Source: a bacterium (Candidatus Blackallbacteria) CG13_big_fil_rev_8_21_14_2_50_49_14
GTDB lineage: Bacteria > Cyanobacteriota > Sericytochromatia > UBA7694
Length of the DNA stretch: 64,000 nt
NCBI GenBank assembly: GCA_002783405.1
Contig: PFGG01000055.1
Coordinates: 1-64,000, forward strand
Direction of reading: 5' to 3'
In this document: piece by piece, positions 1 through 64,000 of the stretch
How the letters are laid out: each line of letters opens with the position of its first letter
Numbering within the stretch: the stretch's first letter is position 1
The notes under the pieces: model-generated
Told to the model about the DNA's origin: nothing
What the model saw: only the letters and a program-made list of their open reading frames with translations
Database searches by the model: none
Program-made: the position numbers and the translations under genes

Positions 1-1433
1 AAACTTAAATCGCACCCCGAATCTCGTGATTCAAGGTGCGAAGAACTTTCATTCTGAACTACTGTTTGAGTCGGGGCACCCAAGACCTCATCGCAGGGGC
101 CAATCGGCTCAAAGCGCAGGCGATAGTGCCGCTTACGCGCAATATCAAGACACCAGGCTTCAAATTCAGCCCGGCTCCATTCAAAGCGGTGATCACTGTG
201 GCGAAAACTACCGGCTGGCAAAAGAGGGAAAAGCGCATTGTATTCGGCATTGGGAGTGGTCAAAACCACATATTCTGGTTGCAGATCTTCAAAAATCACC
301 TGGGTGAAAGCCTCCAGGCGAAAGGGTTCCAAATGCTCCATGACTTCAACGGCCACCACCGCTTCAACCCCCTGCAAACGCCGATCGCGATAGACCAGAG
401 AGCCCTGAAACAAGGCAAGACGCTCTTGCTGTTTTTCACTGAAACGCTCGGTATGCAGACGGCGGGAAGCCTTTTCAAGACTGCGGGAAGACACATCCAT
501 GCCGATGATTTTCTTGAGAGACGCCTGCTGCCAAAGCAATTGCAAAAGCTGGCCCTCGCCACAGCCCAAATCAGCCGCAGAAGCCACCCCCGACTGGGCA
601 ATAACCTCGGCCACCCGCTCCAGGCGCCGTTGATTCAGGCTGAGCGGCTGTTCAAGCGCCTCTTCCTGCGATTGTTTTTTTTGCCCCTCAAAAGCCATAG
701 GCTCTTCCTGCAGGCGCTGCAGAGCCAAATCGGTTAATCGCTTCTGATGGCGCAGATAACGCCGGGTGATCAACTCACAGGCAGGATGAGCGGAAAGCCA
801 GCCCTCGCCACGCTTGAGCAGTTTTTCAACTTCTTCTGGCCCAATAAAATAGTGTTTGTCGTTATCCAGCACTGGCAAAAGCACGTAAAGATGGGTCAGC
901 AGGGCACTGAGATGCAGTGTATGACTTAATTCCAAGGTGTAGTAGGGGCTTTCTCCCCATTCCGGGAAACGGGGTTCAAGCGGGTGACGCGTAATCGTGA
1001 GCTGATAGCCCAAGGGGGCAAACAGGGCCTCAAGTAAACCCGGCCCGCCCCGGCTGGCCACCACTGAAAGTTTGGCGGTCAGCGGAATGGGAAGATCCGC
1101 CAGCAAGGGCTTTTCACGGCAGCGCCCATTCAGGGCCGACCCCAAAACCTGTGCTATCGCCACGCTCATAAACGAAGAGGCCACATAGGGCCGATCATTG
1201 ACATACTGCCCCAGGGCAAAACCTTCCCAGGCAGGGTTGTGCTCACGCACCTGTCCAATCGGGTCAATATCCAGCACCAGGGCCAAAGTACAGCGCTCTT
1301 CACTGACTTCGGGATAAAAAACATGCACCTGCCCGAAAGAAACGTCAAAATGCTGCACCCGTGCAGGATTTTTGTGCATCAGATAGCCCAAATCCGTCGC
1401 CGGAGCATGGGTCGTGGTCAGGGTCAGAAGCAT
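1..1433 (-). CDS. hen1: 3'-terminal RNA ribose 2'-O-methyltransferase Hen1 (3' end cut by window edge)
   Basis: Methylates the 2'-OH of the terminal ribose of cleaved RNA in the bacterial Pnkp/Hen1 RNA-repair system. The frame is open from the ATG at 1433 to the window edge (477 codons). The start MLLTLTTTHAPATDLGYL is typical of the family. The N-terminal half is the bacterial Hen1-specific domain. The C-terminal half is a SAM methyltransferase with motif I ADLGCGEGQ (about residues 287-295). The expected metal ligands are visible: E363, E366 and H367 in VEVMEH, and H412/H415 in RHSDHRFEW. After the conserved GAPTQ the frame does not stop where the family usually ends but continues at least 22 residues to the edge. 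A pnkp partner would be expected just outside the window, but this cannot be seen. Confidence 0.93.
   Translation of the reverse strand, partial: MLLTLTTTHAPATDLGYLMHKNPARVQHFDVSFGQVHVFYPEVSEERCTLALVLDIDPIGQVREHNPAWEGFALGQYVNDRPYVASSFMSVAIAQVLGSALNGRCREKPLLADLPIPLTAKLSVVASRGGPGLLEALFAPLGYQLTITRHPLEPRFPEWGESPYYTLELSHTLHLSALLTHLYVLLPVLDNDKHYFIGPEEVEKLLKRGEGWLSAHPACELITRRYLRHQKRLTDLALQRLQEEPMAFEGQKKQSQEEALEQPLSLNQRRLERVAEVIAQSGVASAADLGCGEGQLLQLLWQQASLKKIIGMDVSSRSLEKASRRLHTERFSEKQQERLALFQGSLVYRDRRLQGVEAVVAVEVMEHLEPFRLEAFTQVIFEDLQPEYVVLTTPNAEYNALFPLLPAGSFRHSDHRFEWSRAEFEAWCLDIARKRHYRLRFEPIGPCDEVLGAPTQTVVQNESSSHLESRDSGCDLS
11..40. repeat. Imperfect 13-bp inverted repeat at the hen1 3' end
   Basis: The arms cgcaccccgaatc and gattcaaggtgcg surround a 4-base loop and pair at 11 of 13 positions, with G-T wobble at the other two. 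It lies inside the open hen1 frame close to where the protein family normally ends. It may be part of a terminator or translational-coupling hairpin, or chance. The window edge prevents a judgement. Confidence 0.35.
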
Positions 1434-1631
1434 CGGGGTCTTTTCCTTTGCAAGATCTTCGTTTTTATCATACCCCTCTTGGGGGCAGGAATCCAAGCAG
1501 AGCCGTTTTTACCTTTTTCACAAAAACTTTTGTGCTTTTTCTGCCCTGAGCGAAAAGATCCGCAAAACAGGGTTAGAACTGCTTTTTCTTGAAATCGACA
1601 CATTACACCGCATAAAAGCCTATCTTTGTCA

Positions 1632-1664
1632 ATCCCCCAATGGGGGATGGGAATCAGTTTTTTT
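1632..1664 (+). terminator. Hairpin plus T-run in the leader of the first lipoprotein gene
   Basis: A perfect 7-bp stem, atccccc/gggggat with a 3-base loop (1632-1648), is followed after 8 bases by a run of eight T (about 1657-1664). This looks like an intrinsic terminator, but no + strand gene ends just upstream, and the lipoprotein gene starts 44 bases after it. It could therefore be a leader attenuator or the end of an unseen small RNA. The rest of the 1434-1707 gap is AT-rich and should hold the divergent promoters. Confidence 0.4.
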
Positions 1665-1707
1665 ATTTGGTATAACCAATAGAAATGGGCCAATAAAGGG
1701 AAAACAC

Positions 1708-2751
1708 GTGATTAAGCGTGCATTTTGTGCATCTTCAAAAAAATTATCTTTTGCACTGAGCAGATACTCTCTTCTTTTCTGCTTAGGTTTGGGCTGTATG
1801 GCCTGTCAAGTAACTCCACCCCCAATAAACAACAGGGTTCCAAACCAAGTACAGGAAGCAAAACTAAGCCCTGCTCAAGCCACCCCCTCGCCACCTGCAA
1901 AAACCTTGTTTGTTCGGGGGACTGCCCCCATCCCAAACAAACCAGAATCGCCAGTTCCTACAAAATTCCCCCCGACACAAGCCAGTGTGCTTCCTGCTCT
2001 AAAAATCAGCAGCCCCCCAGCAAGTAAAGGTTCTTCGGATAATAGTACAAGCTCTTCGAGTAATAGCATAGGAAATCCAGGCTCTGTCAGCATCTCCCCA
2101 GTCAACCCAGCTCCCCCGGCAACTCCTCAACCCCGGCCTTCACAGCCTCAGATTCTCTCGGTTCTGCTCAAGGGCCAAGAAATCATGGGACCTGAGGCTT
2201 TGGGAGCCATTCAAGCCAACTATTCGGGCAAGGAAATCGTTCTCACTCTCACAGGATTTTTTCCGGGAGTTCTTAGCAATACCGAAGTTTATCTCGACAA
2301 TGAGATTTCACTTGAATTGGTTTCAAGCAGTCAGACGGAAATTCAGGCACGTTTCAATACCCGCAATATTCCAGATCTTTATCTGGTGGGCAATCAACAC
2401 ACTTTGAGCGTGTTTTTGCCTAGCCAAACCCTCAAGGTTCAAGTCAGAGTGGGGCCTCCAGAGCAAAGCCAGAACTTGGCTCCCCAGATTCTCAGTGTGA
2501 GTGTGCAACGGGATAGCGAGAATCAGCCCGAAAACATTTTGATCAAGGGGCAAAACCTAATGCTGAACTCACTTTTCGCACAGGTCACTTTGGATGGCCA
2601 AATACTGGAGACCTTTGAAAGTGGGTTTGAAGAGCAAGATACACGCCTTTTGCTGGGCTTGCCTGAAGACGGAGATTTCTCACCCGGCATGTCACATCGT
2701 CTGAGCTATATCTCTCCTTTTGGGATCAGTATTTATGAATTTAAAAGTTAA
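1708..2751 (+). CDS. Lipoprotein with Ser/Pro-rich linker and IPT/TIG-like repeats
   Basis: Predicted exported lipoprotein of 347 residues. The open frame extends upstream to 1414, but that part reads like non-coding sequence. The GTG at 1708, preceded by an aaaggg ribosome site, gives a proper signal peptide: a basic start, a hydrophobic stretch, then cysteines in LGCMAC that can serve as the lipidation site. A Pro/Ser/Thr linker follows (about residues 35-145, with the Ser/Asn-rich part SSDNSTSSSSNS). The C-terminal 200 residues look like two beta-sandwich repeats of IPT/TIG type (QILSVLLKGQEIMG and QILSVSVQRDSEN mark the two starts). It is the first gene of a run of four exported proteins. 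Partners and ligand are unknown. Confidence 0.75.
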   Translation: MIKRAFCASSKKLSFALSRYSLLFCLGLGCMACQVTPPPINNRVPNQVQEAKLSPAQATPSPPAKTLFVRGTAPIPNKPESPVPTKFPPTQASVLPALKISSPPASKGSSDNSTSSSSNSIGNPGSVSISPVNPAPPATPQPRPSQPQILSVLLKGQEIMGPEALGAIQANYSGKEIVLTLTGFFPGVLSNTEVYLDNEISLELVSSSQTEIQARFNTRNIPDLYLVGNQHTLSVFLPSQTLKVQVRVGPPEQSQNLAPQILSVSVQRDSENQPENILIKGQNLMLNSLFAQVTLDGQILETFESGFEEQDTRLLLGLPEDGDFSPGMSHRLSYISPFGISIYEFKS

Positions 2752-2784
2752 CACTGCAAAAACTTGTCAGGAAGGGATAGAATA

Positions 2785-5700
2785 ATGTTAAGTCTGAAAA
2801 ATTGGGCGGTAATACCTGTGACGCTCGCTATTTTGAGTGCCTGCACCCTTCCCAAGCAAAGCTTGAATACAAGTTGGGCACCGCCTCAAACGGCTTCATC
2901 TTCGACGGGAACACTCACACATGGTCAGCCTTTGGGCGAATTTAAAGGGGATCTCAAACTGGAGATCAACCCGGCTTTGCTTGGAGAAAAATACAAGCAT
3001 TCAAAGCCCTATTCTCTAACTCCTGAAAGCACCTCCTTTCAAATTCTTTCACACAAGCAAAAGGTTTACCCCAAAATAGAATGTGTTCAGACCCTACCTG
3101 ACAAGAGCTATATTGCCTATTTCGGCTATGAAAATTCAAGCTCAGAAGTCATTGAAATTCCGGTTGGCCCACGCAATAAGGTGCTTTTGCCCCGAGGCCC
3201 CAAAGAACATGAATCGGAGCAGCATGATTCCAAAAGCAAAGATGATGAACATAAAGACAATAAAAGCAAAGACTCTAAACCCGAAAGACGAAATGGCTTT
3301 GACCAAGGCCAACCCAGTCGCTTTCAACCGGGTCGTGTAGAGGGCTTTCCCCAGGTTATTTTTTCGATTCCCTTCAGCAAAGGGCAAGTTTCATGGATAC
3401 TCAACGGAAAGAGTGCTGTTGCCTCAAAGCGCAGCAAAACCTGCCCTGTTATCCCCACACCCACTCCTGAACCCTCTGCCACGCCCACGCCAGAACCGAC
3501 TCCGACCCCAACGGCAGAACCCACACCCACACCTGTCCCTACCCCCAGTGATGTGGCCTTTGATCCTGCTGACCCCAGCAGTTTAGGTGATTTGTTCCCC
3601 GATGTGCCTGGCAATAAAAATCTTCCCCAACCCGAAACCAGCGAAAGCTTTATTCTGCTCAATGACCATCTCCCAGAGCCTGTGGCAGCTGGGCATGTGG
3701 CCTTGCAACTGGCTGATCCTGTCGCTCAAAATCTACAGTCCCTGCTGCAGGAATACAATGCGATTCAAGTGACCGAACCGATTAATGGCATGTATTTTAT
3801 TCAACCTGATATGACCCGTGTCGATGTCAGCACCTTGGCCGATAATCTGCGCACCCTCAACGGCATGGCCAGTTCGCCGGATCAGGTTGTGACCTATGGG
3901 GCCTTTGGCAATCTTGAAGCAGCAAAAACCCTGGCCTTTGCAACGGCCATGGCCCTTGATCCACGGGTTAAAAGTGTGGGTTTTGATCCTGTGCTGGAAT
4001 TGGCCAGTGGGGTGACTACTCAGGAGCAGACTGATGCAACATATGTGGCGGGTGGAAATGTGCCTCTTGTTCCTTCAGCCCAAAATTCCTGGTGGCTCAA
4101 TGAACGCTCTACTTGGATTACCCATGCTTGGGAGTATTCACTTGGATATAATTTGAGTTTGAATCGACCGATCAATATCGGTGTAATTGATGGGGGATTC
4201 TCAGGAATGAAGTATCATTCCGAAAAAGGCAGAGATTTTGAGAACCAAATTCTTTGGTATGAAGGCGGGTATATAAAAGAAGGAAAAATCACCCCTTGGG
4301 ATGATGCCGCTATTCAAGCAGAAGAAAACCTCAATACGCCAATAAAGCCAACAGGTGGACATAATAGAACTTCTAGCCATGGCACTGCCGCAGCCTCAAC
4401 CATTGCCGCAAGATTTAATAATGGGGTGGGGATTGCGGGTGTGGCTCCCTACTCGAAAATAATACCGATTAAAGTAGGTCTAAATCCAACCGCGACAAGA
4501 GAGTTTGATGCCCCTTACTCACATGTTCTCGCCGGAATTCAGTATCTGGCCAGTAAAACCTATCCTCCTGTAGATATTGTGAATATTTCAATAACCAGAG
4601 GCTCTGCTGATTCTTATATCTATGATTATTTTGATAAGGTTATTAATCAAGAATCCTGGCTTAAACCTTCTCAAAACTTAATTCGCACCTTAAGCCAAGC
4701 TCCGCAGCGTATGGTTTTTATCAACGCAGCAGGAAATACAAACTACGATGCAAAATTAGCTTTGCCCAGTAGTATCCTTTTTCCTGAAATGATAACAGTG
4801 GGTGCTTTAATGGATGATCCTACCATGGCAACTGTTCCGATTGAGAGTGAAGCGATCAATTTAAGGCGCACGCATGTTTTTGCAAGTGACAGTGATTATA
4901 ACAAAAGCATTAAAATAGGATCAAATTACGGAAACAATGTAACCGTTTGGGCTCCTGGCTTTCGCATGTTAGGTTTGTCTCCGCTATATATACATTCAAA
5001 AGATGTGTCTCAACCTGTCTTAACTGACTTGCAAGATTGGGACCTGACCAGTGCCGCAACCCCTGTGGTTGCTGGAATTGCGGCATTGATGAAGGCGATA
5101 GATATTAATCTAACGGGTGCAGATATTAAACAAAGGCTTTTAGACACAGCCAGAACCCATACGTATCAAGATGATTATTTGCGTGTGAATCCTCTTTTTG
5201 CTGTTCAATTGCCGTCAAGTATAGACAGCGGCTGTAAAGTTTTAAACTATAATCTCAGTTGTGGCAATCGCTACTCTGATACCTTAACCATTAAAGCTAT
5301 CAATGGTTTAAATGCTGTAAGATCACTGACAGCCAATACGGCACAAACTTTTCACGGTGTTTTGGTTCCCTACGATGGAATGAATGGCTATGGTTTTCGC
5401 TTAGAAAATACCAGCCAAAATATTGCCTATAATTTATTTGCAAGTGACAGTGGCGATTTGAGTGGGTATCAGGCCGAATATACCAATTCAGCCGGTGAAT
5501 TGGCTTATATTCCGTTGGGGCAATTGCGCGAACAATTTTACCCTTCGGCTCCAGAGGCAGATGTAACAGGATGGGTTGTACCCGATACAGATCGCATCCA
5601 AATCCTCAAAATTCGTTGGCTGCCCAATGAAAATACAGTTCCCTCTCCTACACCGACTCCTGCTCCAACACCAACACCAGATCTTTCTACAATTTCCCAG

Positions 5701-6702
5701 ATTCCAGCAAGATGGTGGGTGAGGGCATTTAATGTCAATGATCGTGTGAATGTACTTGTTAATGATGAACATTACCCTATTTTCGGACTTGGTTTTAATG
5801 GTGCACAAGTACAAGAAATCACTCATTTATTAAACCCGTATCCGCAAAAAAATAAAGTCCGATTCCAGACTTTTAACGACACAAATGCTACAGAAGGTAC
5901 AGCTTGGGGCTTTGAGCTTATTTGTCTTTGTCCTGGCCGAAATGGCCCAACTCTTGACGCAGGAAACTTAACACCACAAATAATCTATCACGATGTTCAT
6001 GGAATCGCAGAAAATCCTGATCGACATCCTGCAAGAAGAGGTAATCCAACTTTGGGATTGGTTTATGATCAGGCTATTTATTTTTATAAAAATGGTATTT
6101 TTCCGTCAAACACAACCTATTCATTAAGCACTTTAAATGTAAGTGATCAGATGGAAATCGAGCTAAATAGACCAAACATAGGTTCTCAGCTCATATTGGA
6201 ACATGATTATACGGAAGATTATACAAAAAACATGGATTTAACACCTCTTTTAAAAACAAATGCAGAAAGAAATAGTTTTCGAACCATTGTAAATCATGGC
6301 TCAAAATGCAGACCTTATACATCAATGCCCAACTATACTTATGGAGTGGAAATATACAATATGACAATAGATGGCCAAGAGCTTGTATTTCGGCATAGGG
6401 ACGGAGAAAAAGAAAATCTTGATCTATATCCAGCGGGTGCACATTTTAACAAGGAAGCCTATCTCCCTGATTATGCCCGTGGTGTTATAGACGCAGCCAT
6501 AGCTTGTACTCCTGGAGCAGCAGAAGATGATTCAATCACAGGTGAGAATGGAGATCCGCTTTATTCTTATAATTTGTTGAGCTATCCTTTTTATTCAACT
6601 ACTAGACTTTACAATACAAACGAAATGAATATCCATTTCAATGCATTTCCAGTTCCTTTTGATCTCGAAAAAGAACAATTTTTTATGTACTTATGGCCAT
6701 GA
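2785..6702 (+). CDS. Large subtilisin-family (S8) serine protease lipoprotein
   Basis: Predicted surface or periplasmic protease of 1305 residues. The ATG at 2785 has a good ribosome site (caggaaggga) and is preferred to the TTG at 2764. The signal peptide ends in the lipobox LSAC. The order is: N-terminal domain, a charged Lys/Asp/Glu/His stretch (about 145-180), a Thr-Pro linker (about 222-255), a propeptide-like region, then the S8 domain. The catalytic triad is visible: D469 in VIDGG, H532 in SSHGTAAAS and S756 in TSAATPVVAG, plus oxyanion-hole N651 in NAAGNTN. A second Pro-Thr linker (about 953-965) leads to a C-terminal domain of about 340 residues that I do not recognise. The usual GTSMA reads LTSAA, which should still be active. 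Base composition is clearly AT-richer from about 4090 onward. Confidence 0.9.
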   Translation: MLSLKNWAVIPVTLAILSACTLPKQSLNTSWAPPQTASSSTGTLTHGQPLGEFKGDLKLEINPALLGEKYKHSKPYSLTPESTSFQILSHKQKVYPKIECVQTLPDKSYIAYFGYENSSSEVIEIPVGPRNKVLLPRGPKEHESEQHDSKSKDDEHKDNKSKDSKPERRNGFDQGQPSRFQPGRVEGFPQVIFSIPFSKGQVSWILNGKSAVASKRSKTCPVIPTPTPEPSATPTPEPTPTPTAEPTPTPVPTPSDVAFDPADPSSLGDLFPDVPGNKNLPQPETSESFILLNDHLPEPVAAGHVALQLADPVAQNLQSLLQEYNAIQVTEPINGMYFIQPDMTRVDVSTLADNLRTLNGMASSPDQVVTYGAFGNLEAAKTLAFATAMALDPRVKSVGFDPVLELASGVTTQEQTDATYVAGGNVPLVPSAQNSWWLNERSTWITHAWEYSLGYNLSLNRPINIGVIDGGFSGMKYHSEKGRDFENQILWYEGGYIKEGKITPWDDAAIQAEENLNTPIKPTGGHNRTSSHGTAAASTIAARFNNGVGIAGVAPYSKIIPIKVGLNPTATREFDAPYSHVLAGIQYLASKTYPPVDIVNISITRGSADSYIYDYFDKVINQESWLKPSQNLIRTLSQAPQRMVFINAAGNTNYDAKLALPSSILFPEMITVGALMDDPTMATVPIESEAINLRRTHVFASDSDYNKSIKIGSNYGNNVTVWAPGFRMLGLSPLYIHSKDVSQPVLTDLQDWDLTSAATPVVAGIAALMKAIDINLTGADIKQRLLDTARTHTYQDDYLRVNPLFAVQLPSSIDSGCKVLNYNLSCGNRYSDTLTIKAINGLNAVRSLTANTAQTFHGVLVPYDGMNGYGFRLENTSQNIAYNLFASDSGDLSGYQAEYTNSAGELAYIPLGQLREQFYPSAPEADVTGWVVPDTDRIQILKIRWLPNENTVPSPTPTPAPTPTPDLSTISQIPARWWVRAFNVNDRVNVLVNDEHYPIFGLGFNGAQVQEITHLLNPYPQKNKVRFQTFNDTNATEGTAWGFELICLCPGRNGPTLDAGNLTPQIIYHDVHGIAENPDRHPARRGNPTLGLVYDQAIYFYKNGIFPSNTTYSLSTLNVSDQMEIELNRPNIGSQLILEHDYTEDYTKNMDLTPLLKTNAERNSFRTIVNHGSKCRPYTSMPNYTYGVEIYNMTIDGQELVFRHRDGEKENLDLYPAGAHFNKEAYLPDYARGVIDAAIACTPGAAEDDSITGENGDPLYSYNLLSYPFYSTTRLYNTNEMNIHFNAFPVPFDLEKEQFFMYLWP
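3450..3552 (+). repeat. Thr-Pro linker low-complexity repeat
   Basis: Short degenerate repeats of ccnacn encode alternating Pro-Thr/Pro-Glu (for example PTPEPTPTPTAEPTPTP) within the S8 protease. The same kind of linker recurs in several other lipoproteins of this window. Confidence 0.8.
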
Positions 6703-8768
6703 AAAAATCAAAAAAATGGCCCTTCATTCGAATATGCAAATATACGCTACTATTTGCAACCTTAACGGCTTGTCAGCTTCAAGATTTTGTTTCAAGACAA
6801 CCGCCTATAGAGGTTTCTTCTCTACCGGTTAAAGTCTCACCTCAAAATCCATCTACTCCATCTCCTTCTTCAACAATAAAAGCAACAGCCTTGCCCTCAC
6901 CTTCGCCTGGTGTCGCTGTCTTACCAACAGCTATACCTATGCCAACACCCTCTCCGTCTCCTTCAGTATCTCCATCCACACCATTCCCTTCACCCTCAGC
7001 GAGCAGCTTGAGCGAATGCCCTGTAGTAGATATAGGCTTCGAAACCTGCGCCGCTTTTTATGGATTTGTCTATGATATAAACAATAAAACAGTTGAAAAT
7101 GCAAAAATTGATCTGTACAAGCTAAAAAATAACTATGAAATATCTTTTTATAAATCAACCTATTCAAATCAAAGTGGAGCATACGGTTTTCCAAGAATTG
7201 TTGATGACCATTATGTTTTAAAGGTCAGCAAAGAGGGTTATGCTACGCGCTTATTTAAATATTTCGGTCTCACAGGGTATCCTAAAGACAATATAGACTT
7301 TGGAGGAGATGGTTCTCAATCTTCGCATCACCCAGAACTCTTTCTAGATAACAGTCCGGAGGTGATTGAAAATAAAATCATTCACAATCAAGCTAATCCC
7401 GGCACACCTACTTTCGCGCTTACATTTAATGAGCCTGTGGATAAAAAATCCATCGAAGAGAAAATAGGTATTTATGCTGCGTCCACTTTTTTTACGGAGC
7501 TGATATATCCTTCTACTTATGGGGGAGCATATATTAAAGACTCTCCATTAATTACTTCCTGCGGTTCAAGTACCTTTGAACAATGCTTAGTTATAAAGCC
7601 TGAGAATTTGACTTTTTTCTGGAGTTCAGATCTAAGCCAAGTGACTATATCATTTAAACCTGGTTTTCAACTGCCTTTAACAAAGCAGAATGCGCTAGCA
7701 AATTCTCGTAGTGTCTTTGGAATTGCTTTTTTTGATCCTGTAAGTCAAAATCGAACCATTTATGATCTTGATGGGAATGGACGAACATCTAAACATTTTA
7801 ATTTTCAACCTGATTATGCTGGACCGTTTCTTCAAGTGCCAAATATTTCAACCGCGCCAATCAAAGACATAAGTGTTTGGGGATACCAATATTCGTTGAC
7901 GGACGATTTCCCCCCCCGCCTGCTCTCACTCCAACCGATTGAAGCCTCACTACGCTTGAACTTCAGCGAAATTATGGCGATTCAGACCTATAAATACCTG
8001 ATCGCGGGCGGAATGATCGACATGCTCCCCCCTGGTTTGCCTGGCAGTGAAACCCGTTCGCCTGCCGAGTATCCGGGTAATCTGGGCAATGTCACAGGCC
8101 GCAAGACCGCTGCCAATTACCAGCTCAAACTGGAACGAGTAGGCGCAACAGTTTTTCAAACTACTTGGAAAGCCCTGGGTGGTGAAACCCGCTACGACAG
8201 CGAGGATCCAAGCCGCCAGAGCGTGCGCCTGTATCCTCCGCATAGCACCCAGGCTGTGAATGGCTTTTACCCAGCTTTCAGTGCAGTCAGTACCACTGCT
8301 GTTAATGCTGGCTTTGGCCAAGGCAGCAATACCGGTCAAAGCTGGATCCTGCGTTGGCAGGGCATCAGCAATAAGGGCGAAGTAGGAGCGGTGCATGAGG
8401 TCAATCTGGCAGGCAATGCCCTCTATACAGCCAGCGAATGGGCCAATCAGCTGCAATTGGCTCTCCAGGCCAGCAGCTCTGGCGAGGGCAATTGGCAGGT
8501 TCAGGCCAGTGCCGATGGCAGCCAGCTTCAACTCAAACTGGCAAGTGAAAGTGGGGAGTTTATTGGTTGGAAGCTGGTCAGTATCAGCTCTCCCAGTGCT
8601 GCTTTTCCCAGTACCTTGAGCACCCCCAGCCAAAACTGGGCTGCCCATACCGATTGGAAATGGTGGCAAGCAGGCGACAAACTCAGTATCGAGGTGATCA
8701 ATCCCATCTTTGACCCCGCAGGCAATTCAATCGACCCCAACGCCAAAACCGCATCAATGTCACTTTGA
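6699..8768 (+). CDS. Lipoprotein with CarboxypepD_reg-like and Ig-like domains
   Basis: Predicted exported lipoprotein of about 689 residues. The ATG at 6699 overlaps the protease stop (ATGA), pointing to translational coupling; an ATG six bases earlier is the alternative. The signal peptide ends in LTAC. A Ser/Pro/Thr linker follows (to about residue 105). Next comes a segment resembling a carboxypeptidase regulatory-like domain (FYGFVYDINNKTVENAKIDL, later GAYGFPRIVDDHYVLKVSKE). Then there are probable Ig-like/SbsA-type domains (FALTFNEPVDKKSIEEKIGI). The last 270 residues contain a module that also makes up most of the next gene product (NYQLKLERVG...TWKALGGETRYDSEDPS...GDKLSIEVINP). Composition changes sharply near 7905, from AT-rich to GC-rich, inside the gene. 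Confidence 0.75.
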   Translation: MKKSKKWPFIRICKYTLLFATLTACQLQDFVSRQPPIEVSSLPVKVSPQNPSTPSPSSTIKATALPSPSPGVAVLPTAIPMPTPSPSPSVSPSTPFPSPSASSLSECPVVDIGFETCAAFYGFVYDINNKTVENAKIDLYKLKNNYEISFYKSTYSNQSGAYGFPRIVDDHYVLKVSKEGYATRLFKYFGLTGYPKDNIDFGGDGSQSSHHPELFLDNSPEVIENKIIHNQANPGTPTFALTFNEPVDKKSIEEKIGIYAASTFFTELIYPSTYGGAYIKDSPLITSCGSSTFEQCLVIKPENLTFFWSSDLSQVTISFKPGFQLPLTKQNALANSRSVFGIAFFDPVSQNRTIYDLDGNGRTSKHFNFQPDYAGPFLQVPNISTAPIKDISVWGYQYSLTDDFPPRLLSLQPIEASLRLNFSEIMAIQTYKYLIAGGMIDMLPPGLPGSETRSPAEYPGNLGNVTGRKTAANYQLKLERVGATVFQTTWKALGGETRYDSEDPSRQSVRLYPPHSTQAVNGFYPAFSAVSTTAVNAGFGQGSNTGQSWILRWQGISNKGEVGAVHEVNLAGNALYTASEWANQLQLALQASSSGEGNWQVQASADGSQLQLKLASESGEFIGWKLVSISSPSAAFPSTLSTPSQNWAAHTDWKWWQAGDKLSIEVINPIFDPAGNSIDPNAKTASMSL

Positions 8769-8779
8769 AAGGAAACACC

Positions 8780-9310
8780 ATGAAAACAAAATTTGCAATC
8801 CTATCTGCTTTGCTCTGTCTTGTTTCAACCCTGCCCGCTCAATCGGTATCACCCCTTCAACTTAAACAAATCTTTGTAGCAACCGCTGAAAACAGCTTTG
8901 TCAAAGGGGATACGATTACCTTACAGTTTAACCAGCCCATGAACCGGGCCAATTGGGTTGATGGCCGTATCTCTCACAGTGCCCAAACCACCCCCAAAGC
9001 ACCGGCCGGTTATAGCGAACCCGCAGGCAGTCAGAGTGCGGTCAATGCCGCACGCAACTATACGGTCAAAATTACACCTGGCCCAGGCTCGAAAACACAT
9101 GCTTATACAGGAACTTGGGCCAGCTTGGGGGGAACCGCTCTTTATGAGCCCCAGGATTCCAGTATTGTCTATCTTTTGCCCCCCAACCCCCGCACTCAAG
9201 TCTTTGCCCCCGGCGATCAGGTCGAACTCATTGCAGTCAATACCCTGACCAGCCCCGATGGCACAGTCATTGACCCATCTAAGCTTCAGCACAAGGCTCC
9301 AGCCAGTTAA
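8780..9310 (+). CDS. Small secreted protein, paralogue of the preceding lipoprotein's C-terminal module
   Basis: 176 residues. The ATG at 8780 has an aaagga ribosome site 7 bases upstream; a TTG at 8765 is less likely. A signal peptide ends near LPAQS with no lipobox, so the mature protein should be released to the periplasm or outside. The body (SPLQLKQIFVATAENSFVKG, LQFNQPMN, NYTVKITPGPG, TWASLGGTALYEPQDSS, GDQVELIAVN, GTVIDPS) aligns by eye, segment by segment, with the C-terminus of the gene before it. This suggests duplication of a beta-sandwich (Ig-like) module. It is the last gene of the exported-protein block. Function unknown. Confidence 0.75.
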   Translation: MKTKFAILSALLCLVSTLPAQSVSPLQLKQIFVATAENSFVKGDTITLQFNQPMNRANWVDGRISHSAQTTPKAPAGYSEPAGSQSAVNAARNYTVKITPGPGSKTHAYTGTWASLGGTALYEPQDSSIVYLLPPNPRTQVFAPGDQVELIAVNTLTSPDGTVIDPSKLQHKAPAS

Positions 9311-9318
9311 TTAACTTC

Positions 9319-9624
9319 TTAAACTAAGACGTCTAAACCCTTTTGATCGACCAGATTGAGAAGTTTCAACGAGAGACTGTTGGGCTTCTTTTTTCCCTGC
9401 TCCCACTTCTGAATGGTCGATACGGTGGTATTGAGATAGGCAGCGAAAACAGCCTGACTTACGCCTTGTTTGATGCGGATTTTTTTTATTTGAGCCGGTG
9501 AATATTCTTTCACCTGGGGTAAACAAAGGGCATCGAATTCCCGCAGCGTTTCAGGCTTCATGACACCCGCATCATGTAAACCCTTTGCGGTTTCATAAAT
9601 ACTGTTTAATATCGAGCTATTCAT
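9319..9624 (-). CDS. XRE-family helix-turn-helix regulator (HigA-like)
   Basis: About 101 residues from the ATG at 9624; a TTG at 9630 would add two. The C-terminal part is a Cro/C1 HTH: YSPAQIKKIRIKQGVSQAVF, then TVSTIQKWEQGKKKPN. The overall layout (N-terminal helical arm of about 45 residues, HTH, short tail) matches antitoxins of the HigA/MqsA type that pair with RelE-like toxins. No toxin frame is visible on either side, so it is an orphan antitoxin or a stand-alone repressor. The start lies next to a palindrome at 9629-9655 that would suit autoregulation. No clear ribosome site is seen. Confidence 0.8.
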   Translation of the reverse strand: MNSSILNSIYETAKGLHDAGVMKPETLREFDALCLPQVKEYSPAQIKKIRIKQGVSQAVFAAYLNTTVSTIQKWEQGKKKPNSLSLKLLNLVDQKGLDVLV

Positions 9625-9628
9625 ACAC

Positions 9629-9655
9629 AAATCATAACACTAAGTACTATGATTT
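9629..9655. promoter_or_regulatory. Palindromic operator candidate for the XRE regulator
   Basis: The 8-bp arms aaatcata and tatgattt are perfect; the extended 13-bp arms match at 11 positions around a central base. The site abuts the start codon of the divergently read regulator gene, the usual place for an autoregulatory operator of HigA-like proteins. Confidence 0.55.
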
Positions 9656-9809
9656 ACTTTCGATTTCTGGCTTTGAATCGTAGAAATATATCGAAACCAT
9701 TCAAGTTTAAGTTCTGCCTAAATCTTTTTCAAGACCCGAAAGGTCCAGCCCCCAGAGCCTGATAGACTGAACAGGTAAACGACTTAAACAAACACTTTCG
9801 GAGGATTCC

Positions 9810-10283
9810 ATGGGAGATATTCAGGTTTCAAACAACGCAATGATCAAGGCCGGCCCCGAGGCTGAAAAAGGCATTTTAAAAGGCGTTGAAGCTGTCGGCA
9901 AAGGCTTGAAAAACCTCAAGGACAACCTCTTTGGCAAAACAGGCAGCACGATTCTGGCCTCAGCCGCTTCGGGTGCGCTGATTGGTGCGCTGACCCCTGT
10001 TCCTGGTGCTGTCGTCGTTGGAGCCGTGGCCGGTGCCGCTGTCGGAACCGGCATTGCCTTAACCGAAAAAGCCAAAGAAGCCGGTAAAAAAGGTGCTTCA
10101 TTGGCTGCCTCGATTGCCACTGGCGCTGCCGCAGGTGTGGTATTTGGCTTGCCGGGCTTGCTGGTGGTCGGTGCAGGTTATGCCTTTTCAACAGGTGCCG
10201 CACAAAATGCAGCCAAAAAAGTAGGCGAATTTCTGTCTAAAAATGCAGACAAAATGGTGGCCAAAGCCGCTCCTGAACAGTAA
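9810..10283 (+). CDS. Small glycine/alanine-rich probable membrane protein, first gene of the kinase unit
   Basis: 157 residues with a strong ribosome site (ggagga, 9799-9804). The N-terminal 45 residues are polar and Lys-rich. The middle (about 48-130) consists of hydrophobic, small-residue stretches with GxxxG/AxxxG spacing, such as GALIGALTPVPGAVVVGAVA and GAAAGVVFGLPGLLVVGAGY, like glycine-zipper membrane hairpins. The tail is amphipathic and Lys-rich. There is no signal peptide. I do not recognise a family. It is followed after 3 bases by a coiled-coil protein and then a membrane Ser/Thr kinase, which suggests it works with them or is phosphorylated. Confidence 0.7.
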   Translation: MGDIQVSNNAMIKAGPEAEKGILKGVEAVGKGLKNLKDNLFGKTGSTILASAASGALIGALTPVPGAVVVGAVAGAAVGTGIALTEKAKEAGKKGASLAASIATGAAAGVVFGLPGLLVVGAGYAFSTGAAQNAAKKVGEFLSKNADKMVAKAAPEQ

Positions 10284-10286
10284 GTC

Positions 10287-10742
10287 ATGGCCGGTTACAG
10301 CTTGGTCGAACTGATCGACGCCTTTTACAAAGAAGCCATTTCAGAACAAGACTATCTCTCAGGTTTGGATCAGCAGATCCAAAACGCCCAGCGCAAGCTC
10401 GCTGAACTGGACAAACAGAAGATCGCCCCTGCCGATCAGGCCCTCTGGCAGGAAGAACTCCTGCCAGGCTTGCAAGCCGCCTACGAAGGGGTAATTGGCG
10501 CGGCCAGCGAAGCGAAAGTCTATGCCCAGGAACGCAAAGAAGAAGTTTTGCATGGGGTGGGTATTTTACTCGCCAGTGTCGATAAAATCATGGAGTTTCT
10601 GGCGCTGCGCAGTGGTTTGGTCAGCGAAAGCACACAAAAGCTGATGGCCGAAGCCCTCAACCCCCACAGTGATGGGCTGAGTCTGGAAAGCCCTGTCAGC
10701 AAAGGTTCTGCCGAATCCAGCATTTCCTTTCTGGGTGAATGA
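10287..10742 (+). CDS. Hypothetical helical/coiled-coil protein of the kinase unit
   Basis: 151 residues, predicted almost wholly helical. Residues about 25-50 (LDQQIQNAQRKLAELDKQK) look like a coiled coil; the tail is Ser-rich (SPVSKGSAESSISF). No signal peptide or membrane segment. It starts 3 bases after the upstream stop and its stop overlaps the kinase start (ATGA), so it is translationally coupled to the kinase. The Ser-rich tail would be a natural place for phosphorylation by the kinase, but this is only inference. Family not recognised. Confidence 0.7.
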   Translation: MAGYSLVELIDAFYKEAISEQDYLSGLDQQIQNAQRKLAELDKQKIAPADQALWQEELLPGLQAAYEGVIGAASEAKVYAQERKEEVLHGVGILLASVDKIMEFLALRSGLVSESTQKLMAEALNPHSDGLSLESPVSKGSAESSISFLGE

Positions 10743-13582
10743 GCAAATCTTCTCCCGCCGCGCATTATCAGATCATCGCCCCCCTCGGTCAGGGGGGCTT
10801 TGCCACGACCTGGCTGGCAAAAGACACACGTACGGGCCAGCGCTGTGCGCTCAAAAAACTCAGCCTGCACAAATTGGATCATTGGAAAAGCCTTGAGCTT
10901 TTCGAGCGTGAATGCAAGGTTCTGAAAAACCTCAAACATACAGGCATTCCCCGTTTTATTGAATCCTGGAACAGCGAAGACCCCTTTGAGCTGGTGCTGG
11001 TGCAGGAATATATCCCCGGCAAATCGCTGCAAACCTGGATTGAAGAGGGCCGTCGTTTCAGCGAAGATGAAGCTCTGCAACTGGCCCTGCAAATTTGCGA
11101 TATTTTAATTTATCTTCACCGCTTTTCTCCCCCGGTGGTGCACCGCGATCTCAAGCCTGGCAACCTGATTCTGAATGAGCAGGATCAGATCTTTCTGATC
11201 GATTTCGGAGCGGTGAAACAGCAGGTCAGTGCCCAGGCCCAACACAGCATCACCATGATGGGTACTGTGGGCTATATCCCCCTGGAGCAACTGGAGGGCC
11301 GTGCTCTTCCCGCTTCTGATCTCTATGCTTTGGGGGCCACCCTGCTCTTTCTTTTAACGGGTCGCTCGCCAGCCGAATTGCCAAAAAAAGATCTCAAACC
11401 AGATTTTCGCTCCCAGACCCATTTTTCCATGGGGTTTAACCGCATTCTGGATCGTCTCTTGGATGCCGATCTGAACAAACGCTATGCCCTGGCCGCAGAG
11501 CTGAAACGGGATCTACTCAAACTGATTGAAAAACAGCAAAAGCGCAACCAAGCCTTTGACTTTGACAAGTTCAAACTCTGGCAGACCGTGCCCAAAGCCT
11601 GGGCGGGCTTTTCTCCGCCCACGAAAATAGGGATGGGCTTGGGTGTACTGCTGCTCAGCCTGCCGCTGCTGCTGCAAGGCTTAAAACATCTGAGTCCAAC
11701 ACCCCCCCCAAAAAAAACACAGGCGCAAACCGTAGAAACCGCCAATGTCAAAATGCAAAGCCTGCGCTGGCAGGCTGCCCCCCTGAAAAACTGGCAACGC
11801 CTGGAACCTGCCCCCAATCTGATCAGCTTGAGCCAAACGCCTCAGGGACAGGTCTGGGGAATTGCCAGCAACGCCCTGTACCTGCTCAGTGGCAGTCCCG
11901 ATGCGCCCATCCACTGGGAAGCTTCAAAGCTGACAGGCGGCTACGCCAGTTTAAACTGGCTACAAGCCACCCAGAATCAAGGCATTTGGTTCGCAAGCTC
12001 TGACAGCCACTTGTATCGTTTGAAAGACAACACATGCCTTGAAATGGACAAACCCAGCCCAGCTAAAATCACAGCCCTGGGGATCTGGCAAGACAAACTG
12101 CTGCTGGCAGCCGGCCCCCAGCTGTATTTTTGGGACACACGCTCAGATACCTTTCAGCTTTTGGGCAAACTGCAGGAATCGATCGAGGCCCTGTACAGCG
12201 ATGCCGACAAGGTACTCTGGGTGGGAGATCGCAACCGCCTCTACCGCTATGAGGGCAAAACCTGGCAAAAAGTCTGGGAAGGCAAAAGCAGTTACGATGA
12301 CCGGATTCGGGTGATCCGCCAGGCAGAAAACAAGCTCTGGCTGGGGCTTGAAAAAGGGGCCCTCGCCTTGGATCTCAAACGCAATCTCAGCTACAACCTG
12401 CTCAATAACGGCAGCAGCAAAGGGTTGGAAAGTATGCCCCAACAGGCCCGCTGGCTGGCCACCAGCCATACCTATGCCGAAGGCCTCTACCAGTTTAAAA
12501 ACGGGCAAGCCGGCGCTCAAACCCTGGGTTGGCGAGACGGTCTGCCCGATGATCGCTTTCAGGCCCTGCTGCTCGATGCCCAAGCCCAGCTCTGGTTCAG
12601 CGGCCAAAGTGGCGAACTCTGGAAAACCCCCACTGCAGAACTGCTCAAACAGATGCAAGCGCCCAAACCACCCGCACACCCTGCGCTGCGCTTTGAAAGC
12701 GCCTGTGCAGCCTGGCAGGGGCTGCAACCCGCCCCTTCTGCACAACTGGCCGGAGACGGGCAAAGTGGTGATCTGCGTGTTTATTGGAATCAACAACAGC
12801 TTTGCCCCTATGGTGAAGGCTTCAGATCGCAGCAGGGAGAGCTGCTGGAACTGAATTGGCAAGGCCTGAAAAAGTGGACGCATGGCAAAGTACAAAAGCT
12901 ACCGCTGCCAGAAAGGATGCTCTCCAGCCAAAGCCTGTGGCTCGATTCAAAACAAAGAATTTGGCTGGCACGGCGTTATCCCTATATCCTTCTGCGCTTT
13001 GTAAACCAAAATTGGCAGAAATTCGGGAGCCAACAAGGTTTCTCGGAAGGAAGTGCGGCCTTGCTCTATGAAACCCGCGCAGGAAAAATTCTGGCAGGCA
13101 GCAAGGTCAAGGGCGAATTGCCACTCCAGGTTTTTGATGAAAGCAGCCAGCAGTGGCTGAACAGCGGGCTCAAATACCAGAAATCCTGGATGACACCCGA
13201 AGCCAAACAAATACTCGAACTTCACACGGGTCAATTGGCCCTGGCGACAGATGAAGGTCTGTTCTTAATCGAGGCCGATTTCAAACAGGCCCAGAAAGTT
13301 GAAGGTCTGCCCTATAAGGAAATTCAAGGCGTGGCCGAAGATGCCCAGCACCGCCTCTGGATTATCTATGATCGCCATGGCAAAGGCCGAGGGCTCAGTC
13401 TCTGGGACCCTGCCAAGGGCAAGGTCAGTCACCTGGACTCACGCCAGGGCCTGGTGCCCGACCGCTTCCAGGAAATCGCCATCGACAGTCAAAAACGCCT
13501 CTGGTTAATGGGGGGCGGCATGGGGGTAGCGGTTTATACCCAAGCCCCGCTCGAAAAAGCCATGAAAGCCCTCAGCCCTTGA
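10739..13582 (+). CDS. Membrane Ser/Thr protein kinase with putative beta-propeller sensor domain
   Basis: 947 residues. The N-terminal Hanks-type kinase domain (about 10-265) has the glycine loop LGQGGFA (16-22), ATP-binding K39 in CALKK, the catalytic loop HRDLKPGN (H135, D137) and DFG (D155-G157). After a Lys-rich stretch comes one membrane segment (about 297-315), placing the remaining 630 residues outside the cytoplasm. That part consists of repeated strands with Trp motifs (VWGIASNALYLL, LWVGDRNRLYRY, LWLGLEKGALALD, LWIIYDRHG), resembling the two-component-regulator-propeller/ligand-sensor type. All catalytic residues are present, so an active receptor kinase is expected. It is coupled to two small unknown genes upstream. 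Confidence 0.9.
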   Translation: MSKSSPAAHYQIIAPLGQGGFATTWLAKDTRTGQRCALKKLSLHKLDHWKSLELFERECKVLKNLKHTGIPRFIESWNSEDPFELVLVQEYIPGKSLQTWIEEGRRFSEDEALQLALQICDILIYLHRFSPPVVHRDLKPGNLILNEQDQIFLIDFGAVKQQVSAQAQHSITMMGTVGYIPLEQLEGRALPASDLYALGATLLFLLTGRSPAELPKKDLKPDFRSQTHFSMGFNRILDRLLDADLNKRYALAAELKRDLLKLIEKQQKRNQAFDFDKFKLWQTVPKAWAGFSPPTKIGMGLGVLLLSLPLLLQGLKHLSPTPPPKKTQAQTVETANVKMQSLRWQAAPLKNWQRLEPAPNLISLSQTPQGQVWGIASNALYLLSGSPDAPIHWEASKLTGGYASLNWLQATQNQGIWFASSDSHLYRLKDNTCLEMDKPSPAKITALGIWQDKLLLAAGPQLYFWDTRSDTFQLLGKLQESIEALYSDADKVLWVGDRNRLYRYEGKTWQKVWEGKSSYDDRIRVIRQAENKLWLGLEKGALALDLKRNLSYNLLNNGSSKGLESMPQQARWLATSHTYAEGLYQFKNGQAGAQTLGWRDGLPDDRFQALLLDAQAQLWFSGQSGELWKTPTAELLKQMQAPKPPAHPALRFESACAAWQGLQPAPSAQLAGDGQSGDLRVYWNQQQLCPYGEGFRSQQGELLELNWQGLKKWTHGKVQKLPLPERMLSSQSLWLDSKQRIWLARRYPYILLRFVNQNWQKFGSQQGFSEGSAALLYETRAGKILAGSKVKGELPLQVFDESSQQWLNSGLKYQKSWMTPEAKQILELHTGQLALATDEGLFLIEADFKQAQKVEGLPYKEIQGVAEDAQHRLWIIYDRHGKGRGLSLWDPAKGKVSHLDSRQGLVPDRFQEIAIDSQKRLWLMGGGMGVAVYTQAPLEKAMKALSP

Positions 13583-13646
13583 AGACTGGCCAGTCCCCTG
13601 CTAAGCTGTGAAAATCCTGCAAGTTCCGTGAAAGAAGCACCCACCC

Positions 13647-14993
13647 ATGAGCACTTCCGCCCTGCGTTTTCCTGATCAAGCCCGACGCCAGAAAATTCTT
13701 CAGCTTTCGCTGCCGATTATCGGGGGCATGGTTTCGCAAAATATTTTGAATCTGGTCGATACCGCCATGGTCGGCTCTTTGGGCAACCAGGCTCTGGCTG
13801 CTGTGGGGATCGGCAGTTTTGCCAATTGGATGGCCATGGCCTTTATCACCGGGCTTTCGGCTGGGGTTCAGGCCATGGCGGCCCGGCGCATGGGCGAAAG
13901 CAAAGAGGGTGAAATGGCCATTCCGCTCAATGGGGGGCTTTTGCTGGCCTTTGCCCTGGCAGCCCCCTGGTCTTTGCTCTTGTTTTTCCTGGCGCCCCTG
14001 CTCTTTCCCTTTCTCAATCCCGACCCCGCGGTTGCCATTCACGGCGTGCCCTACCTCCAAGCCCGACTGCTGGGTATGGTGGCTGTGGCCATGAACTTTT
14101 CCTTTCGCGGCTATTGGAATGGCATCAATTATTCGGGGGTGTATATGCGCACCTTGATCGTGATGCATCTTGCCAATATTGTACTCAGCTATCTGCTGAT
14201 TTTCGGAGTCTTGGGTCTGCCGGCCCTGGGCACGGCAGGAGCCGGGATAGGCACCACCCTTGCCACATTTTTGGGCACGGCCCTGTATTTTATCGAAGCC
14301 CTGCGCGTGGCCCGTAAAAATGGTTTTCTCAAGGGCCTGCCCCGTGGCGAAACCCTGGTTACCATGCTGCGTCTGGCGGTTCCCGCAGGCATTCAGCAAT
14401 TGTTTTTCTCAGCGGGCATGACCAGCTTTTTCTGGATTGTGGGCCGCGTCGGCACCGCTGAACTGGCTGCATCGAATGTCTTGGTCAACCTGCTACTGGT
14501 CGCCATTTTACCCGGCATGGCCTTTGGCATGGCCTGCGCTTCGCTGGTCGGGCAGGCCCTCGGGCGCTCAGATCCTGAAGACGCCCGACTCTGGGGCTGG
14601 GAAGTCTCCTGGATCGCCTGTCTGAGTGTGGGCATGCTTTCGCTGCCTGCTGTTTTTTTCCCCGATATGATTCTGGGGCTCTTTATACACGATCCCCACA
14701 CCCTGGCGCTGGCACGGTTTCCCTTGCAATTGGTGGCTCTGACCATGGCCCTCGATACCCTGGGCTCGGTGCTAATGCAGGCCTTGCTTGGTGCAGGTGA
14801 CAGCCGCCGGGTGATGTTGGTTTCGGTCGGCTTTCAATGGGGCCTTTATTTGCCCCTGCTCTTTGTCTTGACCCAAATCGGCCTGCTCGGCCTGACCGGC
14901 ATCTGGGTGCTGCAAATGGGCTACCGTGCAATTCAAACCCTGGTCTTTACCCGGCTTTGGCAAGCCGGGCACTGGCAGAAAATCAGGGTTTAA
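13647..14993 (+). CDS. MATE-family multidrug/toxic-compound exporter
   Basis: 448 residues with about 12 hydrophobic segments. The N-terminus (LSLPIIGGMVSQNILNLVDT, AMVGSLGNQALAAVG) is typical of MATE (NorM/DinF-like) Na+- or H+-coupled exporters, and an equivalent second half begins near residue 230 (LRLAVPAGIQQLFFSAGMTS). Length is normal. It sits 64 bases after the kinase gene and may have its own promoter. The 3' end overlaps the convergent SIMPL gene by four bases. Substrate not predictable. Confidence 0.9.
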   Translation: MSTSALRFPDQARRQKILQLSLPIIGGMVSQNILNLVDTAMVGSLGNQALAAVGIGSFANWMAMAFITGLSAGVQAMAARRMGESKEGEMAIPLNGGLLLAFALAAPWSLLLFFLAPLLFPFLNPDPAVAIHGVPYLQARLLGMVAVAMNFSFRGYWNGINYSGVYMRTLIVMHLANIVLSYLLIFGVLGLPALGTAGAGIGTTLATFLGTALYFIEALRVARKNGFLKGLPRGETLVTMLRLAVPAGIQQLFFSAGMTSFFWIVGRVGTAELAASNVLVNLLLVAILPGMAFGMACASLVGQALGRSDPEDARLWGWEVSWIACLSVGMLSLPAVFFPDMILGLFIHDPHTLALARFPLQLVALTMALDTLGSVLMQALLGAGDSRRVMLVSVGFQWGLYLPLLFVLTQIGLLGLTGIWVLQMGYRAIQTLVFTRLWQAGHWQKIRV

Positions 14994-15730
14994 TCCACTG
15001 CGAAGGACAGGGTCAAAACGGCAGTAATATCCTTTTCAATCGTGCCGGTATCGTACAGGCCTGAATCACTGACTTCGGTCGAATGCGGACGGGTGATCTG
15101 AAAAACACCCGTGCGTACCGCCCGCACAGGGCCCAAATGGCTGCCCGCGCTTTTGAGAATCTGTTCAGCCCGCAAACGCGCGTCTTTGGTGGCCTCAGAC
15201 AGCATTTCCACACGCAGGTCACTCAAACGGGTATAGAGGTACTCGGGGGGATAGGAGTCGAAGGGGAGCCCTCTTTGAATCAACTCCCCTGATTCCTGCG
15301 CCAGGGTCTCAATTTTTTTGACATCGGCCAATTGAATTTCAAAACTCTGGCTCAAGCGATAGCCGCGAATCTTGCCCGAGTCATTGCCATTGGGCAAAAG
15401 TTCAGGCAGGCTTGAGGTTTGAACCGCGCCCAGGCGCAAAGCTTCAGCAGGAATGCCCTTTTCCTGAAAAAAATAATTTTTAATCGTTTTGACGTGTTCC
15501 TGCAAGGCTGCGTAGGCCTGCTGTTGGGTTGCGCTTTCCACCCCCACAGAGCTGCGCCAGATCGCGAAGTCTGAGCGAATCGACTTGCGTGCTGAGCCGG
15601 TTACACTCACGGTTTGATCTGAGCTGCGCAGATTGCCCAGGGCCTTGGCTCCCAACCAGGCTGAAGCCACCAAAGCCGCAGATAAGACCACCATGCCCGC
15701 CAGAAAATAAGGAGATTGTTTTTCGTTCAT
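14990..15730 (-). CDS. SIMPL (DUF541) domain protein, membrane-anchored
   Basis: 246 residues. An N-terminal uncleaved membrane anchor (about 9-28, FLAGMVVLSAALVASAWLGA) is followed by a periplasmic SIMPL domain: VSVTGSARKSIRSDFAIW at the start, long amphipathic helices, and the C-terminal LTLSFAVD strand. The family forms oligomers in the envelope and is linked to oxidative-stress resistance in some bacteria, but its activity is not defined. It is a single gene, divergent from the NRDE gene. Confidence 0.85.
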   Translation of the reverse strand: MNEKQSPYFLAGMVVLSAALVASAWLGAKALGNLRSSDQTVSVTGSARKSIRSDFAIWRSSVGVESATQQQAYAALQEHVKTIKNYFFQEKGIPAEALRLGAVQTSSLPELLPNGNDSGKIRGYRLSQSFEIQLADVKKIETLAQESGELIQRGLPFDSYPPEYLYTRLSDLRVEMLSEATKDARLRAEQILKSAGSHLGPVRAVRTGVFQITRPHSTEVSDSGLYDTGTIEKDITAVLTLSFAVD

Positions 15731-15902
15731 TTTTTTGCCCTTCTCGGTGAGATACCGTTCAGACGTTGGTCAAGATCGATTTGTTCAATCTTTTCTAAAA
15801 ATTTCAATAAACTTACTTTTTATCAGCAAAACAGGTTAAAATTCTCTCGCCTGCAGGTCGGGTTTCAGACCCACCCTGGGCGCATATTCTGGAGGTTCAC
15901 GC

Positions 15903-16688
15903 ATGTCTTTGATTGCCCTGGCCTGGAAACATTATCCCCACTATCCCCTGATGATTCTCTCCAACCGTGATGAATACAGAAACCGACCCACTGAAATTTT
16001 GCAGCGTTGGGAGACCCAGCCTGCGCTCTACGCAGGCAAAGATCTCAAAAGTGGAACCACTTGGCTGGGCATAACTGAAACTGGCCGATTCGGTGCTTTG
16101 ACAGATTTTCATCGCCATATTGAAACCGATGGCCCTCACAGCCAAAGCCGGGGCAAATTGCTCTTGAACTACCTGCTTGGAGATCTTGACCCAGAATCTT
16201 TTTTGAAGCAAACCCGATCTCAGCGCAAAAAAGCCCTGCCCTTTAATATGCTGGTGGGGGATCGCAATCAACTCTTTTACTGCTGTTCGGTTTCGAATAT
16301 TGAAGAAGAACTCAGCCCAGGCATTCACAGCCTGTCGGATTATTTTATGGATACGCCCATGCCCAAAGGACGCTATCTGCAAAAACAGCTGGAAAAGCGC
16401 ATGATCGACGATTTGCTCACAAATGCAGAACGGGAAGAGCTTTTTGACCTGCTGGCCCGCCCAATGCGTTTTCCCGATGAAGAATTGCCCCGACGCGGCT
16501 ATGATGTGCGGGTAGAGCGCGAACGCTCCCCTGTTTTTCTCGACCTGGGAGACTATGGCACCGTTTCATCCGCCGTTCTGACAATCGATCATACCGATCA
16601 GGTGATCTTCAGCGAGCGCTCCCACCAACCCCAACAGCCACACAGCACACATACCCTGGAATTCAAACTGATCAAACCCGACTTATAA
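15903..16688 (+). CDS. NRDE (TANGO2) family protein
   Basis: 261 residues. The family-defining Asn-Arg-Asp-Glu motif is present (MILSNRDEYRNRPTEILQRW, about residues 18-37), followed by the typical YAGKDLKSGTTWLGITETGR and FGALTDFHR segments, with a C-terminal FSERSHQP. The family is related to eukaryotic TANGO2; roles in heme or redox homeostasis have been proposed but not settled. The ATG at 15903 follows an aggttc sequence, a weak ribosome site. No operon partner. Confidence 0.88.
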   Translation: MSLIALAWKHYPHYPLMILSNRDEYRNRPTEILQRWETQPALYAGKDLKSGTTWLGITETGRFGALTDFHRHIETDGPHSQSRGKLLLNYLLGDLDPESFLKQTRSQRKKALPFNMLVGDRNQLFYCCSVSNIEEELSPGIHSLSDYFMDTPMPKGRYLQKQLEKRMIDDLLTNAEREELFDLLARPMRFPDEELPRRGYDVRVERERSPVFLDLGDYGTVSSAVLTIDHTDQVIFSERSHQPQQPHSTHTLEFKLIKPDL

Positions 16689-16716
16689 TATTCACAAAGC
16701 CAAAAGAAACGGATCC

Positions 16717-16772
16717 GCATTGATCCAGAACAAGTTTTCAAAAGAAATCGATCAATGCTTCCTGTTTTTTTT
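16717..16772 (+). terminator. Inverted repeat with T-run between the NRDE gene and the hydrogenase operon
   Basis: Perfect 9-bp arms gcattgatc (16717-16725) and gatcaatgc (16750-16758) are separated by 24 bases and followed by a T-run (about 16765-16772). It can be a long-loop terminator of the NRDE gene. The arms also contain TTGAT/ATCAA, which are FNR half-site sequences, though at the wrong spacing for one FNR dimer. Confidence 0.45.
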
Positions 16773-16782
16773 AAGGGCATAC

Positions 16783-16791
16783 TGCTATTAT
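16783..16791 (+). promoter_or_regulatory. Extended -10 promoter candidate of the hydrogenase operon
   Basis: The sequence tgcTATTAT is an extended -10 (TGn plus 5 of 6 consensus bases), 34 bases before the first start codon of the operon. No good -35 is seen, which extended -10 promoters tolerate. Confidence 0.4.
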
Positions 16792-16825
16792 CCCGAATTG
16801 TGGGCCAAATACAGGAGAAGAGCAT

Positions 16826-17959
16826 ATGTCAACAGAAACCTTCAGTTTTGACAGTTCAGGTCTTGAGACCTTGATTCAAACTCTGAAATCTGCTGGTTAT
16901 CTCACCCTGGGACCGATCTGTCGGGATGGCGCGATTGTCTATGACGAGATTTCAGGGGTTTCCGATTTACCCCAAGGCTGGGGCGATGAACAGGCCCCAG
17001 GCGTTTATCGCCTGAAAGAACGCAAAGACCAGGCTCTTTTTGGCTATGCTGTCGGGCCCCAATCCTGGAAAAAATACCTTCACCCCCCCCGTCTGAGGCT
17101 CTGGCGCGCTCGCCAGCTCGAAAACAAATTGCAAATCGAAAAAGAAGAAACCGCTGTGCCCCGTTATGCCCTGATCGGGGCACGGGCCTGTGAAATCGCT
17201 GCGATTCAGATTCAGGACACCGTTTTAGCGGAAGGCCCCTATGCCGATAACACGTATCTGGCCCGACGGAAGGCCCTCTTGATTGTGGCCGTACAATGCA
17301 CAGCTCCAGCAGCGACCTGCTTCTGCACGTCTCAAAACACAGGGCCTGGGGTCACAAGCGGAGCAGACCTGATTTTAACGGAAGTGCTTCAAGAGGGTTC
17401 CCCCCATTATCTGGCCCAGGCAGGCAGTCCCCAAGGCGCAGAGATCCTGGAAAAGCTGGCCTTTGAAAAGGCCTGTTCTGAAGATCTGAAAGCCGCAGAG
17501 CAGGCCCTGGTTCAGGCTGAGCAGCGCATCAGCCGCCAACTCCAAGGCGAAATAGCACGCCAAACCTTGCAGAATGCTTCTCATGACCCGCATTGGCAAA
17601 CCTTGGGTGAGCGCTGCCTGAGTTGCAGCAATTGCACGATGGTTTGCCCGACCTGTTTTTGCACGTCCCTTGAAGACCTGACCACTTTAGGGGGAGAGGC
17701 CGAGCGCTGGCGTCAGTGGGATTCCTGCTTCAATCTCTCCTTCAGCTATATGGGCGGAGGGCATATCCGTCAAAGCCCAGCCTCACGCTATCGCCAATGG
17801 TTGACCCATAAACTGGTTCATTGGCAGGATCAATTCGACAGTTCGGGCTGTGTAGGCTGTGGCCGCTGCATCAGTTGGTGCCCTGTCGGTATCGATCTGA
17901 CGGAAGAAGTCAAACAATTTGCTCCCCCAAAATCTGAAAACATGCCGGAAAGGGCCTGA
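16826..17959 (+). CDS. hydB: Group 3b NiFe hydrogenase (sulfhydrogenase) beta subunit, 4Fe-4S protein
   Basis: 377 residues. Electron-transfer subunit that connects the NiFe dimer to the flavin subunit in soluble NADP(H)-linked hydrogenases of Pyrococcus HydB type. Two ferredoxin-like 4Fe-4S motifs lie near the C-terminus: CLSCSNCTMVCP (about 267-278) and CVGCGRCISWCP (about 340-351). The N-terminal part contains the family-typical ARACEIAAIQIQD and a Cys-rich CTAPAATCFCTS. Start at 16826 with a caggagaag ribosome site. First gene of a ten-gene operon; the next gene starts 2 bases after its stop. Confidence 0.88.
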   Translation: MSTETFSFDSSGLETLIQTLKSAGYLTLGPICRDGAIVYDEISGVSDLPQGWGDEQAPGVYRLKERKDQALFGYAVGPQSWKKYLHPPRLRLWRARQLENKLQIEKEETAVPRYALIGARACEIAAIQIQDTVLAEGPYADNTYLARRKALLIVAVQCTAPAATCFCTSQNTGPGVTSGADLILTEVLQEGSPHYLAQAGSPQGAEILEKLAFEKACSEDLKAAEQALVQAEQRISRQLQGEIARQTLQNASHDPHWQTLGERCLSCSNCTMVCPTCFCTSLEDLTTLGGEAERWRQWDSCFNLSFSYMGGGHIRQSPASRYRQWLTHKLVHWQDQFDSSGCVGCGRCISWCPVGIDLTEEVKQFAPPKSENMPERA

Positions 17960-17961
17960 AT

Positions 17962-18429
17962 ATGCAAATCAAAGAAGACCTGATCAGAAAGCAACGTTAT
18001 TTTAAAGATCTGGAGCTCAAACATCTGCAAGCACTGGCTCTCAATGCAGAGGAAAGCCATTGGGAGGCAGAGAGTTATATTTTTCGGATTGGGGAATCGG
18101 CCCGGCATTTTTATCTGATTGGCGAGGGCAGTGTTTCCCTCGAAATGCATGCTGCTCAACGGGGTATGGTGCGGATTCAAACCCTGCATGCCGGTGATAT
18201 ACTGGGTTGGTCCTGGCTCTTTCCCCCCTATAAATGGCATTTTGACGCCCGCGTTTTAGAGCCCGTGCGTGGGCTGGTATTTGATGCAGAAACCTTTCTT
18301 GACCAATGTGAAATCGACCATGAACTGGGTTACCAGATTCAAAAACGCTTCTCGCGCATGATGGTTGAACGTCTTCAGGCCACCCGTCTGCAATTACTCG
18401 ATCTTTACCAAACAGGAGAGGAAAAATGA
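17962..18429 (+). CDS. Cyclic-nucleotide-binding-domain protein without DNA-binding domain
   Basis: 155 residues. A jelly-roll cNMP-binding fold as in CRP/FNR is visible: FKDLELKHLQALALNAEE, IFRIGESARHFYLIGEGSVS, LHAGDILGWSWLFPPYKW, then a C-helix (QIQKRFSRMMVERLQATRLQ). The polypeptide ends after that helix, so the usual winged-helix DNA-binding domain is missing. It sits inside the hydrogenase operon between beta and gamma subunits, with ATGA overlap to the next gene. It may be a small-molecule or redox sensor that binds the enzyme, rather than a transcription factor. Only the fold is certain. Confidence 0.82.
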   Translation: MQIKEDLIRKQRYFKDLELKHLQALALNAEESHWEAESYIFRIGESARHFYLIGEGSVSLEMHAAQRGMVRIQTLHAGDILGWSWLFPPYKWHFDARVLEPVRGLVFDAETFLDQCEIDHELGYQIQKRFSRMMVERLQATRLQLLDLYQTGEEK

Positions 18430-19247
18430 ACCCCGACCCCATGTTGCCTGCGATTTGGGAGGTTAGCGCGGTCAAGCGAGAAAATACCCTGACCGCCACC
18501 CTTGAGCTCACAGGCAACCAGACCTTTGCTTTTGCCCCAGGTCAGTTCAATATGCTCTATCTGTTGGGCCTGGGTGAAATTCCGATTTCGATCAGTGGAC
18601 CAGCGCATGAGCCGCAACACCTGATTCATACCATCAGGGCAGTCGGCATGGTCAGCCGGGCACTGACAGAAGTCAAGCCCGGCACCCAACTGGGAGTCAG
18701 AGGCCCCTTTGGCTCACACTGGCCCCTGACAGCTGCAGAAGGCCAGGATCTGGTGATCATCGCAGGAGGATTGGGGTTGGCCCCTGTCAGGCCCGTGATT
18801 TACAAAGTTTTACAGGAGCGAGAAAAATATGGACGGGTCTGGCTGCTCTATGGGGCACGCAACCCGGCAGAAATACTCTATTCAGAAGAACTTCACACCT
18901 GGCGCAGCCAATTTGATCTGGAAGTGCGCCTGACCCTTGATCGCGGCGATGAACACTGGCGCGGAGCCGTGGGCGTTGTCACCACCCTGATTCCCCGTTT
19001 GGCACTGGATCCCAGCTGCACCCTTGCAATGGTCTGTGGCCCCGAAATCATGATGCGCTTCGTGGCCCAAGCCCTGGAAACAGAAGGTTTGAAGCAGGAA
19101 CAGATTTATGTCTCACTGGAGCGCAATATGCACTGTGGCATCGGGCTCTGTGGACATTGCCAACTGGGCCCCGATTTTATCTGCAAAAATGGCCCGGTCT
19201 TTCGCTATGACCAGGTAGCCAAGATACTTACCCTGCGGGAGGTTTAA
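18426..19247 (+). CDS. hydG: Group 3b NiFe hydrogenase gamma subunit, FAD/NAD(P)H-binding
   Basis: 273 residues. Ferredoxin-NADP-reductase-like subunit that transfers electrons between the iron-sulfur chain and NAD(P). The FAD domain comes first ([20 protein letters not shown]), then the nucleotide-binding domain ([42 protein letters not shown]), then a C-terminal 2Fe-2S site with four cysteines (CGIGLCGHC...C, about 238-255), as in dihydroorotate dehydrogenase PyrK and HydG. ATGA overlap with the gene before and 2 bases to the next. Confidence 0.9.
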
Positions 19248-19249
19248 AC

Positions 19250-20026
19250 ATGTCGGAACAAACCAAACCTCGCCTCGCCGTCTGGAAGTTCGCTTCCTGC
19301 GATGGCTGCCAGCTCAGCCTGCTGGATTGTGAAGATGAACTCTTGGCCGTCACCGAAGCGATTGAAATCGCCAATTTTCCGGAAGCCAGCCGTGCAGTGG
19401 TCGCTGGCCCCTACGAAGTCTCACTGGTTGAAGGCTCGATTACTACCCCCCACGATGCCGAGCGGATTCAGGAAATTCGCAGCCAATCCGAAGTCTTGAT
19501 CACGATTGGCGCCTGTGCCACTGCCGGCGGTATTCAGGCCCTGCGCAATTACGCCGACGTGCGTGAATACATGGCCGTGGTCTATGCCCGGCCCGAGTAT
19601 ATCCAAACCCTGGCAACCTCAAACGCGATCGCCGATCATGTCAAAGTCGATTTTGAATTGCGCGGCTGCCCAATCAATAAGAAGCAATTGCTGGAAGTGA
19701 TTCTGGCTTATCTGCACAAACGCCGCCCGGTCACCCCGCGCGACAGCCTCTGCCACAGTTGTAAGCTCAAGGGCAATGTCTGCGTACTTGTCGCCCATGG
19801 CACAGCCTGTCTGGGGCCTGTGACCCAAGCCGGTTGTGACGCCATTTGCCCCAGTTATCTGCGTGGTTGTTATGGCTGTTTTGGCCCCCAAGACAGCCCC
19901 AATCCCACCGCCTTGAGCGCCCGTCTGCGCGAACTGGGCCAATCGGAAGCCGATCTGCTGCGCCTTTACCGCAGCTTCAATGCCAATGCCCCGGCCTTTC
20001 GGGAGGAAAGTTTAAAACATGAGTGA
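19250..20026 (+). CDS. hydD: Group 3b NiFe hydrogenase small (delta) subunit
   Basis: 258 residues. Carries the 4Fe-4S clusters next to the NiFe site. The proximal-cluster motif [13 protein letters not shown] (about 16-28) is followed by [10 protein letters not shown] and [10 protein letters not shown], which complete that site. A second Cys-rich part ([11 protein letters not shown], then [24 protein letters not shown]) can hold two further clusters. No Tat signal, in keeping with a cytoplasmic enzyme. It overlaps the large-subunit gene by 8 bases. Confidence 0.92.
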
Positions 20027-21317
20027 AAAAAAAACACGCACGATCCATGTCGATTATCTGGCCCGAGTCGAAGGCGAAGGCGCCCTGTATCTCGAAATTG
20101 AAGCGGGTAAGATGCTCGATCTGCAACTCAAGATTTTTGAACCTCCGCGCTTTTTTGAAGCCTTTCTCAGGGGGCGCGACTACCGCGAAGCCCCGGATAT
20201 TACCTCGCGCATCTGCGGCATTTGCCCGATTGCCTATCAAATGGGAGCGGCCCAGGCCATGGAGGCCATTCTCGGTCTGAAAGTGGAAGGCCCCCTGCGA
20301 GATTTGCGCCGCTTGATCTACTGCGGAGAATGGATTGAAAGCCATGTCCTGCATATCTATATGCTCCACGCCCCTGATTTTTTGGGCTACCAGGACGCCG
20401 TCACGCTTGCCAAAGACGCCCCTGAAATCGTGCGCCGGGGCCTGCGTCTGAAAAAAATCGGCAATGACCTGATGACCCTTTTGGGAGGACGCGAAATTCA
20501 CCCCATCAACCTCAAAATTGGGGGCTTTTACCGCTTGCCTGAGGCCAAAGACCTGCTCAGCTTCCAACCCGAACTGGAATGGGCGATTCAGGCTGCCGAA
20601 GAGACGGTGCGCTGGGCTTCAGGCTTTCGCTTTCCGGCCTTGGAGCGCGATTATGAATACGTGGCTCTGAGCCACCCCGATGAATACGCGATCCATGAAG
20701 GGCGCCTGCTTTCCAACCGGGGACTGGATATTCCCGTTTCAGAGTTTGAGCAGCATTTTGAAGAGGAACACGTGGCCCGCTCCAACGCTCTGCACAGTCT
20801 TCACAAGGGGCATGGTGCCTATCTGGTCGGGCCGCTGGCACGCTATAACCTAAACTGGGCAAAGCTCAGCCCACGGGTACAGGCTTTGGCTGAAGAAGTG
20901 GGCATTGCAGAACAATGCCACAACCCTTTCAAAAGCATTCTTGTGCGCGGTTTGGAAGTGCTTTATGCCTGCGAAGAAGCCCTGCGCCTGATAGAAGCCT
21001 ATCAAAAACCTACAGCAGCAGCTGTCAGCGCCCCCTTAAGGGCCGGTACCGGCCACGGCTGTACAGAAGCCCCCCGCGGCATCTGCTATCACCGCTACAG
21101 CATCGACAGTGCAGGGGTGATTGAAGCGGCTCGAATTGTGCCTCCCACCTCTCAGAACCAAAAAACGATTGAAGAGGATCTGCGCGATTACGTACCGCGT
21201 CACCTGCACAAAACCGATCAGGAACTGCAATGGGATTGTGAACAGGCCATTCGCAACTACGACCCCTGTATTTCCTGCGCAACCCATTTTCTCAAACTGG
21301 AAGTCACCCGCCAGTGA
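20019..21317 (+). CDS. hydA: Group 3b NiFe hydrogenase large (alpha) subunit
   Basis: 432 residues. Holds the NiFe active site. The N-terminal ligand motif is [17 protein letters not shown] (about 65-81), with Tyr where membrane-bound hydrogenases have His, as in group 3 enzymes. The C-terminal motif is DPCISCATH, followed by nine residues (FLKLEVTRQ). That tail is the expected substrate of the maturation protease encoded at 24102-24566, with cleavage after the His. All four Ni-ligand cysteines are present. The stop overlaps the next start (GTGA). Confidence 0.93.
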
Positions 21318-22453
21318 AACTGACGATTTTGCGTGAAGCCTATGACGAGCCCCGTGTGCCCTTGCTGCCCACGGAAATTCGCAAACTCAGCCAAATGGGG
21401 GCTGAAATTCACATCGAAACCGGGCTGGGCAAAACATTGGCAATTGCAGATGAAAACTATCTTGAAGCCGGAGCCCTGCTCGAAACCGATCGCCATTTTC
21501 TCTTGCAAGAGGCCGAAATTCTGCTCTGTCTTCAAGCCCCAGCGCCAGCAGAACTCAAACAGCTCAAGCCCGGCAGTTGGTTAATCGGTCTGCTCCATCC
21601 CTTTTTCGCCCCAGAGCCCCTGCAAACCTGCCTTGAGCAAAAACTTGAGGCCCTGCCGATGGAGTTGCTGCCACGCATCAGCCGGGCCCAAAGCATGGAC
21701 ATGCTTACCTCTCAGGCCAGTCTGGCCGGATATGTGGCGGCCATTCTGGCGGCCAACCATTTGCCCCTGATCATGCCCCTGATGAATACTCCCGCTGGCA
21801 CCCTGAGCCCCGCACGGGTCTTGGTGATTGGCGCCGGTGTTGCAGGCTTACAGGCCATTGCCACCGCCCGGCGACTGGGGGCACGGGTAGAGGGCTATGA
21901 TTTACGCCCCGAAGCCCGTGAGCAGATTCTCTCCCTGGGCGCACGCCTGCTTGAATTGCCTGAACTGAAAGCGGCCCAAACCAGCGATGGCTATGTCGCC
22001 AGCCTGAATTCCAACGCCCTTGAAGCACAACAGAGTGCGCTGAGCCAAGCCTTGAAACGCTTTGACTGTATCATTACCACTGCCCAGATATTTGGCAGAC
22101 CCGCTCCTCAGATCATCACCCGCGCCATGCTCAAAAATATGCGCCCCGGCACGCTGATCATTGACCAGGCAATCGAAAGTGGCGGCAATGTCGAAGGCAG
22201 TGTGGCGGGGCAAGAAAGCCTGATCGAAGGCATTCGCATTCTGGGCTGGCCTCAACTGGCCCGCAGGGTGCCGCTGCACGCCAGTCAAATGCTCTCTGCC
22301 AATTTTTATTACCTCTTGCAGGCTTTTTGGAATGCCGAAACAAAATGTTTTCAACCTGAGCGTGACCCAGAATTACTGAACGGCATGCGGGCCTGTCATG
22401 CGGGGCAATTGACCCACCCCCGCCTGCGTGAACGCTGGAAGGAGTGGCTCTGA
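21314..22453 (+). CDS. pntAA: Proton-translocating NAD(P) transhydrogenase, NAD-binding alpha-1 subunit
   Basis: 379 residues, GTG start overlapping the hydrogenase stop. The NAD(H)-binding part (domain I) of split transhydrogenase: [19 protein letters not shown] resembles the AlaDH/PNT N-terminus, [20 protein letters not shown] is the family signature, and [20 protein letters not shown] with a following [10 protein letters not shown] is the NAD Rossmann fold. The enzyme couples hydride transfer between NADH and NADP to proton flow. Its place inside a hydrogenase operon ties H2 metabolism to the NADPH/NADH balance. Confidence 0.92.
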
Positions 22454-22731
22454 TGGATCTTTTGCTAATTCTGATTCTGGCAGGGTTTTTAGGCTTTGAG
22501 CTGATTTCGCGCGTGCCCTCACAACTGCATACCCCGCTGATGTCAGGTGCCAATGCTATCTCTGGTATCACAGTAGTGGGGGCAATCCTCGCTTCAGGGG
22601 CGGGAGAAAATACCCTGACCGTTATTTTGGGCACTGCCGCCATCATCTTTGCAACCCTCAACGTGGTGGGCGGCTATCTGGTCACCGACCGCATGCTGCG
22701 CATGTTTACCAAAAAGAAGCAGGAAAAATAA
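22453..22731 (+). CDS. pntAB: NAD(P) transhydrogenase membrane subunit alpha-2
   Basis: 92 residues with three hydrophobic helices; FLGFELISRVPSQLHTPLMS and SGANAISGITVVGAI are characteristic of PntA domain II. The ATG at 22453 overlaps the upstream stop (TGATG) and has an aaggag ribosome site; the frame is open to a GTG at 22444, which is less likely. Forms the proton channel together with PntB. Confidence 0.93.
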   Translation: MDLLLILILAGFLGFELISRVPSQLHTPLMSGANAISGITVVGAILASGAGENTLTVILGTAAIIFATLNVVGGYLVTDRMLRMFTKKKQEK

Positions 22732-24105
22732 ATGCAGGAAACCCAGCAATTTCTGTATATTCTTGCCGCAGTGGCGTTTATCTTGGGCATTCGCCTGCTG
22801 GGCCGCCCCCAAAGTGCACGTTGGGGCAATCTGCTCTCAGCAGCGGGCATGCTGGTGGCTGTCGTCGCCACCCTCTTCAGTGCCGGCCTGGCACTGCACT
22901 GGATTTTTATTGGCCTGCTCGTAGGCAGTGCCTTGGGAGCGGTAATGGCCCTGCGTGTCGCTATGACAGGCATGCCTGAAATGGTCGCTCTGCTGAATGG
23001 ATTTGGCGGACTTGCCAGCCTCCTGGTGGCTTGCGCCGAGGTTCTTCGAGGGGCACTTTTAACCGGCATTTCGGCCTCTTCCGCCGCGATTTCAGTTTTG
23101 ATAGGCGGGATTACCTTCAGTGGCAGCCTGCTGGCCTGGGGAAAACTGGCTGAAAAACTGCCCGGCCGTCCCCTGCTCTTTCGCGGCCAAAAGCCCTTGA
23201 ATCTTGCACTTTTAGTCAGCACCCTGACCAGCGGCATACTCTGGCAAAGCCTGGGTGAAACGGCCTGGGCACACAACTGCTTTTTTCTCTTGATTGCGCT
23301 CTCGCTCTTGCTGGGCATACTCTTTGTTCTGCCCATTGGGGGCGGAGATATGCCCGTGGTGATTTCACTGCTCAATTCCCTTTCAGGTCTGGCCGCCTGT
23401 GCCGTGGGCTTTGTGCTCATGAACCGCATGTTGATTGTCGCCGGTTGCCTGGTAGGAGCCAGTGGCTTGATTCTGACTGAAATGATGTGCAAATCCATGA
23501 ACCGCAGCCTGAGCAGTGTGCTCTGGGGGGGATTTGGCGCTGCTCAAGGCACCATCACCCCAGGGGGAGAGGTTCACAGCCTGAACTGCGAGGAGGCCTA
23601 TTATTTGCTCGAAGCGGCCGCAGAGGTGCTGATCGTACCCGGCTACGGCATGGCCGTTGCCCAGGCCCAGCATGCGGTACAGGAACTTGCCCAATTGCTG
23701 AGCGAACGGGGCACAACCGTCAACTATGCCATTCACCCCGTAGCAGGGCGCATGCCCGGTCATATGAATGTGCTGCTGGCGGAAGCCCATGTGCCCTATG
23801 AACAGTTAATTGAAATGGAGACAGCCAACCGAAGCATGGAACGGGTGGATATCTGTCTGGTGATTGGCGCCAATGATATCGTCAACCCCGCCGCGTTGGA
23901 AGACCCCGGCAGCGCGATTTATGGCATGCCGATTATCGAGGCCCAACGGGCCCGCACGGCAATTGTGCTCAAACGCTCAATGGGCAAAGGTTTTGCAGGG
24001 ATCGACAACCCACTTTTTTTCAAAACCAATGCCCGCATGCTCTTTGGCGACGCCAAAGCCTCATTGCAAAATATCCTACGTATTTTTAAGGAAAGTGAAA
24101 TATGA
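22732..24105 (+). CDS. pntB: NAD(P) transhydrogenase beta subunit
   Basis: 457 residues of normal length. About nine membrane segments form the proton channel, followed by the cytoplasmic NADP(H)-binding domain III with VPGYGMAVAQAQHAVQELA, GRMPGHMNVLLAEAHVPYE, VCLVIGANDIVNPAA-type (here DICLVIGANDIVNPAALEDP) and VLKRSMGKGFAGIDNPLF. It begins directly after the pntAB stop; its end overlaps the protease gene (ATGA). Confidence 0.95.
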   Translation: MQETQQFLYILAAVAFILGIRLLGRPQSARWGNLLSAAGMLVAVVATLFSAGLALHWIFIGLLVGSALGAVMALRVAMTGMPEMVALLNGFGGLASLLVACAEVLRGALLTGISASSAAISVLIGGITFSGSLLAWGKLAEKLPGRPLLFRGQKPLNLALLVSTLTSGILWQSLGETAWAHNCFFLLIALSLLLGILFVLPIGGGDMPVVISLLNSLSGLAACAVGFVLMNRMLIVAGCLVGASGLILTEMMCKSMNRSLSSVLWGGFGAAQGTITPGGEVHSLNCEEAYYLLEAAAEVLIVPGYGMAVAQAQHAVQELAQLLSERGTTVNYAIHPVAGRMPGHMNVLLAEAHVPYEQLIEMETANRSMERVDICLVIGANDIVNPAALEDPGSAIYGMPIIEAQRARTAIVLKRSMGKGFAGIDNPLFFKTNARMLFGDAKASLQNILRIFKESEI

Positions 24106-24566
24106 ACCGGATTATTGGCATTGGCCACCCTCTGCGTGGGGATGATGCCCTGGGGCCCACGGCCATCCACACGCTGCCGCGTCAATTGGACGCGCATACA
24201 GAGTGCCTGGCACTCAGCGGAGAAGCCTCAACGCTTTGGTATGCCTTCAAAGGCATGCAAAGAGTCTTGCTGATCGATGCCCTGCAAACCCCACTCAAAC
24301 CAGGGGAATTGCTTGAAATCAACCTGCGCCAGACTCCCCTGCCCAAATCCTGGCTGGCCTGCTCCACCCATGCCTTTGGCCTGAGCGAAGCACTCGAATT
24401 GGCAATTGCCCTGGGGGATTTACCACCCACACTTTTGCTTTTGGGCATTGCCGCCCAGGAATTTGAAACAGGCAAAGGGCTGTCTGCTGCAGTAGAGGGC
24501 AGTCTGCCTGCCCTGCTCAAGCGGGTCTATGAAATTCACCAGAACTGGAGTTTAGAATATGCATGA
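24102..24566 (+). CDS. Hydrogenase maturation endopeptidase
   Basis: 154 residues. Family start MNRIIGIGHPLRGDDALGP contains the conserved Gly and paired Asp (D15, D16) of HybD/HycI-type proteases; the second Asp-containing strand VLLIDALQT and the STHAFGLSEALELA segment also fit. It should remove the C-terminal tail of the large subunit encoded at 20019-21317 after nickel insertion. Overlaps both neighbours by four or eight bases, so it is part of the operon. Confidence 0.9.
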   Translation: MNRIIGIGHPLRGDDALGPTAIHTLPRQLDAHTECLALSGEASTLWYAFKGMQRVLLIDALQTPLKPGELLEINLRQTPLPKSWLACSTHAFGLSEALELAIALGDLPPTLLLLGIAAQEFETGKGLSAAVEGSLPALLKRVYEIHQNWSLEYA

Positions 24567-24819
24567 ATTCTCTCTCTTGGCCGATTTGCTACGCAAAATT
24601 GAGACCGTACGCCAAGAAGAACAGGCTGAAAAAATTGTCTCCTTAACTGTTAAATTGGGGGCGCTTTCGCATATTTCGGCCTGTCATTTTCGCGAACATT
24701 TTGAACACGCGATCCAAGGCACTCCCCTGGCAGGTGCGGAATTGGAAATTGAAGTTGCCACCGATGAAATGGCTCCCGACGCTCAGGACATCCGTCTGCT
24801 AAGCGTCGAGGTGGAATAG
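24559..24819 (+). CDS. hypA: HypA-like nickel-insertion protein lacking the zinc domain
   Basis: 86 residues, shorter than the usual 113-120. The start MHEFSLLADLLRKIE carries the nickel-binding Met-His; VSLTVKLGALSHIS and CHFREHFEHAIQGTPLAGAE are typical of the Ni domain, and IRLLSVEVE is the usual last strand. The zinc ribbon with two CxxC pairs, normally between these parts, is absent. The other frames there do not encode it, so this is a clean deletion and not a frameshift. It may be a subfamily dedicated to this hydrogenase. Other hyp genes must lie elsewhere. Confidence 0.85.
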   Translation: MHEFSLLADLLRKIETVRQEEQAEKIVSLTVKLGALSHISACHFREHFEHAIQGTPLAGAELEIEVATDEMAPDAQDIRLLSVEVE

Positions 24820-26682
24820 CTAAGGCTGAAGGGGCTTTCCGCCCGTCAGCTGCTGGTATAAAAACTCACCCCAACTGGTCAGCTTTTGGGGGTTTTTGCT
24901 TTTTTCCTGCAAAGAAGCAATGCTCTGTTTGGGCTCAGGATGAAAAATAGCTTCGGCCTTTTGCGCAAGGGTCACAAACTCCGTGGCTTTTACATCGCCA
25001 TTCAGCGCATCTCCCGCGTTCTTGGCCAGGGCAGAAACGTCCTGGAGCTGACCATCCTGGGCAAAGATACTGTGGCGCAAAATTTCAGCGTATTCGGCCA
25101 CGGCTGCAGCCAGCTTGAAACTGGGTGAGGCGTCGCTGAAGGCTTTCATCTCAGAGGTCAGCAAAGTCCGAGTGATTTCTTTGACCTGGTCCTGGGCATC
25201 GACATCCTTGTAGCGCACCGTAATTGTGGCTATCTGTGCTTCGGAGACATTTTCCTGAAAGCGCAGTTCATAGAGGGCCGTCACACTGTGGCTGGAGCCT
25301 ACTTCCCCGGCATCGACCGCATCATTGCGAAAATCCTGATCGGCAATATCCCGGTTTTCATAGCCCATCAGTCGGTATTGGGCGACGGCCTTGGGGTTGA
25401 AATCGATTTGAATTTTGACATCCTTGGCAATCGTCTGCAGCGTGCCGGTCAGGTTTTGCACAAAGATCCGCTGGGCTTCAGCCAGGGTATCCACATAGGA
25501 ATAAAAACCATCGCCCTGATTGGCGAGCTGCTCCATCAAGCTATCGTTAAAATTGCCCATGCCAAAGCCCACGGTCGAAAGGGCAATGCCCTTGCTTTTT
25601 TCAGCTTGAATCCGGGCCAGAATCGCCTCGGGCCCATTGGCTCCGACATTGGCCACCCCGTCGGAGCAGAGAATCACGCGGTTGGCTGCCCCACTCACAA
25701 AGGCTTTACTGGCCTCTTCAAAGCCTTTGAGCAAACCGGCTTCGGCATTGGTAGAGCCTTCGGGACGCAGGGTATTGATGGCCTTTAAAATCGTGTCTTT
25801 TTGCGAACCGGGCGTGGCAGAAAGCACGGTGCGTGCTTCGGTGCCATAGGCCACAATCGCAACGCTGTCTTCGGAGTTGAGCTGAGCCACCAGCAGCGAA
25901 AGACTCCGACGCACCAGATCAAGGCGGTTTTGTAAATTCATCGAACCGGAGACATCCACGACAAAGGTCAAGATCGCCCGTTTGCGGTTGCGCGGCACGA
26001 CCTCAAGCCCCTGAATGCCCACACGCAAAAGCTTGGTCTGCGCATCGCCAAAATAGGAGGGGGCCAAATCGGTTTGAATCGCAAATTTACCGCTGACAGG
26101 CTGGGGGTAATGGTAATCAAAATAATTCAGATATTCTTCGGTGCGCACCGAAGCGGGGTCGGGCAATTGATTCTGCTCTAAAAATTTACGCATCAGGGTA
26201 TACGAGGCCGTATCCACATCCGCCGCAAAGGTCGAAAAACGATCCGTGCCGGTTTCAACAAAGGGATTCACACCGTAATTCTGAAAAAAGTTTTCACGGT
26301 AATTGTAAATATCTGTACTGGGCGTGGGGCTAGGCGAGGGTGCACCACTGGGCAAACTGGAAGGAACGGGTGTGGGTGCACTGGAGGGAGCCGCAGAGGG
26401 AGCCGCAGAGGGAGCCACGGAAGGAGCTGCAGTGGGAGTTGCTGAAGCTGCTGGGGTTGAGGTCGCTGCTGGGGTTGAGGTCGCAGCAGCGGAAGGATAA
26501 GCGGGGACAGAGTAAGGTCCGCTGCCGGAATACCCTGTCCCATACCCTGTCCCTGTTCCCGGATAATTTGGGTAATTCGGATAATTTGGAGAAACAGAGT
26601 TTGGTACATTTCTGCCTGTGGCACAAGCTGCACTCAGGCTGAGCACCAGACCCAAGCCCCAAAATTTATAGTGTGCTTTCAT
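24820..26682 (-). CDS. vWA-domain lipoprotein, YfbK family
   Basis: 620 residues. A signal peptide with lipobox SAAC (about residue 20) leads to a long Ala/Ser/Pro/Thr linker (about 30-125). The YfbK-type N-terminal domain follows (NPFVETGTDRFSTFAADVDT, SYTLMRKFLEQNQLPDP), then the von Willebrand A domain with the MIDAS motif VDVSGSM, TLRPEGSTNAEAGL and CSDGVANVG. The C-terminal part matches the domain usually found with YfbK. All MIDAS residues look present. The role is probably adhesion or envelope assembly; the family has no firm function. Its 3' end meets the hydrogenase operon stop directly. Confidence 0.88.
   Translation of the reverse strand: MKAHYKFWGLGLVLSLSAACATGRNVPNSVSPNYPNYPNYPGTGTGYGTGYSGSGPYSVPAYPSAAATSTPAATSTPAASATPTAAPSVAPSAAPSAAPSSAPTPVPSSLPSGAPSPSPTPSTDIYNYRENFFQNYGVNPFVETGTDRFSTFAADVDTASYTLMRKFLEQNQLPDPASVRTEEYLNYFDYHYPQPVSGKFAIQTDLAPSYFGDAQTKLLRVGIQGLEVVPRNRKRAILTFVVDVSGSMNLQNRLDLVRRSLSLLVAQLNSEDSVAIVAYGTEARTVLSATPGSQKDTILKAINTLRPEGSTNAEAGLLKGFEEASKAFVSGAANRVILCSDGVANVGANGPEAILARIQAEKSKGIALSTVGFGMGNFNDSLMEQLANQGDGFYSYVDTLAEAQRIFVQNLTGTLQTIAKDVKIQIDFNPKAVAQYRLMGYENRDIADQDFRNDAVDAGEVGSSHSVTALYELRFQENVSEAQIATITVRYKDVDAQDQVKEITRTLLTSEMKAFSDASPSFKLAAAVAEYAEILRHSIFAQDGQLQDVSALAKNAGDALNGDVKATEFVTLAQKAEAIFHPEPKQSIASLQEKSKNPQKLTSWGEFLYQQLTGGKPLQP
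26387..26486 (-). repeat. 12-bp and 18-bp tandem repeats in the vWA lipoprotein linker
   Basis: Four 12-base units related to ggagccgcagag (26387-26434) and two 18-base units ctggggttgaggtcgctg (26451-26486) encode repeated Ala-Pro-Ser and Ala-Thr-Ser-Thr-Pro stretches. Such repeats can change in number by slippage and so alter linker length in frame. Confidence 0.8.
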
Positions 26683-26726
26683 AGATCATGCCTCACTTTT
26701 TCCTTTTCAGACCGCATTGACAAGCT

Positions 26727-26741
26727 TGATTATTTTAATCA
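26727..26741. promoter_or_regulatory. Palindrome in the divergent vWA / XRE-TPR promoter region
   Basis: The perfect 6-bp arms TGATTA and TAATCA have a 3-base spacer. The site lies in the AT-rich 248-base gap between divergent genes, overlapping a TTGACA (26717-26722) that could be a -35 box. It could be an operator for the adjacent HTH protein. Confidence 0.3.
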
Positions 26742-26816
26742 TAGATAATTATACTATTTACTTTCTTGTAAAACAAATGTTATTCTGTAATCAGTTGGTT
26801 TGAAGTTCAAGCAAGT

Positions 26817-26875
26817 CCCGTCAGGAACCACCTTTTTTCTCCTTATCCTCCGGTTCCTGATGGGGTTTGTTTTTG
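26817..26875 (+). terminator. Strong hairpin with T-rich tail in the leader of the XRE-TPR regulator
   Basis: The 13-bp arms cccgtcaggaacc (26817-26829) and ggttcctgatggg (26852-26864) pair at every position (one as G-T), with a 22-base loop, followed by gtttgttttt. This is the form of an intrinsic terminator, 66 bases before the regulator start codon, on the same strand and with no gene ending upstream. It is therefore more likely an attenuator or a small-RNA end. Confidence 0.5.
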
Positions 26876-26930
26876 CACTCCAAGTGTATATCCTGTACAA
26901 TATCATTTACCAAAAAGTAAACAGAAGCCT

Positions 26931-28214
26931 ATGGAATTGGAATTTATTGAAGCCGGAAAATTTATCCGCCAAAAACGCAAAAGCGCCGGGTTCAAAACCC
27001 AACGAGCCTTGATTCAGGCGCTTTTACAAGAAGATCCTGAAGTCAGTTGCAGTGAACCGTATATCTCCTTGATTGAAAAGGGCGCTAAAACGCCCAGTGT
27101 GCATCTGCTCGATGTCATGGCGCGGGTTTTAAAGATGACCCCCCAGGAAAAAGGCGAACTGCTTTTGACCTATCGCCGTGTGCCCAGTGATTTTGAATTT
27201 ACAGTGCGTGAAAATCTGAAAGAATCCTTGCGCCGCACCACCCTCGATGAACTTCAGGCCCGCTACCGCAAAGACCCCAGCACAGCTCATTTTAACAGTC
27301 TGCTGCGGGCCCTGATTCTCGAAGATCGGCGTGAAGAAGCCCAAGCCCTGCTCAAACAAGCCCCCTCCAGTGGAGATTCTTTTCTCGATCTGCAAATCCG
27401 CACGGCGCATATGGCCGGTTTGGCTGGCAATTTCGATTTTGCCCTGCAAGGTTTTTCCCTGGCCCTGGAAAACTGCCCCGAAGATTATCGCCAAACCCGT
27501 GGCGAACTGCTGATGAATCTGGGCATTATGCATTTCTCCAAAGCGTTGGGGCAACAATACAGCCAGCCCCTGGATTCACTTGAAGCTTTTTTATTGGCCC
27601 ATGACTTTTTACGCCAGAGCCTGGAACAGGTTCCCGATAAGCTCTTTGCCCTGGATGAACTGGCCCGTTGTCTCTACCATTTGGGAGAAGGGTTGCAATT
27701 TATCTCCCAAACCCCCCAGGAACTCAGTAACTCACACCCTCAACTGCAGAGCTTGCTCCAAGCTGCTCTCAGCAAAAACAAGCTTGCCGCCCAGCACCCC
27801 CTGCTTGAAAGCCTGAGTCTCGACTATTTTCGCCAGGCCCGTGATGTCTATGCGCAAATTTTGAGCACGGCTCCTGGCGGCGAACTGCCCGAAAAACCGC
27901 TGAAAGAAGCCGTTTATTTTCACGCCTATAGCCATGGCAAAATGAAACTTTTGTCAGAAGCCAGCGTCCTGATGAACAGTATCACCCTGCTCGACCGCAA
28001 TTGGTTGACCTGCTTTATGCAGGCCGGGCTGGCACAGATGCACTTTGAACAAACAGGCTCAGATGAAGATTTGGAAAGGGCCCTGCACTGGCTGGAAATG
28101 GCCCTGGATTACGATGCAGACTCTGTTCGCTGGTTAATCCGCCAGGAAAAAGATCGCGAATTGAAAAACCTTTGGGAGCACAAGACCAATGAATTGGAAA
28201 AACTTCTCGCCTAA
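26931..28214 (+). CDS. XRE-type HTH regulator with TPR-like C-terminal domain
   Basis: 427 residues. N-terminal Cro/C1-type HTH (about 5-70: FIEAGKFIRQKRKSAGFKTQ, YISLIEKGAKTPSVHLLDVM) followed by a long all-helical part with TPR-like pairs (FNSLLRALILEDRREEAQAL, DLQIRTAHMAGLAGNFDFAL, ELLMNLGIMHFSKAL, ERALHWLEMALDYD). This layout resembles peptide-sensing Rgg/PlcR/ComR regulators in outline, but the same layout occurs in regulators that do not sense peptides. Start ATG at 26931. Its 3' end overlaps the next lipoprotein gene by 26 bases. Confidence 0.82.
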   Translation: MELEFIEAGKFIRQKRKSAGFKTQRALIQALLQEDPEVSCSEPYISLIEKGAKTPSVHLLDVMARVLKMTPQEKGELLLTYRRVPSDFEFTVRENLKESLRRTTLDELQARYRKDPSTAHFNSLLRALILEDRREEAQALLKQAPSSGDSFLDLQIRTAHMAGLAGNFDFALQGFSLALENCPEDYRQTRGELLMNLGIMHFSKALGQQYSQPLDSLEAFLLAHDFLRQSLEQVPDKLFALDELARCLYHLGEGLQFISQTPQELSNSHPQLQSLLQAALSKNKLAAQHPLLESLSLDYFRQARDVYAQILSTAPGGELPEKPLKEAVYFHAYSHGKMKLLSEASVLMNSITLLDRNWLTCFMQAGLAQMHFEQTGSDEDLERALHWLEMALDYDADSVRWLIRQEKDRELKNLWEHKTNELEKLLA

Positions 28215-29052
28215 ACACAGCGGATTGAAAAAACGGACCCTGCTGCTGGGATGCTGCAGTTGGGTGCTTCTGACAGGTTGCCCCCAAACCCCCAATCCGA
28301 TAAATATCTATCCAACTCCTTATTCAACTCCATCGGATCCTATCACCCCCACTCCCTATGGCTATCCAACCCCCGAGAGCACTCCTGAACCGGTGTTGAC
28401 ACCTTCTCCTGAGCCGACCCCCATCCCCCAACCCCAGCGGACGCCTTTTCCACTTACCCAGCTCACGGCCCAGCTCACGGGGGATTACTACCAAATGCAG
28501 TTCGGCCCAGGCTCCAAGGGTCTAGAGACCACGTTTGGACCGGGTTCCAAAGGGCTTGAAAACCTGGTGATCTTTGTCAATTTCCAACAAAACCTAATCA
28601 GAAAAGATCTTCCCAGCTTTAAAACCCAACAATTCAGTGGCCCCCCGCTGATTGAACGTCTGCGCGTAGAACTCGTACGCGATAACCAGCTCTATGCCGC
28701 AGCCACGGTCTTACCAGCCCTGCCCATTGTGACCTTTGGCTCGCGAATTCACCCAGGTCGTTACAGCGTTTTCACCCTGATCGAAAGCAAAAATACATCT
28801 CCAGTCATGCTTTCCTGGAATCAGATTGAGGTCACTGAAACCACAGGCACCAAACTGCGAATTGATGTTTTTGCAGGCGGCCAAAAACCTGAGGACTTGG
28901 ATGTCGCCGTTCTGACGGGTAAACTCTCTGCTTCAGAAGCCAAGCCTGCCCAGGAAACAACACCGATTCCAGAAACGACCCCCAGCCCTGGGGCAAGCCC
29001 TACCCCCAGCCCTACCCCCAGCCCTGTTCCCAGCGCATCCCCCACGCCCTAG
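28189..29052 (+). CDS. Lipoprotein with Pro/Thr linkers at both ends
   Basis: 287 residues; the start lies inside the end of the regulator gene, with gggag about 10 bases before it. A long basic N-region, a hydrophobic core and the lipobox LTGC (about 28-31) give a lipoprotein signal. Pro/Thr/Tyr-rich linker (35-85), then a domain of about 150 residues of mainly beta character (ENLVIFVNFQQNLIRKDLPS, LRVELVRDNQLYAAATVLP, GRYSVFTLIES) and a second Pro/Thr/Ser tail. A near-duplicate FGPGSKGLE occurs twice in succession (about residues 105 and 118). Function unknown; coupling to the regulator suggests it is its target or signal partner. Confidence 0.72.
   Translation: MNWKNFSPKHSGLKKRTLLLGCCSWVLLTGCPQTPNPINIYPTPYSTPSDPITPTPYGYPTPESTPEPVLTPSPEPTPIPQPQRTPFPLTQLTAQLTGDYYQMQFGPGSKGLETTFGPGSKGLENLVIFVNFQQNLIRKDLPSFKTQQFSGPPLIERLRVELVRDNQLYAAATVLPALPIVTFGSRIHPGRYSVFTLIESKNTSPVMLSWNQIEVTETTGTKLRIDVFAGGQKPEDLDVAVLTGKLSASEAKPAQETTPIPETTPSPGASPTPSPTPSPVPSASPTP
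28996..29045 (+). repeat. 12-bp tandem repeat encoding Pro-Ser-Pro-Thr tail
   Basis: Units of agccctaccccc are repeated in the last codons of the lipoprotein gene. Confidence 0.75.
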
Positions 29053-29071
29053 CGACACTCCTGAGCCCGGC

Positions 29072-29101
29072 CCCCCCTCTGAATCAAAAACCAGAGGGGG
29101 G
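29072..29101. terminator. Hairpin between convergent genes
   Basis: A perfect 10-bp stem, cccccctctg/cagagggggg, with a 10-base A-rich loop lies between the lipoprotein stop and the convergent TPR gene, and includes the latter's stop codon. GC-rich stem, no clear T-run; probably a bidirectional transcription barrier. Confidence 0.5.
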
Positions 29102-31132
29102 CAAGCTGATGTGCAAGGCCTGAATCACAGCCTGTATCACGCTTTCCCATTGGCCTTTTTCGATCTGACGAAAAAGCCTCAAACTGGGATACCAAGGTGC
29201 ATTCTCAACCTGTAAACCCCAACGCCAATCGGGGGCAAAAGGCAAAAGGATCCAAGCTGGCATACCCAAGCCCCCCGCCAAATGGGCCACAGCCGTATCC
29301 ACACTGATCAATAAATCCAGATGCGCCAGAACCCGTGCCGTTACTTTAAAATCTGTGAGCCAGGGAGCACAATCCCTGACACGGTTGGCCAGGGGGCTTT
29401 GCTGCCATTGCTGCTGAGCAACCCCCAATTGCAGCGAAAAGAAAAAAATCTGTGGGAAAGCCTCTATCAAGGGTTCAAAAGCCTGAAAAGCAAGCGAACG
29501 CTTGGCTTGGGTATCGTGGCCCTCCCCACTTGACCACACCAGCCCCACCCTGGGGTGAGGAACCTGCAAACGAAGCTGCAGTTCAGAAGGCAAAGGCTCT
29601 GGAGGGATCTTCAAATAGGGCTGAAGCGGCAAATCCTCAAGACGGGTATCGAGATGCAGAGGCAGGCTCAGAAGGCGCAGGCAAACATCCGGCATGGCGG
29701 TCTGGGGCCCGGCAATTTCGGCAACGCCTTCAATACCCGCCAAAATACCCGCCAAAGGAGGATCACAGGCCAAGCTGATATAGGGTTTGCCCTGGGCCTT
29801 CCAAAAGGAGGGAATCAAACTCGCAAATTGCAAATTATCCCCCAAGCCCTGTTCACAGAGAATCCGCAGATGCAGGCCCTGCAAATATTGGCCCTGCCAG
29901 AGTGGAGCGGGCAAAGTTCCGGGAAGCAAAGGGTGACGCCATTCATACTCTTGCCAGCCTTCAGCATATTTGCCCTGTAAAAGCAGCATTCTCGCCAAAA
30001 ACAGGTGGGGTCGGGGATCGGTGGGATCCAAACGCAAAGCGGTTTGCAAATAGTTTTGGCTGGCTTCAAAGAGATTGTCTTCAGCTGCCAGCATGCCCAG
30101 GGCCAAATAAGCACGAGCATAATCCGGGCTGAATTCAAGACATTTCAAGAAAGCAGCTTGAGCTTTGGCTGCATTTTCAGCCTTGATCCAGGCATTGCCA
30201 ATATGCAGCCAAAGCCGGGGATTCATTCCGGCACTCGGCAGCAAGGCCGCCAACAACTCAAGCGCTAGCAGAGGACGGCCCTGATACACAGGCAAATAGG
30301 CGCGCGTAATTTGCCAATCAACCCCATCGGGGGTCTGCGCTAAAACACGCTCTAAAATCTGCTCTGCCTCTGCATAGGATTTTTGTGCAATTAAAAGCTG
30401 AACCCACTCATGTAAGATTTCAAGCGGAAGCCCCGGTTTCTGAAGCAGGGGCTCAAAGACCCGGCGGGCTTGCTCCCAGTCGCGTATCTGACGATAATAT
30501 TCTCCCAATGCAGAGGCCGATGCCACCACCCCAGCGTGCAGACTGCGAAACCACCAGCCCTCGGCTTCGGCCCAACGCCCCAGGGCCGCACAGGTTTTCC
30601 CCAACCAATAGCCCGCCTCAGGGCCAGCTTTGAGATCCACAGCACGTGAGAGCACCTGAAGCGCAGTTTCCAATTGATGGTTCAAAAACAGGGCCTTGCC
30701 ACAGTCCAGCCAGGCCTCAGAACGCAGGGGTTCCAGGCGAATCACCTGTTGATACAAGGGAATGGCCTCGGCATGGCGCTTCAGCGCTGAAAAAGCATGG
30801 GCGCAATTGCTTAAAAAGCGGGGATTCTCAGGTTCTAATCGCTGGGCCTGAAGAAAAAGCGCCAAAGCCTGTTCGGTCTGATGCATGCCCGCCTTTACAA
30901 TGCCCAGGCTATTGAGGAACTCAGCACGTTCAGGCTCTACAGCCTGGGCTTTTGCCAGCAAGGGCAGGGCTGATTCAGGCTTGCCCCGCTCAAACAGGAT
31001 CAAGCCTGCCAAATGCCAGAAATCAGCAGCGTGTTCAGATTTGGAAAGCATTTCAGGCAGAAGAGCTTCTGCGGCTTGAAGTTCCTGCTTTTGATACAGG
31101 CCCAGGAGCTGCTGAAAATCAGGATCAGTCAT
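29084..31132 (-). CDS. TPR protein with glycosyltransferase-like C-terminal domain
   Basis: 682 residues. The ATG at 31132 follows a gggagagg ribosome site; the frame extends to a TTG at 31156. About ten TPR units fill residues 1-390 (AEFLNSLGIVKAGMHQTEQA, ARAYLALGMLAAEDNLFEAS). The C-terminal 290 residues resemble the GT-B glycosyltransferase domain (GT9/GT41-like) often fused to TPRs: VGLVWSSGEGHDTQAKRSLA, then LISVDTAVAHLAGGLGMPAW, LLPFAPDWRWG and APWYPSLRLFRQ. Likely a cytoplasmic sugar transferase acting on protein or surface glycan; the acceptor is unknown. Confidence 0.85.
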   Translation of the reverse strand: MTDPDFQQLLGLYQKQELQAAEALLPEMLSKSEHAADFWHLAGLILFERGKPESALPLLAKAQAVEPERAEFLNSLGIVKAGMHQTEQALALFLQAQRLEPENPRFLSNCAHAFSALKRHAEAIPLYQQVIRLEPLRSEAWLDCGKALFLNHQLETALQVLSRAVDLKAGPEAGYWLGKTCAALGRWAEAEGWWFRSLHAGVVASASALGEYYRQIRDWEQARRVFEPLLQKPGLPLEILHEWVQLLIAQKSYAEAEQILERVLAQTPDGVDWQITRAYLPVYQGRPLLALELLAALLPSAGMNPRLWLHIGNAWIKAENAAKAQAAFLKCLEFSPDYARAYLALGMLAAEDNLFEASQNYLQTALRLDPTDPRPHLFLARMLLLQGKYAEGWQEYEWRHPLLPGTLPAPLWQGQYLQGLHLRILCEQGLGDNLQFASLIPSFWKAQGKPYISLACDPPLAGILAGIEGVAEIAGPQTAMPDVCLRLLSLPLHLDTRLEDLPLQPYLKIPPEPLPSELQLRLQVPHPRVGLVWSSGEGHDTQAKRSLAFQAFEPLIEAFPQIFFFSLQLGVAQQQWQQSPLANRVRDCAPWLTDFKVTARVLAHLDLLISVDTAVAHLAGGLGMPAWILLPFAPDWRWGLQVENAPWYPSLRLFRQIEKGQWESVIQAVIQALHISLPPSGF

Positions 31133-31177
31133 GGCAAGCTTCCAGGCCTCTCCCAACCCTTGAAACAGCGCGTGCCA

Positions 31178-32452
31178 TCAAGCCAACGCAGATTCCATTT
31201 CTTGGTTGGAAACAGGTTCTTCAGCTGGTTTTTCCAGCTCTGAACCATATTTGCGGTAGAGGTTGAGGGTCACAAACAGAGAGGCGGTCAGCAAAACGGC
31301 TCCCAGAATGAACGAAATACCATCGATACGAGCCGGGGCTTTGGCATCGGTAAAATAGCCAAACAAGGAAGTCGCCACCAAGGGCCCAATAATCCGGGTC
31401 AAGGTTCCCAAGCTGGCCAAAGCACCTTGCAAAGCCCCCTGTTCACTGGGGCTGACCTGCCGGGAAACCACGCCTTGAGCAGCAGGCCCTGCGATTCCCA
31501 ATAAACTGTTAAAGACAATAATCACGTAAATCGTCCAGCCAAAAGGGGCCCAGGCAAAGAGCAGAAAGGTCAGAATCCCAACCCCAGTGCCAATCACAAT
31601 CGCCTTGCGTTCCCCCCACTTGGGAATCAAACGTCGGATGAGCCCGCCCTGAACCAAAGCGGCACAGACCCCAACGGCAGCCAAAGACAAACCATTTTGC
31701 ATCGGTGTCCAGGCAAAACGGTATTTGGTAAACAATACCCAGGTACTTTCAATGCTGCGCTGAGCCAAATTGGCCAAAAGATAAATCAAGGAAAGGTTCA
31801 ATAAAACAGGTGTACGGGTTAAAAGTTTAAAAGCGCCCAAGGGATTGGCTTTTTTCCATTCAAAAACAGAGCGGTGCTCCGGCACAAGCGACTCGGGCAG
31901 AATCAAAAGGCCGTAGAGAAAATTCAACAGGGTCAAACCAGCTGCCACCAAGAAAGGAAGAGAGAGCGAGGTTTGCCCCAAAAGGCCGCCCATGGCAGGC
32001 CCCAGAATAAAGCCCAGCCCAAAGGCTGCGCCCAGAAGCCCAAAGCTTTGTGCCCGTTTTTCGGGAGGGGTGACATCTGCCAGATAGGCGGTGCCCACGG
32101 TAATATTCGCACCGGTAATGCCTGAAACCATACGGGCTGCCAAAAGCCAGATATAATTGGGGGCAAAGGCCATAACCAGATAATCAACCGCCGAGCCCAA
32201 GCTTGAAATCAAGAGCACGGGGCGACGGCCAAAGCGATCGGACAAAGCCCCTAAAAAAGGCGCAAAGAAAAACTGCATCAACGAATAAGAAACCAGCAGA
32301 ATGCCATAATAACGCGCGCCTTCTGAAATACTATTGCCAAAGAAATGGGTTACCAATTCAGGCAAAAGAGGAACAATCAGCCCAATTCCCAGAATATCCA
32401 GAAAGAGGGTAATAAAGATAAACAGAACGCCGGCTTTGCGCGTATTTTTCAT
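31178..32452 (-). CDS. MFS exporter of the TetA-like (DHA1) group
   Basis: 424 residues with about 12 membrane segments. [18 protein letters not shown], the motif A loop [14 protein letters not shown] and motif C-like [13 protein letters not shown] are typical of tetracycline-type drug:H+ antiporters. Chromosomal setting and no linked TetR regulator argue against a dedicated resistance gene; substrate unknown. The C-terminal tail is charged ([17 protein letters not shown]). Confidence 0.88.
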
Positions 32453-32562
32453 AGAACGGGCTCACTTCACGGTCAACATTTCAATTACAGCAGAAGTTTA
32501 ACACGGACTTAGCTTGTGTTTAAATACATTCCAAAACCACTGTCCCCAGAAAAGCCGCTGTG

Positions 32563-33084
32563 CTATTTTAACCAGGTCAGGTTTTTGAGAACTTCTACAA
32601 ATTGTTTCTCGGGCATGGCTGCACCTTCAAAATTGCTGAGCAGATGAAAGTGAAGCTCTTTTTTCTTGCCAAAAGGAGCACTCAGGTAAAAGGGTTCGCG
32701 AAGCCCCAATACAGGGGTCGGATCATAGTGAAAATACTGTAGTTTGCCAAACTGCCGGGTATCCATGCGAACAGGCAGTTTCGACTGCAAGACCTTCAAG
32801 GGCGTGGGCTGGGCTAATATCGAAAAGCCATAGTTCATGCCCCCGCAAAAACAACGGTAATCCAAACGGTAGCGAGCGGCTTTCCCTTTTTGGGGAGCGT
32901 GTAGATCCAGCACTTTAAAGTGAAACCCCCGGGGTAAAAAACCAGGTACAACCACAGGCTGTTTCAGACTTTTCAGCAAGGCAATCTCTGCAGGTGGCAA
33001 TTGATCCGGGCGCGGTGCAGCCAAGGCCACAGGGGTCGCCAGCAGAAAAACCAAAAGCAGAAGCCCCCCCCGCAGTATCCCCAT
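32563..33084 (-). CDS. Hypothetical exported protein
   Basis: 173 residues from the ATG at 33084, which gives a signal peptide (MGILRGGLLLLVFLLATPVA) ending at LAAP; the longer frame to 33159 lies in the upstream gene. The mature part has a CFCG motif (about residue 83) and a mixed alpha/beta look, with the C-terminal EKQFVEVLKNLTWLK. I do not recognise the family. It is the third gene of an operon with an aminotransferase and another exported protein. Confidence 0.68.
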   Translation of the reverse strand: MGILRGGLLLLVFLLATPVALAAPRPDQLPPAEIALLKSLKQPVVVPGFLPRGFHFKVLDLHAPQKGKAARYRLDYRCFCGGMNYGFSILAQPTPLKVLQSKLPVRMDTRQFGKLQYFHYDPTPVLGLREPFYLSAPFGKKKELHFHLLSNFEGAAMPEKQFVEVLKNLTWLK

Positions 33085-33088
33085 ACGG

Positions 33089-33964
33089 CTAATAGCTGTC
33101 CAGATGGGCTTCAACATATTGCCAATAGGCATCATCCACAGCACGGTTGATTTCACCATAGCCCTCGTGAATCACCTGACCATTGACTTTCCAAACCGGC
33201 ATAGCCCCTTTTAAGGTGCTGGAAACAAAGGCTTCATCCGCACTGAGAACCTCTTCAAGACCAAAACGCTTTTCATGCACGGTCAGGCCCAATTCGCGGG
33301 CAACCTGAATCAGATAGCGGCGGGTAATACCATCGAGAATGCCTACATCCAAGGGGGCTGTCCAGATTTCACCCTGGCGCACAATAAAGAAATTGGAAGT
33401 CGTCAACTCCGTGATATGGCCTTCCAGATCGAGAATCAGAGCATCATCTGCCCCCTGATCTTTGGCTTCTTTCAAACAGAGAATATTGTTGAGATAATTG
33501 CCAGTTTTAAAAGCCGGATTTAAACTGCGCGGACTGTTGCGCCGGGTTTCGGGTACAGCCAGGCTAAAACCCTGAGCGCGGAAACGGGGATTCATGGGCA
33601 AGGAGGGCTTAAAAATTGTGACACAGAAGGGCTCTGTCTCCACTGTATCGATGTCGATATTGAAATCACCACTGCCCCGAGAGACCACGATACGGACATA
33701 GGCTTCCTGCCCTGGCATTTGGTTCAGACCTGTGCGAATCTCATTTTCAAACCAGGCATCCTCCCAGGGCAAATCAAAATAAATCCCAGCAGCTGTCGCC
33801 CGCAAACGCTGAAGATGATCACGGGTAAAATAAGGCTTGCCCTGATAGGTTGAGACCACCTCGTAGAGCGAGTCGCCAAACAGAAAACTGCGGTCATTGA
33901 CAGGAACCAGAGCTTGGTTCAAAGGCAGGGTTTGACCCTTGATCACGGCAAAGGGGGCTTGCAT
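33089..33964 (-). CDS. Class IV PLP aminotransferase (branched-chain/D-amino-acid type)
   Basis: 291 residues. The ATG at 33964 has an aaggag site; the 59 extra upstream codons in the open frame belong to the previous gene's region. Fold type IV features: PVNDRSFLFGDSLYEVVSTY, the PLP lysine in NPAFKTGNYLNNIL, and the phosphate-binding ITELTTSNFFIV and GILDGITRRYLIQVA. It could be a branched-chain aminotransferase, D-alanine aminotransferase or aminodeoxychorismate lyase; sequence alone does not decide. It lies between two genes for exported proteins, which gives no hint. Confidence 0.85.
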   Translation of the reverse strand: MQAPFAVIKGQTLPLNQALVPVNDRSFLFGDSLYEVVSTYQGKPYFTRDHLQRLRATAAGIYFDLPWEDAWFENEIRTGLNQMPGQEAYVRIVVSRGSGDFNIDIDTVETEPFCVTIFKPSLPMNPRFRAQGFSLAVPETRRNSPRSLNPAFKTGNYLNNILCLKEAKDQGADDALILDLEGHITELTTSNFFIVRQGEIWTAPLDVGILDGITRRYLIQVARELGLTVHEKRFGLEEVLSADEAFVSSTLKGAMPVWKVNGQVIHEGYGEINRAVDDAYWQYVEAHLDSY

Positions 33965-33977
33965 AGGCAGAAACTCC

Positions 33978-34481
33978 TTAGGGTTGGGCTGAGGGAGAAG
34001 CCGAGGGAGAAGTGGTGGGCATAAAGGTTTCAGTAAAACCAAATTTCCATTCACCGCTTTCATTGCGCACCACCAGGCTGATCTTGGCGGGCAGGGTTTT
34101 AATCCGAGCTTCGGTCCCTGAAATCGTTTTTTCCAGTTCAAATTTTTGCTTTAGCCAATCGTTAAAACCGATATGGTGCCGGAAAGAAGCCCAAAAACCC
34201 AATTGCAATGTTTTATCATTGCTGTCAAAGAGCTGACGCACCAGCACAGGGGTGAGTTTGGGATTTTTTTCAGTCGCAATAATTTTTTCAATAATTTCTT
34301 GCTGGCTCTGAAGGGTCAGACTTTGCCAGGCTTCAGCAAAATCCATCGCTTCAAGTGCTTTGAAAAAACGAACAGGCGCTTCAGCAGGCGTTAAAGCCGG
34401 TTTGGCCATAACAGACGGAGCCAGCAAACAGAAGATCGCCAGCAGAAGACTGAAGACTCGAAGATTAAAAGCACGTTTCAT
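33978..34481 (-). CDS. Hypothetical exported protein
   Basis: 167 residues. Signal peptide to about residue 26 (FSLLLAIFCLLAPSVMA, cleavage after VMA). The mature part resembles small NTF2-like/DUF4878-type domains in outline (FFKALEAMDFAEAWQSL, then a strand-rich KISLVVRNESGEWKFGF) and ends in a Ser/Pro tail (TTSPSASPSAQP). First gene of a three-gene operon, 13 bases before the aminotransferase gene. Confidence 0.68.
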   Translation of the reverse strand: MKRAFNLRVFSLLLAIFCLLAPSVMAKPALTPAEAPVRFFKALEAMDFAEAWQSLTLQSQQEIIEKIIATEKNPKLTPVLVRQLFDSNDKTLQLGFWASFRHHIGFNDWLKQKFELEKTISGTEARIKTLPAKISLVVRNESGEWKFGFTETFMPTTSPSASPSAQP

Positions 34482-34603
34482 GGCCTCTATCTTAACACAG
34501 GAAGCTTTCAGCAGGCATTGTGGAAAGGCGTTTATGATGCTTAATTTGTCGAACGCTTCATTTCAATACCTAAAACCCTGGCTGAAACTTTGGCCCTTGC
34601 TGC

Positions 34604-34960
34604 TCAGCTACGGGCAAACTTTAAAAAATGCTCAGCCGCCACGCCATGATACAGATGCAAGGCCGGATCCCCGGTCTGCAAATTGGGTAGCAGGGGCTGC
34701 AAGCTCTCAAGCAAGCAGGCGGCATCGGCCAAACTCAACTCAGGTAAAGCCGGAAAAGCCGCATGCAATTTTTGGCGTAAATCATCAGGCAAGCAATCCA
34801 ATTGGGAGATCAGCGCCGCCCATTTCTGAGCATCGCTCTGCTGCAGCGCCTCTTGGTGAAAATCGCGACGCTCTCGGGCCGAAGCCCAAAAATACGCATC
34901 CACACCCGCAGTTCCTTGCACGGGTTCATCATCAAAATCCAGCAATTCAAACTCACTCAT
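34604..34960 (-). CDS. Hypothetical acidic helical protein
   Basis: 118 residues from the ATG at 34960 (tgaggctgaaa upstream as ribosome site; an ATG four codons earlier has none). An acidic N-terminus (MSEFELLDFDDEPVQ) is followed by helices rich in Leu/Ala. No membrane segment. Family not recognised. The 122-base gap to the upstream operon holds no feature I can name. Confidence 0.6.
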   Translation of the reverse strand: MSEFELLDFDDEPVQGTAGVDAYFWASARERRDFHQEALQQSDAQKWAALISQLDCLPDDLRQKLHAAFPALPELSLADAACLLESLQPLLPNLQTGDPALHLYHGVAAEHFLKFARS

Positions 34961-35153
34961 TTTCAGCCTCATCAGGAATTCTCTATCTGCTTTCAGTTTA
35001 AGGCATTTGCCCCTTCTGCCGCCACAACGTATCGCATTTCAACAGCGAAGATAAAAACTTGAGTGGATAATATGAGTTTTCAGAATGCGCCTTCACCTAG
35101 AAACAGAATGCTATTGTTTAAAACAATAAACACAGGAATTACAAAAATATTCA

Positions 35154-35627
35154 ATGCAGAAAAACAAATCCATATCCATTCTCAGCATTCTGCTGACCCT
35201 TTTACTTTCTATCACCCTCTCTGTTCCAGCATTTGCCTGCGAAACAGTTGAGTGCATCAAAATAAAAAAAGATCCTGCTGTTGCCATGGGGCTCAATTTG
35301 ATTCCTTTTGGCGTAGGCTCCTATCATCAAGGCGATGTATTTGCAGGTGCTGCCATCACCACAATTGATAGCATCAGCATAATTATTGCCATCGCCCCTT
35401 TTACTTATTTACCCATACTACAAGAGAACGGTGGATTGGGTGTCCTGGCAACTTCAAGTTGGGCTCTAATTGGATTTCTCTTAGGGCGCATTGTCGGCTT
35501 TACCGCCCCTTGGCTACATTATCATTATTATGAAAAACAAATCATAAACTCTAAAACAGACCCCCACAATTCAGACCCAAACAGCGTTCTAAGTCCAACC
35601 CTACTCAACTACCAGTTTTCATTTTGA
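35154..35627 (+). CDS. Small membrane protein with signal peptide
   Basis: 157 residues. Signal peptide (about 1-29, ending PAFA), then CETVEC, and two or three hydrophobic segments (ITTIDSISIIIAIAPFTYL, GVLATSSWALIGFLLGRIVG). The segment MGLNLIPFGVGSYHQGD resembles the start of bacterial P13-like small membrane proteins, a weak likeness. AT-richer than its neighbours. Monocistronic, with a strong hairpin after it. Confidence 0.65.
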   Translation: MQKNKSISILSILLTLLLSITLSVPAFACETVECIKIKKDPAVAMGLNLIPFGVGSYHQGDVFAGAAITTIDSISIIIAIAPFTYLPILQENGGLGVLATSSWALIGFLLGRIVGFTAPWLHYHYYEKQIINSKTDPHNSDPNSVLSPTLLNYQFSF

Positions 35628-35653
35628 TTCATTCTCAGCTTTGACTTAAAATC

Positions 35654-35687
35654 TATGAAAACAGACCCATCTGGGTCTGTTTTCATA
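35654..35687. terminator. 34-bp near-perfect palindrome before glpD
   Basis: The 16-bp arms tatgaaaacagaccca and tgggtctgttttcata match perfectly, with a 2-base centre. It lies 27 bases after the membrane-protein stop and about 100 bases before glpD. The A-rich 5' side and T-rich 3' side fit a bidirectional terminator, but the perfect symmetry would also suit an operator. Confidence 0.55.
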
Positions 35688-35789
35688 AGGGAGAATTATT
35701 TTGAAGCTGAACTTCCTGATACAATGGTTTTAACGCGGCGCGTCTTTCTCCCCCATTGACCACCCCTCTGCGCGCCCAAGGAGTTTTTC

Positions 35790-37457
35790 ATGAAACGCAA
35801 TCTCGCCCAAATGGCGACGGAAACCTATGACCTGTTAATTATCGGTGGCGGTATTACAGGGGCCTGTATCGCCTGGGATGCCGCCCTGCGCGGTCTGAAA
35901 ACAGCCCTGGTAGAGAAAAGCGATTTTTCGGGTGCCACCAGTTCAGCCCCCTCTAAACTGGTACATGGCGGCCTGCGCTATCTGAAAAACCTGGAATTTG
36001 GGCTGGTACGGGAATCTTTGCGCGAACGCCGCTATTTAGAACAAATCGCACCGCACCAGGTCGACCCCTTGCCTTTTTTGCTGCCCGCCTATCGCCAAAG
36101 CCAGAACAGCCCCCCCATTCTGCTCGCCGGTATGACCCTCTATGAGCTGCTTTCCTATGATAAACGCTGGCTGCAAGACCCCGATAAACAACTGCCCTCT
36201 TTTCACCCGCTCAGCCGCAAAGAAACCCTGCGCCGTGTGCCCCAACTCACGCCTGAGGGTCTGATCAGCGGGCTGCTCTATTACGATTGCCTGATGCACT
36301 CCCCTGAACGCCTGACGCTTGATTTTCTGCAAGCGGCCAGTGAAGCAGGAGCAGATTTGGCCAATTACGCCGAAGTAACGGGGTTTGAGCGCGAGGGAAA
36401 AAGCCTGACCGGTGTCACTCTCCAGGATCGCATCGGCGGCGAAAATCTCAGCCTGAAAAGCAAGGTGATCGTCAATGCCTCTGGCCCGTGGGCCGATTTG
36501 CTGCTGGGGTTGATGGAAGAAGAACCAGCCCGCCATCTGCTGCGCTCCAAAGGCATTCATATCATCACCCGAGCGATTGCGCCTCTGGATCAGGCCCTGA
36601 CCCTGACCAACGAACAGGGTGAACACCTGTTTATTATTCCCTGGCGTGGCTATTCTTTGATTGGCACCACCGATCGCCAGTTTGAAGGGCACCCCGACCA
36701 GTTCAAGGTCACCAGCGAAGATATTGATGAACTAATTGAAAAAACCAACCGCATGTATCCAGCCGCCGCCCTGACCCGTACCGATGTGCGCTATTTTTAT
36801 GGCGGTTTGCGTCCGATTGTCGAAAAAGAGACCAAGGTCAAGGTCGACAGTTACAAAGCCTCACGCAAGCATGAGGTCTATGACCACGAAGAGGAAGGGA
36901 TTCACGGCCTGATCTCTGTAATTGGCGGCAAATACACCACCGCCCGCCACCTCGCCGAACAGGTGGTGGACAAGGTTTATCACCAGCTCAAACAACCCAA
37001 AGCACCTTGCCCCACGATTCAGGCCCAAATCAGCGGCGGAAAAATCGAACGCTACCAGGATTTTGTCAGTGCACAACAGAGCAAATGGTGCCTTTACCGC
37101 CCTGAGCTGATTGCCCACCTCTGCCGCAGCTATGGCGCACGGGTCGATAAGGTGCTGGAAGTTGGGAAAACGGCTCCCGGCCTGCTTGACCCCCTTTCCC
37201 CCGATTTACAGGAAGTGGGCGCTGAAATTCTCTATGCCGTGCGCGAAGAAATGGCACAAACCTTAGCCGATGCTGTTTTCAGACGTACCGGACTGGGCAC
37301 CCTGGGGGATCCTGGTACCGCAGCGCTTGAAAAAGCAGCGGATCTGATGGCCCAGGAATTGGGCTGGGATTCTGAAAAACGCGCCAGTGAACTGGCACGG
37401 GTCAAAGCCCGCTTTGTCCTGCCGGAAGCAGAAACAGCGGCCCAGGCTTCCGCGTGA
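35790..37457 (+). CDS. glpD: FAD-dependent glycerol-3-phosphate dehydrogenase
   Basis: 555 residues. Oxidises glycerol-3-phosphate to dihydroxyacetone phosphate at the membrane, passing electrons to quinone. FAD motif IIGGGITGACIAWDAALRG (about 17-35), SAPSKLVHGGLRYLKN and FIIPWRGYSLIGTTDRQFEG are typical of GlpD. Length is standard. Start ATG follows caaggag. The stop overlaps the lipid-kinase start (GTGA). In this operon its product DHAP would be the precursor for ether-lipid synthesis by the third gene. Confidence 0.93.
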   Translation: MKRNLAQMATETYDLLIIGGGITGACIAWDAALRGLKTALVEKSDFSGATSSAPSKLVHGGLRYLKNLEFGLVRESLRERRYLEQIAPHQVDPLPFLLPAYRQSQNSPPILLAGMTLYELLSYDKRWLQDPDKQLPSFHPLSRKETLRRVPQLTPEGLISGLLYYDCLMHSPERLTLDFLQAASEAGADLANYAEVTGFEREGKSLTGVTLQDRIGGENLSLKSKVIVNASGPWADLLLGLMEEEPARHLLRSKGIHIITRAIAPLDQALTLTNEQGEHLFIIPWRGYSLIGTTDRQFEGHPDQFKVTSEDIDELIEKTNRMYPAAALTRTDVRYFYGGLRPIVEKETKVKVDSYKASRKHEVYDHEEEGIHGLISVIGGKYTTARHLAEQVVDKVYHQLKQPKAPCPTIQAQISGGKIERYQDFVSAQQSKWCLYRPELIAHLCRSYGARVDKVLEVGKTAPGLLDPLSPDLQEVGAEILYAVREEMAQTLADAVFRRTGLGTLGDPGTAALEKAADLMAQELGWDSEKRASELARVKARFVLPEAETAAQASA

Positions 37458-38386
37458 GCCGGATTGTTGCGATCGTCAACCCCCAGTCTGAGGCGGGCAA
37501 AACCGCCAAGGCCTGGCCTGATATTCTGGCCCGCTTGGAAGCACGGATTGGCCCGCTGGAAAGCCGCCTGACCCAAGCCCGGGGCCATGCCACAGCGCTG
37601 GCCCGCGAAGCCCTGGCCCAAGGCGCGGATTGGCTGATTTGCGTGGGCGGAGATGGCACCCTGAATGAGGTCATCAATGGCATGTTCGAAAACGATCAGC
37701 CCCTCAACCCTGAAGCCCAGCTTTCCTTGATCATGCGCGGCACGGGGGGAGATTTTCGCAAATCCCTGGGCCTTGAAAATACCCTCGAGGCCTATCTCGA
37801 AGCCCTGGCCACAGCCCCTGTGCGCCAAATCGATTTGGGCAAAGTCACGCTTAAAAACGAAGCAACCCAAGAATTCAGCCGCTATTTTGTCAATCTTGGC
37901 AGTTTTGGCATGGGCGGGGATGTGGTGCATCGGATTGAAAATACCCCCTGGCTCAAGCAAATGGGGGGCACCCCCGGTTTTATGCTGGCCAGCCTGCAAA
38001 GCTTGAGCCAGTTCAAACCCCAGCGCGTGCGCCTGCAAATTGACGAAACCCTCGACTGGCAAATCAAAATCCTACAGGTTGCGGTGGCCAATGGCACCAC
38101 CCATGGCGGTGGAATGCGCGTCGCGCCCTTGGCTGAGCTGAATGATGGCTGGTTTGATTTGGTGATTTTAACCGGCATCGGCCCCTTTGAGGCCGCCCTG
38201 ACCTTTCCCCGCGTTTACCAGGGCACCCATCTCAGTGCCCCGGCCGTACGCCATTTGCGCTGCCGCCAGCTGGTGGCTGAAGCCCTGGGCAAGGAACCGG
38301 TCTGGATTGAAATAGACGGCGAAACCCCTGGCAAACTGCCCGCCCACTTTGAACTGCTGCCGGGCCTGCTCCGGCTGAAAGGCTGA
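37454..38386 (+). CDS. Diacylglycerol/lipid kinase family protein (DagK-like)
   Basis: 310 residues, GTG start inside the glpD stop. The kinase signature VGGDGTLNEVINGMF (about 60-74) and the start IVAIVNPQSEAGKTAKAWPD are typical of the YegS/DgkB lipid-kinase family; FVNLGSFGMGGDVVHRIENT and VANGTTHGGGMRVAPLAELN also fit. Probably phosphorylates diacylglycerol or an alkyl-acylglycerol. Three bases separate it from the next gene. Confidence 0.9.
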   Translation: MSRIVAIVNPQSEAGKTAKAWPDILARLEARIGPLESRLTQARGHATALAREALAQGADWLICVGGDGTLNEVINGMFENDQPLNPEAQLSLIMRGTGGDFRKSLGLENTLEAYLEALATAPVRQIDLGKVTLKNEATQEFSRYFVNLGSFGMGGDVVHRIENTPWLKQMGGTPGFMLASLQSLSQFKPQRVRLQIDETLDWQIKILQVAVANGTTHGGGMRVAPLAELNDGWFDLVILTGIGPFEAALTFPRVYQGTHLSAPAVRHLRCRQLVAEALGKEPVWIEIDGETPGKLPAHFELLPGLLRLKG

Positions 38387-38389
38387 ACC

Positions 38390-40066
38390 ATGCGCTACGC
38401 CCGTGAAAAACTCAAATGGAATGGCTGGGGCTGGCAGGATCAGCACTTTGATTTCGAAGGCAGAGACACCAGCTTTTGGAAATTTTTACAGACCGAACTC
38501 AAACTTCAAAGCCTCAGCCCAACCCCGGCCTGCCCGCTTGAAAATTTAGAAGTCCCGGCTTCACGGCTCAACCCAGCCCAGGCCCAGGCCCTGGCAAAAA
38601 TTCTTGACCCCTGGCAAGTCAAAAGCGATCTGCGGGAACGGGTTTTGCACGCCCGTGGGCGCAGCCTGCCGGATTTACTTGATCTGCGCAGTGGCACACT
38701 CCAGGATCTGCCCGATGCTGTGGTTTACCCCCGCAATGCACGCCAGATTCAGGCCCTGCTGGAGTTTGCCCATTCAGAAAAGCTGGCCCTGGTTCCCTTC
38801 GGGGGAGGCAGCAGTGTGGTCGGTGGGGTTCAGGCTTCCTGCCGGGCCGATCAAGCCGGAGTTCTGAGCCTGGATCTGAGCCTGATGCAGCACCTGCTTG
38901 AAATTGACGAAGTCTCATTGACCATGACCGCTGAAGCGGGAATCTATGGCCCCGAACTTGAAGAAAAACTACAGGCCCGCGGCTATACGGTGGGCCATAC
39001 CCCGCAATCCTTTGAGTTTTCAACCCTGGGGGGCTGGATCGCAGCACGGGGCGCCGGAGACCGTTCCAACCGCTACGGCAAGGTCGAAGACATGCTGGTG
39101 GCCGCCAAGGTCTTGACACCCCAAGGCGAGTGGCTCTTGCCCGCTCTGCCCGCTTCGGCTGCCGGCCCCGATTTGCGCCAGGTGCTGGCAGGTTCAGAAG
39201 GCATCCTGGGTGTTATTGCCGAGGCCACGCTCAAGATTCACCCACTTCCCCCCGCCCAGGATGCGCGCGGGTTTCTGTTTCGGAATTTTTTAAGCGGTCT
39301 TGAGGCTCTGCGACAGCTCGTACAGCGGGGAGCCCCCACGGCCATGCTGCGACTTTCTGATGAAGCCGAAACCCAGTTCTTATTCCGCTTTCGTAAAAAA
39401 GCAGGCCCCGACCCTCTGCCCCAACGTCTGATCAAGCAATATCTGGCCTCTCAGGGCTATACCCAACACCCTGCCCTTTTGCTCGCCGGTCAGGAGGGAG
39501 AACAGACCGAAGTCCAGAACTGGGCCCGCCAGACCTCGAAACAGCTCAAAGCCCATGGAGCCTTTGCCCTCGGCCCCAAAGCCGCTGAAAGCTGGCACAA
39601 AAGCCGCTACAGCACGCCCTATCTGCGGGATACCCTGCTGGATCACGGAATTGCAGTTGAAACCCTTGAAACCGCCTGTGAGTGGCGCAAACTGCCAGCG
39701 CTTTACCAAGCCCTGAAAGACACCCTTCAAACCCAGATCGATCAAGGCCTTAAAACAAGTGGATCCCAAGGCTTTGTCATGACCCATATCTCTCATTGTT
39801 ACCCCGATGGAGCTTCGCTCTATTTCACCTTCGCCTTTCCCCTGCTGCCTGGCCAGGAAAGGGAACAATACCAAGCCATTAAAACAGCGGCCTGCGAAAC
39901 GATTGTGGCACAAGGCGCAACCCTCAGCCACCACCACGGCATCGGGCGGGATCATGCCCCCTGGCTACAGGCAGAAAAAGGCGATCTGGGCATGGCGCTG
40001 CTGCGTCAGATGCGCAAAACCCTCGACCCAGAGGGCATTCTCAATCCTGGCAAATTGCTGGATTAA
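38390..40066 (+). CDS. agpS: Alkyldihydroxyacetonephosphate synthase-like FAD enzyme
   Basis: 558 residues. VAO/PCMH-type flavoprotein: FAD motifs PFGGGSSVVGGV (about 142-153) and QSFEFSTLGGWIAARGAGDR. The features that mark eukaryotic-type AGPS are present: HISHCYPDGASLYFTF with Y471, and the triple histidine SHHHGIGRDH (H514-516). AGPS swaps the acyl chain of acyl-DHAP for a fatty alcohol, making the ether bond. D-lactate/glycolate oxidases lack the HHH pattern. The operon with glpD and a lipid kinase supports a lipid role. The acyltransferase and alkyl-DHAP reductase are not in the window. Confidence 0.85.
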   Translation: MRYAREKLKWNGWGWQDQHFDFEGRDTSFWKFLQTELKLQSLSPTPACPLENLEVPASRLNPAQAQALAKILDPWQVKSDLRERVLHARGRSLPDLLDLRSGTLQDLPDAVVYPRNARQIQALLEFAHSEKLALVPFGGGSSVVGGVQASCRADQAGVLSLDLSLMQHLLEIDEVSLTMTAEAGIYGPELEEKLQARGYTVGHTPQSFEFSTLGGWIAARGAGDRSNRYGKVEDMLVAAKVLTPQGEWLLPALPASAAGPDLRQVLAGSEGILGVIAEATLKIHPLPPAQDARGFLFRNFLSGLEALRQLVQRGAPTAMLRLSDEAETQFLFRFRKKAGPDPLPQRLIKQYLASQGYTQHPALLLAGQEGEQTEVQNWARQTSKQLKAHGAFALGPKAAESWHKSRYSTPYLRDTLLDHGIAVETLETACEWRKLPALYQALKDTLQTQIDQGLKTSGSQGFVMTHISHCYPDGASLYFTFAFPLLPGQEREQYQAIKTAACETIVAQGATLSHHHGIGRDHAPWLQAEKGDLGMALLRQMRKTLDPEGILNPGKLLD

Positions 40067-40176
40067 AACCCGGCCCCCCAACGCCATGAGGGAAACAGGA
40101 AAAACCTCAACTTAAGGTGCAGACAGACCGACGGGCTGTGGATTAGAATCAAAACAGAAGCTTTGAGGAGGGCCCC

Positions 40177-40449
40177 ATGGAAATTACCCCAGTGCGGATT
40201 GAAGCCAGTGGAATGGGCGTTTTTGAAAAAACAGAAACCGTCGAAACCCAAGTTCCTGAGAACACGGGCAGCGAAAAAGCCGGTGCCTCCCCCTGTGCCC
40301 AAGACAGCCTCAAACTCACGAAAAAAATGCGCCGTCAGCTTGAAAAAAAAGTGAGCCGCTTTAAACAGGCCGTGATCAGTCCCGCTGAACAGCAGCAGCG
40401 TGAAAAAGTGGCTCAACCCCAGCACCCTAAATTTCGCGCCCAGGCCTGA
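40177..40449 (+). CDS. Small hypothetical protein
   Basis: 90 residues with a good ribosome site (gaggaggg). Polar, with a basic helical middle (KLTKKMRRQLEKKVSRFKQA) and Gln/Pro-rich tail; no membrane segment. Family not recognised. Convergent with the hydrolase gene, 9 bases apart. Confidence 0.55.
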   Translation: MEITPVRIEASGMGVFEKTETVETQVPENTGSEKAGASPCAQDSLKLTKKMRRQLEKKVSRFKQAVISPAEQQQREKVAQPQHPKFRAQA

Positions 40450-40458
40450 AGGCTTTGC

Positions 40459-41322
40459 TTAAAGGGCCTCTAGCACGCTCAAGGCTGAGCCTGCCAGAAC
40501 AGGTTCGCTTTGGCTGACCCGATGGGCATGGCGTTCAGGCACTTCTTTGCCAAAATGCCCGAGAATTTCCTGTAAAAGCGCACGGTTGTTTTCATTTAAA
40601 AGACAATGTCCGGCTTCAGCCAGAATCACCTCCTGGGCCTGGGGCAGGCGCGGAACCAAGGCCGTGGTGGCGCGTGAAATAAAGGTGTTTTTAACGCCCC
40701 GGATACAGAGAATCGGCAGTTGCAAATCTTCAAACTGCCAGGGCAAGAACTGGGGATACTCGCGCAGCCAAAGAGCCTGAACCTTGCGGCAGGAACGCAT
40801 ATACGCCTCAACAAAGGCGGCCACGCGTACAGGATCTGCCTGGGCTGGGTTATACGAAAGCGAACGCAAATGGCGCAAAACCTCTGGGCGGTAGTGCAAG
40901 CTGTTGGCATATCCCTTGGCATAGAGCGGCAAGAGAGCCTTGAGCAAAGGACGCAGTTCAAAAATCGCAGGCTCCATCCAGACGGCTGAGCTGATCGGCA
41001 ATCCCCTTCGCATCAGATGATAGGAAACCAAGCCGCCCAAGGAATGCCCGATCACGCGAAAAGGTCCCTGGATATGGGTGCGCACAAAGGTTTCAATCAG
41101 ATCGAGATAGGCAGCTGTCGTGGCAGGACGCACCCCACGTGAAAAACCATGACCGGGCAAATCGGGGGCGAGCAGGTGAAAATGGGGGCTCAGGGCGGCC
41201 ATAATCGGCATATACAGCTGCGCGTCGGCACCATTGCCATGCAAAAGCAGCAGGGGTTCACCCTGGCCAAATTCCAGATAATGCAGGCTTCCCGTGCCAG
41301 GGTCACGGCGGTATTCAGGCAT
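40459..41322 (-). CDS. Alpha/beta hydrolase
   Basis: 287 residues. Oxyanion strand LLLLHGNGAD (about 24-33), nucleophile elbow GHSLGG (Ser at about 97), acid region ILCIRGVKNTFIS and catalytic His in AEAGHCLL near the C-terminus. Start ATG has aaaggag upstream. Substrate unknown; could be an esterase or lipase. Confidence 0.87.
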   Translation of the reverse strand: MPEYRRDPGTGSLHYLEFGQGEPLLLLHGNGADAQLYMPIMAALSPHFHLLAPDLPGHGFSRGVRPATTAAYLDLIETFVRTHIQGPFRVIGHSLGGLVSYHLMRRGLPISSAVWMEPAIFELRPLLKALLPLYAKGYANSLHYRPEVLRHLRSLSYNPAQADPVRVAAFVEAYMRSCRKVQALWLREYPQFLPWQFEDLQLPILCIRGVKNTFISRATTALVPRLPQAQEVILAEAGHCLLNENNRALLQEILGHFGKEVPERHAHRVSQSEPVLAGSALSVLEAL

Positions 41323-41467
41323 GCGCAGCTCCTTTAAGGCTTCTTACAGGCATTCTAGCAAATCACGCAAGTGCTTGAGCAAGATTGCCTTGAGACTTGA
41401 TCCATATCATGGTCTTGAAAGAGCCCAAGCAGAACAATAAAAACAGAACAGCCGCGGAGGTCTGATC

Positions 41468-43885
41468 ATGCATACCTGGATTCGCCCCTTCAACCAACTG
41501 AACCTGGAAGACCTTGAAAGCGTAGGGGGAAAAAACGCTTCTCTGGGGGAAATGATTCAAAACCTAGGCAGCCTGGGAATTCGCGTGCCCGATGGCTTTG
41601 CGACAACCGCCGACGCCTGGTGGCATTTTTTAGAAACAGGCCCTATACGTGAACGCCTGGTCGAAATTCTGGCCGGACTCGATCGCAAAGAGTTCAGCAA
41701 TCTTCATCAGATTGGAGTCGCAGCCCGCTCTTTGCTATTGCACGCCCCCCTGCCCGAAGATATACAGCAGGAGCTGGTGGGAGCCTATCGCCAACTCTGC
41801 GAGCATACCGCAGGAGAAATTCAAGTGGCCGTGCGCAGCAGCGCCACCGCCGAAGATTTGCCAGACGCCAGTTTCGCGGGCCAACAGGAATCGTATCTGA
41901 ATATTCGCAATGAACAGGAACTGCTTGAAGCCTGCCACAACTGCTATGCCTCGCTGTATACCGACCGGGCGATCAAATACCGTGAGGATCATGGTTTTGA
42001 CCATCTCAAGGTTGCACTTTCGATTGGCGTTCAGAAAATGGTGCGCTCAGACAAGGCCAGTTCAGGGGTCTGTTTTACCCTCGATCCTGAAACTGGCTTT
42101 GAAAACGTAATTTTAATTACCGGCAGCTGGGGCCTGGGCGAAAACGTGGTGCAGGGTGCTGTCAATCCCGATGAATTTTATGTCTTCAAACCCACCCTGG
42201 AAGCAGGGAAAAATGCCCTGCTTTCACGCAAACTGGGCAGCAAGGCCCTGACCATGATCTATGCCGGGGATGCTCCCCAGGCCAAGCGGCGCAGCGTGGG
42301 CGTCAGCCATACCATCGTCAACCTTGAAACGCCTCCTGAACGCCAGGAACAGTATGTTTTGACAGAGCCCGAAGTTCTTGAACTGGCCCAATGGTGCCTG
42401 AAAATTGAAAAGCATTATGGCAAGCATATGGATATTGAATGGGCCAAAGATGGCCTGAGTGGAGAACTCTTCATTGTACAGGCCCGCCCTGAAACCGTGC
42501 ACAGCCAGGTCAAGGGCTACCAATACCATGCCTATACCCTCAAGGAAAAGGGAGAACTGATTGTCAGCGGCAAAAATATTGGCGACCGAATCGCCGCAGG
42601 CAAAGCCCGAATTTTGCACTCTCCGGCAGAAATTGACAGGGTAGAAGAGGGGGATATTCTCGTTACCGAAATCACCAATCCCGATTGGGATCCCATTTTG
42701 AAAAAAGCTGCAGCCATTATTACCGACAAGGGAGGCCGCACCAGCCATGCTGCGATTGTCGCACGCGAAACTGGAGCCGTGGCCGTCGTCGGCACCGGCA
42801 ATGCCACCTCTCTGATTGAAGATGGCGAAGAGGTCACGGTTTCGTGTATTGATGGCACCAGTGGCCAGATTTACCGGGGCCGCCTGAAATGGGAAGAGCA
42901 GGTCATTGATACTTCAGCGGTCACACTGCCTGAAAAAACAGATGTCATGCTGATTCTGGCGGACCCCGATCAGGCCTTTAAACTGGCCCACCTGCCCAAT
43001 CGGGGCGTGGGCTTGATGCGCCTGGAATTCGTGATCAACAACAGCATTCAGATTCACCCCATGGCCCTGGTGCGCTACCCTGAGTTGGAAGACCCTGAAG
43101 CTGTGGCCTTTATTGAGGAGCTGACCCACCATTACCCCGACAAGCAGGCCTATTTCGTGGATAAACTGGCCGAAGCCGTGGCGACCATCGCCGCCGCTTT
43201 TTATCCCCACGATGTGATTGTGCGCATGTCAGATTTTAAATCCAATGAATACGCCAATCTGGTCGGGGGCTGGGAATTTGAACCCCATGAAGAAAACCCC
43301 ATGATTGGTTTCAGGGGAGCTTCGCGCTATTACCATGAACGCTACCGCGAAGGCTTCCGCCTGGAATGCCTGGCCATGAAAAAAGTACGCGAAGAGATGG
43401 GCTTGCGGAATGTCAAACTCATGATTCCTTTCTGCCGCACCCTGGAAGAGGGACAAAAAGTTGTCGATACCATGGCCGAGTTTGGGCTCAAACAGGGCGA
43501 ACAGGGGCTTGAGATTTACGTCATGTGCGAAATTCCCAGCAATGTGATTCTGGCAGAAGAATTTGCTGAGATTTTTGATGGTTTCTCAATTGGTTCCAAT
43601 GATCTGACCCAGCTCACCCTGGGTGTAGACCGTGATTCAGAAATTCTACAAGCCAGCTTTGATGAACGCAATCCAGCCGTAAAGCGCATGATTGCGCAAG
43701 CCATTGCCACAGCCAATGCCAAGGGCGTGAAAATCGGGCTCTGCGGTCAGGCCCCCAGCGATCACCCAGAATTTGCAAAATTTCTGGTCGAAGCCGGCAT
43801 CAACAGTATTTCGTTTAATCCTGATGCGCTGCTGAAGGGCATTGAGAATATTAGAAAGGCTGAAGCAGAAAAAAAACAGTTCTGA
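41468..43885 (+). CDS. ppsA: Phosphoenolpyruvate synthase
   Basis: 805 residues. Makes PEP from pyruvate and ATP. N-terminal nucleotide-binding part (VGGKNASLGEMIQNL, AVRSSATAEDLPDASFAGQQ), phosphohistidine domain GGRTSHAAIVARETG with H427, and the PEP-binding TIM barrel with SIGSNDLTQLTLGVDRDS and the catalytic-Cys region GLCGQAPSDHPEF. Start ATG follows cggagg. Suggests gluconeogenic growth. Monocistronic. Confidence 0.95.
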   Translation: MHTWIRPFNQLNLEDLESVGGKNASLGEMIQNLGSLGIRVPDGFATTADAWWHFLETGPIRERLVEILAGLDRKEFSNLHQIGVAARSLLLHAPLPEDIQQELVGAYRQLCEHTAGEIQVAVRSSATAEDLPDASFAGQQESYLNIRNEQELLEACHNCYASLYTDRAIKYREDHGFDHLKVALSIGVQKMVRSDKASSGVCFTLDPETGFENVILITGSWGLGENVVQGAVNPDEFYVFKPTLEAGKNALLSRKLGSKALTMIYAGDAPQAKRRSVGVSHTIVNLETPPERQEQYVLTEPEVLELAQWCLKIEKHYGKHMDIEWAKDGLSGELFIVQARPETVHSQVKGYQYHAYTLKEKGELIVSGKNIGDRIAAGKARILHSPAEIDRVEEGDILVTEITNPDWDPILKKAAAIITDKGGRTSHAAIVARETGAVAVVGTGNATSLIEDGEEVTVSCIDGTSGQIYRGRLKWEEQVIDTSAVTLPEKTDVMLILADPDQAFKLAHLPNRGVGLMRLEFVINNSIQIHPMALVRYPELEDPEAVAFIEELTHHYPDKQAYFVDKLAEAVATIAAAFYPHDVIVRMSDFKSNEYANLVGGWEFEPHEENPMIGFRGASRYYHERYREGFRLECLAMKKVREEMGLRNVKLMIPFCRTLEEGQKVVDTMAEFGLKQGEQGLEIYVMCEIPSNVILAEEFAEIFDGFSIGSNDLTQLTLGVDRDSEILQASFDERNPAVKRMIAQAIATANAKGVKIGLCGQAPSDHPEFAKFLVEAGINSISFNPDALLKGIENIRKAEAEKKQF

Positions 43886-43963
43886 TCAGCTTAACTTAAT
43901 AATTTTTCATGATGAGCCCCCCCTCTTGTCAGGTTCAGTACAGCATGATACAAAAGCTTGTAA

Positions 43964-43969
43964 TATAAT
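43964..43969 (+). promoter_or_regulatory. -10 box candidate upstream of the Ig-like lipoprotein gene
   Basis: A perfect TATAAT lies 58 bases before the start codon. No matching TTGACA is present at 16-18 bases upstream, so this is weak. Confidence 0.3.
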
Positions 43970-44026
43970 AACTGATGTACAATCGCCTCGATTAACTGAT
44001 ACTGAAACTAAAAGGTAATATTCCCC

Positions 44027-44884
44027 ATGCGCCACCCCGCCCCTTTTCTCGGAAGCCTGCTTCTCAGCCTGATTTGTGCCTGTGCACCGGCAGCCACCAC
44101 GCCTGAGGCAGCTCAATTGGCCCAACTTCAGGAACAGCTCAAAGCGCTTCAAGGCAGTGCTTCACCCAGCAGTCCAAGCGCCAGTTCAACGCCTACTGCG
44201 ATCACCAGCGCCGACACCATCAAAGTCAAAACCTTGCTGGCCCAGCCTTCTGTCCTGACCCTGGCTCCCGGCCAAAACAAACAACTTGAAACCGTTGTGC
44301 TGGTTCAGGAAGACAACAGTGTTGCGGTCTTGAAAAAACTCGAGCTGCTCGAAATGAGTTCTGGTGACAGCAGCATTGCCACCATTTCCAAAGAGGGGGT
44401 TGTCACAGCCCTGAAAGAGGGAATTACCCCCCTCACCCTAAAGCTGGGCGGCATAACCCAAACCCTGATTGTAACCGTCAGTGGCTCTGCCCCCACCCCT
44501 ACAGCAGCGCCTACCGCAGCACCGATCGCTACTCCCACCCCCGTACCCACAGCCACTCCTACACCCGTGCCCACAGCCACTCCCACGCCCGCTTCGCCTT
44601 ATAAGGAACTGGGAGTAGACAAAGCGGTCTACGATCTCAAAACACTTGAAACTGCATCGGTTACCCTGACCATTATTCTCAACGAAATTGACCCGGATAC
44701 AGGCACCAATAAATCAGGTTTCTTAACGGATAAAACCAAAGCTACCTGGACTTCCAGCAATACCGCCATCGCCAGTATCTCTGCAACGGGTATTATCAGC
44801 GCCAACAGCGTAGGTACCGCCACCATGACCGTCAGTTATGGCGGGCTGACCAAGACCTTTACCGTGAATGTAACCGCTTCATAA
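44027..44884 (+). CDS. Lipoprotein with bacterial Ig-like (Big_2) domains
   Basis: 285 residues. Signal peptide with Cys at LICAC (about 16-20). A short coiled-coil-like stretch (AQLAQLQEQLKALQGS) and Ser/Pro linker precede a first Ig-like domain (VLTLAPGQNKQLETVVLV, ISKEGVVTALKEGITPLTL). A Thr-Pro linker follows, then a second Big_2-like domain (VYDLKTLETASVTLTIILN, ATWTSSNTAIASISATGIIS, ATMTVSYGGLTKTFTVNVTA). Probably surface exposed. A degenerate partial copy of its last domain lies downstream. Confidence 0.82.
   Translation: MRHPAPFLGSLLLSLICACAPAATTPEAAQLAQLQEQLKALQGSASPSSPSASSTPTAITSADTIKVKTLLAQPSVLTLAPGQNKQLETVVLVQEDNSVAVLKKLELLEMSSGDSSIATISKEGVVTALKEGITPLTLKLGGITQTLIVTVSGSAPTPTAAPTAAPIATPTPVPTATPTPVPTATPTPASPYKELGVDKAVYDLKTLETASVTLTIILNEIDPDTGTNKSGFLTDKTKATWTSSNTAIASISATGIISANSVGTATMTVSYGGLTKTFTVNVTAS
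44522..44593 (+). repeat. 24-bp tandem repeat encoding (Thr-Ala-Thr-Pro-Thr-Pro-Val-Pro)n
   Basis: Two nearly identical 24-base units (44546-44569 and 44570-44593) and a diverged one before them form the linker between the two Ig-like domains. Confidence 0.8.
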
Positions 44885-44891
44885 GACCCGA

Positions 44892-44930
44892 CCCCATTCA
44901 GGAAGGGGGGGCACCCCTTCCTGAATGGGG
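44892..44930. terminator. Long stem-loop after the Ig-like lipoprotein gene
   Basis: The 17-bp arms ccccattcaggaagggg and ccccttcctgaatgggg are perfect, with a 5-base loop. No strong T-run follows (gatttctct). Probably an intrinsic terminator. Confidence 0.6.
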
Positions 44931-44940
44931 TGATTTCTCT

Positions 44941-45078
44941 CCAGAATGCTCAACGTCAGTGAAGTGTTTTTCAACAGGAATAACGCCAGCGCCAGCGCTG
45001 GCGTTAGGTGAGGTGTCTGTGGCAGTGAACTATCAAGGATTGAGTCGAACATTTGCGGTGAGCGTAACTGAATCTTGA
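44941..45078 (+). pseudogene. Decayed fragment of an Ig-like (Big_2) domain
   Basis: The frame ending at the TGA 45076-45078 reads STGITPAPALALGEVSV followed by AVNYQGLSRTFAVSVTES. It lines up with the last strands of the upstream lipoprotein (ATGIISANSVGTATMTV, SYGGLTKTFTVNVTAS). There is no start codon or ribosome site. It is the 3' remnant of a tandem duplicate of the lipoprotein gene or domain. A perfect 9-bp inverted repeat, aacgccagc/gctggcgtt (about 44982-45005), sits in its middle where the alignment is poorest. Confidence 0.65.
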
Positions 45079-45112
45079 AAACGGGTAAACTGTTTTTTTG
45101 AATTTAGAACGC

Positions 45113-45778
45113 TTAATTTTCTGAAAGCTTCAAACGCAGTTCCTGCAAGTTCTTACACCCTGATTTTTCACGCAGATTTTTCAGATGGGTTTTCACCGTT
45201 TCAAAACTCAGCTCCAGATCTTCGGCAATCTGCGATTGGGTCAAACCCTGGCGGAAACACTCTAAAACCTCTTTTTCTCGCACCGTCAGAGGGATCTTCC
45301 AAAGCACAGAGGGTTGAGAAAAACTTTTTGACAAGCCCTTCTGGTACATCGACAGACTCACTTCAGGCGCAATCCAAATGCCACCAGAGCAAACCGTTTC
45401 AAGGGCCTGGTAAAGCTGATCAATGCCAGACTCGTGTCCTTTGAGAATATAGCCCTTGATCCTGGACTCCAAAGCCTCATAGACATCCATGCGATCGGTG
45501 TGCCCACTGTAGATCAACACATCCGGCGGGGTTTCAGACTGTTCAAGAAGCGCTTTCGCAAAAGCCAAGCCGCCCATTTCGGGCATTTCAAGATCCACCA
45601 GGGCCAGATCCGGGGGAGTTAGTCGCGCCAGTTCCAAGGCCTGCATAGCACGCGAAGCCCGAATCGTAATTTCAATACGTCGCTCGGCAATGAGCTGCCC
45701 TTCCAGCGCCGCAGCTAAAAGATCCAGCACCGCAGGTTCATCGTCAAGGATCAGGAGTCGGAGGTTTGGGGTATCCAT
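45113..45778 (-). CDS. LuxR/NarL-family response regulator
   Basis: 221 residues from the ATG at 45778; a TTG at 45793 is possible, and neither has a clear ribosome site. Receiver domain: acidic pair in LILDDEPAVL, phospho-Asp in ALVDLEMPEMGG, Ser in LIYSGHT and Lys in YILKGHE. C-terminal LuxR HTH: LTVREKEVLECFRQGLTQSQ, IAEDLELSFETVKTHLKNLR. No histidine kinase is adjacent, so it is an orphan. Target genes unknown. Confidence 0.92.
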   Translation of the reverse strand: MDTPNLRLLILDDEPAVLDLLAAALEGQLIAERRIEITIRASRAMQALELARLTPPDLALVDLEMPEMGGLAFAKALLEQSETPPDVLIYSGHTDRMDVYEALESRIKGYILKGHESGIDQLYQALETVCSGGIWIAPEVSLSMYQKGLSKSFSQPSVLWKIPLTVREKEVLECFRQGLTQSQIAEDLELSFETVKTHLKNLREKSGCKNLQELRLKLSEN

Positions 45779-45975
45779 TTTTGTTTTCGTCAACTGACGC
45801 TTTATTCAGCTCAATGAGTAAAAATTAGCATAAATCCTGGCTTTTGTCTAATCAAAAGCCCCAAAGTAAAACCAGCAAAATTCACACTCTCTTATCTCAA
45901 AGTCACGGACAGAGGAATCAAGAAGAGCCTGCTATAATACCTCTAAGCGATGATTGATCGCGAGGAGTAGCCAGC

Positions 45976-48150
45976 TTGGCCCTGCAACCCGCAAAAGACA
46001 CCTCCACCCCCTCAGCCCCAGCCCAATGGCTGGAACGCGGCCTCAAACAGGGGGATATTGGCATTGCTGTGATCATGATTGCCATTATCTGTCTGATGAT
46101 GGTGCCTTTGCCCACCTGGGTTTTGGATATTTTGTTGACACTCAATGTCTCGCTCGGTCTGATGGTGCTGATGGTCTCGCTCTATGTCAACCGCCCCTTA
46201 GACTTCTCCACCTTTCCCACGCTTTTGCTGGTCTTGACCCTGTTCAGGCTCTCACTGAATATCTCCTCTACCCGTCTGATTCTGCTGCAGGCCAATGCTG
46301 GCAAGGTGATCGAAACCTTTGGCAGCTTCGTGATTGGGGGCAATTACGTGGTGGGCATTCTGATCTTCATCATTCTGGTGGTGGTGCAATTCGTGGTGAT
46401 CACCAATGGGGCAGGGCGCATTTCTGAAGTGGCCGCCCGCTTCACCCTGGATGCCATGCCAGGCAAGCAGATGGCGATTGATGCCGACCTCAACAGCGGT
46501 CTGATCGATGAAGAACAGGCCAAGGAACGCCGCCGCGATATTCAGCGCGAAGCCGATTTCTATGGCAGCATGGACGGCGCGAGCAAATTCGTACGTGGGG
46601 ACGCAATTGCCGGGATTATTATCACCTTCGTCAATGTGATTGGCGGGATTATTATTGGCACCCTGCAGCTGGGTATGCCCGTGGTTCAAGCCATGCAACG
46701 CTATACCGTACTCACGATTGGCGATGGACTGGTTAGTCAGATTCCGGCCATGGTCATCGCCATTGCCACGGGCATTTTGGTTTCACGTGCCGCGGGTGAA
46801 AGCAAATTGGGGGAAAGGGTTTCGCGCCAATTGCTGAATGTACCCCGAGGGCTCTTGGTGGTTTCATTCTTCCTGCTCTTGCTGGGCCTGTTTACGCCCC
46901 TGCCCAAAATCCCTTTTTTGATTCTGAGTGGCCTGCTGACAGCGATTGGCTTTATTATGATGCGGGAAGAAGAGCGCGAAGCTGAAGAAGACAAAGCCAC
47001 AGGGGGCAGCAAGGCCCTGGGCAGTGGCAAAGAGATTCAACCGGCTCTGGCTCCGGCCCAAGCTGGCATGCTTTCTACCCGCAAAGAGCCCGAAGACATG
47101 ATCAAACTGCTCAAGGTCGATCCGATGGAACTTGAAATTGGCTACCGCCTGATTCCCCTGGTAGATGCCGAACAGGGCGGTGATCTGCTGGAACGCATTA
47201 CCAAAATCCGCCGCCAGATGGCCCTGCAATTGGGTCTGGTACTGCCTCCGATTCGCGTACGCGACAATATTCAACTCAAGCCCCGCGATTATTCGATTAA
47301 ACTGCGCGGTATTGAAGTTGCACGGGGGGAGGTACATGTCGGGCATTATCTTGCCATGAATCCCGGCATGGTCAATGACCCACTCGATGGCGTACAAACC
47401 GTGGAACCTGTTTTTAATCTGCCTGCCGTCTGGATCACCGAAGGCCAGAAAGAACGGGCCGAAATTCTGGGCTATACTGTCTTTGATCCTTCGACCGTGG
47501 TCGCCACCCACCTGACCGAAATCGTCAAACGCTATGCCGCAGATATTCTCACCCGCCAGGATGTACAGCGCCTGCTCGACAGCGTACGCGAAGAGGCTCC
47601 CGCCGTGGTGGATGAACTCATGCCCAGTCTGCTCAGTGTCGGCGAAATTCAGCGCGTCTTACAAAACTTACTGGCCGAACGGGTCTCGGTACGCGATATG
47701 ATTCCGATTCTGGAAGCCCTGGCCAATCATTCCCGTGCCACCAAAGACCCCGACCTGCTCACCGAACATGCGCGTCTGGCCGTGGCTCGCTCAATCTGTC
47801 AGCCCCTGCGCAGCCCCCAGGGCATGTTGCCCGCGCTGACCCTGGCAGCCGAACTGGAGCAAATCATGACCGAATCTGTCACCCGTACCGATCAGGGCCT
47901 GACTCTGCTGCTGGAACCCCAAATCGCCCAACAGGTCGTCAACAATATTGCCCAAAAAGTAGAAGAGATGGCTGGAAAAGGCTTTCACCAGCCGATTCTG
48001 CTCTGTTCTTCTAAAATCCGGCTGGTTCTGCGCCGCCTGACCGAACGTGCCCTGCCTATGCTGACGGTGCTCTCCTATAACGAGGTCATGGCCCAGGAAG
48101 CGCAAATTCAAACCATTGGCCGTGTCGACCTGAGTTTGCAGGTCAACTGA
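45976..48150 (+). CDS. flhA: Flagellar export apparatus protein FlhA
   Basis: 724 residues. TTG start with a gcgaggag ribosome site. N-terminal half with eight membrane segments and the family hallmark RPLDFSTFPTLLLVLTLFRL; the conserved FHIPEP-type region reads GRISEVAARFTLDAMPGKQM, AIDADLNSGLIDEEQAKERR. The C-terminal cytoplasmic domain (after about 345) docks chaperone-substrate complexes. It could in principle be a type III secretion homologue, but DADLNSG and the overall length fit flagellar FlhA. No other flagellar gene is in the window. Confidence 0.92.
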   Translation: MALQPAKDTSTPSAPAQWLERGLKQGDIGIAVIMIAIICLMMVPLPTWVLDILLTLNVSLGLMVLMVSLYVNRPLDFSTFPTLLLVLTLFRLSLNISSTRLILLQANAGKVIETFGSFVIGGNYVVGILIFIILVVVQFVVITNGAGRISEVAARFTLDAMPGKQMAIDADLNSGLIDEEQAKERRRDIQREADFYGSMDGASKFVRGDAIAGIIITFVNVIGGIIIGTLQLGMPVVQAMQRYTVLTIGDGLVSQIPAMVIAIATGILVSRAAGESKLGERVSRQLLNVPRGLLVVSFFLLLLGLFTPLPKIPFLILSGLLTAIGFIMMREEEREAEEDKATGGSKALGSGKEIQPALAPAQAGMLSTRKEPEDMIKLLKVDPMELEIGYRLIPLVDAEQGGDLLERITKIRRQMALQLGLVLPPIRVRDNIQLKPRDYSIKLRGIEVARGEVHVGHYLAMNPGMVNDPLDGVQTVEPVFNLPAVWITEGQKERAEILGYTVFDPSTVVATHLTEIVKRYAADILTRQDVQRLLDSVREEAPAVVDELMPSLLSVGEIQRVLQNLLAERVSVRDMIPILEALANHSRATKDPDLLTEHARLAVARSICQPLRSPQGMLPALTLAAELEQIMTESVTRTDQGLTLLLEPQIAQQVVNNIAQKVEEMAGKGFHQPILLCSSKIRLVLRRLTERALPMLTVLSYNEVMAQEAQIQTIGRVDLSLQVN

Positions 48151-48560
48151 AACAACTCAGATCGAGAAAACGCCACCGCACGATTTTTTTCTCGTTCAGA
48201 AAAGATTAGAAATCTGCAAATTTTAACGTCCCGGCCCCTTTGTTTGCATTTGTGAGCCAGCGCTCATTCAAAGGGCAAAATCCCCACATTTTACGCAGAG
48301 TATAAGCTGTTTATGAGTCTCATAAATTATAATCGGTCGATAATAGAAGAAAAATTGGGATTATTTTTCTTTTAAGCCCTATAGATCTATTTAAATTTTA
48401 AATTAACCCCCAAAACAAGCAAGAGAACAAGCTTGCCCTCAGCGCGCTTTCGGGGCTAGAATAGAATATCATCCACAGGGTCTTCTTCTCAAAGCCGCAC
48501 CCCAAAGAATGCATTAAATCAGCGAATTCTGCCATTTTAGGCCGTCTTCAAGGAGTTTTC
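48151..48560. other. 410-base intergenic region between flhA and nrdJ
   Basis: AT-rich in the middle. A weak hairpin, cgagaaaa (48163-48170) with ttttctcg (48187-48194), may end flhA. I see no gene, no clear NrdR box pair and no recognisable riboswitch. A caaggag ribosome site precedes nrdJ. The promoter must be here but no convincing -35/-10 pair was found. Confidence 0.5.
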
Positions 48561-51500
48561 ATGATCGAAACCAATTCCACCCCCGGATACATCCAGCCTC
48601 AACACCATTATTCAGAACACGGCCTGCCCTTCAGCCGTGTTTTTTCTTCTCAGGGTCGCCACCCCTTTGAAGAGCTCGAATGGGAATTGCGAACCGCTTC
48701 GATCGGCAATGAAAAAGGCGAAATGATCTTTGAACAGAAAGACGTTGAAGTGCCTGTCAGTTGGTCCCAACAGGCCACCAATGTGGTGGTTTCGAAATAT
48801 TTTCACGGTCAAATGGGAAGCCCACAGCGCGAAACCAGCGTCAAACAGCTGATTGGCCGGGTGGCAGATACGATCGCAGAATGGGGCCGGCAGCAAGGTT
48901 ATTTTGCCAGCCCTGAAGACGCAGAGATTTACCAGGCTGAACTGAATGCCCTGCTCGTACAGCAACGCGCAGCCTTTAACAGCCCGGTCTGGTTCAATGT
49001 CGGCATTGAGTCTAAACCCCAGTGTTCGGCCTGCCAGCCCTATCATGCATTGATTAACACTGTACAGGGACTGCTCCCAATAGGAGAGATTGTTGAAAAA
49101 GATTTGATTGGCCTACCGGTATATGACGAAAACGGTCTGACCCAGGTGATAAACACCAAATACAATGGCAAGAAAAAAGTTTACCGTATCAATCTTCGGG
49201 ATGGATTTTTCGTCGAAGCCACAGCAGATCATCTAGTCTGTGCCCATGACAGCAGAAGAACACAAACCCTCCATTTCGCCAAAGTAGAAGACCTGAAACC
49301 CGGCATGTTTATGCGGGTCTATAGCCATATCGCGGAGACTATAACACCAGAAAGTTCGAATCAGGAAATCTCTGAGGCAGCTCTGGCAGGCTGGTTACAG
49401 GCTGACGGCTTTGTAGGTCAGTATGAAGGAACAAATTCTTCTCTGACGATTGAATTCATGGTTGTCAAACAAGAAGAATACGACTGGGTCATTCAGCATT
49501 TGGAAACAGTTTTCCCAGATGTCCACTATAAGGTTTCAGTTGAAACAGCCCAGAACGAGCATCTGGAAATCCGGCGCATTCGTTTGTATGGTGAAATCCT
49601 GCGACCCTTTGTGGAAAAATACGAACTATTAAAGCGCAAACAGGATATTCGAGTTCCCCGATCGATTTGGACCGCCGCTAATGATGTTGTGGCTGTTTAT
49701 CTGAAAAGTCTGTTTCAGGGGGATGGTTATGTCACAATTCACGATTCGAGCACACGGGTGGCTTTTGCTGTGATAAGCAAGGAATGGGTTCAGGAATTAC
49801 AGGTTTTACTCACCCGTTTAGGAATTTATTCTAGATCCCGACAAAAAAAGGAAAACCGTCCAGATCGCTATGATATGTGGGAACTGGATGTTTCCATAGC
49901 GTCGGAACGGCTTCAATTTCTAAAAAAAATTGGCTTCATTTCAGATGACAAACAGGATAAATTAGTCACAAGCTGCGATATGGAAGGCAAAATTTGCCCA
50001 GATATTCGGTTTTCTGAAATTATCTCTATTGAGGCACAGGACGAAACAGATGTTTATGATATCCAGACTCTCAGTGGTCACTACCTGACCAATGGCGTAC
50101 TGGTACACAATTGCTTTATCAATTCTGTTCAGGACAATATGGACTCGATTCTGAGCCTGGCCAAAACCGAAGGCATGCTCTTCAAATGGGGCTCAGGCAC
50201 AGGCACGAATTTTTCCAGCCTGCGCTCCTCCAAAGAGGCCCTTTCAGGGGGCGGAACGGCCTCTGGGCCTGTTTCTTTCATGCGCGGCTATGACGCCTTC
50301 GCAGGGGTGATCAAATCAGGTGGAAAAACACGCCGGGCCGCCAAAATGGTGATCTTGAATATCGACCACCCCGATATCGAAGAGTTTATTGAAAGCAAAG
50401 CCAATGAAGAGAAAAAAGCCTGGGCCTTGATTGATGCCGGTTATAATGGCGGCTTTAATGTACCTGGAGGAGCCTACGACTCGGTACAGTTTCAAAACGC
50501 CAATCACAGTGTGCGCGTGACCGATGAGTTCATGCGTGCTGCCGAAGAAGACCGGGAATGGCATACCCGCGCAGTCAGCAATGGCGAAATTGTCGAAACC
50601 CTCAAAGCCCGCAAACTCTTGATGGGCATGGCTGAGTCGACCTGGATCTGTGGCGACCCTGGCATTCAGTACGATACCACCATCAACCGCTGGCATACCG
50701 CCAAGGCCTCGGGTCGCATCAATGCTTCAAACCCCTGTTCTGAATACCTGTTTCTGGATGATACGGCCTGTAACCTGGCATCGATCAACCTGCTCAAATA
50801 CTATGAAAACGGCCAATTTCAGGTAGATGCTTTCAAACATACCATCCGTCTGCTGATTACCGCCCAAGAGATTGTGGTCGAGCAAGCCAGTTACCCCACT
50901 CCCGCAATTGAAAAAAACAGCCACCGTTTTCGCACCCTGGGGCTGGGCTATAGCAACCTGGGCGCCTTGTTGATGGCACAAGGGCTGCCCTATGATGGAG
51001 ACACCGGCCGTCATTATGCGGCCGCGATTAGCGCCCTGATGACGGGCGAAGCCTATCGTGTTTCCGCCGAACTGGCCGAAAGTGTCGGGCCCTTTGAGGG
51101 CTTTCCCCCCAACCGCGATTATATGCTCGAAGTCATGCGCCTGCACCAGCAAAGCCTGGATCAGGTCAAACCCGTAGCACGCGACCAATACCTGCTTGAA
51201 GCGGCTCGTCAAAGCTGGCAGGCCGCCCTTGATAAGGGTGAAAAAGCGGGCTATCGCAATGCCCAGGTCAGCGTTCTGGCGCCTACAGGCACCATTGCTT
51301 TTCTGATGGATTGTGACACCACCGGCATTGAACCCGATCTGGCATTGATCAAATACAAACGCCTGGTCGGGGGCGGCAATCTCAAAATTGTCAACCAAAC
51401 CGTGCCGCTCGCACTTGAAAACTTGGGCTATAGCGAAAATGAAATCAGCGAGATTTTAGACTACCTCAACAACAACGATACGATTGAAGGGGCTCCCGGA

Positions 51501-52370
51501 CTGCGGAAAGAAGATTTGCCTGTCTTTGACTGTGCGTTTAAGCCCCTGCGGGGCAGCCGTTCGATTCACTATATGGGCCATATTCGCATGATGGGCGCAG
51601 TTCAACCCTTTATCTCAGGGGCGATCAGCAAAACCGTGAATATGCCCAGCGAAGCCACCGTCGAAGAAATCTATACCGCCTACCTTGAAGCCTGGAAACT
51701 GGGTGTGAAAGCCGTCGCCATTTACCGTGATGGCAGCAAACGCACCCAGCCGCTGAATACCGGCAAAGAAAGCCCCAAAACAGAAGCCTCGGGAAGCACG
51801 CCGCAACGCCGCCGTCTGCCCAACGAACGCCAGGCGATTACGCATAAATTCAGCATTGCCGGCCACGAGGGCTATTTAACCGTGGGCATGTATGAAGATG
51901 GCAGCCCTGGTGAAATTTTTATTACCATGGCCAAAGAAGGCAGTGTGATTTCAGGCCTGATGGATTCTTTTGCAACCACCGTCTCCCTGGCCCTGCAATA
52001 TGGCGTGCCCCTGCCTGTGCTGGTCGACAAACTTTCTCATACCCGCTTTGAGCCCTCTGGCTATACGGGCAATAAGGATATTCCCTTTGCCAAATCGATC
52101 ATGGACTATATTTTCCGCTGGCTGGCGATTAAGTTTCTGCCCCATGCAGAGGCCGAGGCACAAGGCCTGGCCTCTGCCCTGAAACCTACAGAAACAGAGC
52201 CTCAAGCCCTGAATGGTCAAAAATTGATTCAAAGCTCGCAAGAACAAGGGCTTTCCTTTGTCAATTCCCAGGACGCGCCCCCCTGCAACAGCTGCGGGGC
52301 TGCCGTGATGGTGCGCAATGGTTCCTGCTATAAATGCATGAACTGTGGTGCCACCAGCGGTTGTTCCTAA
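48561..52370 (+). CDS. nrdJ: Adenosylcobalamin-dependent (class II) ribonucleotide reductase with intein
   Basis: 1269-residue precursor; about 909 residues after splicing. Reduces ribonucleotides using a B12 radical, independent of oxygen. Extein features: FNSPVWFNVGIESKPQCSA before the intein, CFINSVQDNMDSILSLAKTE and KWGSGTGTNFSSLRSS after it, the catalytic NPCSE (N724, C726, precursor numbering), PTGTIAFLMDCDTTGIEPD, and a C-terminal Cys-rich tail (CNSCGAAVM, CYKCMNCGATSGC). The intein occupies residues 158-517. Start ATG with caaggag. A class I enzyme follows directly downstream. Confidence 0.95.
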   Translation: MIETNSTPGYIQPQHHYSEHGLPFSRVFSSQGRHPFEELEWELRTASIGNEKGEMIFEQKDVEVPVSWSQQATNVVVSKYFHGQMGSPQRETSVKQLIGRVADTIAEWGRQQGYFASPEDAEIYQAELNALLVQQRAAFNSPVWFNVGIESKPQCSACQPYHALINTVQGLLPIGEIVEKDLIGLPVYDENGLTQVINTKYNGKKKVYRINLRDGFFVEATADHLVCAHDSRRTQTLHFAKVEDLKPGMFMRVYSHIAETITPESSNQEISEAALAGWLQADGFVGQYEGTNSSLTIEFMVVKQEEYDWVIQHLETVFPDVHYKVSVETAQNEHLEIRRIRLYGEILRPFVEKYELLKRKQDIRVPRSIWTAANDVVAVYLKSLFQGDGYVTIHDSSTRVAFAVISKEWVQELQVLLTRLGIYSRSRQKKENRPDRYDMWELDVSIASERLQFLKKIGFISDDKQDKLVTSCDMEGKICPDIRFSEIISIEAQDETDVYDIQTLSGHYLTNGVLVHNCFINSVQDNMDSILSLAKTEGMLFKWGSGTGTNFSSLRSSKEALSGGGTASGPVSFMRGYDAFAGVIKSGGKTRRAAKMVILNIDHPDIEEFIESKANEEKKAWALIDAGYNGGFNVPGGAYDSVQFQNANHSVRVTDEFMRAAEEDREWHTRAVSNGEIVETLKARKLLMGMAESTWICGDPGIQYDTTINRWHTAKASGRINASNPCSEYLFLDDTACNLASINLLKYYENGQFQVDAFKHTIRLLITAQEIVVEQASYPTPAIEKNSHRFRTLGLGYSNLGALLMAQGLPYDGDTGRHYAAAISALMTGEAYRVSAELAESVGPFEGFPPNRDYMLEVMRLHQQSLDQVKPVARDQYLLEAARQSWQAALDKGEKAGYRNAQVSVLAPTGTIAFLMDCDTTGIEPDLALIKYKRLVGGGNLKIVNQTVPLALENLGYSENEISEILDYLNNNDTIEGAPGLRKEDLPVFDCAFKPLRGSRSIHYMGHIRMMGAVQPFISGAISKTVNMPSEATVEEIYTAYLEAWKLGVKAVAIYRDGSKRTQPLNTGKESPKTEASGSTPQRRRLPNERQAITHKFSIAGHEGYLTVGMYEDGSPGEIFITMAKEGSVISGLMDSFATTVSLALQYGVPLPVLVDKLSHTRFEPSGYTGNKDIPFAKSIMDYIFRWLAIKFLPHAEAEAQGLASALKPTETEPQALNGQKLIQSSQEQGLSFVNSQDAPPCNSCGAAVMVRNGSCYKCMNCGATSGCS
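49032..50111 (+). mobile_element. LAGLIDADG intein in nrdJ
   Basis: 360 residues inserted between KPQCSA and CFINSV. The splice residues are intact: Cys1 (CQPYHALINTVQG), block B with the TADH motif (FFVEATADHLVCAHD), and C-terminal VLVHN followed by Cys+1. Two dodecapeptide motifs of a homing endonuclease are present, LAGWLQADGFVG and LKSLFQGDGYVT, each keeping its acidic residue, so the nuclease may be active. The DNA is more AT-rich than the exteins, fitting later acquisition. Confidence 0.93.
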
Positions 52371-52390
52371 AATCGCATCAAAACTGGATT

Positions 52391-52431
52391 TGAACACCCC
52401 GTTCCAGTCGAAGTCAAGGCTGGAAGGGGTT
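52391..52431 (+). terminator. Bulged stem-loop after nrdJ
   Basis: The arms gaacaccccgttccag and ctggaaggggttc pair with two bulges around a 12-base loop. There is no immediate T-run, so termination efficiency is doubtful. Confidence 0.35.
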
Positions 52432-52479
52432 CTGAAAGGAGGCAACAAAAATTAAAGTTTTTTTCCATGACTGCACCTG

Positions 52480-52644
52480 TAACTCCTGTTACAATTGTAG
52501 TTACCCAATCCGAATAGTGAGTCAGATAACCCGGTGTTATCTACAAAAGAAGCTGCTGAGCCCCTTGGGACAGACAGCCGCTTTGATCTGCCGGAAGCAG
52601 CCAGAGTCATACCTTAAACGCAAAACAGGACAAAGAATTCAGAA
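52480..52644 (+). promoter_or_regulatory. Structured leader of nrdB-nrdA
   Basis: The 165 bases before nrdB contain gtaac/gttac repeats (about 52490-52515), a perfect 6-bp hairpin gataac-ccggt-gttatc (52525-52541) and outer arms gctgct (52552-52557) and agcagc (52596-52601) enclosing 38 bases. This may be a folded 5' UTR or operator region. I could not assign it to a known riboswitch. Confidence 0.35.
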
Positions 52645-53643
52645 ATGATGACATTATCACAAGTGACCCAAGAACCGATCCTCACCGCCAATAAAAACCG
52701 TTTCGTACTTTTCCCCATCAAACACCAGGCCATCTGGGAAATGTACAAAAAAGCCGAGGCCAGTTTCTGGACCACCGAAGAAATCGACCTTTCAACCGAT
52801 ATTCAGGATTGGGAACACCGCCTGAATGAAGATGAAAAACATTTTATTAAACACGTTCTGGCCTTTTTCGCAGCCAGTGACGGCATTGTCAACGAAAATC
52901 TGGCTGTCAATTTCATGCGCGAGGTGCAATACCCCGAAGCCCGTTGTTTTTATGGCTTTCAAATCATGATGGAAAATATCCATTCTGAAACCTATTCGCT
53001 TTTGATTGATACCTATATCAAAGACAATGCCGAAAAACAAATGCTTTTCAATGCCATCGATACCCTGGCCTGCGTACAGCGCAAAGCCGACTGGGCCCTG
53101 CGTTGGATTGAAAAGGGCAGTTTCGCCGAGCGCTTGGTGGCCTTTGCTGCCGTAGAAGGCATTTTCTTTTCTGGCAGTTTCTGTTCGATTTTCTGGCTCA
53201 AAAAACGGGGCCTGATGCCCGGTCTGAGCTTCTCTAACGAGCTGATTTCACGCGATGAAGGCATGCATACCGACTTCGCCTGTTTGCTTTATTCACAGCT
53301 GCAAAACCGCCTGGCCCAAGGTCAGATTGAAGAAATCATCCGCGAAGCCGTGACGATTGAGCAGGAATTCGTGACCGATGCCCTGCCCGTGAAACTGATT
53401 GGCATGAACGCCGAAATGATGAGCCAATATATTGAATTTGTAGCCGATCGCCTGCTCGTTTCACTGGGCTGCGAGAAAATCTACAATGTGGGCAATCCCT
53501 TCGATTTCATGGAACTGATTTCGCTGCAGGGCAAAACCAATTTCTTCGAAAAACGGGTCTCCGAATACCAGAAGTCCGGAGTCATGAATACCGTAAATAA
53601 CCAGAAAGAAGACAATGTCTTCAGCATGGATGAAGACTTCTAA
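52645..53643 (+). CDS. nrdB: Class I ribonucleotide reductase small subunit (R2), eukaryote-like
   Basis: 332 residues. Ferritin-like diiron protein that makes the tyrosyl radical for NrdA. Iron ligands and radical site: [16 protein letters not shown] (Asp), DGIVNENL (Glu), [20 protein letters not shown] (radical Tyr, Glu and His) and [16 protein letters not shown] (Glu, His). The wording is closer to eukaryotic R2 than to E. coli NrdB. The C-terminal tail ends in [10 protein letters not shown], the usual R1-docking type of peptide. Two adjacent ATG codons; the first is used here. Confidence 0.94.
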
Positions 53644-53666
53644 ACCGATTATCAAAGGGTGTGCCA

Positions 53667-56039
53667 ATGTACGTATTAAAACGCGACGGTCGTTCTGAAG
53701 CCGTCAAATTCGACAAAATTACCAACCGGATTCAGAAACTCTGTTACGGCCTCGATCAGGCCCATGTTGACTCGGTACGGGTTGCCATGAAGGTGATTGA
53801 AGGCCTCTATGACGGGGTGACGACCCTGGAACTCGACAATCTGGCTGCCGAAATCGCCGCCACCATGACCACCCGTCACCCGGATTATGCGTTGCTGGCG
53901 GCCCGGATTGCAATTTCAAACCTTCACAAGACCACCAAAAAGTCTTTTTCAGAGACCATGCGGGATCTCTATGAATATATTGACCCCAAAACCGGCCACA
54001 GCGCCTCGTTAATCTCCAACGAAGTCTGGCGGATTATTGAGGCCAATGCCCAGGAACTGGATTCGGCGATTATTCACGACCGGGATTTTCTGCTCGACTT
54101 TTTTGGTTTTAAAACCCTGGAACGCTCCTATCTACTCAAACTCAACGATCAGATTGTCGAGCGCCCCCAGCATATGTTGATGCGTGTGGCCGTGGGCATT
54201 CACCGCGAAGATATTGCAGCTGCGATCAAAACCTACGACCTGCTCTCAGAGCGTTGGTTTACCCATGCCACCCCCACCCTTTTCAATGCAGCCACCCCCA
54301 AACCCCAGATGTCTTCCTGCTTTTTAATCAGCATGAAAGACGACAGCATTGATGGGATTTATGATACCCTCAAAACCTGCGCCAAGATTTCACAATCAGC
54401 AGGCGGCATTGGCCTGAGCATTCACAATATTCGCGCCACGGGTTCGTATATCAGCGGCACCAACGGCACCAGCAACGGGATTGTACCCATGCTGCGGGTC
54501 TATAACGATACCGCCCGCTATGTGGATCAGGGCGGCGGCAAGCGCAAAGGAGCTTTTGCCGTTTATCTCGAACCCTGGCATGCCGATATCATGGAGTTTC
54601 TGGAGCTGCGGAAAAACCACGGCAAAGAAGAAATGCGCGCCCGCGACCTGTTTTATGCCCTCTGGATTCCCGATCTGTTTATGAAAAGGGTCGAAGAAGA
54701 AGGCGAATGGTCGATTTTCTGCCCCAATGAAGCACCGGGTCTGGCCGATTGCTGGGGCGAAACCTTTGAAACCCTCTATACCCGCTATGAGCGTGAAGGC
54801 CGGGCCCGCAAGACAATGAAAGCCCGTGATCTCTGGATGGCGATTCTCGACGCCCAGATTGAAACCGGCAACCCCTATATGCTCTATAAGGATGCCTGCA
54901 ATAGCAAAAGCAACCAGCAAAATCTGGGCACGATCAAATCGAGCAATCTCTGTACCGAGATTGTCGAATACACCGCCCCCGATGAAGTTGCCGTCTGCAA
55001 TCTGGCTTCGCTGGCCCTGCCCAAATACGTGGTGGACGGCCAGTTTGACCACCAGAAACTGTTTGAGGTCACCCAGGTCGCCACGCGCAACCTGAATAAA
55101 ATCATCGACCTGAATTATTATCCGGTCGAAGAAGCCCGCAATTCCAACCTGCGTCACCGCCCGATTGGCTTGGGGGTTCAGGGTCTGGCCGACGTGTTTA
55201 TCATGCTGCGTTTGCCCTTTGATTCAGACGAAGCGCGCCAGCTCAACCGCGATATTTTTGAAACGATCTATTTCGCAGCCTGCTCCGCCTCTATGGAACT
55301 GGCACAGGCCGAAGGCCCCTATTCAACCTTCGCAGGGTCTCCTGCTTCCCAGGGCAAACTGCAGTTTGATCTCTGGGGGGTTGAACCTTCCAGCCGTTGG
55401 AACTGGACGGAACTGAAAGACAAAATCCGTGAACATGGCCTGCGCAACTCACTCTTGCTGGCCCCCATGCCCACGGCTTCAACCTCTCAGATTCTCGGCA
55501 ACAATGAGTGCTTTGAGCCCTATACCTCAAATATCTACAGCCGCCGGGTACTCTCCGGTGAGTTTATCGTGGTCAATAAGCACCTGCTGCGCGACCTGGT
55601 GGATTTGGGCATCTGGAACGAAGGCCTCAAAAATAAAATCATTGCCAGCAATGGTTCGATTCAGAATATTCCTGAAATTCCCGAGCATATCAAAGAGATT
55701 TACAAAACCGTCTGGGAAATCAAGCAACGCAGCCTGATCGATATGGCCGCCGATCGCGGCGCCTTTATCTGCCAATCGCAATCGCTGAATCTCTTCATGG
55801 AAAATCCCACCTACGCCAAACTGACCTCGATGCATTTCTATGGTTGGAAAAAAGGCTTGAAAACAGGCATGTATTACCTGCGCACCAAAGCCGCAGCCGA
55901 TGCGATTAAATTTACCGTGGAGCCTGTCACCAGCGCCCAACCCCCGGTAAGTGCAGCGGTCAATCCCTTGGGCATGACCGCCGAAGGCGTGGCCTGTTCC
56001 CTGGAAAACCCTGAAGCCTGTGAGGCCTGCAGCGGTTAA
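53667..56039 (+). CDS. nrdA: Class I ribonucleotide reductase large subunit (R1), eukaryote-like
   Basis: 790 residues from the ATG at 53667 (aaaggg ribosome site; the GTG at 53661 is too close to it). N-terminal ATP-cone ([20 protein letters not shown]) for dATP control. Catalytic features: [20 protein letters not shown], the NLCTE motif in [50 protein letters not shown], and C-terminal redox Cys in [14 protein letters not shown]. Resembles eukaryotic R1 more than E. coli NrdA. It needs oxygen, unlike the upstream class II enzyme. Confidence 0.94.
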
Positions 56040-56051
56040 ACAGCGAGCGCT

Positions 56052-57209
56052 TTAATGCTCTGGATAGAGCAGATAGCGCGCCCTTAACTGACGATAATCC
56101 GCCAGTGGCTTTTCCCAGCCCTGGCGGATTTCTGCTTCCGTCAAGCCCGCTTCAATCTGTTTGCGCAAGTGATCTGTACCCGCCAATTTATCGAAAAAGG
56201 GATTAAAAAAGGCTTTTTCACCCCGGTCATGCTGGTAAAAATACAGCAACCAACGCAGACTGAAGCGCAAATCTGTCTCCTGTCGCAAATCCAGACCATA
56301 ACAGGCTTGATCTTGATAAGGAGGCGTCAGCGCTTCTTGGCGGCTTTGCGGTCGAAACACAAAGGCACCAGCCTGAACATCGGGCAGACCCAAGACCTGA
56401 AATGGCCAGTCGGTTCCCCGCCCTACACTGACCCGTGTGCCCTCAAACAAGCCCAAAGAAGGGTAAAGCCGAATGGCCAAATCATTGGGCAAATTGGGAG
56501 AAGGTTTCACCGGCAGAGAGTAAGGAGTAGCGTGGGTATAGGCCTGAACCGGAATCACGCTCAGCTTGAGCGCTTGGGCATGCTCTATCCAGCTCTCGCC
56601 CTGAATCATCCGCGCCAGCTCTCCCACCGTCAAACCATGTACAAGCGGAATCGGGTGCAGGCCCACAAAGGAACGAAAAGCAGGTTCTAAAACAGGCCCG
56701 TCTATCTGATCTGCATTGGGATTGGGACGATCCAAGACCAGCAGGGGCTTGCCTGCTTCGGCTGCCGCTTCCATCACATAGTGCAGGGTCGAGATATAGG
56801 TATAGTAGCGTACGCCCACATCCTGAATATCAAAGACCAGCAGATCCAGATCGCGCAAAGTTTCAGGCTTGGGTTTGCGGTTCTGTCCATAGAGCGAAAC
56901 CACGGGCAAGCCTGTTTGAGAATCTACCCCATCTGCTAAATGCGCCCCAGCTTCAGCCTCGCCCCGAAAGCCATGCTCTGGTGCAAAAATACGCTTCACC
57001 GAAATGCCCTGGGCCTGCAAAAAATCTACCAGGTGCAAGCCCTGGGCGCGTGAGGTGGGATTCACGACAAGCCCCACAGAATGCCCTTTGAGCAAAGGCA
57101 GATAGCGCGCTGGCTGCTCCGCCCCCGGCAATGGAAGCGCCTGGGCCAGCGGCAAAAAAAGAAAACCCAAGAGTAAATACAGGGCCCATCCCCAAAATCG
57201 AAAAGACAT
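56052..57209 (-). CDS. namZ: DUF1343 / NamZ-type exo-beta-N-acetylmuramidase
   Basis: 385 residues from the ATG at 57209 with an aaaaggag site; the open frame upstream to 57335 is not needed. Signal peptide ending near AQA. Family motifs: VGLVVNPTSRAQGLHLVDFL, IFAPEHGFRGEAEAGAHLAD, VVSLYGQNRKPKPETL, LVFDIQDVGVRYYTYISTL, VLDRPNPN and FEGTRVSVGRGTDWPFQ. Characterised NamZ enzymes remove terminal MurNAc from peptidoglycan fragments. Likely exported cell-wall recycling enzyme. Confidence 0.88.
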   Translation of the reverse strand: MSFRFWGWALYLLLGFLFLPLAQALPLPGAEQPARYLPLLKGHSVGLVVNPTSRAQGLHLVDFLQAQGISVKRIFAPEHGFRGEAEAGAHLADGVDSQTGLPVVSLYGQNRKPKPETLRDLDLLVFDIQDVGVRYYTYISTLHYVMEAAAEAGKPLLVLDRPNPNADQIDGPVLEPAFRSFVGLHPIPLVHGLTVGELARMIQGESWIEHAQALKLSVIPVQAYTHATPYSLPVKPSPNLPNDLAIRLYPSLGLFEGTRVSVGRGTDWPFQVLGLPDVQAGAFVFRPQSRQEALTPPYQDQACYGLDLRQETDLRFSLRWLLYFYQHDRGEKAFFNPFFDKLAGTDHLRKQIEAGLTEAEIRQGWEKPLADYRQLRARYLLYPEH

Positions 57210-57449
57210 GGCCGCTCTCCTTTTCCTAATCAAAAACCGAACTGCAAAACATGCTCTATTCCGCCAGACACCCTCTCTGTTCAGCATGCCTGCTCTCACC
57301 CTGTTTGTCAAAAGCCAGTCCCCAAAATCTGTCATTTTGATCTAAAAACCCTTAAAAATTAATCTTCTGTTAAAACCGGGTCAGAATTTATACTTTAGAG
57401 ATGATAAGATAGAAACAGAGAACAGCAAGCCTCAAGGAGCCCCTTCACC

Positions 57450-58181
57450 ATGATGATTTCTCCCCAGTCCGTGATACCTGCGCAGCCAGCCTCTGCTGCC
57501 CCGCCCAAACCCGCAACATCTCCCGCGCCAGTGACCCAGGCAGAACTCGATTGGGCCGTTCAGCTTGAAAAAGCGGTAACCAACGGTTATCAGCCAAACA
57601 CGCAAGAACAGGAAATGTACACCGAGATTTACAAGCGTTATCAAAGCTCACAAGCAGAGGCCTCTGCTCAAACGGAAAAGGCTTCCCCAAGTGTTGAGAG
57701 TGGCGAAAAAGCAGAATCCAGCAAAGGTATTCTTGATTACCCCAAAGATCTGGCCATGGGCATTACTGAATATGCCGCCAAAGGCCAGGCCAAAAACTCA
57801 ATTGAATTCTTGGATGATGCTGGAGATATCAAAGAGAACCTCGGAGATTCTTGGGATCATATCAAAAAAGGCGAAGTCGGCAAAGCAGGCATCGACGTGC
57901 TCAAAGCAGTTGGCAATACCGCCAGTGCGGGCGTGAATTTATTTCAGACCGGTCTGCACACCCTGTTGGGTGGTTTTTCAACCGTGGTTTCTCTGCCCCT
58001 CAATCTGCTCGACAAAGGGGCCGAAAAAGCCGGCGAACATCTTTCCAAATCCGAAAGTGGTTTTGGCAAAGCCGTGGGCAAAGTTTCGACCTTTATCGGG
58101 GGCCAAAACAGCAATGTGGGCTATAATGAAGCCCTTCAGACAGCCGCCCGCGAAGGCGTACGCGCTGCCCACCAAGATTAA
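57450..58181 (+). CDS. Hypothetical protein, Ala/Pro-rich N-terminus with amphipathic helices
   Basis: 243 residues. Start ATG with caaggag. N-terminal 35 residues Pro/Ala-rich (disordered), then Glu/Ser-rich, then amphipathic helical segments with small residues (GNTASAGVNLFQTGLHTLLG, VVSLPLNLLDKGAEKAGEHL). No signal peptide. In composition it recalls the first gene of the kinase unit at 9810. Family not recognised. It ends at a strong terminator. Confidence 0.65.
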   Translation: MMISPQSVIPAQPASAAPPKPATSPAPVTQAELDWAVQLEKAVTNGYQPNTQEQEMYTEIYKRYQSSQAEASAQTEKASPSVESGEKAESSKGILDYPKDLAMGITEYAAKGQAKNSIEFLDDAGDIKENLGDSWDHIKKGEVGKAGIDVLKAVGNTASAGVNLFQTGLHTLLGGFSTVVSLPLNLLDKGAEKAGEHLSKSESGFGKAVGKVSTFIGGQNSNVGYNEALQTAAREGVRAAHQD

Positions 58182-58192
58182 TTTCACACAGC

Positions 58193-58221
58193 AAAAGCCG
58201 GGGCAAAAACCCCGGCTTTTT
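58193..58221. terminator. Bidirectional intrinsic terminator
   Basis: Perfect 11-bp stem aaaagccgggg/ccccggctttt with a 6-base loop, followed by T on one side and preceded by A on the other. It serves the gene ending at 58181 and the convergent aminotransferase gene ending at 58234. Confidence 0.9.
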
Positions 58222-58233
58222 GTATGGCCTTAT

Positions 58234-59469
58234 TCAGACAAAACTTAAGAGCGTTTCACGAATAATCGCCAGACTTTCTTCCATTTGCGCTTCGCGAATC
58301 ACCAAAGGGGGCGCAAAACGGATAATATCTCCGTGGGTGGGCTTACACAGCAGCCCTTTTTCCTTGAGTGCCAAACAGACATCCCAGGCCGTACGGCCAT
58401 CTTCAAAAGGCTCAATCACCACGGCATTGAGCAAGCCTTTGCCCCGTACTGCCTTAATAAATTCGACTTCCTGCTCCAGAATCAGCAGGCTTTGACGGAA
58501 TTGTTCTCCCATCAACTCGGCATTTTCAGCCAAATTTTCATCTTTAAGCACCTGCAGGGCCTCTATCGCCACACGACAGGCCAAGGGGTTGCCCCCATAG
58601 GTCGAACCGTGTTCTCCTGGTTTAATACAGAGCATGATCTTGTCATCAGCCAAGACGGCAGATACGGGCAAAACCCCACCCGAAAGTGCTTTTCCCAAAA
58701 TCAGAATATCTGGGCGCACATGCTCATGATCCGCCGCCAGCATTTTGCCAGTCCGGCAGAGACCGGTTTGCACCTCATCGCAGATCAGCAAGACCTGGTG
58801 CTGGGTGCAGAGTTCTCGCACCCGATGCAGGTAGCCGGTATCAGGCACCACCACCCCCGCTTCACCCTGAATAGGCTCCACCATAAAGGCCGCCACATGC
58901 GGATCTTGCAAAACCGCTTCCAGGGCATGCAAATCGTTATAGGGAACCAGTTCATAACCCGGCATATAGGGACCAAAACCCGCATAACTGCAGGGATCTG
59001 TGGAGGCAGAAATCGCACCCAAGGTTCGCCCCCAGAAATTATTGCGGGCAAAAACAATCTTGGCCTGGTTCTCAGGAATGCCTTTGACGGTATAGCCCCA
59101 TTTACGGGCCAGTTTAACCGCCGTTTCTCCCCCTTCCACACCCGTATTCATGGGCAAAACCTTATCATAGCCAAAATAACGGGTAATATACTGCTCATAA
59201 GGCCCCAAGACATCATTGTAGAAGGCTCGGGAAGTCAGGGTCAGCGTCTGGGCCTGCTCAGTCAGGGCCTTGAGAATGCGCGGATGACAATGTCCCTGAT
59301 TCACCGCCGAATAGGCCGAAAGGAAATCAAAATAACGCTTGCCTTCAATATCCCAAAGATACACACCCTCTCCCCTGGCCAAAACCACAGGCAGCGGATG
59401 GTAATTATGGGCACCATACTGATCTTCAAGGGCCATCGCTTCGGCTGAAGAAGCGGCTTTAAACTCCAT
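58234..59469 (-). CDS. rocD: Ornithine aminotransferase
   Basis: 411 residues from the ATG at 59469, which has gaggtg upstream. Class III PLP aminotransferase turning ornithine into glutamate semialdehyde. Features typical of [94 protein letters not shown] lysine in LGKALSGG and [16 protein letters not shown]. Full length. Monocistronic. Confidence 0.93.
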
Positions 59470-59581
59470 GATCAACACCTCAAAACAGATTTAAACCTTT
59501 CTATCTTACCGGAGTTACTCTGAAAGTCACCACCCCCTCAGCCCATCCTGCAAAGCAAAAACTAGAAAAAAGGAGCAAGAA

Positions 59582-59611
59582 AAAAGGGCCTTCTTTGCAG
59601 AAAGCCCTTTT
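59582..59611 (-). terminator. Intrinsic terminator of ftsZ
   Basis: On the minus strand, stem AAAAGGGC/GCCCTTTT followed by TTCTT, 12 bases after the ftsZ stop. Confidence 0.75.
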
Positions 59612-59622
59612 AAAATAGCGCT

Positions 59623-60588
59623 TTAACGGGCCTGTTGCATGGCCTGGGCCAGTACTTGCTTGCCCACAATCGCGATCACCGTGACCTTGACTTCGTCTTT
59701 CATATTCTCATCGAGAACGGTACCAAAAATAACATTGGCATCGGGATTGACGGTTTTGTAAATCACCTCTGCCGCCATATTGATTTCGTGCAGAGCAATA
59801 TCGCTGCCACTGGTAATATTGAAAACCACGCCCGTAGCGCCGTCGATTGAGTATTCCAAGAGGGGATTTTCAATCGCGCGTTTGACGGCTTCAACCGCTG
59901 GGTGTTCCACTTCACGGGAAGAAGAACCCACACCCATCACACCCACACCGGCATTCGACATCACGGCTTTCACATCCGCAAAGTCAACATTGATCAAGCC
60001 GGGAATCGTGATAATGTCTGAAATGCCCTGAATGGCTTGAAAAAGGACATTGTCCACTTCGCGAAAAGCATCACGCACGGCCATTTGACCTTTCATGCTT
60101 TGCAAGAGACGGTCATTGGAAATCACGATCAGGGTATCGACACTCTGCAGCATGCGCTGAATGCCAGCATCTGCCTGATCTTTGCGCTTTTTGCCCTCAA
60201 AGGTAAAGGGCTTGGTGACCACGCCCACAGTCAAAGCTCCGCCACTTTTGGCCATCTGGGCCAGCGCTGGAGCCGCCCCTGTCCCCGTGCCACCGCCCAT
60301 GCCGCAGGTGACAAAAACCATATCTGTTTCCTGCAAATATTTGGCCATTTCATCGCGGTTTTCTTCAAGCGCTTTGAGGCCTACGCCGGGATCTCCGCCA
60401 GCACCCAATCCACGGGTCAGGCGAGAGCCAATTTGCACGCGGTTTTCGGTTTCAACCAGAGAAAGAGATTGTGCATCCGTGTTTACGGCAATAAACTGCA
60501 CGCCCGAAAAAGAGGCTGAGCGCATGTGATTGATGGTATTGCCACCACTGCCACCCACCCCAAATACTTTTATGTTCACAAGTGTCAT
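59623..60588 (-). CDS. ftsZ: Cell-division protein FtsZ without C-terminal tail
   Basis: 321 residues. Tubulin-like GTPase: GGSGGNTINHM at the N-terminus, GAGGDPGVG, the tubulin signature GGGTGTGAAP, KRKDQADAGIQRM and the T7 loop GLINVDFADVKAVM. The polypeptide stops just after the GTPase fold (VIAIVGKQVLAQAMQQAR). The usual disordered linker and the conserved terminal peptide that binds FtsA/ZipA/SepF are missing. A terminator follows at once, so there is no room for an in-frame extension. No dcw-cluster genes are adjacent. Confidence 0.93.
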   Translation of the reverse strand: MTLVNIKVFGVGGSGGNTINHMRSASFSGVQFIAVNTDAQSLSLVETENRVQIGSRLTRGLGAGGDPGVGLKALEENRDEMAKYLQETDMVFVTCGMGGGTGTGAAPALAQMAKSGGALTVGVVTKPFTFEGKKRKDQADAGIQRMLQSVDTLIVISNDRLLQSMKGQMAVRDAFREVDNVLFQAIQGISDIITIPGLINVDFADVKAVMSNAGVGVMGVGSSSREVEHPAVEAVKRAIENPLLEYSIDGATGVVFNITSGSDIALHEINMAAEVIYKTVNPDANVIFGTVLDENMKDEVKVTVIAIVGKQVLAQAMQQAR

Positions 60589-60897
60589 GAAATTCTGAGT
60601 CCTATGCGTTTCGCAAGATTTTCAGTCAGTTTAGCATGTTCTCCCCCAAGAAAAAGGGGGTTCTGTCACAGGCGGAGCCAGCTCATGACTTCACAGCTCA
60701 GAAATCATTTGAAAAGGCGCTCAACCACCGTACTTCTTGCATTGCTCTCCTCCCCCAAGGAAGCAGTGTGTCTGAATCGGATTTTTCTGTTCATGTTCAC
60801 CGTGAAAAAAAAATTCTCCTCATTCAATTTTTAAAAAAAAAGCTCATTTTGAACTTATATCTTAAAGAAAGCAAAGAGACAAATGAGGTATTCGCAA
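60589..60897. other. 309-base divergent region between ftsZ and the RGS-like gene
   Basis: Holds the divergent promoters. A short hairpin, ccccc-aagaaaaa-ggggg, lies near 60643-60660. Open frames through this region do not look like proteins. The 3' part (60780-60870) is very A/T-rich. Confidence 0.5.
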
Positions 60898-62022
60898 ATG
60901 TCAGATATGAGACTCAATCAAGCCATTCCCCACACACAAATCAACACACTCAAACCAAAGCAAGCAGAGCCCAGCCCAGCCCTCTCCCCCACCCAAGAAA
61001 CTCAAGCCCCAAGCTCTGGCTATCAGAAATACGCCCCCCCCTCCCCCCAAGAAAAACCAGTTTTAGAAAGTCAACAGGTTCACTCGCTGATTCAGAATTC
61101 ACGCCCCAGTGCATTGAACACAGCCAGATTGCAGGCCCTCTCAATCCCTTCTCTGCAATCCGTTCAGGGCACCATTCAACGCTCTTATGAGCAAGTGATC
61201 AAAAATCCCCAGAACAAAGAAGAGGCTTTCACCAGTCTGCGCGAATCCTTTAAACCACAAAGCTTGAGTTTTTCCGACAAACTCAGAAGTTTTTTTGGCA
61301 TGCGGGCGGTTCTCAAAGATCGAAAAAAAGCCGAGCAAAGCGTGTTCGGTCACGAACTTAAAAATCTTTTAAGTGTCATGGCACATCCGGAAAGAGCTTC
61401 AACCAGAGATCTGAATACTGTACGCGCTTTTCAATACCATTGCTTAAAAGAATTCAGCAAAGAAAATGTAATGGGTATAGACCAAATGATCAAATTGTCA
61501 AAAATGGATCCCCAGGATCCAAACCTAGAGAAAAAACTCCTCTCATTCATCCAGAATTGTGTCAACGAAAATGGAAAATATCAAATTAATCTGCCTTCTA
61601 ATATGCGCAAAGGAATCATGGCCATCGCCAAGAGCTTGTCTACCCCACAATCTCCTCCCTTGACCCAGGAAGAGCGAAAAGAAAAACTCGATACATTAAT
61701 GGTCAAGATGGTAGAAGTCAATAAGGAGCTGTATTCCCTGCTCAAGGACCCCTTTCTACGCTTTAAACAGAATTTAGATCACCAGACAAACCAGATTTCA
61801 GAAAATCGCTTCGGCAAAGAATGGCATACACGCCTCGAAATGTGGAGCAGTGGTTCTTTTATGCCTTTTGCCAAAGCCACGGGCAAGACCATTTTAGATG
61901 GGCTCACACTGGGTCTTCTCAATTGTTTCAAGGGCTGGACAGCCGATACGAAAGAATCAAACGATCTCAACGAACAACTCTCAGAAATCAACAAAGACAT
62001 CGAGACAATGAATTTGTTCTAA
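60898..62022 (+). CDS. Hypothetical protein with a possible RGS-like domain
   Basis: 374 residues from the ATG at 60898 (gaggt 9 bases upstream); an ATG at 60883 is the alternative. The first 90 residues are Pro/Gln/Ser-rich and likely disordered. Residues about 125-248 are helical and contain AFQYHCLKEFSKENVMGIDQ followed about 35 residues later by INLPSNMRKGIM. These recall the EFSxEN and NL/NI...R..I segments of RGS (regulator of G-protein signalling) domains. A shorter hydrophobic part near the C-terminus (FMPFAKATGKTILDGLTLGL) may be amphipathic. No signal peptide. In operon with the next gene. Confidence 0.6.
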   Translation: MSDMRLNQAIPHTQINTLKPKQAEPSPALSPTQETQAPSSGYQKYAPPSPQEKPVLESQQVHSLIQNSRPSALNTARLQALSIPSLQSVQGTIQRSYEQVIKNPQNKEEAFTSLRESFKPQSLSFSDKLRSFFGMRAVLKDRKKAEQSVFGHELKNLLSVMAHPERASTRDLNTVRAFQYHCLKEFSKENVMGIDQMIKLSKMDPQDPNLEKKLLSFIQNCVNENGKYQINLPSNMRKGIMAIAKSLSTPQSPPLTQEERKEKLDTLMVKMVEVNKELYSLLKDPFLRFKQNLDHQTNQISENRFGKEWHTRLEMWSSGSFMPFAKATGKTILDGLTLGLLNCFKGWTADTKESNDLNEQLSEINKDIETMNLF

Positions 62023-62049
62023 GTTGAATTAAACAGCAAAGGAAAGAAA

Positions 62050-62970
62050 ATGGTAACACTCTTGGAAAGAGCAACAGAAAATCTGGAAGCAGAAAAAATC
62101 CATACGCAAGCCATGGAAAAACTGACTCAAGCCATGATTCAACAGTTTAAACACCCCCCTCCGCTGGAAGAAATTTATCAGGATCTCAACAAAGCCCTGC
62201 GTCTGGATCCCCAAAATCCGGATCGCTCTGCTGGCATGGCTTATTTTCTGATCCTTATTGGCGCTTTGGATCAAGTGCCCAAGCATTTGGCCAAAGCCCT
62301 TCGACTGAATCCAGAACATTCAATAGCACGGCAATTAGTGCAGGGTCTAAACGAACTCAAACAACAGGATCCGCTGGAAAAAAGACTGCTGGAAGTAGAG
62401 GCCTTTCAACGCTGGCCCAGACCCCAAACGGCCTCCGAATACGATGATCTCTACGACGAAACGGAGCGCTTTATACGTCAAGAAGCTCTCTTCTATTTAC
62501 AGGCTATGATTCCCCCTGAAGTCAATGTGGGGGAGTTAGAACAAAACCAAAGATCTTTTCTTGGGCTTTTACACGCGAGTGTTCAAAGTATCCAAGCCAA
62601 ACTCGAGATCTTAGAAAGTGAATTTGAAGTGGATGCTCTGGAGCGAGAGTTGCGCCCTTTGAGCCAACTCAAAACCCGTTTTGAAAAAGTGGTAAACCAC
62701 AATCTTGAGCTCATTTACTGGCAAGAACAGCTTCAATCCTTCCAAGAGATGGTTCACGGCGCTTTTGAAGAATTAAAACATTGGCCCAAAGGTCAAAGCT
62801 TGGATAAAAAGTTTTCTGACCGTCTTGAAGCCCTCTACGATATCTGCGACCAATTGGCCGATGAATTAGACAGCTTGGCTCAACGCACCAGTATTGCTCC
62901 GATTGAAAACCAATATGAAGCAGCCGTTCAAACTTTACAAAAGCTCCAAGATTCACTTGATGAATTTTAA
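62050..62970 (+). CDS. Helical protein with TPR-like N-terminus and coiled coil
   Basis: 306 residues. Residues about 35-110 look like two TPR units (YQDLNKALRLDPQNPDRSAG, HLAKALRLNPEHSIARQLVQ). The rest is Glu/Leu/Gln-rich helix with coiled-coil stretches (KLEILESEFEVDALERELRP). No membrane segment or signal. It lies 27 bases after the RGS-like gene and probably works with it, but no function can be named. Confidence 0.65.
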   Translation: MVTLLERATENLEAEKIHTQAMEKLTQAMIQQFKHPPPLEEIYQDLNKALRLDPQNPDRSAGMAYFLILIGALDQVPKHLAKALRLNPEHSIARQLVQGLNELKQQDPLEKRLLEVEAFQRWPRPQTASEYDDLYDETERFIRQEALFYLQAMIPPEVNVGELEQNQRSFLGLLHASVQSIQAKLEILESEFEVDALERELRPLSQLKTRFEKVVNHNLELIYWQEQLQSFQEMVHGAFEELKHWPKGQSLDKKFSDRLEALYDICDQLADELDSLAQRTSIAPIENQYEAAVQTLQKLQDSLDEF

Positions 62971-62997
62971 AAAGCCCCTCTCAACAAAGTACTTTCC

Positions 62998-63804
62998 CTA
63001 GCGCCGAATACTCACATGCCACTTCGAAAAGATCTTCATAAAGACAGGATCTTTGAGGGCTTTGCGCATCACCTGATTGATCTGCTCTAAAAGCTCTTTG
63101 TTCTCAGCCTGAACCACGCCCACATAGGGGGTTTCTGGCGTGATTGGCTCTCCTGTCAGACGCAGGCCCGGCACCGTCCAAAGATACCAACCGGCCAGCG
63201 CCCGCTCACTGAGCACACCATTGAGACGTGACTGGGCCAAATCCTGAAACAGAGTTTCAGGCTCATCATAAGCCTGAACACCAATGCCTGCCTCTTTGAG
63301 ACGGTTGAGATCATCCAGCAGAATCTGAGAAACAGAATCACGGATCACCCCCACCTTTTTGCCTTTTAAATCAGAAAGATTATAGGTAAAGGTATCGGCT
63401 TTGCGTACCACCAGCTGCTGATAAGCGGTATAGTAATGCTCTGTAAACAAAAGGCCTGCGGGCAACTGGGGATTATTGGCCTCAGGCTTTTCAATCGCAT
63501 TCAAAGCCAGATCCACTTCTTTTTTTGAAACCGATTCCAGCAGTTTTTCCCAGGCCAGCTCTTTGATTTCAAGCTTTTTATTGAGCTTGCGCGCCAGATA
63601 GCGCACAATTTCAAACTCAAAACCGCCATAATTGTCTGAACTGGCTGTTTTCGCTGTGGGTTCGAGCTTATAAATAAATGGCTTGCCGATATTCGGATCC
63701 ATGCCCACCCTCAGCGTTTGGGAACGTTCCGCCACGTTCTGCCCAGGGCAGCCACTGATCAAGAACAAGAGCAGTGGCAGCCCCCACCGGAGCAGGCGCT
63801 TCAA
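62998..63804 (-). CDS. Extracellular solute-binding lipoprotein (amino-acid-binding type, SBP family 3)
   Basis: 268 residues. Lipobox ISGC (about 17-20). Periplasmic binding-protein type II fold: LRVGMDPNIGKPFIY, GGFEFEIVRYLARKLNKKLE, VDLALNAIEKP, GKKVGVIRDSVSQI, then a C-terminal helix that ends in FSKWHVSIRR. No ABC permease or ATPase genes are adjacent, so it may be an orphan sensor or the transporter lies elsewhere. The start overlaps the alaS end by four bases. Confidence 0.88.
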   Translation of the reverse strand: MKRLLRWGLPLLLFLISGCPGQNVAERSQTLRVGMDPNIGKPFIYKLEPTAKTASSDNYGGFEFEIVRYLARKLNKKLEIKELAWEKLLESVSKKEVDLALNAIEKPEANNPQLPAGLLFTEHYYTAYQQLVVRKADTFTYNLSDLKGKKVGVIRDSVSQILLDDLNRLKEAGIGVQAYDEPETLFQDLAQSRLNGVLSERALAGWYLWTVPGLRLTGEPITPETPYVGVVQAENKELLEQINQVMRKALKDPVFMKIFSKWHVSIRR

Positions 63805-64000
63805 ATACCCGCCCCCAGCAAATACTCGTGCAGGGCCGATGCCAGTTTTTCCAAGCCCTCGGGGTCTGTTCCGCCACCGGCTTGGGCAAACTCAGGCTTA
63901 CCGCCGCCACGGGCCCCAACCAAGGGCCCCAAAGCCTTAATAATCGCACCGGCCTGCACCCCAGCCTGAACCATCGTGGTTGAAACACGGGCCACCAAAT
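63801..64000 (-). CDS. alaS: Alanyl-tRNA synthetase, C-terminal end (partial)
   Basis: Only the last 66 codons are in the window; the rest lies beyond the right edge. VQAGAIIKALGPLVGARGGG followed by KPEFAQAGG and a final amphipathic helix is the characteristic end of the C-Ala domain of AlaRS. Overlap with the downstream lipoprotein gene (ATGA) suggests translational coupling. Confidence 0.85.
   Translation of the reverse strand, partial: LVARVSTTMVQAGVQAGAIIKALGPLVGARGGGKPEFAQAGGGTDPEGLEKLASALHEYLLGAGI

Follow-up and report, generated by a model that had tools for sequence, protein, structure and literature searches.

Transhydrogenase genes within a group 3b [NiFe]-hydrogenase gene block of a sericytochromatial bacterium

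Three genes for a transhydrogenase (PNT), pntAA-pntAB-pntB, lie between the large-subunit gene of a group 3b [NiFe]-hydrogenase, hydA, and a maturation protease gene, hycI, in a 64,000-nucleotide stretch of DNA, hereafter the window, from an uncultured, non-photosynthetic bacterium related to cyanobacteria, probably of the class Sericytochromatia. The arrangement is real, conserved in the genus, partly conserved in the family, and rare elsewhere. What is novel is this placement of known parts, restricted to one clade, in a hydrogenase backbone that is itself already common. We give about even weight to the reading that a foreign PNT has joined a 3b operon, and that the two enzymes are made together and act in series through NADP(H) as a valve from NADH to H2, boosted by proton force. 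Within that reading, co-transcription, series coupling, direction and proton pumping are predictions from sequence.

The ten-gene block and its relatives in the family

The block begins with hydB (16826..17959, + strand), encoding the 4Fe-4S beta subunit of the hydrogenase (Pfam Fer4_22; ShyB/HydB the best NCBIfam matches), and continues with a gene for a HoxI-like protein that consists of a cNMP-binding domain only (the CNB protein; 17962..18429, +; Pfam cNMP_binding). These are followed by hydG for the FAD/NAD(P)-binding gamma subunit (18426..19247, +; in NCBIfam, PRK08345, a hydrogenase gamma family, ranks ahead of AsrB and then ShyC), hydD for the [NiFe]-hydrogenase small (delta) subunit (19250..20026, +; Oxidored_q6, with ShyD/HydD best), and hydA for the large (alpha) subunit (20019..21317, +; ShyA/HydA best), whose product carries the nickel-ligand motifs RICGIC and DPCISCATH. 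The PNT genes come next: pntAA for the NAD(H)-binding alpha-1 subunit (21314..22453, +; AlaDh_PNT N and C), pntAB for the membrane alpha-2 subunit (22444..22731, +; PNTB_4TM, 3e-33; best solved match 4o9p, transhydrogenase alpha 2), and pntB for the beta subunit, which is both membrane and NADP(H)-binding (22732..24105, +; PNTB, 1e-175; best solved match 4o9u). The last two genes encode a hycI-type hydrogenase maturation protease (24102..24566, +; TIGR00072, above cut-off) and a short HypA of 86 aa without the zinc domain (24559..24819, +), which matches only positions 1-68 of the profile, that is, 68 of its 116 positions. Family searches agree with the names originally proposed for all ten genes. 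The claim that they overlap or lie within 3 bases of each other proved exact; the ten ORFs are intact, all on the + strand, and the distances between neighbors from hydB to hypA are 2, -4, 2, -8, -4, -10, 0, -4 and -8 nt.

Such spacing points to a single transcript for the ten genes, an operon-like block by which the cell probably turns on hydrogen metabolism and membrane energy at the same time. pntAA starts with GTG and overlaps the hydA stop by 4 nt. Its one candidate for a ribosome site, GGAAG some 10 nt ahead of the start, is weak, so its translation may be coupled to that of hydA. The block is bordered by a TANGO2-family gene, with a 137-nt gap before hydB, and, next to hypA, by a convergent vWFA-domain gene whose 3' end lies adjacent. 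A motif scan placed a weak sigma-70-like promoter match upstream of hydB (16662..16689, +). Promoter and terminator scanning gave no excess over shuffled sequence, with 7 promoter matches in the region versus 6.3 in the shuffles.

In a congeneric genome (G001) the ten genes recur in identical order, with proteins 40-79% identical to those of the window, so the arrangement is more than chance. There, hydA and pntAA overlap by 4 nt and pntB and hycI by 7 nt. Identity to the window is 50% for pntAA, 66% for pntB, 53% for hydB, 56% for hydG and 40% for hycI. Unusually fast evolution of the operonic PNT was considered and rejected, since hydB, hydG and hycI are as low in identity to the congener; hydB stands at 50-53% in G001, G002, G009, G014 and G017. 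In G002, from another genus of the family, the block is found in two parts. Contig C67 holds hydB-CNB-hydG-hydD-hydA beside a divergent pyruvate:ferredoxin oxidoreductase gene, and contig C210 holds pntAA-pntAB-pntB-hycI-hypA-ppsA in that order. Alternatively, the separation of hydA from the pnt genes could be an assembly fault; the matches to pntB, hydD and hypA in this genome are each split into two pieces or frames, whether genuinely or through assembly errors.

Distribution and origin of the arrangement

The neighborhood search that the original prediction called for, of hydA homologs for adjacent pnt genes, was carried out on 150 group 3b loci. These comprise the best 80 of at least 573 confirmed relatives and 70 further stretches (58 taken from G101's order and 12 from G066's phylum), with flanks of no more than 8-10 kb that are cut short where a contig ends. 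At least three are duplicates (L144, L158 and L164), as judged by comparing 300-base middle pieces; G101 (identical to L104), G066 (identical to L055) and G428 (same coordinates as L069) were left out. Adjacent PNT genes are rare. Among the 150 loci, including the duplicates, only the congener (L047) has a PNT inside the 3b operon, and only Magnetospirillum sp. UT-4 (L104) has one elsewhere in the surveyed flanks. The latter was rejected as an independent case: its pntAA-AB-B lie about 2.2 kb upstream of hydB, with peptide-deformylase-like and other ORFs (named by eye) in between. No other proximity of hydA and PNT was found in the order of L104 among the matches listed, from which PNT rows are missing. 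A genome search covering 50 of the 80 loci found PNTB in 34 of the 50 genomes with related 3b hydrogenases and none in 16, the completeness of these genomes not being given; in 32 of the 34, the PNT lies outside flanks of up to 10 kb. Pairing with a PNT is thus not needed for the usual function of a 3b enzyme. The original prediction knew of no such arrangement, and a literature search, with subscription journals mostly outside its scope, likewise found no description of a hydrogenase-PNT operon linkage. For instance, group 3b hydrogenases are reported in Saganbacteria in a paper that lacks the word 'transhydrogenase' (PMC6349859).

The backbone hydB-CNB-hydG-hydD-hydA-hycI, on the other hand, is widespread in 3b loci. 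A CNB match is present in 139 of 150 other loci (73/80 and 66/70), and hycI, found in 71/80 and 42/70, follows hydA in the same orientation in 113/150. The gap between the two has a median of 30 bp and is below 400 bp in 105 of these 113 loci. A short hypA accompanies 30 of the 150 (28/80 and 2/70); its product has 86-90 aa and no CxxC in 14 of 15 relatives inspected and is broken in the fifteenth (L079), and in G009 a longer HypA (profile 1-114) takes its place. The gap reaches 400 bp or more in eight loci (L047, L050, L058, L067, L097, L083, L093 and L142). The cargo is the pnt genes in L047, a YbaK-like ORF in L067, a transposase-like ORF in L097 (both by eye), and, in the two other lineages of L050 and L058, fermentation-type genes for an alanine dehydrogenase and a CoA-transferase, the CoA-transferase being named by family search in L058 and by eye in L050. 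As further hydrogenase-PNT operons L050 and L058 were rejected: their 25-26% match to pntAA is alanine dehydrogenase TIGR00518 (above cut-off in L050, below it in L058), and both are without pntAB or pntB.

Within the class, PNTB was detected in 8 of 18 genomes. Four of them (G008, G009, G012 and G015) have another PNT instead, 38-40% identical in pntAA and 46-48% in pntB, with none of the other seven block genes within 14-16 kb. Contigs end about 0.8 kb past hydA in G017 and within hycI in G014, and that of G010 measures 3.7 kb, so that a PNT beyond these ends is possible. Neither hydA nor PNTB was found in G003 and G004 (83% and 73% complete). In a PntB tree of 48 rows, the window and G001 group together at 100/100 and join one Trueperaceae and one Verrucomicrobiales PNT at 100/99, apart from five other sericytochromatial and 15 cyanobacterial rows. 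From this placement, a source outside the class is most likely for the PNT. The tree leaves out G002 PntB because of its split match; window PntB is 64-66% identical to it, versus 57-59% to the Trueperaceae and Verrucomicrobiales rows. Because hycI, with or without a short hypA, follows hydA in 3b operons elsewhere, the PNT would have entered between these two genes before the genus split. The simplest history looks to be an insertion older than that split, after which hydA and pntAA parted in the G002 lineage.

An acquired PNT could also be a mere passenger, expressed from the hydrogenase promoter with no metabolic link under selection. This fits a slot between hydA and hycI that takes other cargo (the eight large gaps among 113, including the transposase-like ORF of L097), as well as the broken hydA linkage in G002. 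However, the placement has been kept, with overlapping junctions, at congener identities down to 50% (pntAA) and 66% (pntB), and in G002 the pnt genes stay with hycI-hypA. The relatives with a different PNT, moreover, do not have it beside the other seven genes. We consider the passenger explanation improbable.

The two enzymes and their host

The original assignment of the hydrogenase to group 3b is borne out by NCBIfam, by the solved-chain match and by phylogeny. HydB, HydD and HydA match ShyB/D/A best and HydB/D/A next. All four subunits, HydG included, score below the curated equivalog cut-offs, so they are of the same kind as the equivalogs rather than members of them. The solved chain closest to HydA is named 'Sulfhydrogenase 1 subunit alpha', which we take to be that of P. 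furiosus. A HydA outside 3b would have spoken against the assignment; in a tree of 60 rows, with no labelled 3a, 3c or group 4 sequences among them, window HydA falls with 46 other 3b-type rows, and seven cyanobacterial HoxH split off at 100/100. HydA has both CxxC nickel-ligand motifs and ends in a 9-residue tail for removal by the protease. Group 3b hydrogenases catalyze exchange between NADPH and H2, and use of NADP(H) is accordingly expected of this enzyme. The block contains no membrane-integral hydrogenase complex; its hydrogenase genes match soluble 3b subunits, and its membrane proteins are PntAB and PntB. The CNB protein corresponds to HoxI of a methanotroph 3b cluster, for which NADP binding has been suggested (PMC12319191). 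If the CNB protein does likewise, NADPH sensing would be a lead to follow.

The original prediction of a proton-translocating, three-subunit PNT is upheld by domains I (NAD), II (membrane) and III (NADP), which are all present at full length. Among solved structures, PntAB and PntB match a single three-subunit enzyme best (4o9p/4o9u), presumably the Thermus transhydrogenase; PntAA is nearest to 4dio, closely followed by 4o9u and 9hjx chains. In enzymes of the PNT family, hydride passes from NADH to NADP+ as one proton moves inward, and the window PNT would be expected to pump protons. The gating histidine is placed at alpha2-42 in Thermus, with the remark that the central histidine may shift between species (PMC5742237), and at beta-91 in E. 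coli (PMC8551311). Neither position holds a histidine in the window, G001 or G002, which have S and N instead. Read at beta-91, beta-222 and alpha2-42, the window PNT has N, N and S, like 13 of 15 cyanobacterial rows; alpha2-42 was unreadable in 26 'other' rows, whose stretches held pntB alone. We considered a loss of proton coupling but did not adopt it, given how widely cyanobacterial PNTs (13 of 15) share this state, and by the same comparison a PNT of this type is not evidently uncoupled.

In the source genome (G000; 5.65 Mb, 84 contigs, 96% complete), of which the window is contig C55, the search found no second PNTB, and no second NiFe large subunit at E<=0.001. HoxH-like matches are carried by other genomes of the phylum. 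hypD is present on contig C35, and the only HypA match is the short HypA of the block. Four matches to PF00115, the heme-copper oxidase family, which also holds nitric oxide reductases, and a full-length PFOR make both respiration and fermentation plausible. Among class members with an unlinked PNT or none, PF00115 is absent from G009 and G014, present as one partial match in G017, and matched three times in G002.

A sole detected PNT would fit a housekeeping role, and thus a regulon for NADPH supply in which the enzymes work in parallel under one promoter, H2 or NADH plus proton force feeding biosynthetic NADPH. In the same direction points ppsA (PEP synthase), a gene of gluconeogenesis that directly follows hypA in G001 and G002; in the window it lies about 16.6 kb downstream of hypA (41468..43885, +). 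Against this, trace H2 reduces little NADP+ (E about -228 mV at 0.53 ppm), and nearly all other surveyed 3b loci have no PNT beside them. We hold NADPH supply to be unlikely, if the most credible of the alternatives.

Proposed coupling and comparison with known systems

In the series valve, to which we return, an ordinary group 3b operon would have taken up foreign pntAA-pntAB-pntB between hydA and the protease gene in an ancestor of the family. The PNT would spend proton-motive force (pmf) to reduce NADP+ with hydride from NADH, and re-oxidation of the NADPH by the hydrogenase would release H2 when oxygen is short; at high H2, the pair could run in reverse. An estimate from standard potentials, which assumes NADH/NAD of 0.05 and one H+ per hydride, puts the equilibrium H2 pressure at about 3 Pa for NADH alone and at 0.35-3.7 kPa with a pmf of 120-180 mV. 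Below about this range the pair would spend pmf and make H2; above it, H2 oxidation could build pmf. The direction is thus expected to be towards H2 production, dependent on the assumed ratios. By the same estimate, the original suggestion that the soluble hydrogenase becomes an energy-conserving one gains no support, as the pair would make H2 until that range is reached. Energy conservation by H2 uptake, with H2 reducing NADP+ and a reverse PNT passing hydride to NAD+ while pumping protons, would need H2 at those same pressures. Reverse PNT does build proton force and drive ATP synthesis in work with the reconstituted E. coli enzyme (PMC8551311); we nevertheless think this reading very improbable here.

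Several lines count for the series valve: ten touching genes that include the sole PNTB and sole NiFe large subunit detected, a congener that keeps the block and a G002 that keeps pnt with hycI-hypA, the foreign PNT, hypD, PF00115 and PFOR, the pmf estimate, and the fermentation-type genes that occupy the same slot in two lineages. In M. smegmatis, hypoxia and the production of H2 have been linked with a 3b hydrogenase (PMC13332983); together with the PF00115 and PFOR content, this favors a valve that releases H2 when oxygen is short. Counted against it are the separate G002 contigs for hydA and pnt, the absent channel histidines and the rarity of PNT linkage elsewhere. A stronger version would be a modular energy-converting hydrogenase, arisen once by insertion of a foreign PNT in one family of non-photosynthetic relatives of cyanobacteria. 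In it, a soluble 3b enzyme and a dedicated PNT would be co-expressed, perhaps side by side at the membrane, NADP(H) would serve as their internal carrier, and proton force would set the level of H2 made or used. We offer it as a tentative proposal, possible though doubtful.

If the enzymes do act in series, membrane energy would, by the estimate, let electrons from NADH reach H2 pressures roughly 100 to 1000 times above those possible with NADH alone, and such coupling would need stock parts only. It would be a concrete case of H2 metabolism tied to respiration in lineages next to Cyanobacteria, a ready design for H2 production driven by proton force, and a clear test of the extent to which sharing an operon predicts coupling in metabolism.

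The group 4 hydrogenases (Ech/Mbh) are energy-converting enzymes that tie H2 to ion-motive force. Unlike these, the hydrogenase of the block has no complex-I-like membrane module, and any link would run through diffusible NADP(H). The cyanobacterial Hox enzymes (group 3d) are likewise soluble, NAD(P)-linked [NiFe]-hydrogenases from the same phylum, and a HoxI-like protein is part of the Ralstonia soluble hydrogenase (HoxHYFUI2); however, the tree sets window HydA well apart from HoxH, and the block lacks the HoxEFU diaphorase. Group 3b hydrogenases (HyhBGSL; HydBGDA/ShyBCDA) share the beta-gamma-delta-alpha order and the nickel-ligand motifs, with CNB between beta and gamma and the protease following alpha, an order seen in most of the 150 loci and in R. 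equi (PMC13332983). The block differs from them in that three PNT genes separate alpha from the protease, and no other PNT was found in the genome. With the three-subunit PNTs of Thermus, Rhodospirillum rubrum and cyanobacteria it shares PntAA, PntAB and PntB and the three domains, whereas its own PNT sits inside a hydrogenase operon and groups with one Trueperaceae and one Verrucomicrobiales PNT rather than with the cyanobacterial rows.

A short HypA in group 3b operons

Directly after hycI, the maturation protease gene of the group 3b [NiFe]-hydrogenase operon, lies a gene for a short HypA that lacks the CxxC zinc pairs (window 24559-24819). Such proteins of 86-90 aa, without the zinc pairs and encoded 3' of hycI, occur in 3b operons of several phyla, and were also seen in loci L031, L048, L052, L054, L056, L057, L061, L066, L073, L087, L103, L117, L121 and L122 from other genomes. 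Short hypA was present in 30 of the 150 3b loci surveyed, which include at least three duplicates. It is the sole HypA-profile match in the window's genome (G000), its congener G001 and G002, from another genus of the family; in G009, a further class member, a longer HypA takes its place. The short form may represent a distinct zinc-less HypA family linked to 3b hydrogenases.

Neighbors and cargo of other 3b operons

In G002, a pyruvate:ferredoxin oxidoreductase gene lies head to head with the 3b operon (L032:57-3746). The pntB, hydD and hypA genes of this genome each gave two-piece matches (L127, L032), reflecting either frameshifts or assembly errors. The slot between hydA and hycI, which in the window holds the proton-translocating transhydrogenase (PNT) genes, holds alanine dehydrogenase and a CoA-transferase-like gene in an unclassified bacterium (L050:5190-7624) and in a member of the Calditrichota (L058:9702-12100). 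A Candidatus Brocadia 3b locus has a gap of ~3.3 kb between hydD and hydA (L052:6701-10001).

Other genes in the window

Residues ~1-330 of a 947-aa protein (window 10739-13582) match many PADLOC kinase-type models (PD-T4-6, mad6). The protein is probably a general Ser/Thr kinase; any role in defence would be hypothetical. Judged by eye, a 724-aa ORF (window 45976-48150) looks like FlhA, a component of the flagellar export gate, a putative assignment.

Channel residues of the transhydrogenase

Histidine is absent at both mapped channel positions (alpha2-42 and beta-91) in the PNT of the window, G001 and G002, as it is in 13 of 15 cyanobacterial PNT rows.

What the first reader, a model, noticed from the sequence alone, without database searches (positions are those of the whole stretch)
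35790..40066. Candidate ether-lipid operon: glpD, lipid kinase and AGPS-like enzyme
The third gene keeps the residues expected of alkyl-DHAP synthase (HISHCYPDGASLYFTF and the HHH motif). The first supplies DHAP and the second is a lipid kinase. Their overlaps (GTGA, 3-base gap) show one operon. It suggests aerobic-type ether-phospholipid synthesis in this bacterium, a route mostly known from eukaryotes and a few bacterial groups.
Basis: partly seen in the sequence, partly recalled or inferred. Interest (0 to 1): 0.65.

Follow-up and report, generated by a model that had tools for sequence, protein, structure and literature searches.

The report
AGPS-like operon with GlpD, lipid kinase
Three neighbouring bacterial genes encode a lipid kinase, a glycerol-phosphate dehydrogenase and a relative of the human enzyme that makes ether lipids; the same set occurs in many bacteria, and it may break down or recycle ether lipids rather than make them, which nobody has tested.

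Summary
Window 35790-40066 holds glpD, a YegS/Rv2252-family lipid kinase and an AGPS-like flavoprotein, with a GTGA overlap and then a 3-base gap. The AGPS-like protein keeps every catalytic residue checked (R419, R515, Y578, H615-H617 of guinea pig AGPS), folds like AGPS, and lies outside D-lactate and glycolate dehydrogenases.

The protein falls in a bacterial clade ("type I") outside the clade (100/98) that holds both characterised AGPS enzymes. Type I genes sit beside glpD in 46 of 55 well-flanked named loci across many phyla, usually with a kinase (YegS or, alternatively, FGGY) and a TetR or FadR-like regulator. One locus is a natural AGPS-GlpD fusion. P. aeruginosa PA3026-PA3023 is a published example. 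True AGPS operons ("type II", with FAR1-GNPAT) exist in classmates, including a congener whose glpD-yegS locus lacks the AGPS gene; none of 18 class genomes has both types. The own genome has no FAR1-like fatty-alcohol reductase.

Best reading: three consecutive steps on 1-O-radylglycerols (kinase, GlpD, AGPS-type exchange), more likely ether-lipid salvage or breakdown than de novo synthesis. Direction is unproven. It is a new member of a known gene cluster of untested function.

The parts
35790..37457 (+). GlpD-family FAD-dependent glycerol-3-phosphate dehydrogenase, 555 aa; the only GlpD in the genome
   Evidence: DAO 199.7 bits, DAO_C 96.2 bits; GlpD equivalog PRK12266 328 bits, below its cut-off of 360; sole strong match in own genome
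37454..38386 (+). YegS/Rv2252/BmrU-family lipid kinase, 310 aa, GTG start overlapping the glpD stop
   Evidence: DAGK_cat, YegS_C; TIGR00147 145.6 bits over cut-off 118.65
38390..40066 (+). AGPS-like (type I) flavoprotein, 558 aa; R321, R413, Y478, H514-H516 match guinea pig AGPS R419, R515, Y578, H615-H617
   Evidence: FAD_binding_4 + FAD-oxidase_C; PDB 2uuu/4bby; tree; residues; model pLDDT 89.6 and AGPS as top 37 PDB fold matches
40459..41322 (-). alpha/beta hydrolase on the opposite strand; marks synteny with the congener locus, not clearly part of the operon
   Evidence: Abhydrolase_6; 75% identical neighbour in congener locus L205

Best explanation
The operon encodes three consecutive steps on 1-O-substituted glycerols. 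The YegS-type lipid kinase phosphorylates a free alkyl- or acyl-glycerol to 1-O-radyl-glycerol-3-phosphate. The GlpD-family flavoprotein oxidises C2 to the DHAP form, probably besides ordinary G3P. The AGPS-type flavoprotein then exchanges or removes the group on C1 through a flavin N5 adduct, as AGPS does. The favoured direction is salvage or breakdown of ether glycerolipids (alkyl-DHAP to DHAP or acyl-DHAP plus fatty alcohol). Shown by computation: gene set, linkage, family placement, residues, fold. Inferred: substrates, GlpD acting on radyl-G3P, and direction.
For: R419, R515 and Y578 of AGPS are kept in 90 of 90 type I proteins, while outgroups differ. glpD lies within 4 kb in 46 of 55 well-flanked named loci; YegS in 30 and FGGY in 6 of those 46, never both, as if the two kinases replace each other. 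The FGGY kinase tested is not GlpK: 188 bits against a cut-off of 590. A natural AGPS-GlpD fusion, L071, has no acyltransferase between the domains, so the GlpD product should be the AGPS substrate. Regulators are TetR or FadR-like, the latter with the acyl-CoA-sensing FadR_C domain. FAR1-GNPAT is in all 7 type II genomes searched, while no type-I-only genome has a full-length match: two weak domain hits, and the family's stand-alone GNPAT-like protein lacks the FAR half. Own genome has no FAR1-like protein. In P. aeruginosa, GliR activates PA3026-PA3023 together with a phospholipase C (PMC8151288). AGPS works by a ping-pong flavin adduct that holds activated DHAP (PMC3509576).
Against: No activity is known for any type I enzyme. 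Deleting PA3026-PA3024 gave no growth phenotype in the conditions tried. In this lineage GlpD is the sole GlpD beside a real GlpK and glpD-yegS persists without the AGPS gene in the congener, so these two need not be dedicated to it. Type I and type II are mutually exclusive in the class (0 of 18 with both), which can also mean both do the same, synthetic, job. FadR can activate synthesis genes too (own knowledge). FGGY kinases usually act on small polyols, not lipids (own knowledge).
Confidence: 0.43

Rival explanations
1. One reading: the AGPS-like enzyme makes alkyl-DHAP for ether phospholipids. GlpD supplies DHAP, a PlsB/GNPAT-like acyltransferase elsewhere in the genome makes acyl-DHAP, and the lipid kinase salvages alkylglycerol.
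For: Family, fold and active site are those of AGPS. A stand-alone acyltransferase 48% identical to the GNPAT part of the type II operon lies at G000:C50:5356-6705. In this class type I and type II never co-occur and swap in 3-5 independent pairs, as expected if type II replaces type I. P. aeruginosa authors proposed glycerol to alkylglycerone phosphate.
Against: No FAR1-like reductase in the own genome and none full-length in the other type-I-only genomes. The PlsB-like proteins may simply be the GPAT, since PlsY is absent. Type I lies outside the clade of characterised AGPS. Sign test on the swaps cannot reach 0.05, and two other genomes carry both types. Type I occurs in mycobacteria and streptomycetes, not known for alkyl-ether phospholipids (own knowledge).
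Confidence: 0.33
2. The type I enzyme acts on something other than alkyl/acyl-DHAP, for example as a dehydrogenase or ether cleaver of another glycerol-phosphate derivative, and the operon serves general glycerol or glycerolipid use.
For: Related type III AGPS-like genes sit with TRAP transporters, GMC oxidoreductases, CoA transferases or acyl-CoA synthetases on plasmids. FGGY, a small-polyol kinase family, replaces YegS in some loci. GlpD and GlpK are the genome's single copies.
Against: All AGPS-specific catalytic residues tested are kept, unlike in dehydrogenase outgroups; top fold matches are AGPS.
Confidence: 0.2
3. It is a glycolate oxidase or D-lactate dehydrogenase misread as AGPS.
For: Shares the FAD_binding_4/FAD-oxidase_C architecture; NCBIfam's best hit is GlcD, 138 bits against a cut-off of 568.
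Against: Tree places it with AGPS, outgroup split 100/99; R419, R515 and Y578 equivalents kept; PDB hits far stronger to AGPS.
Confidence: 0.02

Closest known systems
Pseudomonas aeruginosa PA3026-PA3023 (GliR regulon; PMC8151288)
   Same: AGPS-like oxidoreductase, GlpD homologue and YegS-type lipid kinase in one cluster; authors suggested alkylglycerone phosphate formation
   Different: Also has an FGGY kinase and an AraC-type regulator; gene order differs; PA3026 itself was not placed in the tree here
Actinobacterial glpD-TetR-AGPS-like-YegS cluster (Streptomyces L033, Tsukamurella L034, mycobacterial loci; from memory Rv2249c-Rv2252 of M. tuberculosis)
   Same: Same three enzyme families; AGPS-like proteins on the type I side of the tree
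   Different: Divergent gene layout and a TetR regulator; its GlpD forms a separate clade from these organisms' other GlpD copies
Parvibaculum glpD-yegS-AGPS operon (L041, L046)
   Same: Same gene order and orientation; about 47-48% identical AGPS-like proteins; GlpD sister clade
   Different: Alphaproteobacterial; no regulator found next to it
Alkylglycerone-phosphate synthase, EC 2.5.1.26 (guinea pig 4bby, Dictyostelium 2uuu) and the Myxococcus MXAN_1676-1674 type operon
   Same: Fold, FAD domains, catalytic residues
   Different: Only 30-33% identical; separate clade; the type II operon carries FAR1-GNPAT and an epimerase-family gene instead of glpD and yegS

Membership tests
AGPS branch of the FAD_binding_4/FAD-oxidase_C flavoproteins | Both Pfam domains present | tested here: met
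AGPS branch of the FAD_binding_4/FAD-oxidase_C flavoproteins | Catalytic residues R419, R515, Y578, H615-H617 (guinea pig numbering) | tested here: met
   Window R321, R413, Y478, H514-H516; R352, R447, Y508 of the Dictyostelium enzyme are important for catalysis (PMC3509576)
AGPS branch of the FAD_binding_4/FAD-oxidase_C flavoproteins | Groups apart from D-lactate and glycolate dehydrogenases | tested here: met
   Split 100/99
AGPS branch of the FAD_binding_4/FAD-oxidase_C flavoproteins | Nearest fold is AGPS | tested here: met
   Top 37 PDB matches are AGPS, TM (query) 0.77-0.89; D-LDH next at 0.72 or less
AGPS sensu stricto (orthologue of characterised enzymes) | Same clade as guinea pig and Dictyostelium AGPS | tested here: not met
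   Those two lie in a clade supported 100/98 that excludes the window protein
AGPS sensu stricto (orthologue of characterised enzymes) | Fatty-alcohol-forming FAR1-like reductase in the genome | tested here: not met
   other aldehyde/alcohol routes were not tested
AGPS sensu stricto (orthologue of characterised enzymes) | DHAP acyltransferase (GNPAT) in the genome | tested here: inconclusive
   GNPAT/PlsB-like protein at C50:5356-6705, but PlsY is absent so it may be the GPAT
AGPS sensu stricto (orthologue of characterised enzymes) | Alkyl-DHAP synthase activity | not testable with these tools
   Needs purified enzyme
Aerobic glycerol-3-phosphate dehydrogenase GlpD | DAO + DAO_C domains and NCBIfam GlpD equivalog score | tested here: inconclusive
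   Domains met; PRK12266 328 bits, below 360; in one starred set of ten rows with E. coli GlpD
YegS/Rv2252/BmrU lipid kinase | TIGR00147 score over cut-off | tested here: met
   145.6 bits against 118.65
glpD/kinase/AGPS-like (type I) cluster | Type I AGPS-like gene next to glpD and a kinase gene | tested here: met
   Window itself; 46 of 55 loci have glpD, 36 of these with a kinase

The most novel reading that the evidence does not exclude
The kinase, GlpD-type and AGPS-type enzymes form an oxygen-independent bacterial pathway that cleaves the ether bond of alkylglycerols: phosphorylate, oxidise C2, then run AGPS chemistry backwards. [quoted passage not shown]
Probability: 0.33. Interest if true: 0.75.

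Novelty: new member of a known kind. Interest (0 to 1): 0.42.

Why it matters
AGPS-like genes in metagenomes have been counted as a sign of ether-lipid synthesis (for example PMC11868695, with a 30% identity threshold). If type I enzymes salvage or break down ether lipids instead, those counts overestimate producers, and a widespread oxygen-independent ether-cleaving pathway has been overlooked. The co-occurrence pattern (type II with FAR1-GNPAT; type I with glpD and a kinase) gives a simple way to separate the two.

Tried and rejected
Glycolate oxidase or D-lactate dehydrogenase identity: rejected by tree and residues. Myxococcus-type AGPS operon: the window gene is not that; the true type II operon sits elsewhere in classmates. 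A dedicated FAR in the own genome: best PF07993 hit is an NRPS-type thioester reductase. AGPS remnant in the congener locus: none found by tblastn. Large genes downstream of AGPS in other loci as pathway partners: unrelated families (ATPase, DUFs, purine synthesis). Literature search for Rv2251/Rv2252 function gave only two passing mentions; searches for bacterial glyceryl-ether degradation found no pathway of this kind.

Full report
Observation. glpD (35790-37457) overlaps the kinase gene (37454-38386) by GTGA, and the AGPS-like gene (38390-40066) follows after three bases. Domain searches confirm DAO + DAO_C, DAGK_cat + YegS_C, and FAD_binding_4 + FAD-oxidase_C. The kinase passes the TIGR00147 YegS/Rv2252/BmrU cut-off; the GlpD equivalog score is just under its cut-off (328 against 360).

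The AGPS-like protein. Its best solved relatives are Dictyostelium AGPS (344 bits) and guinea pig AGPS (267 bits); D-lactate dehydrogenase follows at 120 bits. A model of the window protein (pLDDT 89.6) matches AGPS structures in all 37 top places. The residues known to matter in AGPS are kept: guinea pig R419, R515, Y578 and H615-H617 correspond to window R321, R413, Y478 and H514-H516. Five of these six are invariant in 90 of 90 type I proteins; H616 is Gln in 16. Dehydrogenase outgroups differ at R419, Y578, H615 and H616. The Dictyostelium counterparts of R419, R515 and Y578 are important for catalysis (PMC3509576; its residue numbers differ by three from those counted along the chain here).

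Tree. Two trees separate all AGPS-like proteins from D-lactate/glycolate-type enzymes (100/99). Guinea pig AGPS, Dictyostelium AGPS, the bacterial type II enzymes and a few bacterial relatives form one clade (100/98). The window protein lies elsewhere, in a type I clade (99/96) with alphaproteobacterial, myxobacterial, Hydrogenedentota and Chloroflexota proteins. Type I as a whole is not shown to be one clade. Guinea pig AGPS is 44-46% identical to type II proteins but about 32% to the window protein.

Gene neighbourhoods. A scan of one genome per species returned 80 loci from many phyla. They were chosen as the best matches to the window protein, and several are near relatives (many mycobacteria), so the counts are not independent. 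Of 55 loci with enough flank, 46 have glpD within 4 kb. Of those 46, 30 also have YegS, 6 have an FGGY kinase, none has both, and 10 have neither. The FGGY kinase examined is not a glycerol kinase by NCBIfam. Regulators are TetR in Actinobacteria and FadR-like with the acyl-CoA-sensing FadR_C domain in Chloroflexota and others. L071 is a natural 1104-residue AGPS-GlpD fusion. In P. aeruginosa the equivalent genes PA3026-PA3023 are activated by GliR together with a phospholipase C; deletion gave no phenotype, and the authors proposed alkylglycerone phosphate formation (PMC8151288).

Type I against type II. Relatives in the same class carry a second kind of AGPS gene, followed by a FAR-acyltransferase protein and an epimerase-family protein, the arrangement described for Myxococcus MXAN_1676-1674 (PMC9131029). 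The FAR-acyltransferase protein is found in all 7 type II genomes tested. Among type-I-only genomes there is no full-length match: two have weak domain hits (35-36% and 31% identity), and the own family's stand-alone GNPAT-like protein matches only the acyltransferase half. Only 2 of 45 genomes with type I also carry type II. In the 18 class genomes, 9 have type I, 5 have type II and none has both (hypergeometric 0.015, ignoring relatedness; the tree-aware sign test cannot reach 0.05). In the congener G016 the same locus has glpD (79%) and yegS (67%) and the flanking hydrolase (75%), but no AGPS gene or remnant. This swap fits either replacement of one synthase by another or avoidance of making and degrading ether lipids in one cell.

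Own genome. GlpD is the only copy. A bona fide GlpK exists. There is no FAR1-like reductase and no PlsY; PlsB/GNPAT-like acyltransferases exist and may be the ordinary GPAT. The genome's phylum looks like Cyanobacteriota from its neighbours' sizes and codes, but this is an inference and was not tested.

Mechanism. A GlpD-AGPS pair or fusion without an acyltransferase is easiest to explain if GlpD makes the AGPS substrate directly, that is, a radyl-DHAP from a radyl-G3P, and if the kinase makes that radyl-G3P. This gives a three-step module on alkyl- or acyl-glycerols. The missing FAR1, the acyl-CoA-type regulators and the phospholipase link in P. aeruginosa favour salvage or breakdown; the AGPS active site and the type I/type II swap leave synthesis open. 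I put breakdown/salvage at 0.43 and synthesis at 0.33.

Verdict. Observation confirmed; interpretation partly supported. The cluster is a new member of a known, functionally untested kind.

Noticed in passing
L071:2100-5414: Natural fusion of a type I AGPS-like protein and a GlpD-family protein (1104 aa) in a Proteobacteria MAG.
   Followed up: partly
window 40179-40453: Short ORF of about 90 aa directly after the AGPS-like gene, no family searched.
   Followed up: no
window 35154-35627: Small membrane-protein-like ORF upstream with a weak, below-cut-off hit to the Borrelia P13 porin family.
   Followed up: no
window 35653-35688: Long inverted repeat (16-pair stem) between the P13-like ORF and glpD; the T-rich tail is on the minus strand only.
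   Followed up: no
L205:5769-6920: In the congener, the position of the AGPS-like gene holds an unrelated opposite-strand ORF of 383 aa.
   Followed up: no
L036, L037, L038: A third AGPS-like group (type III) on plasmids, in different settings: sterol-desaturase-family genes; acyl-CoA synthetase between Tn3 transposases; TRAP transporter, GMC oxidoreductase and CoA transferase.
   Followed up: partly
L072: Contig labelled Bifidobacterium breve MAG whose type I protein groups with Solirubrobacteraceae; probably mis-binned.
   Followed up: no
L013, L015, L016 (type II in G016, G032, G035): Type II AGPS proteins of these genomes are much closer to each other than their GlpD proteins are, which suggests recent horizontal transfer of the type II operon.
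   Followed up: partly
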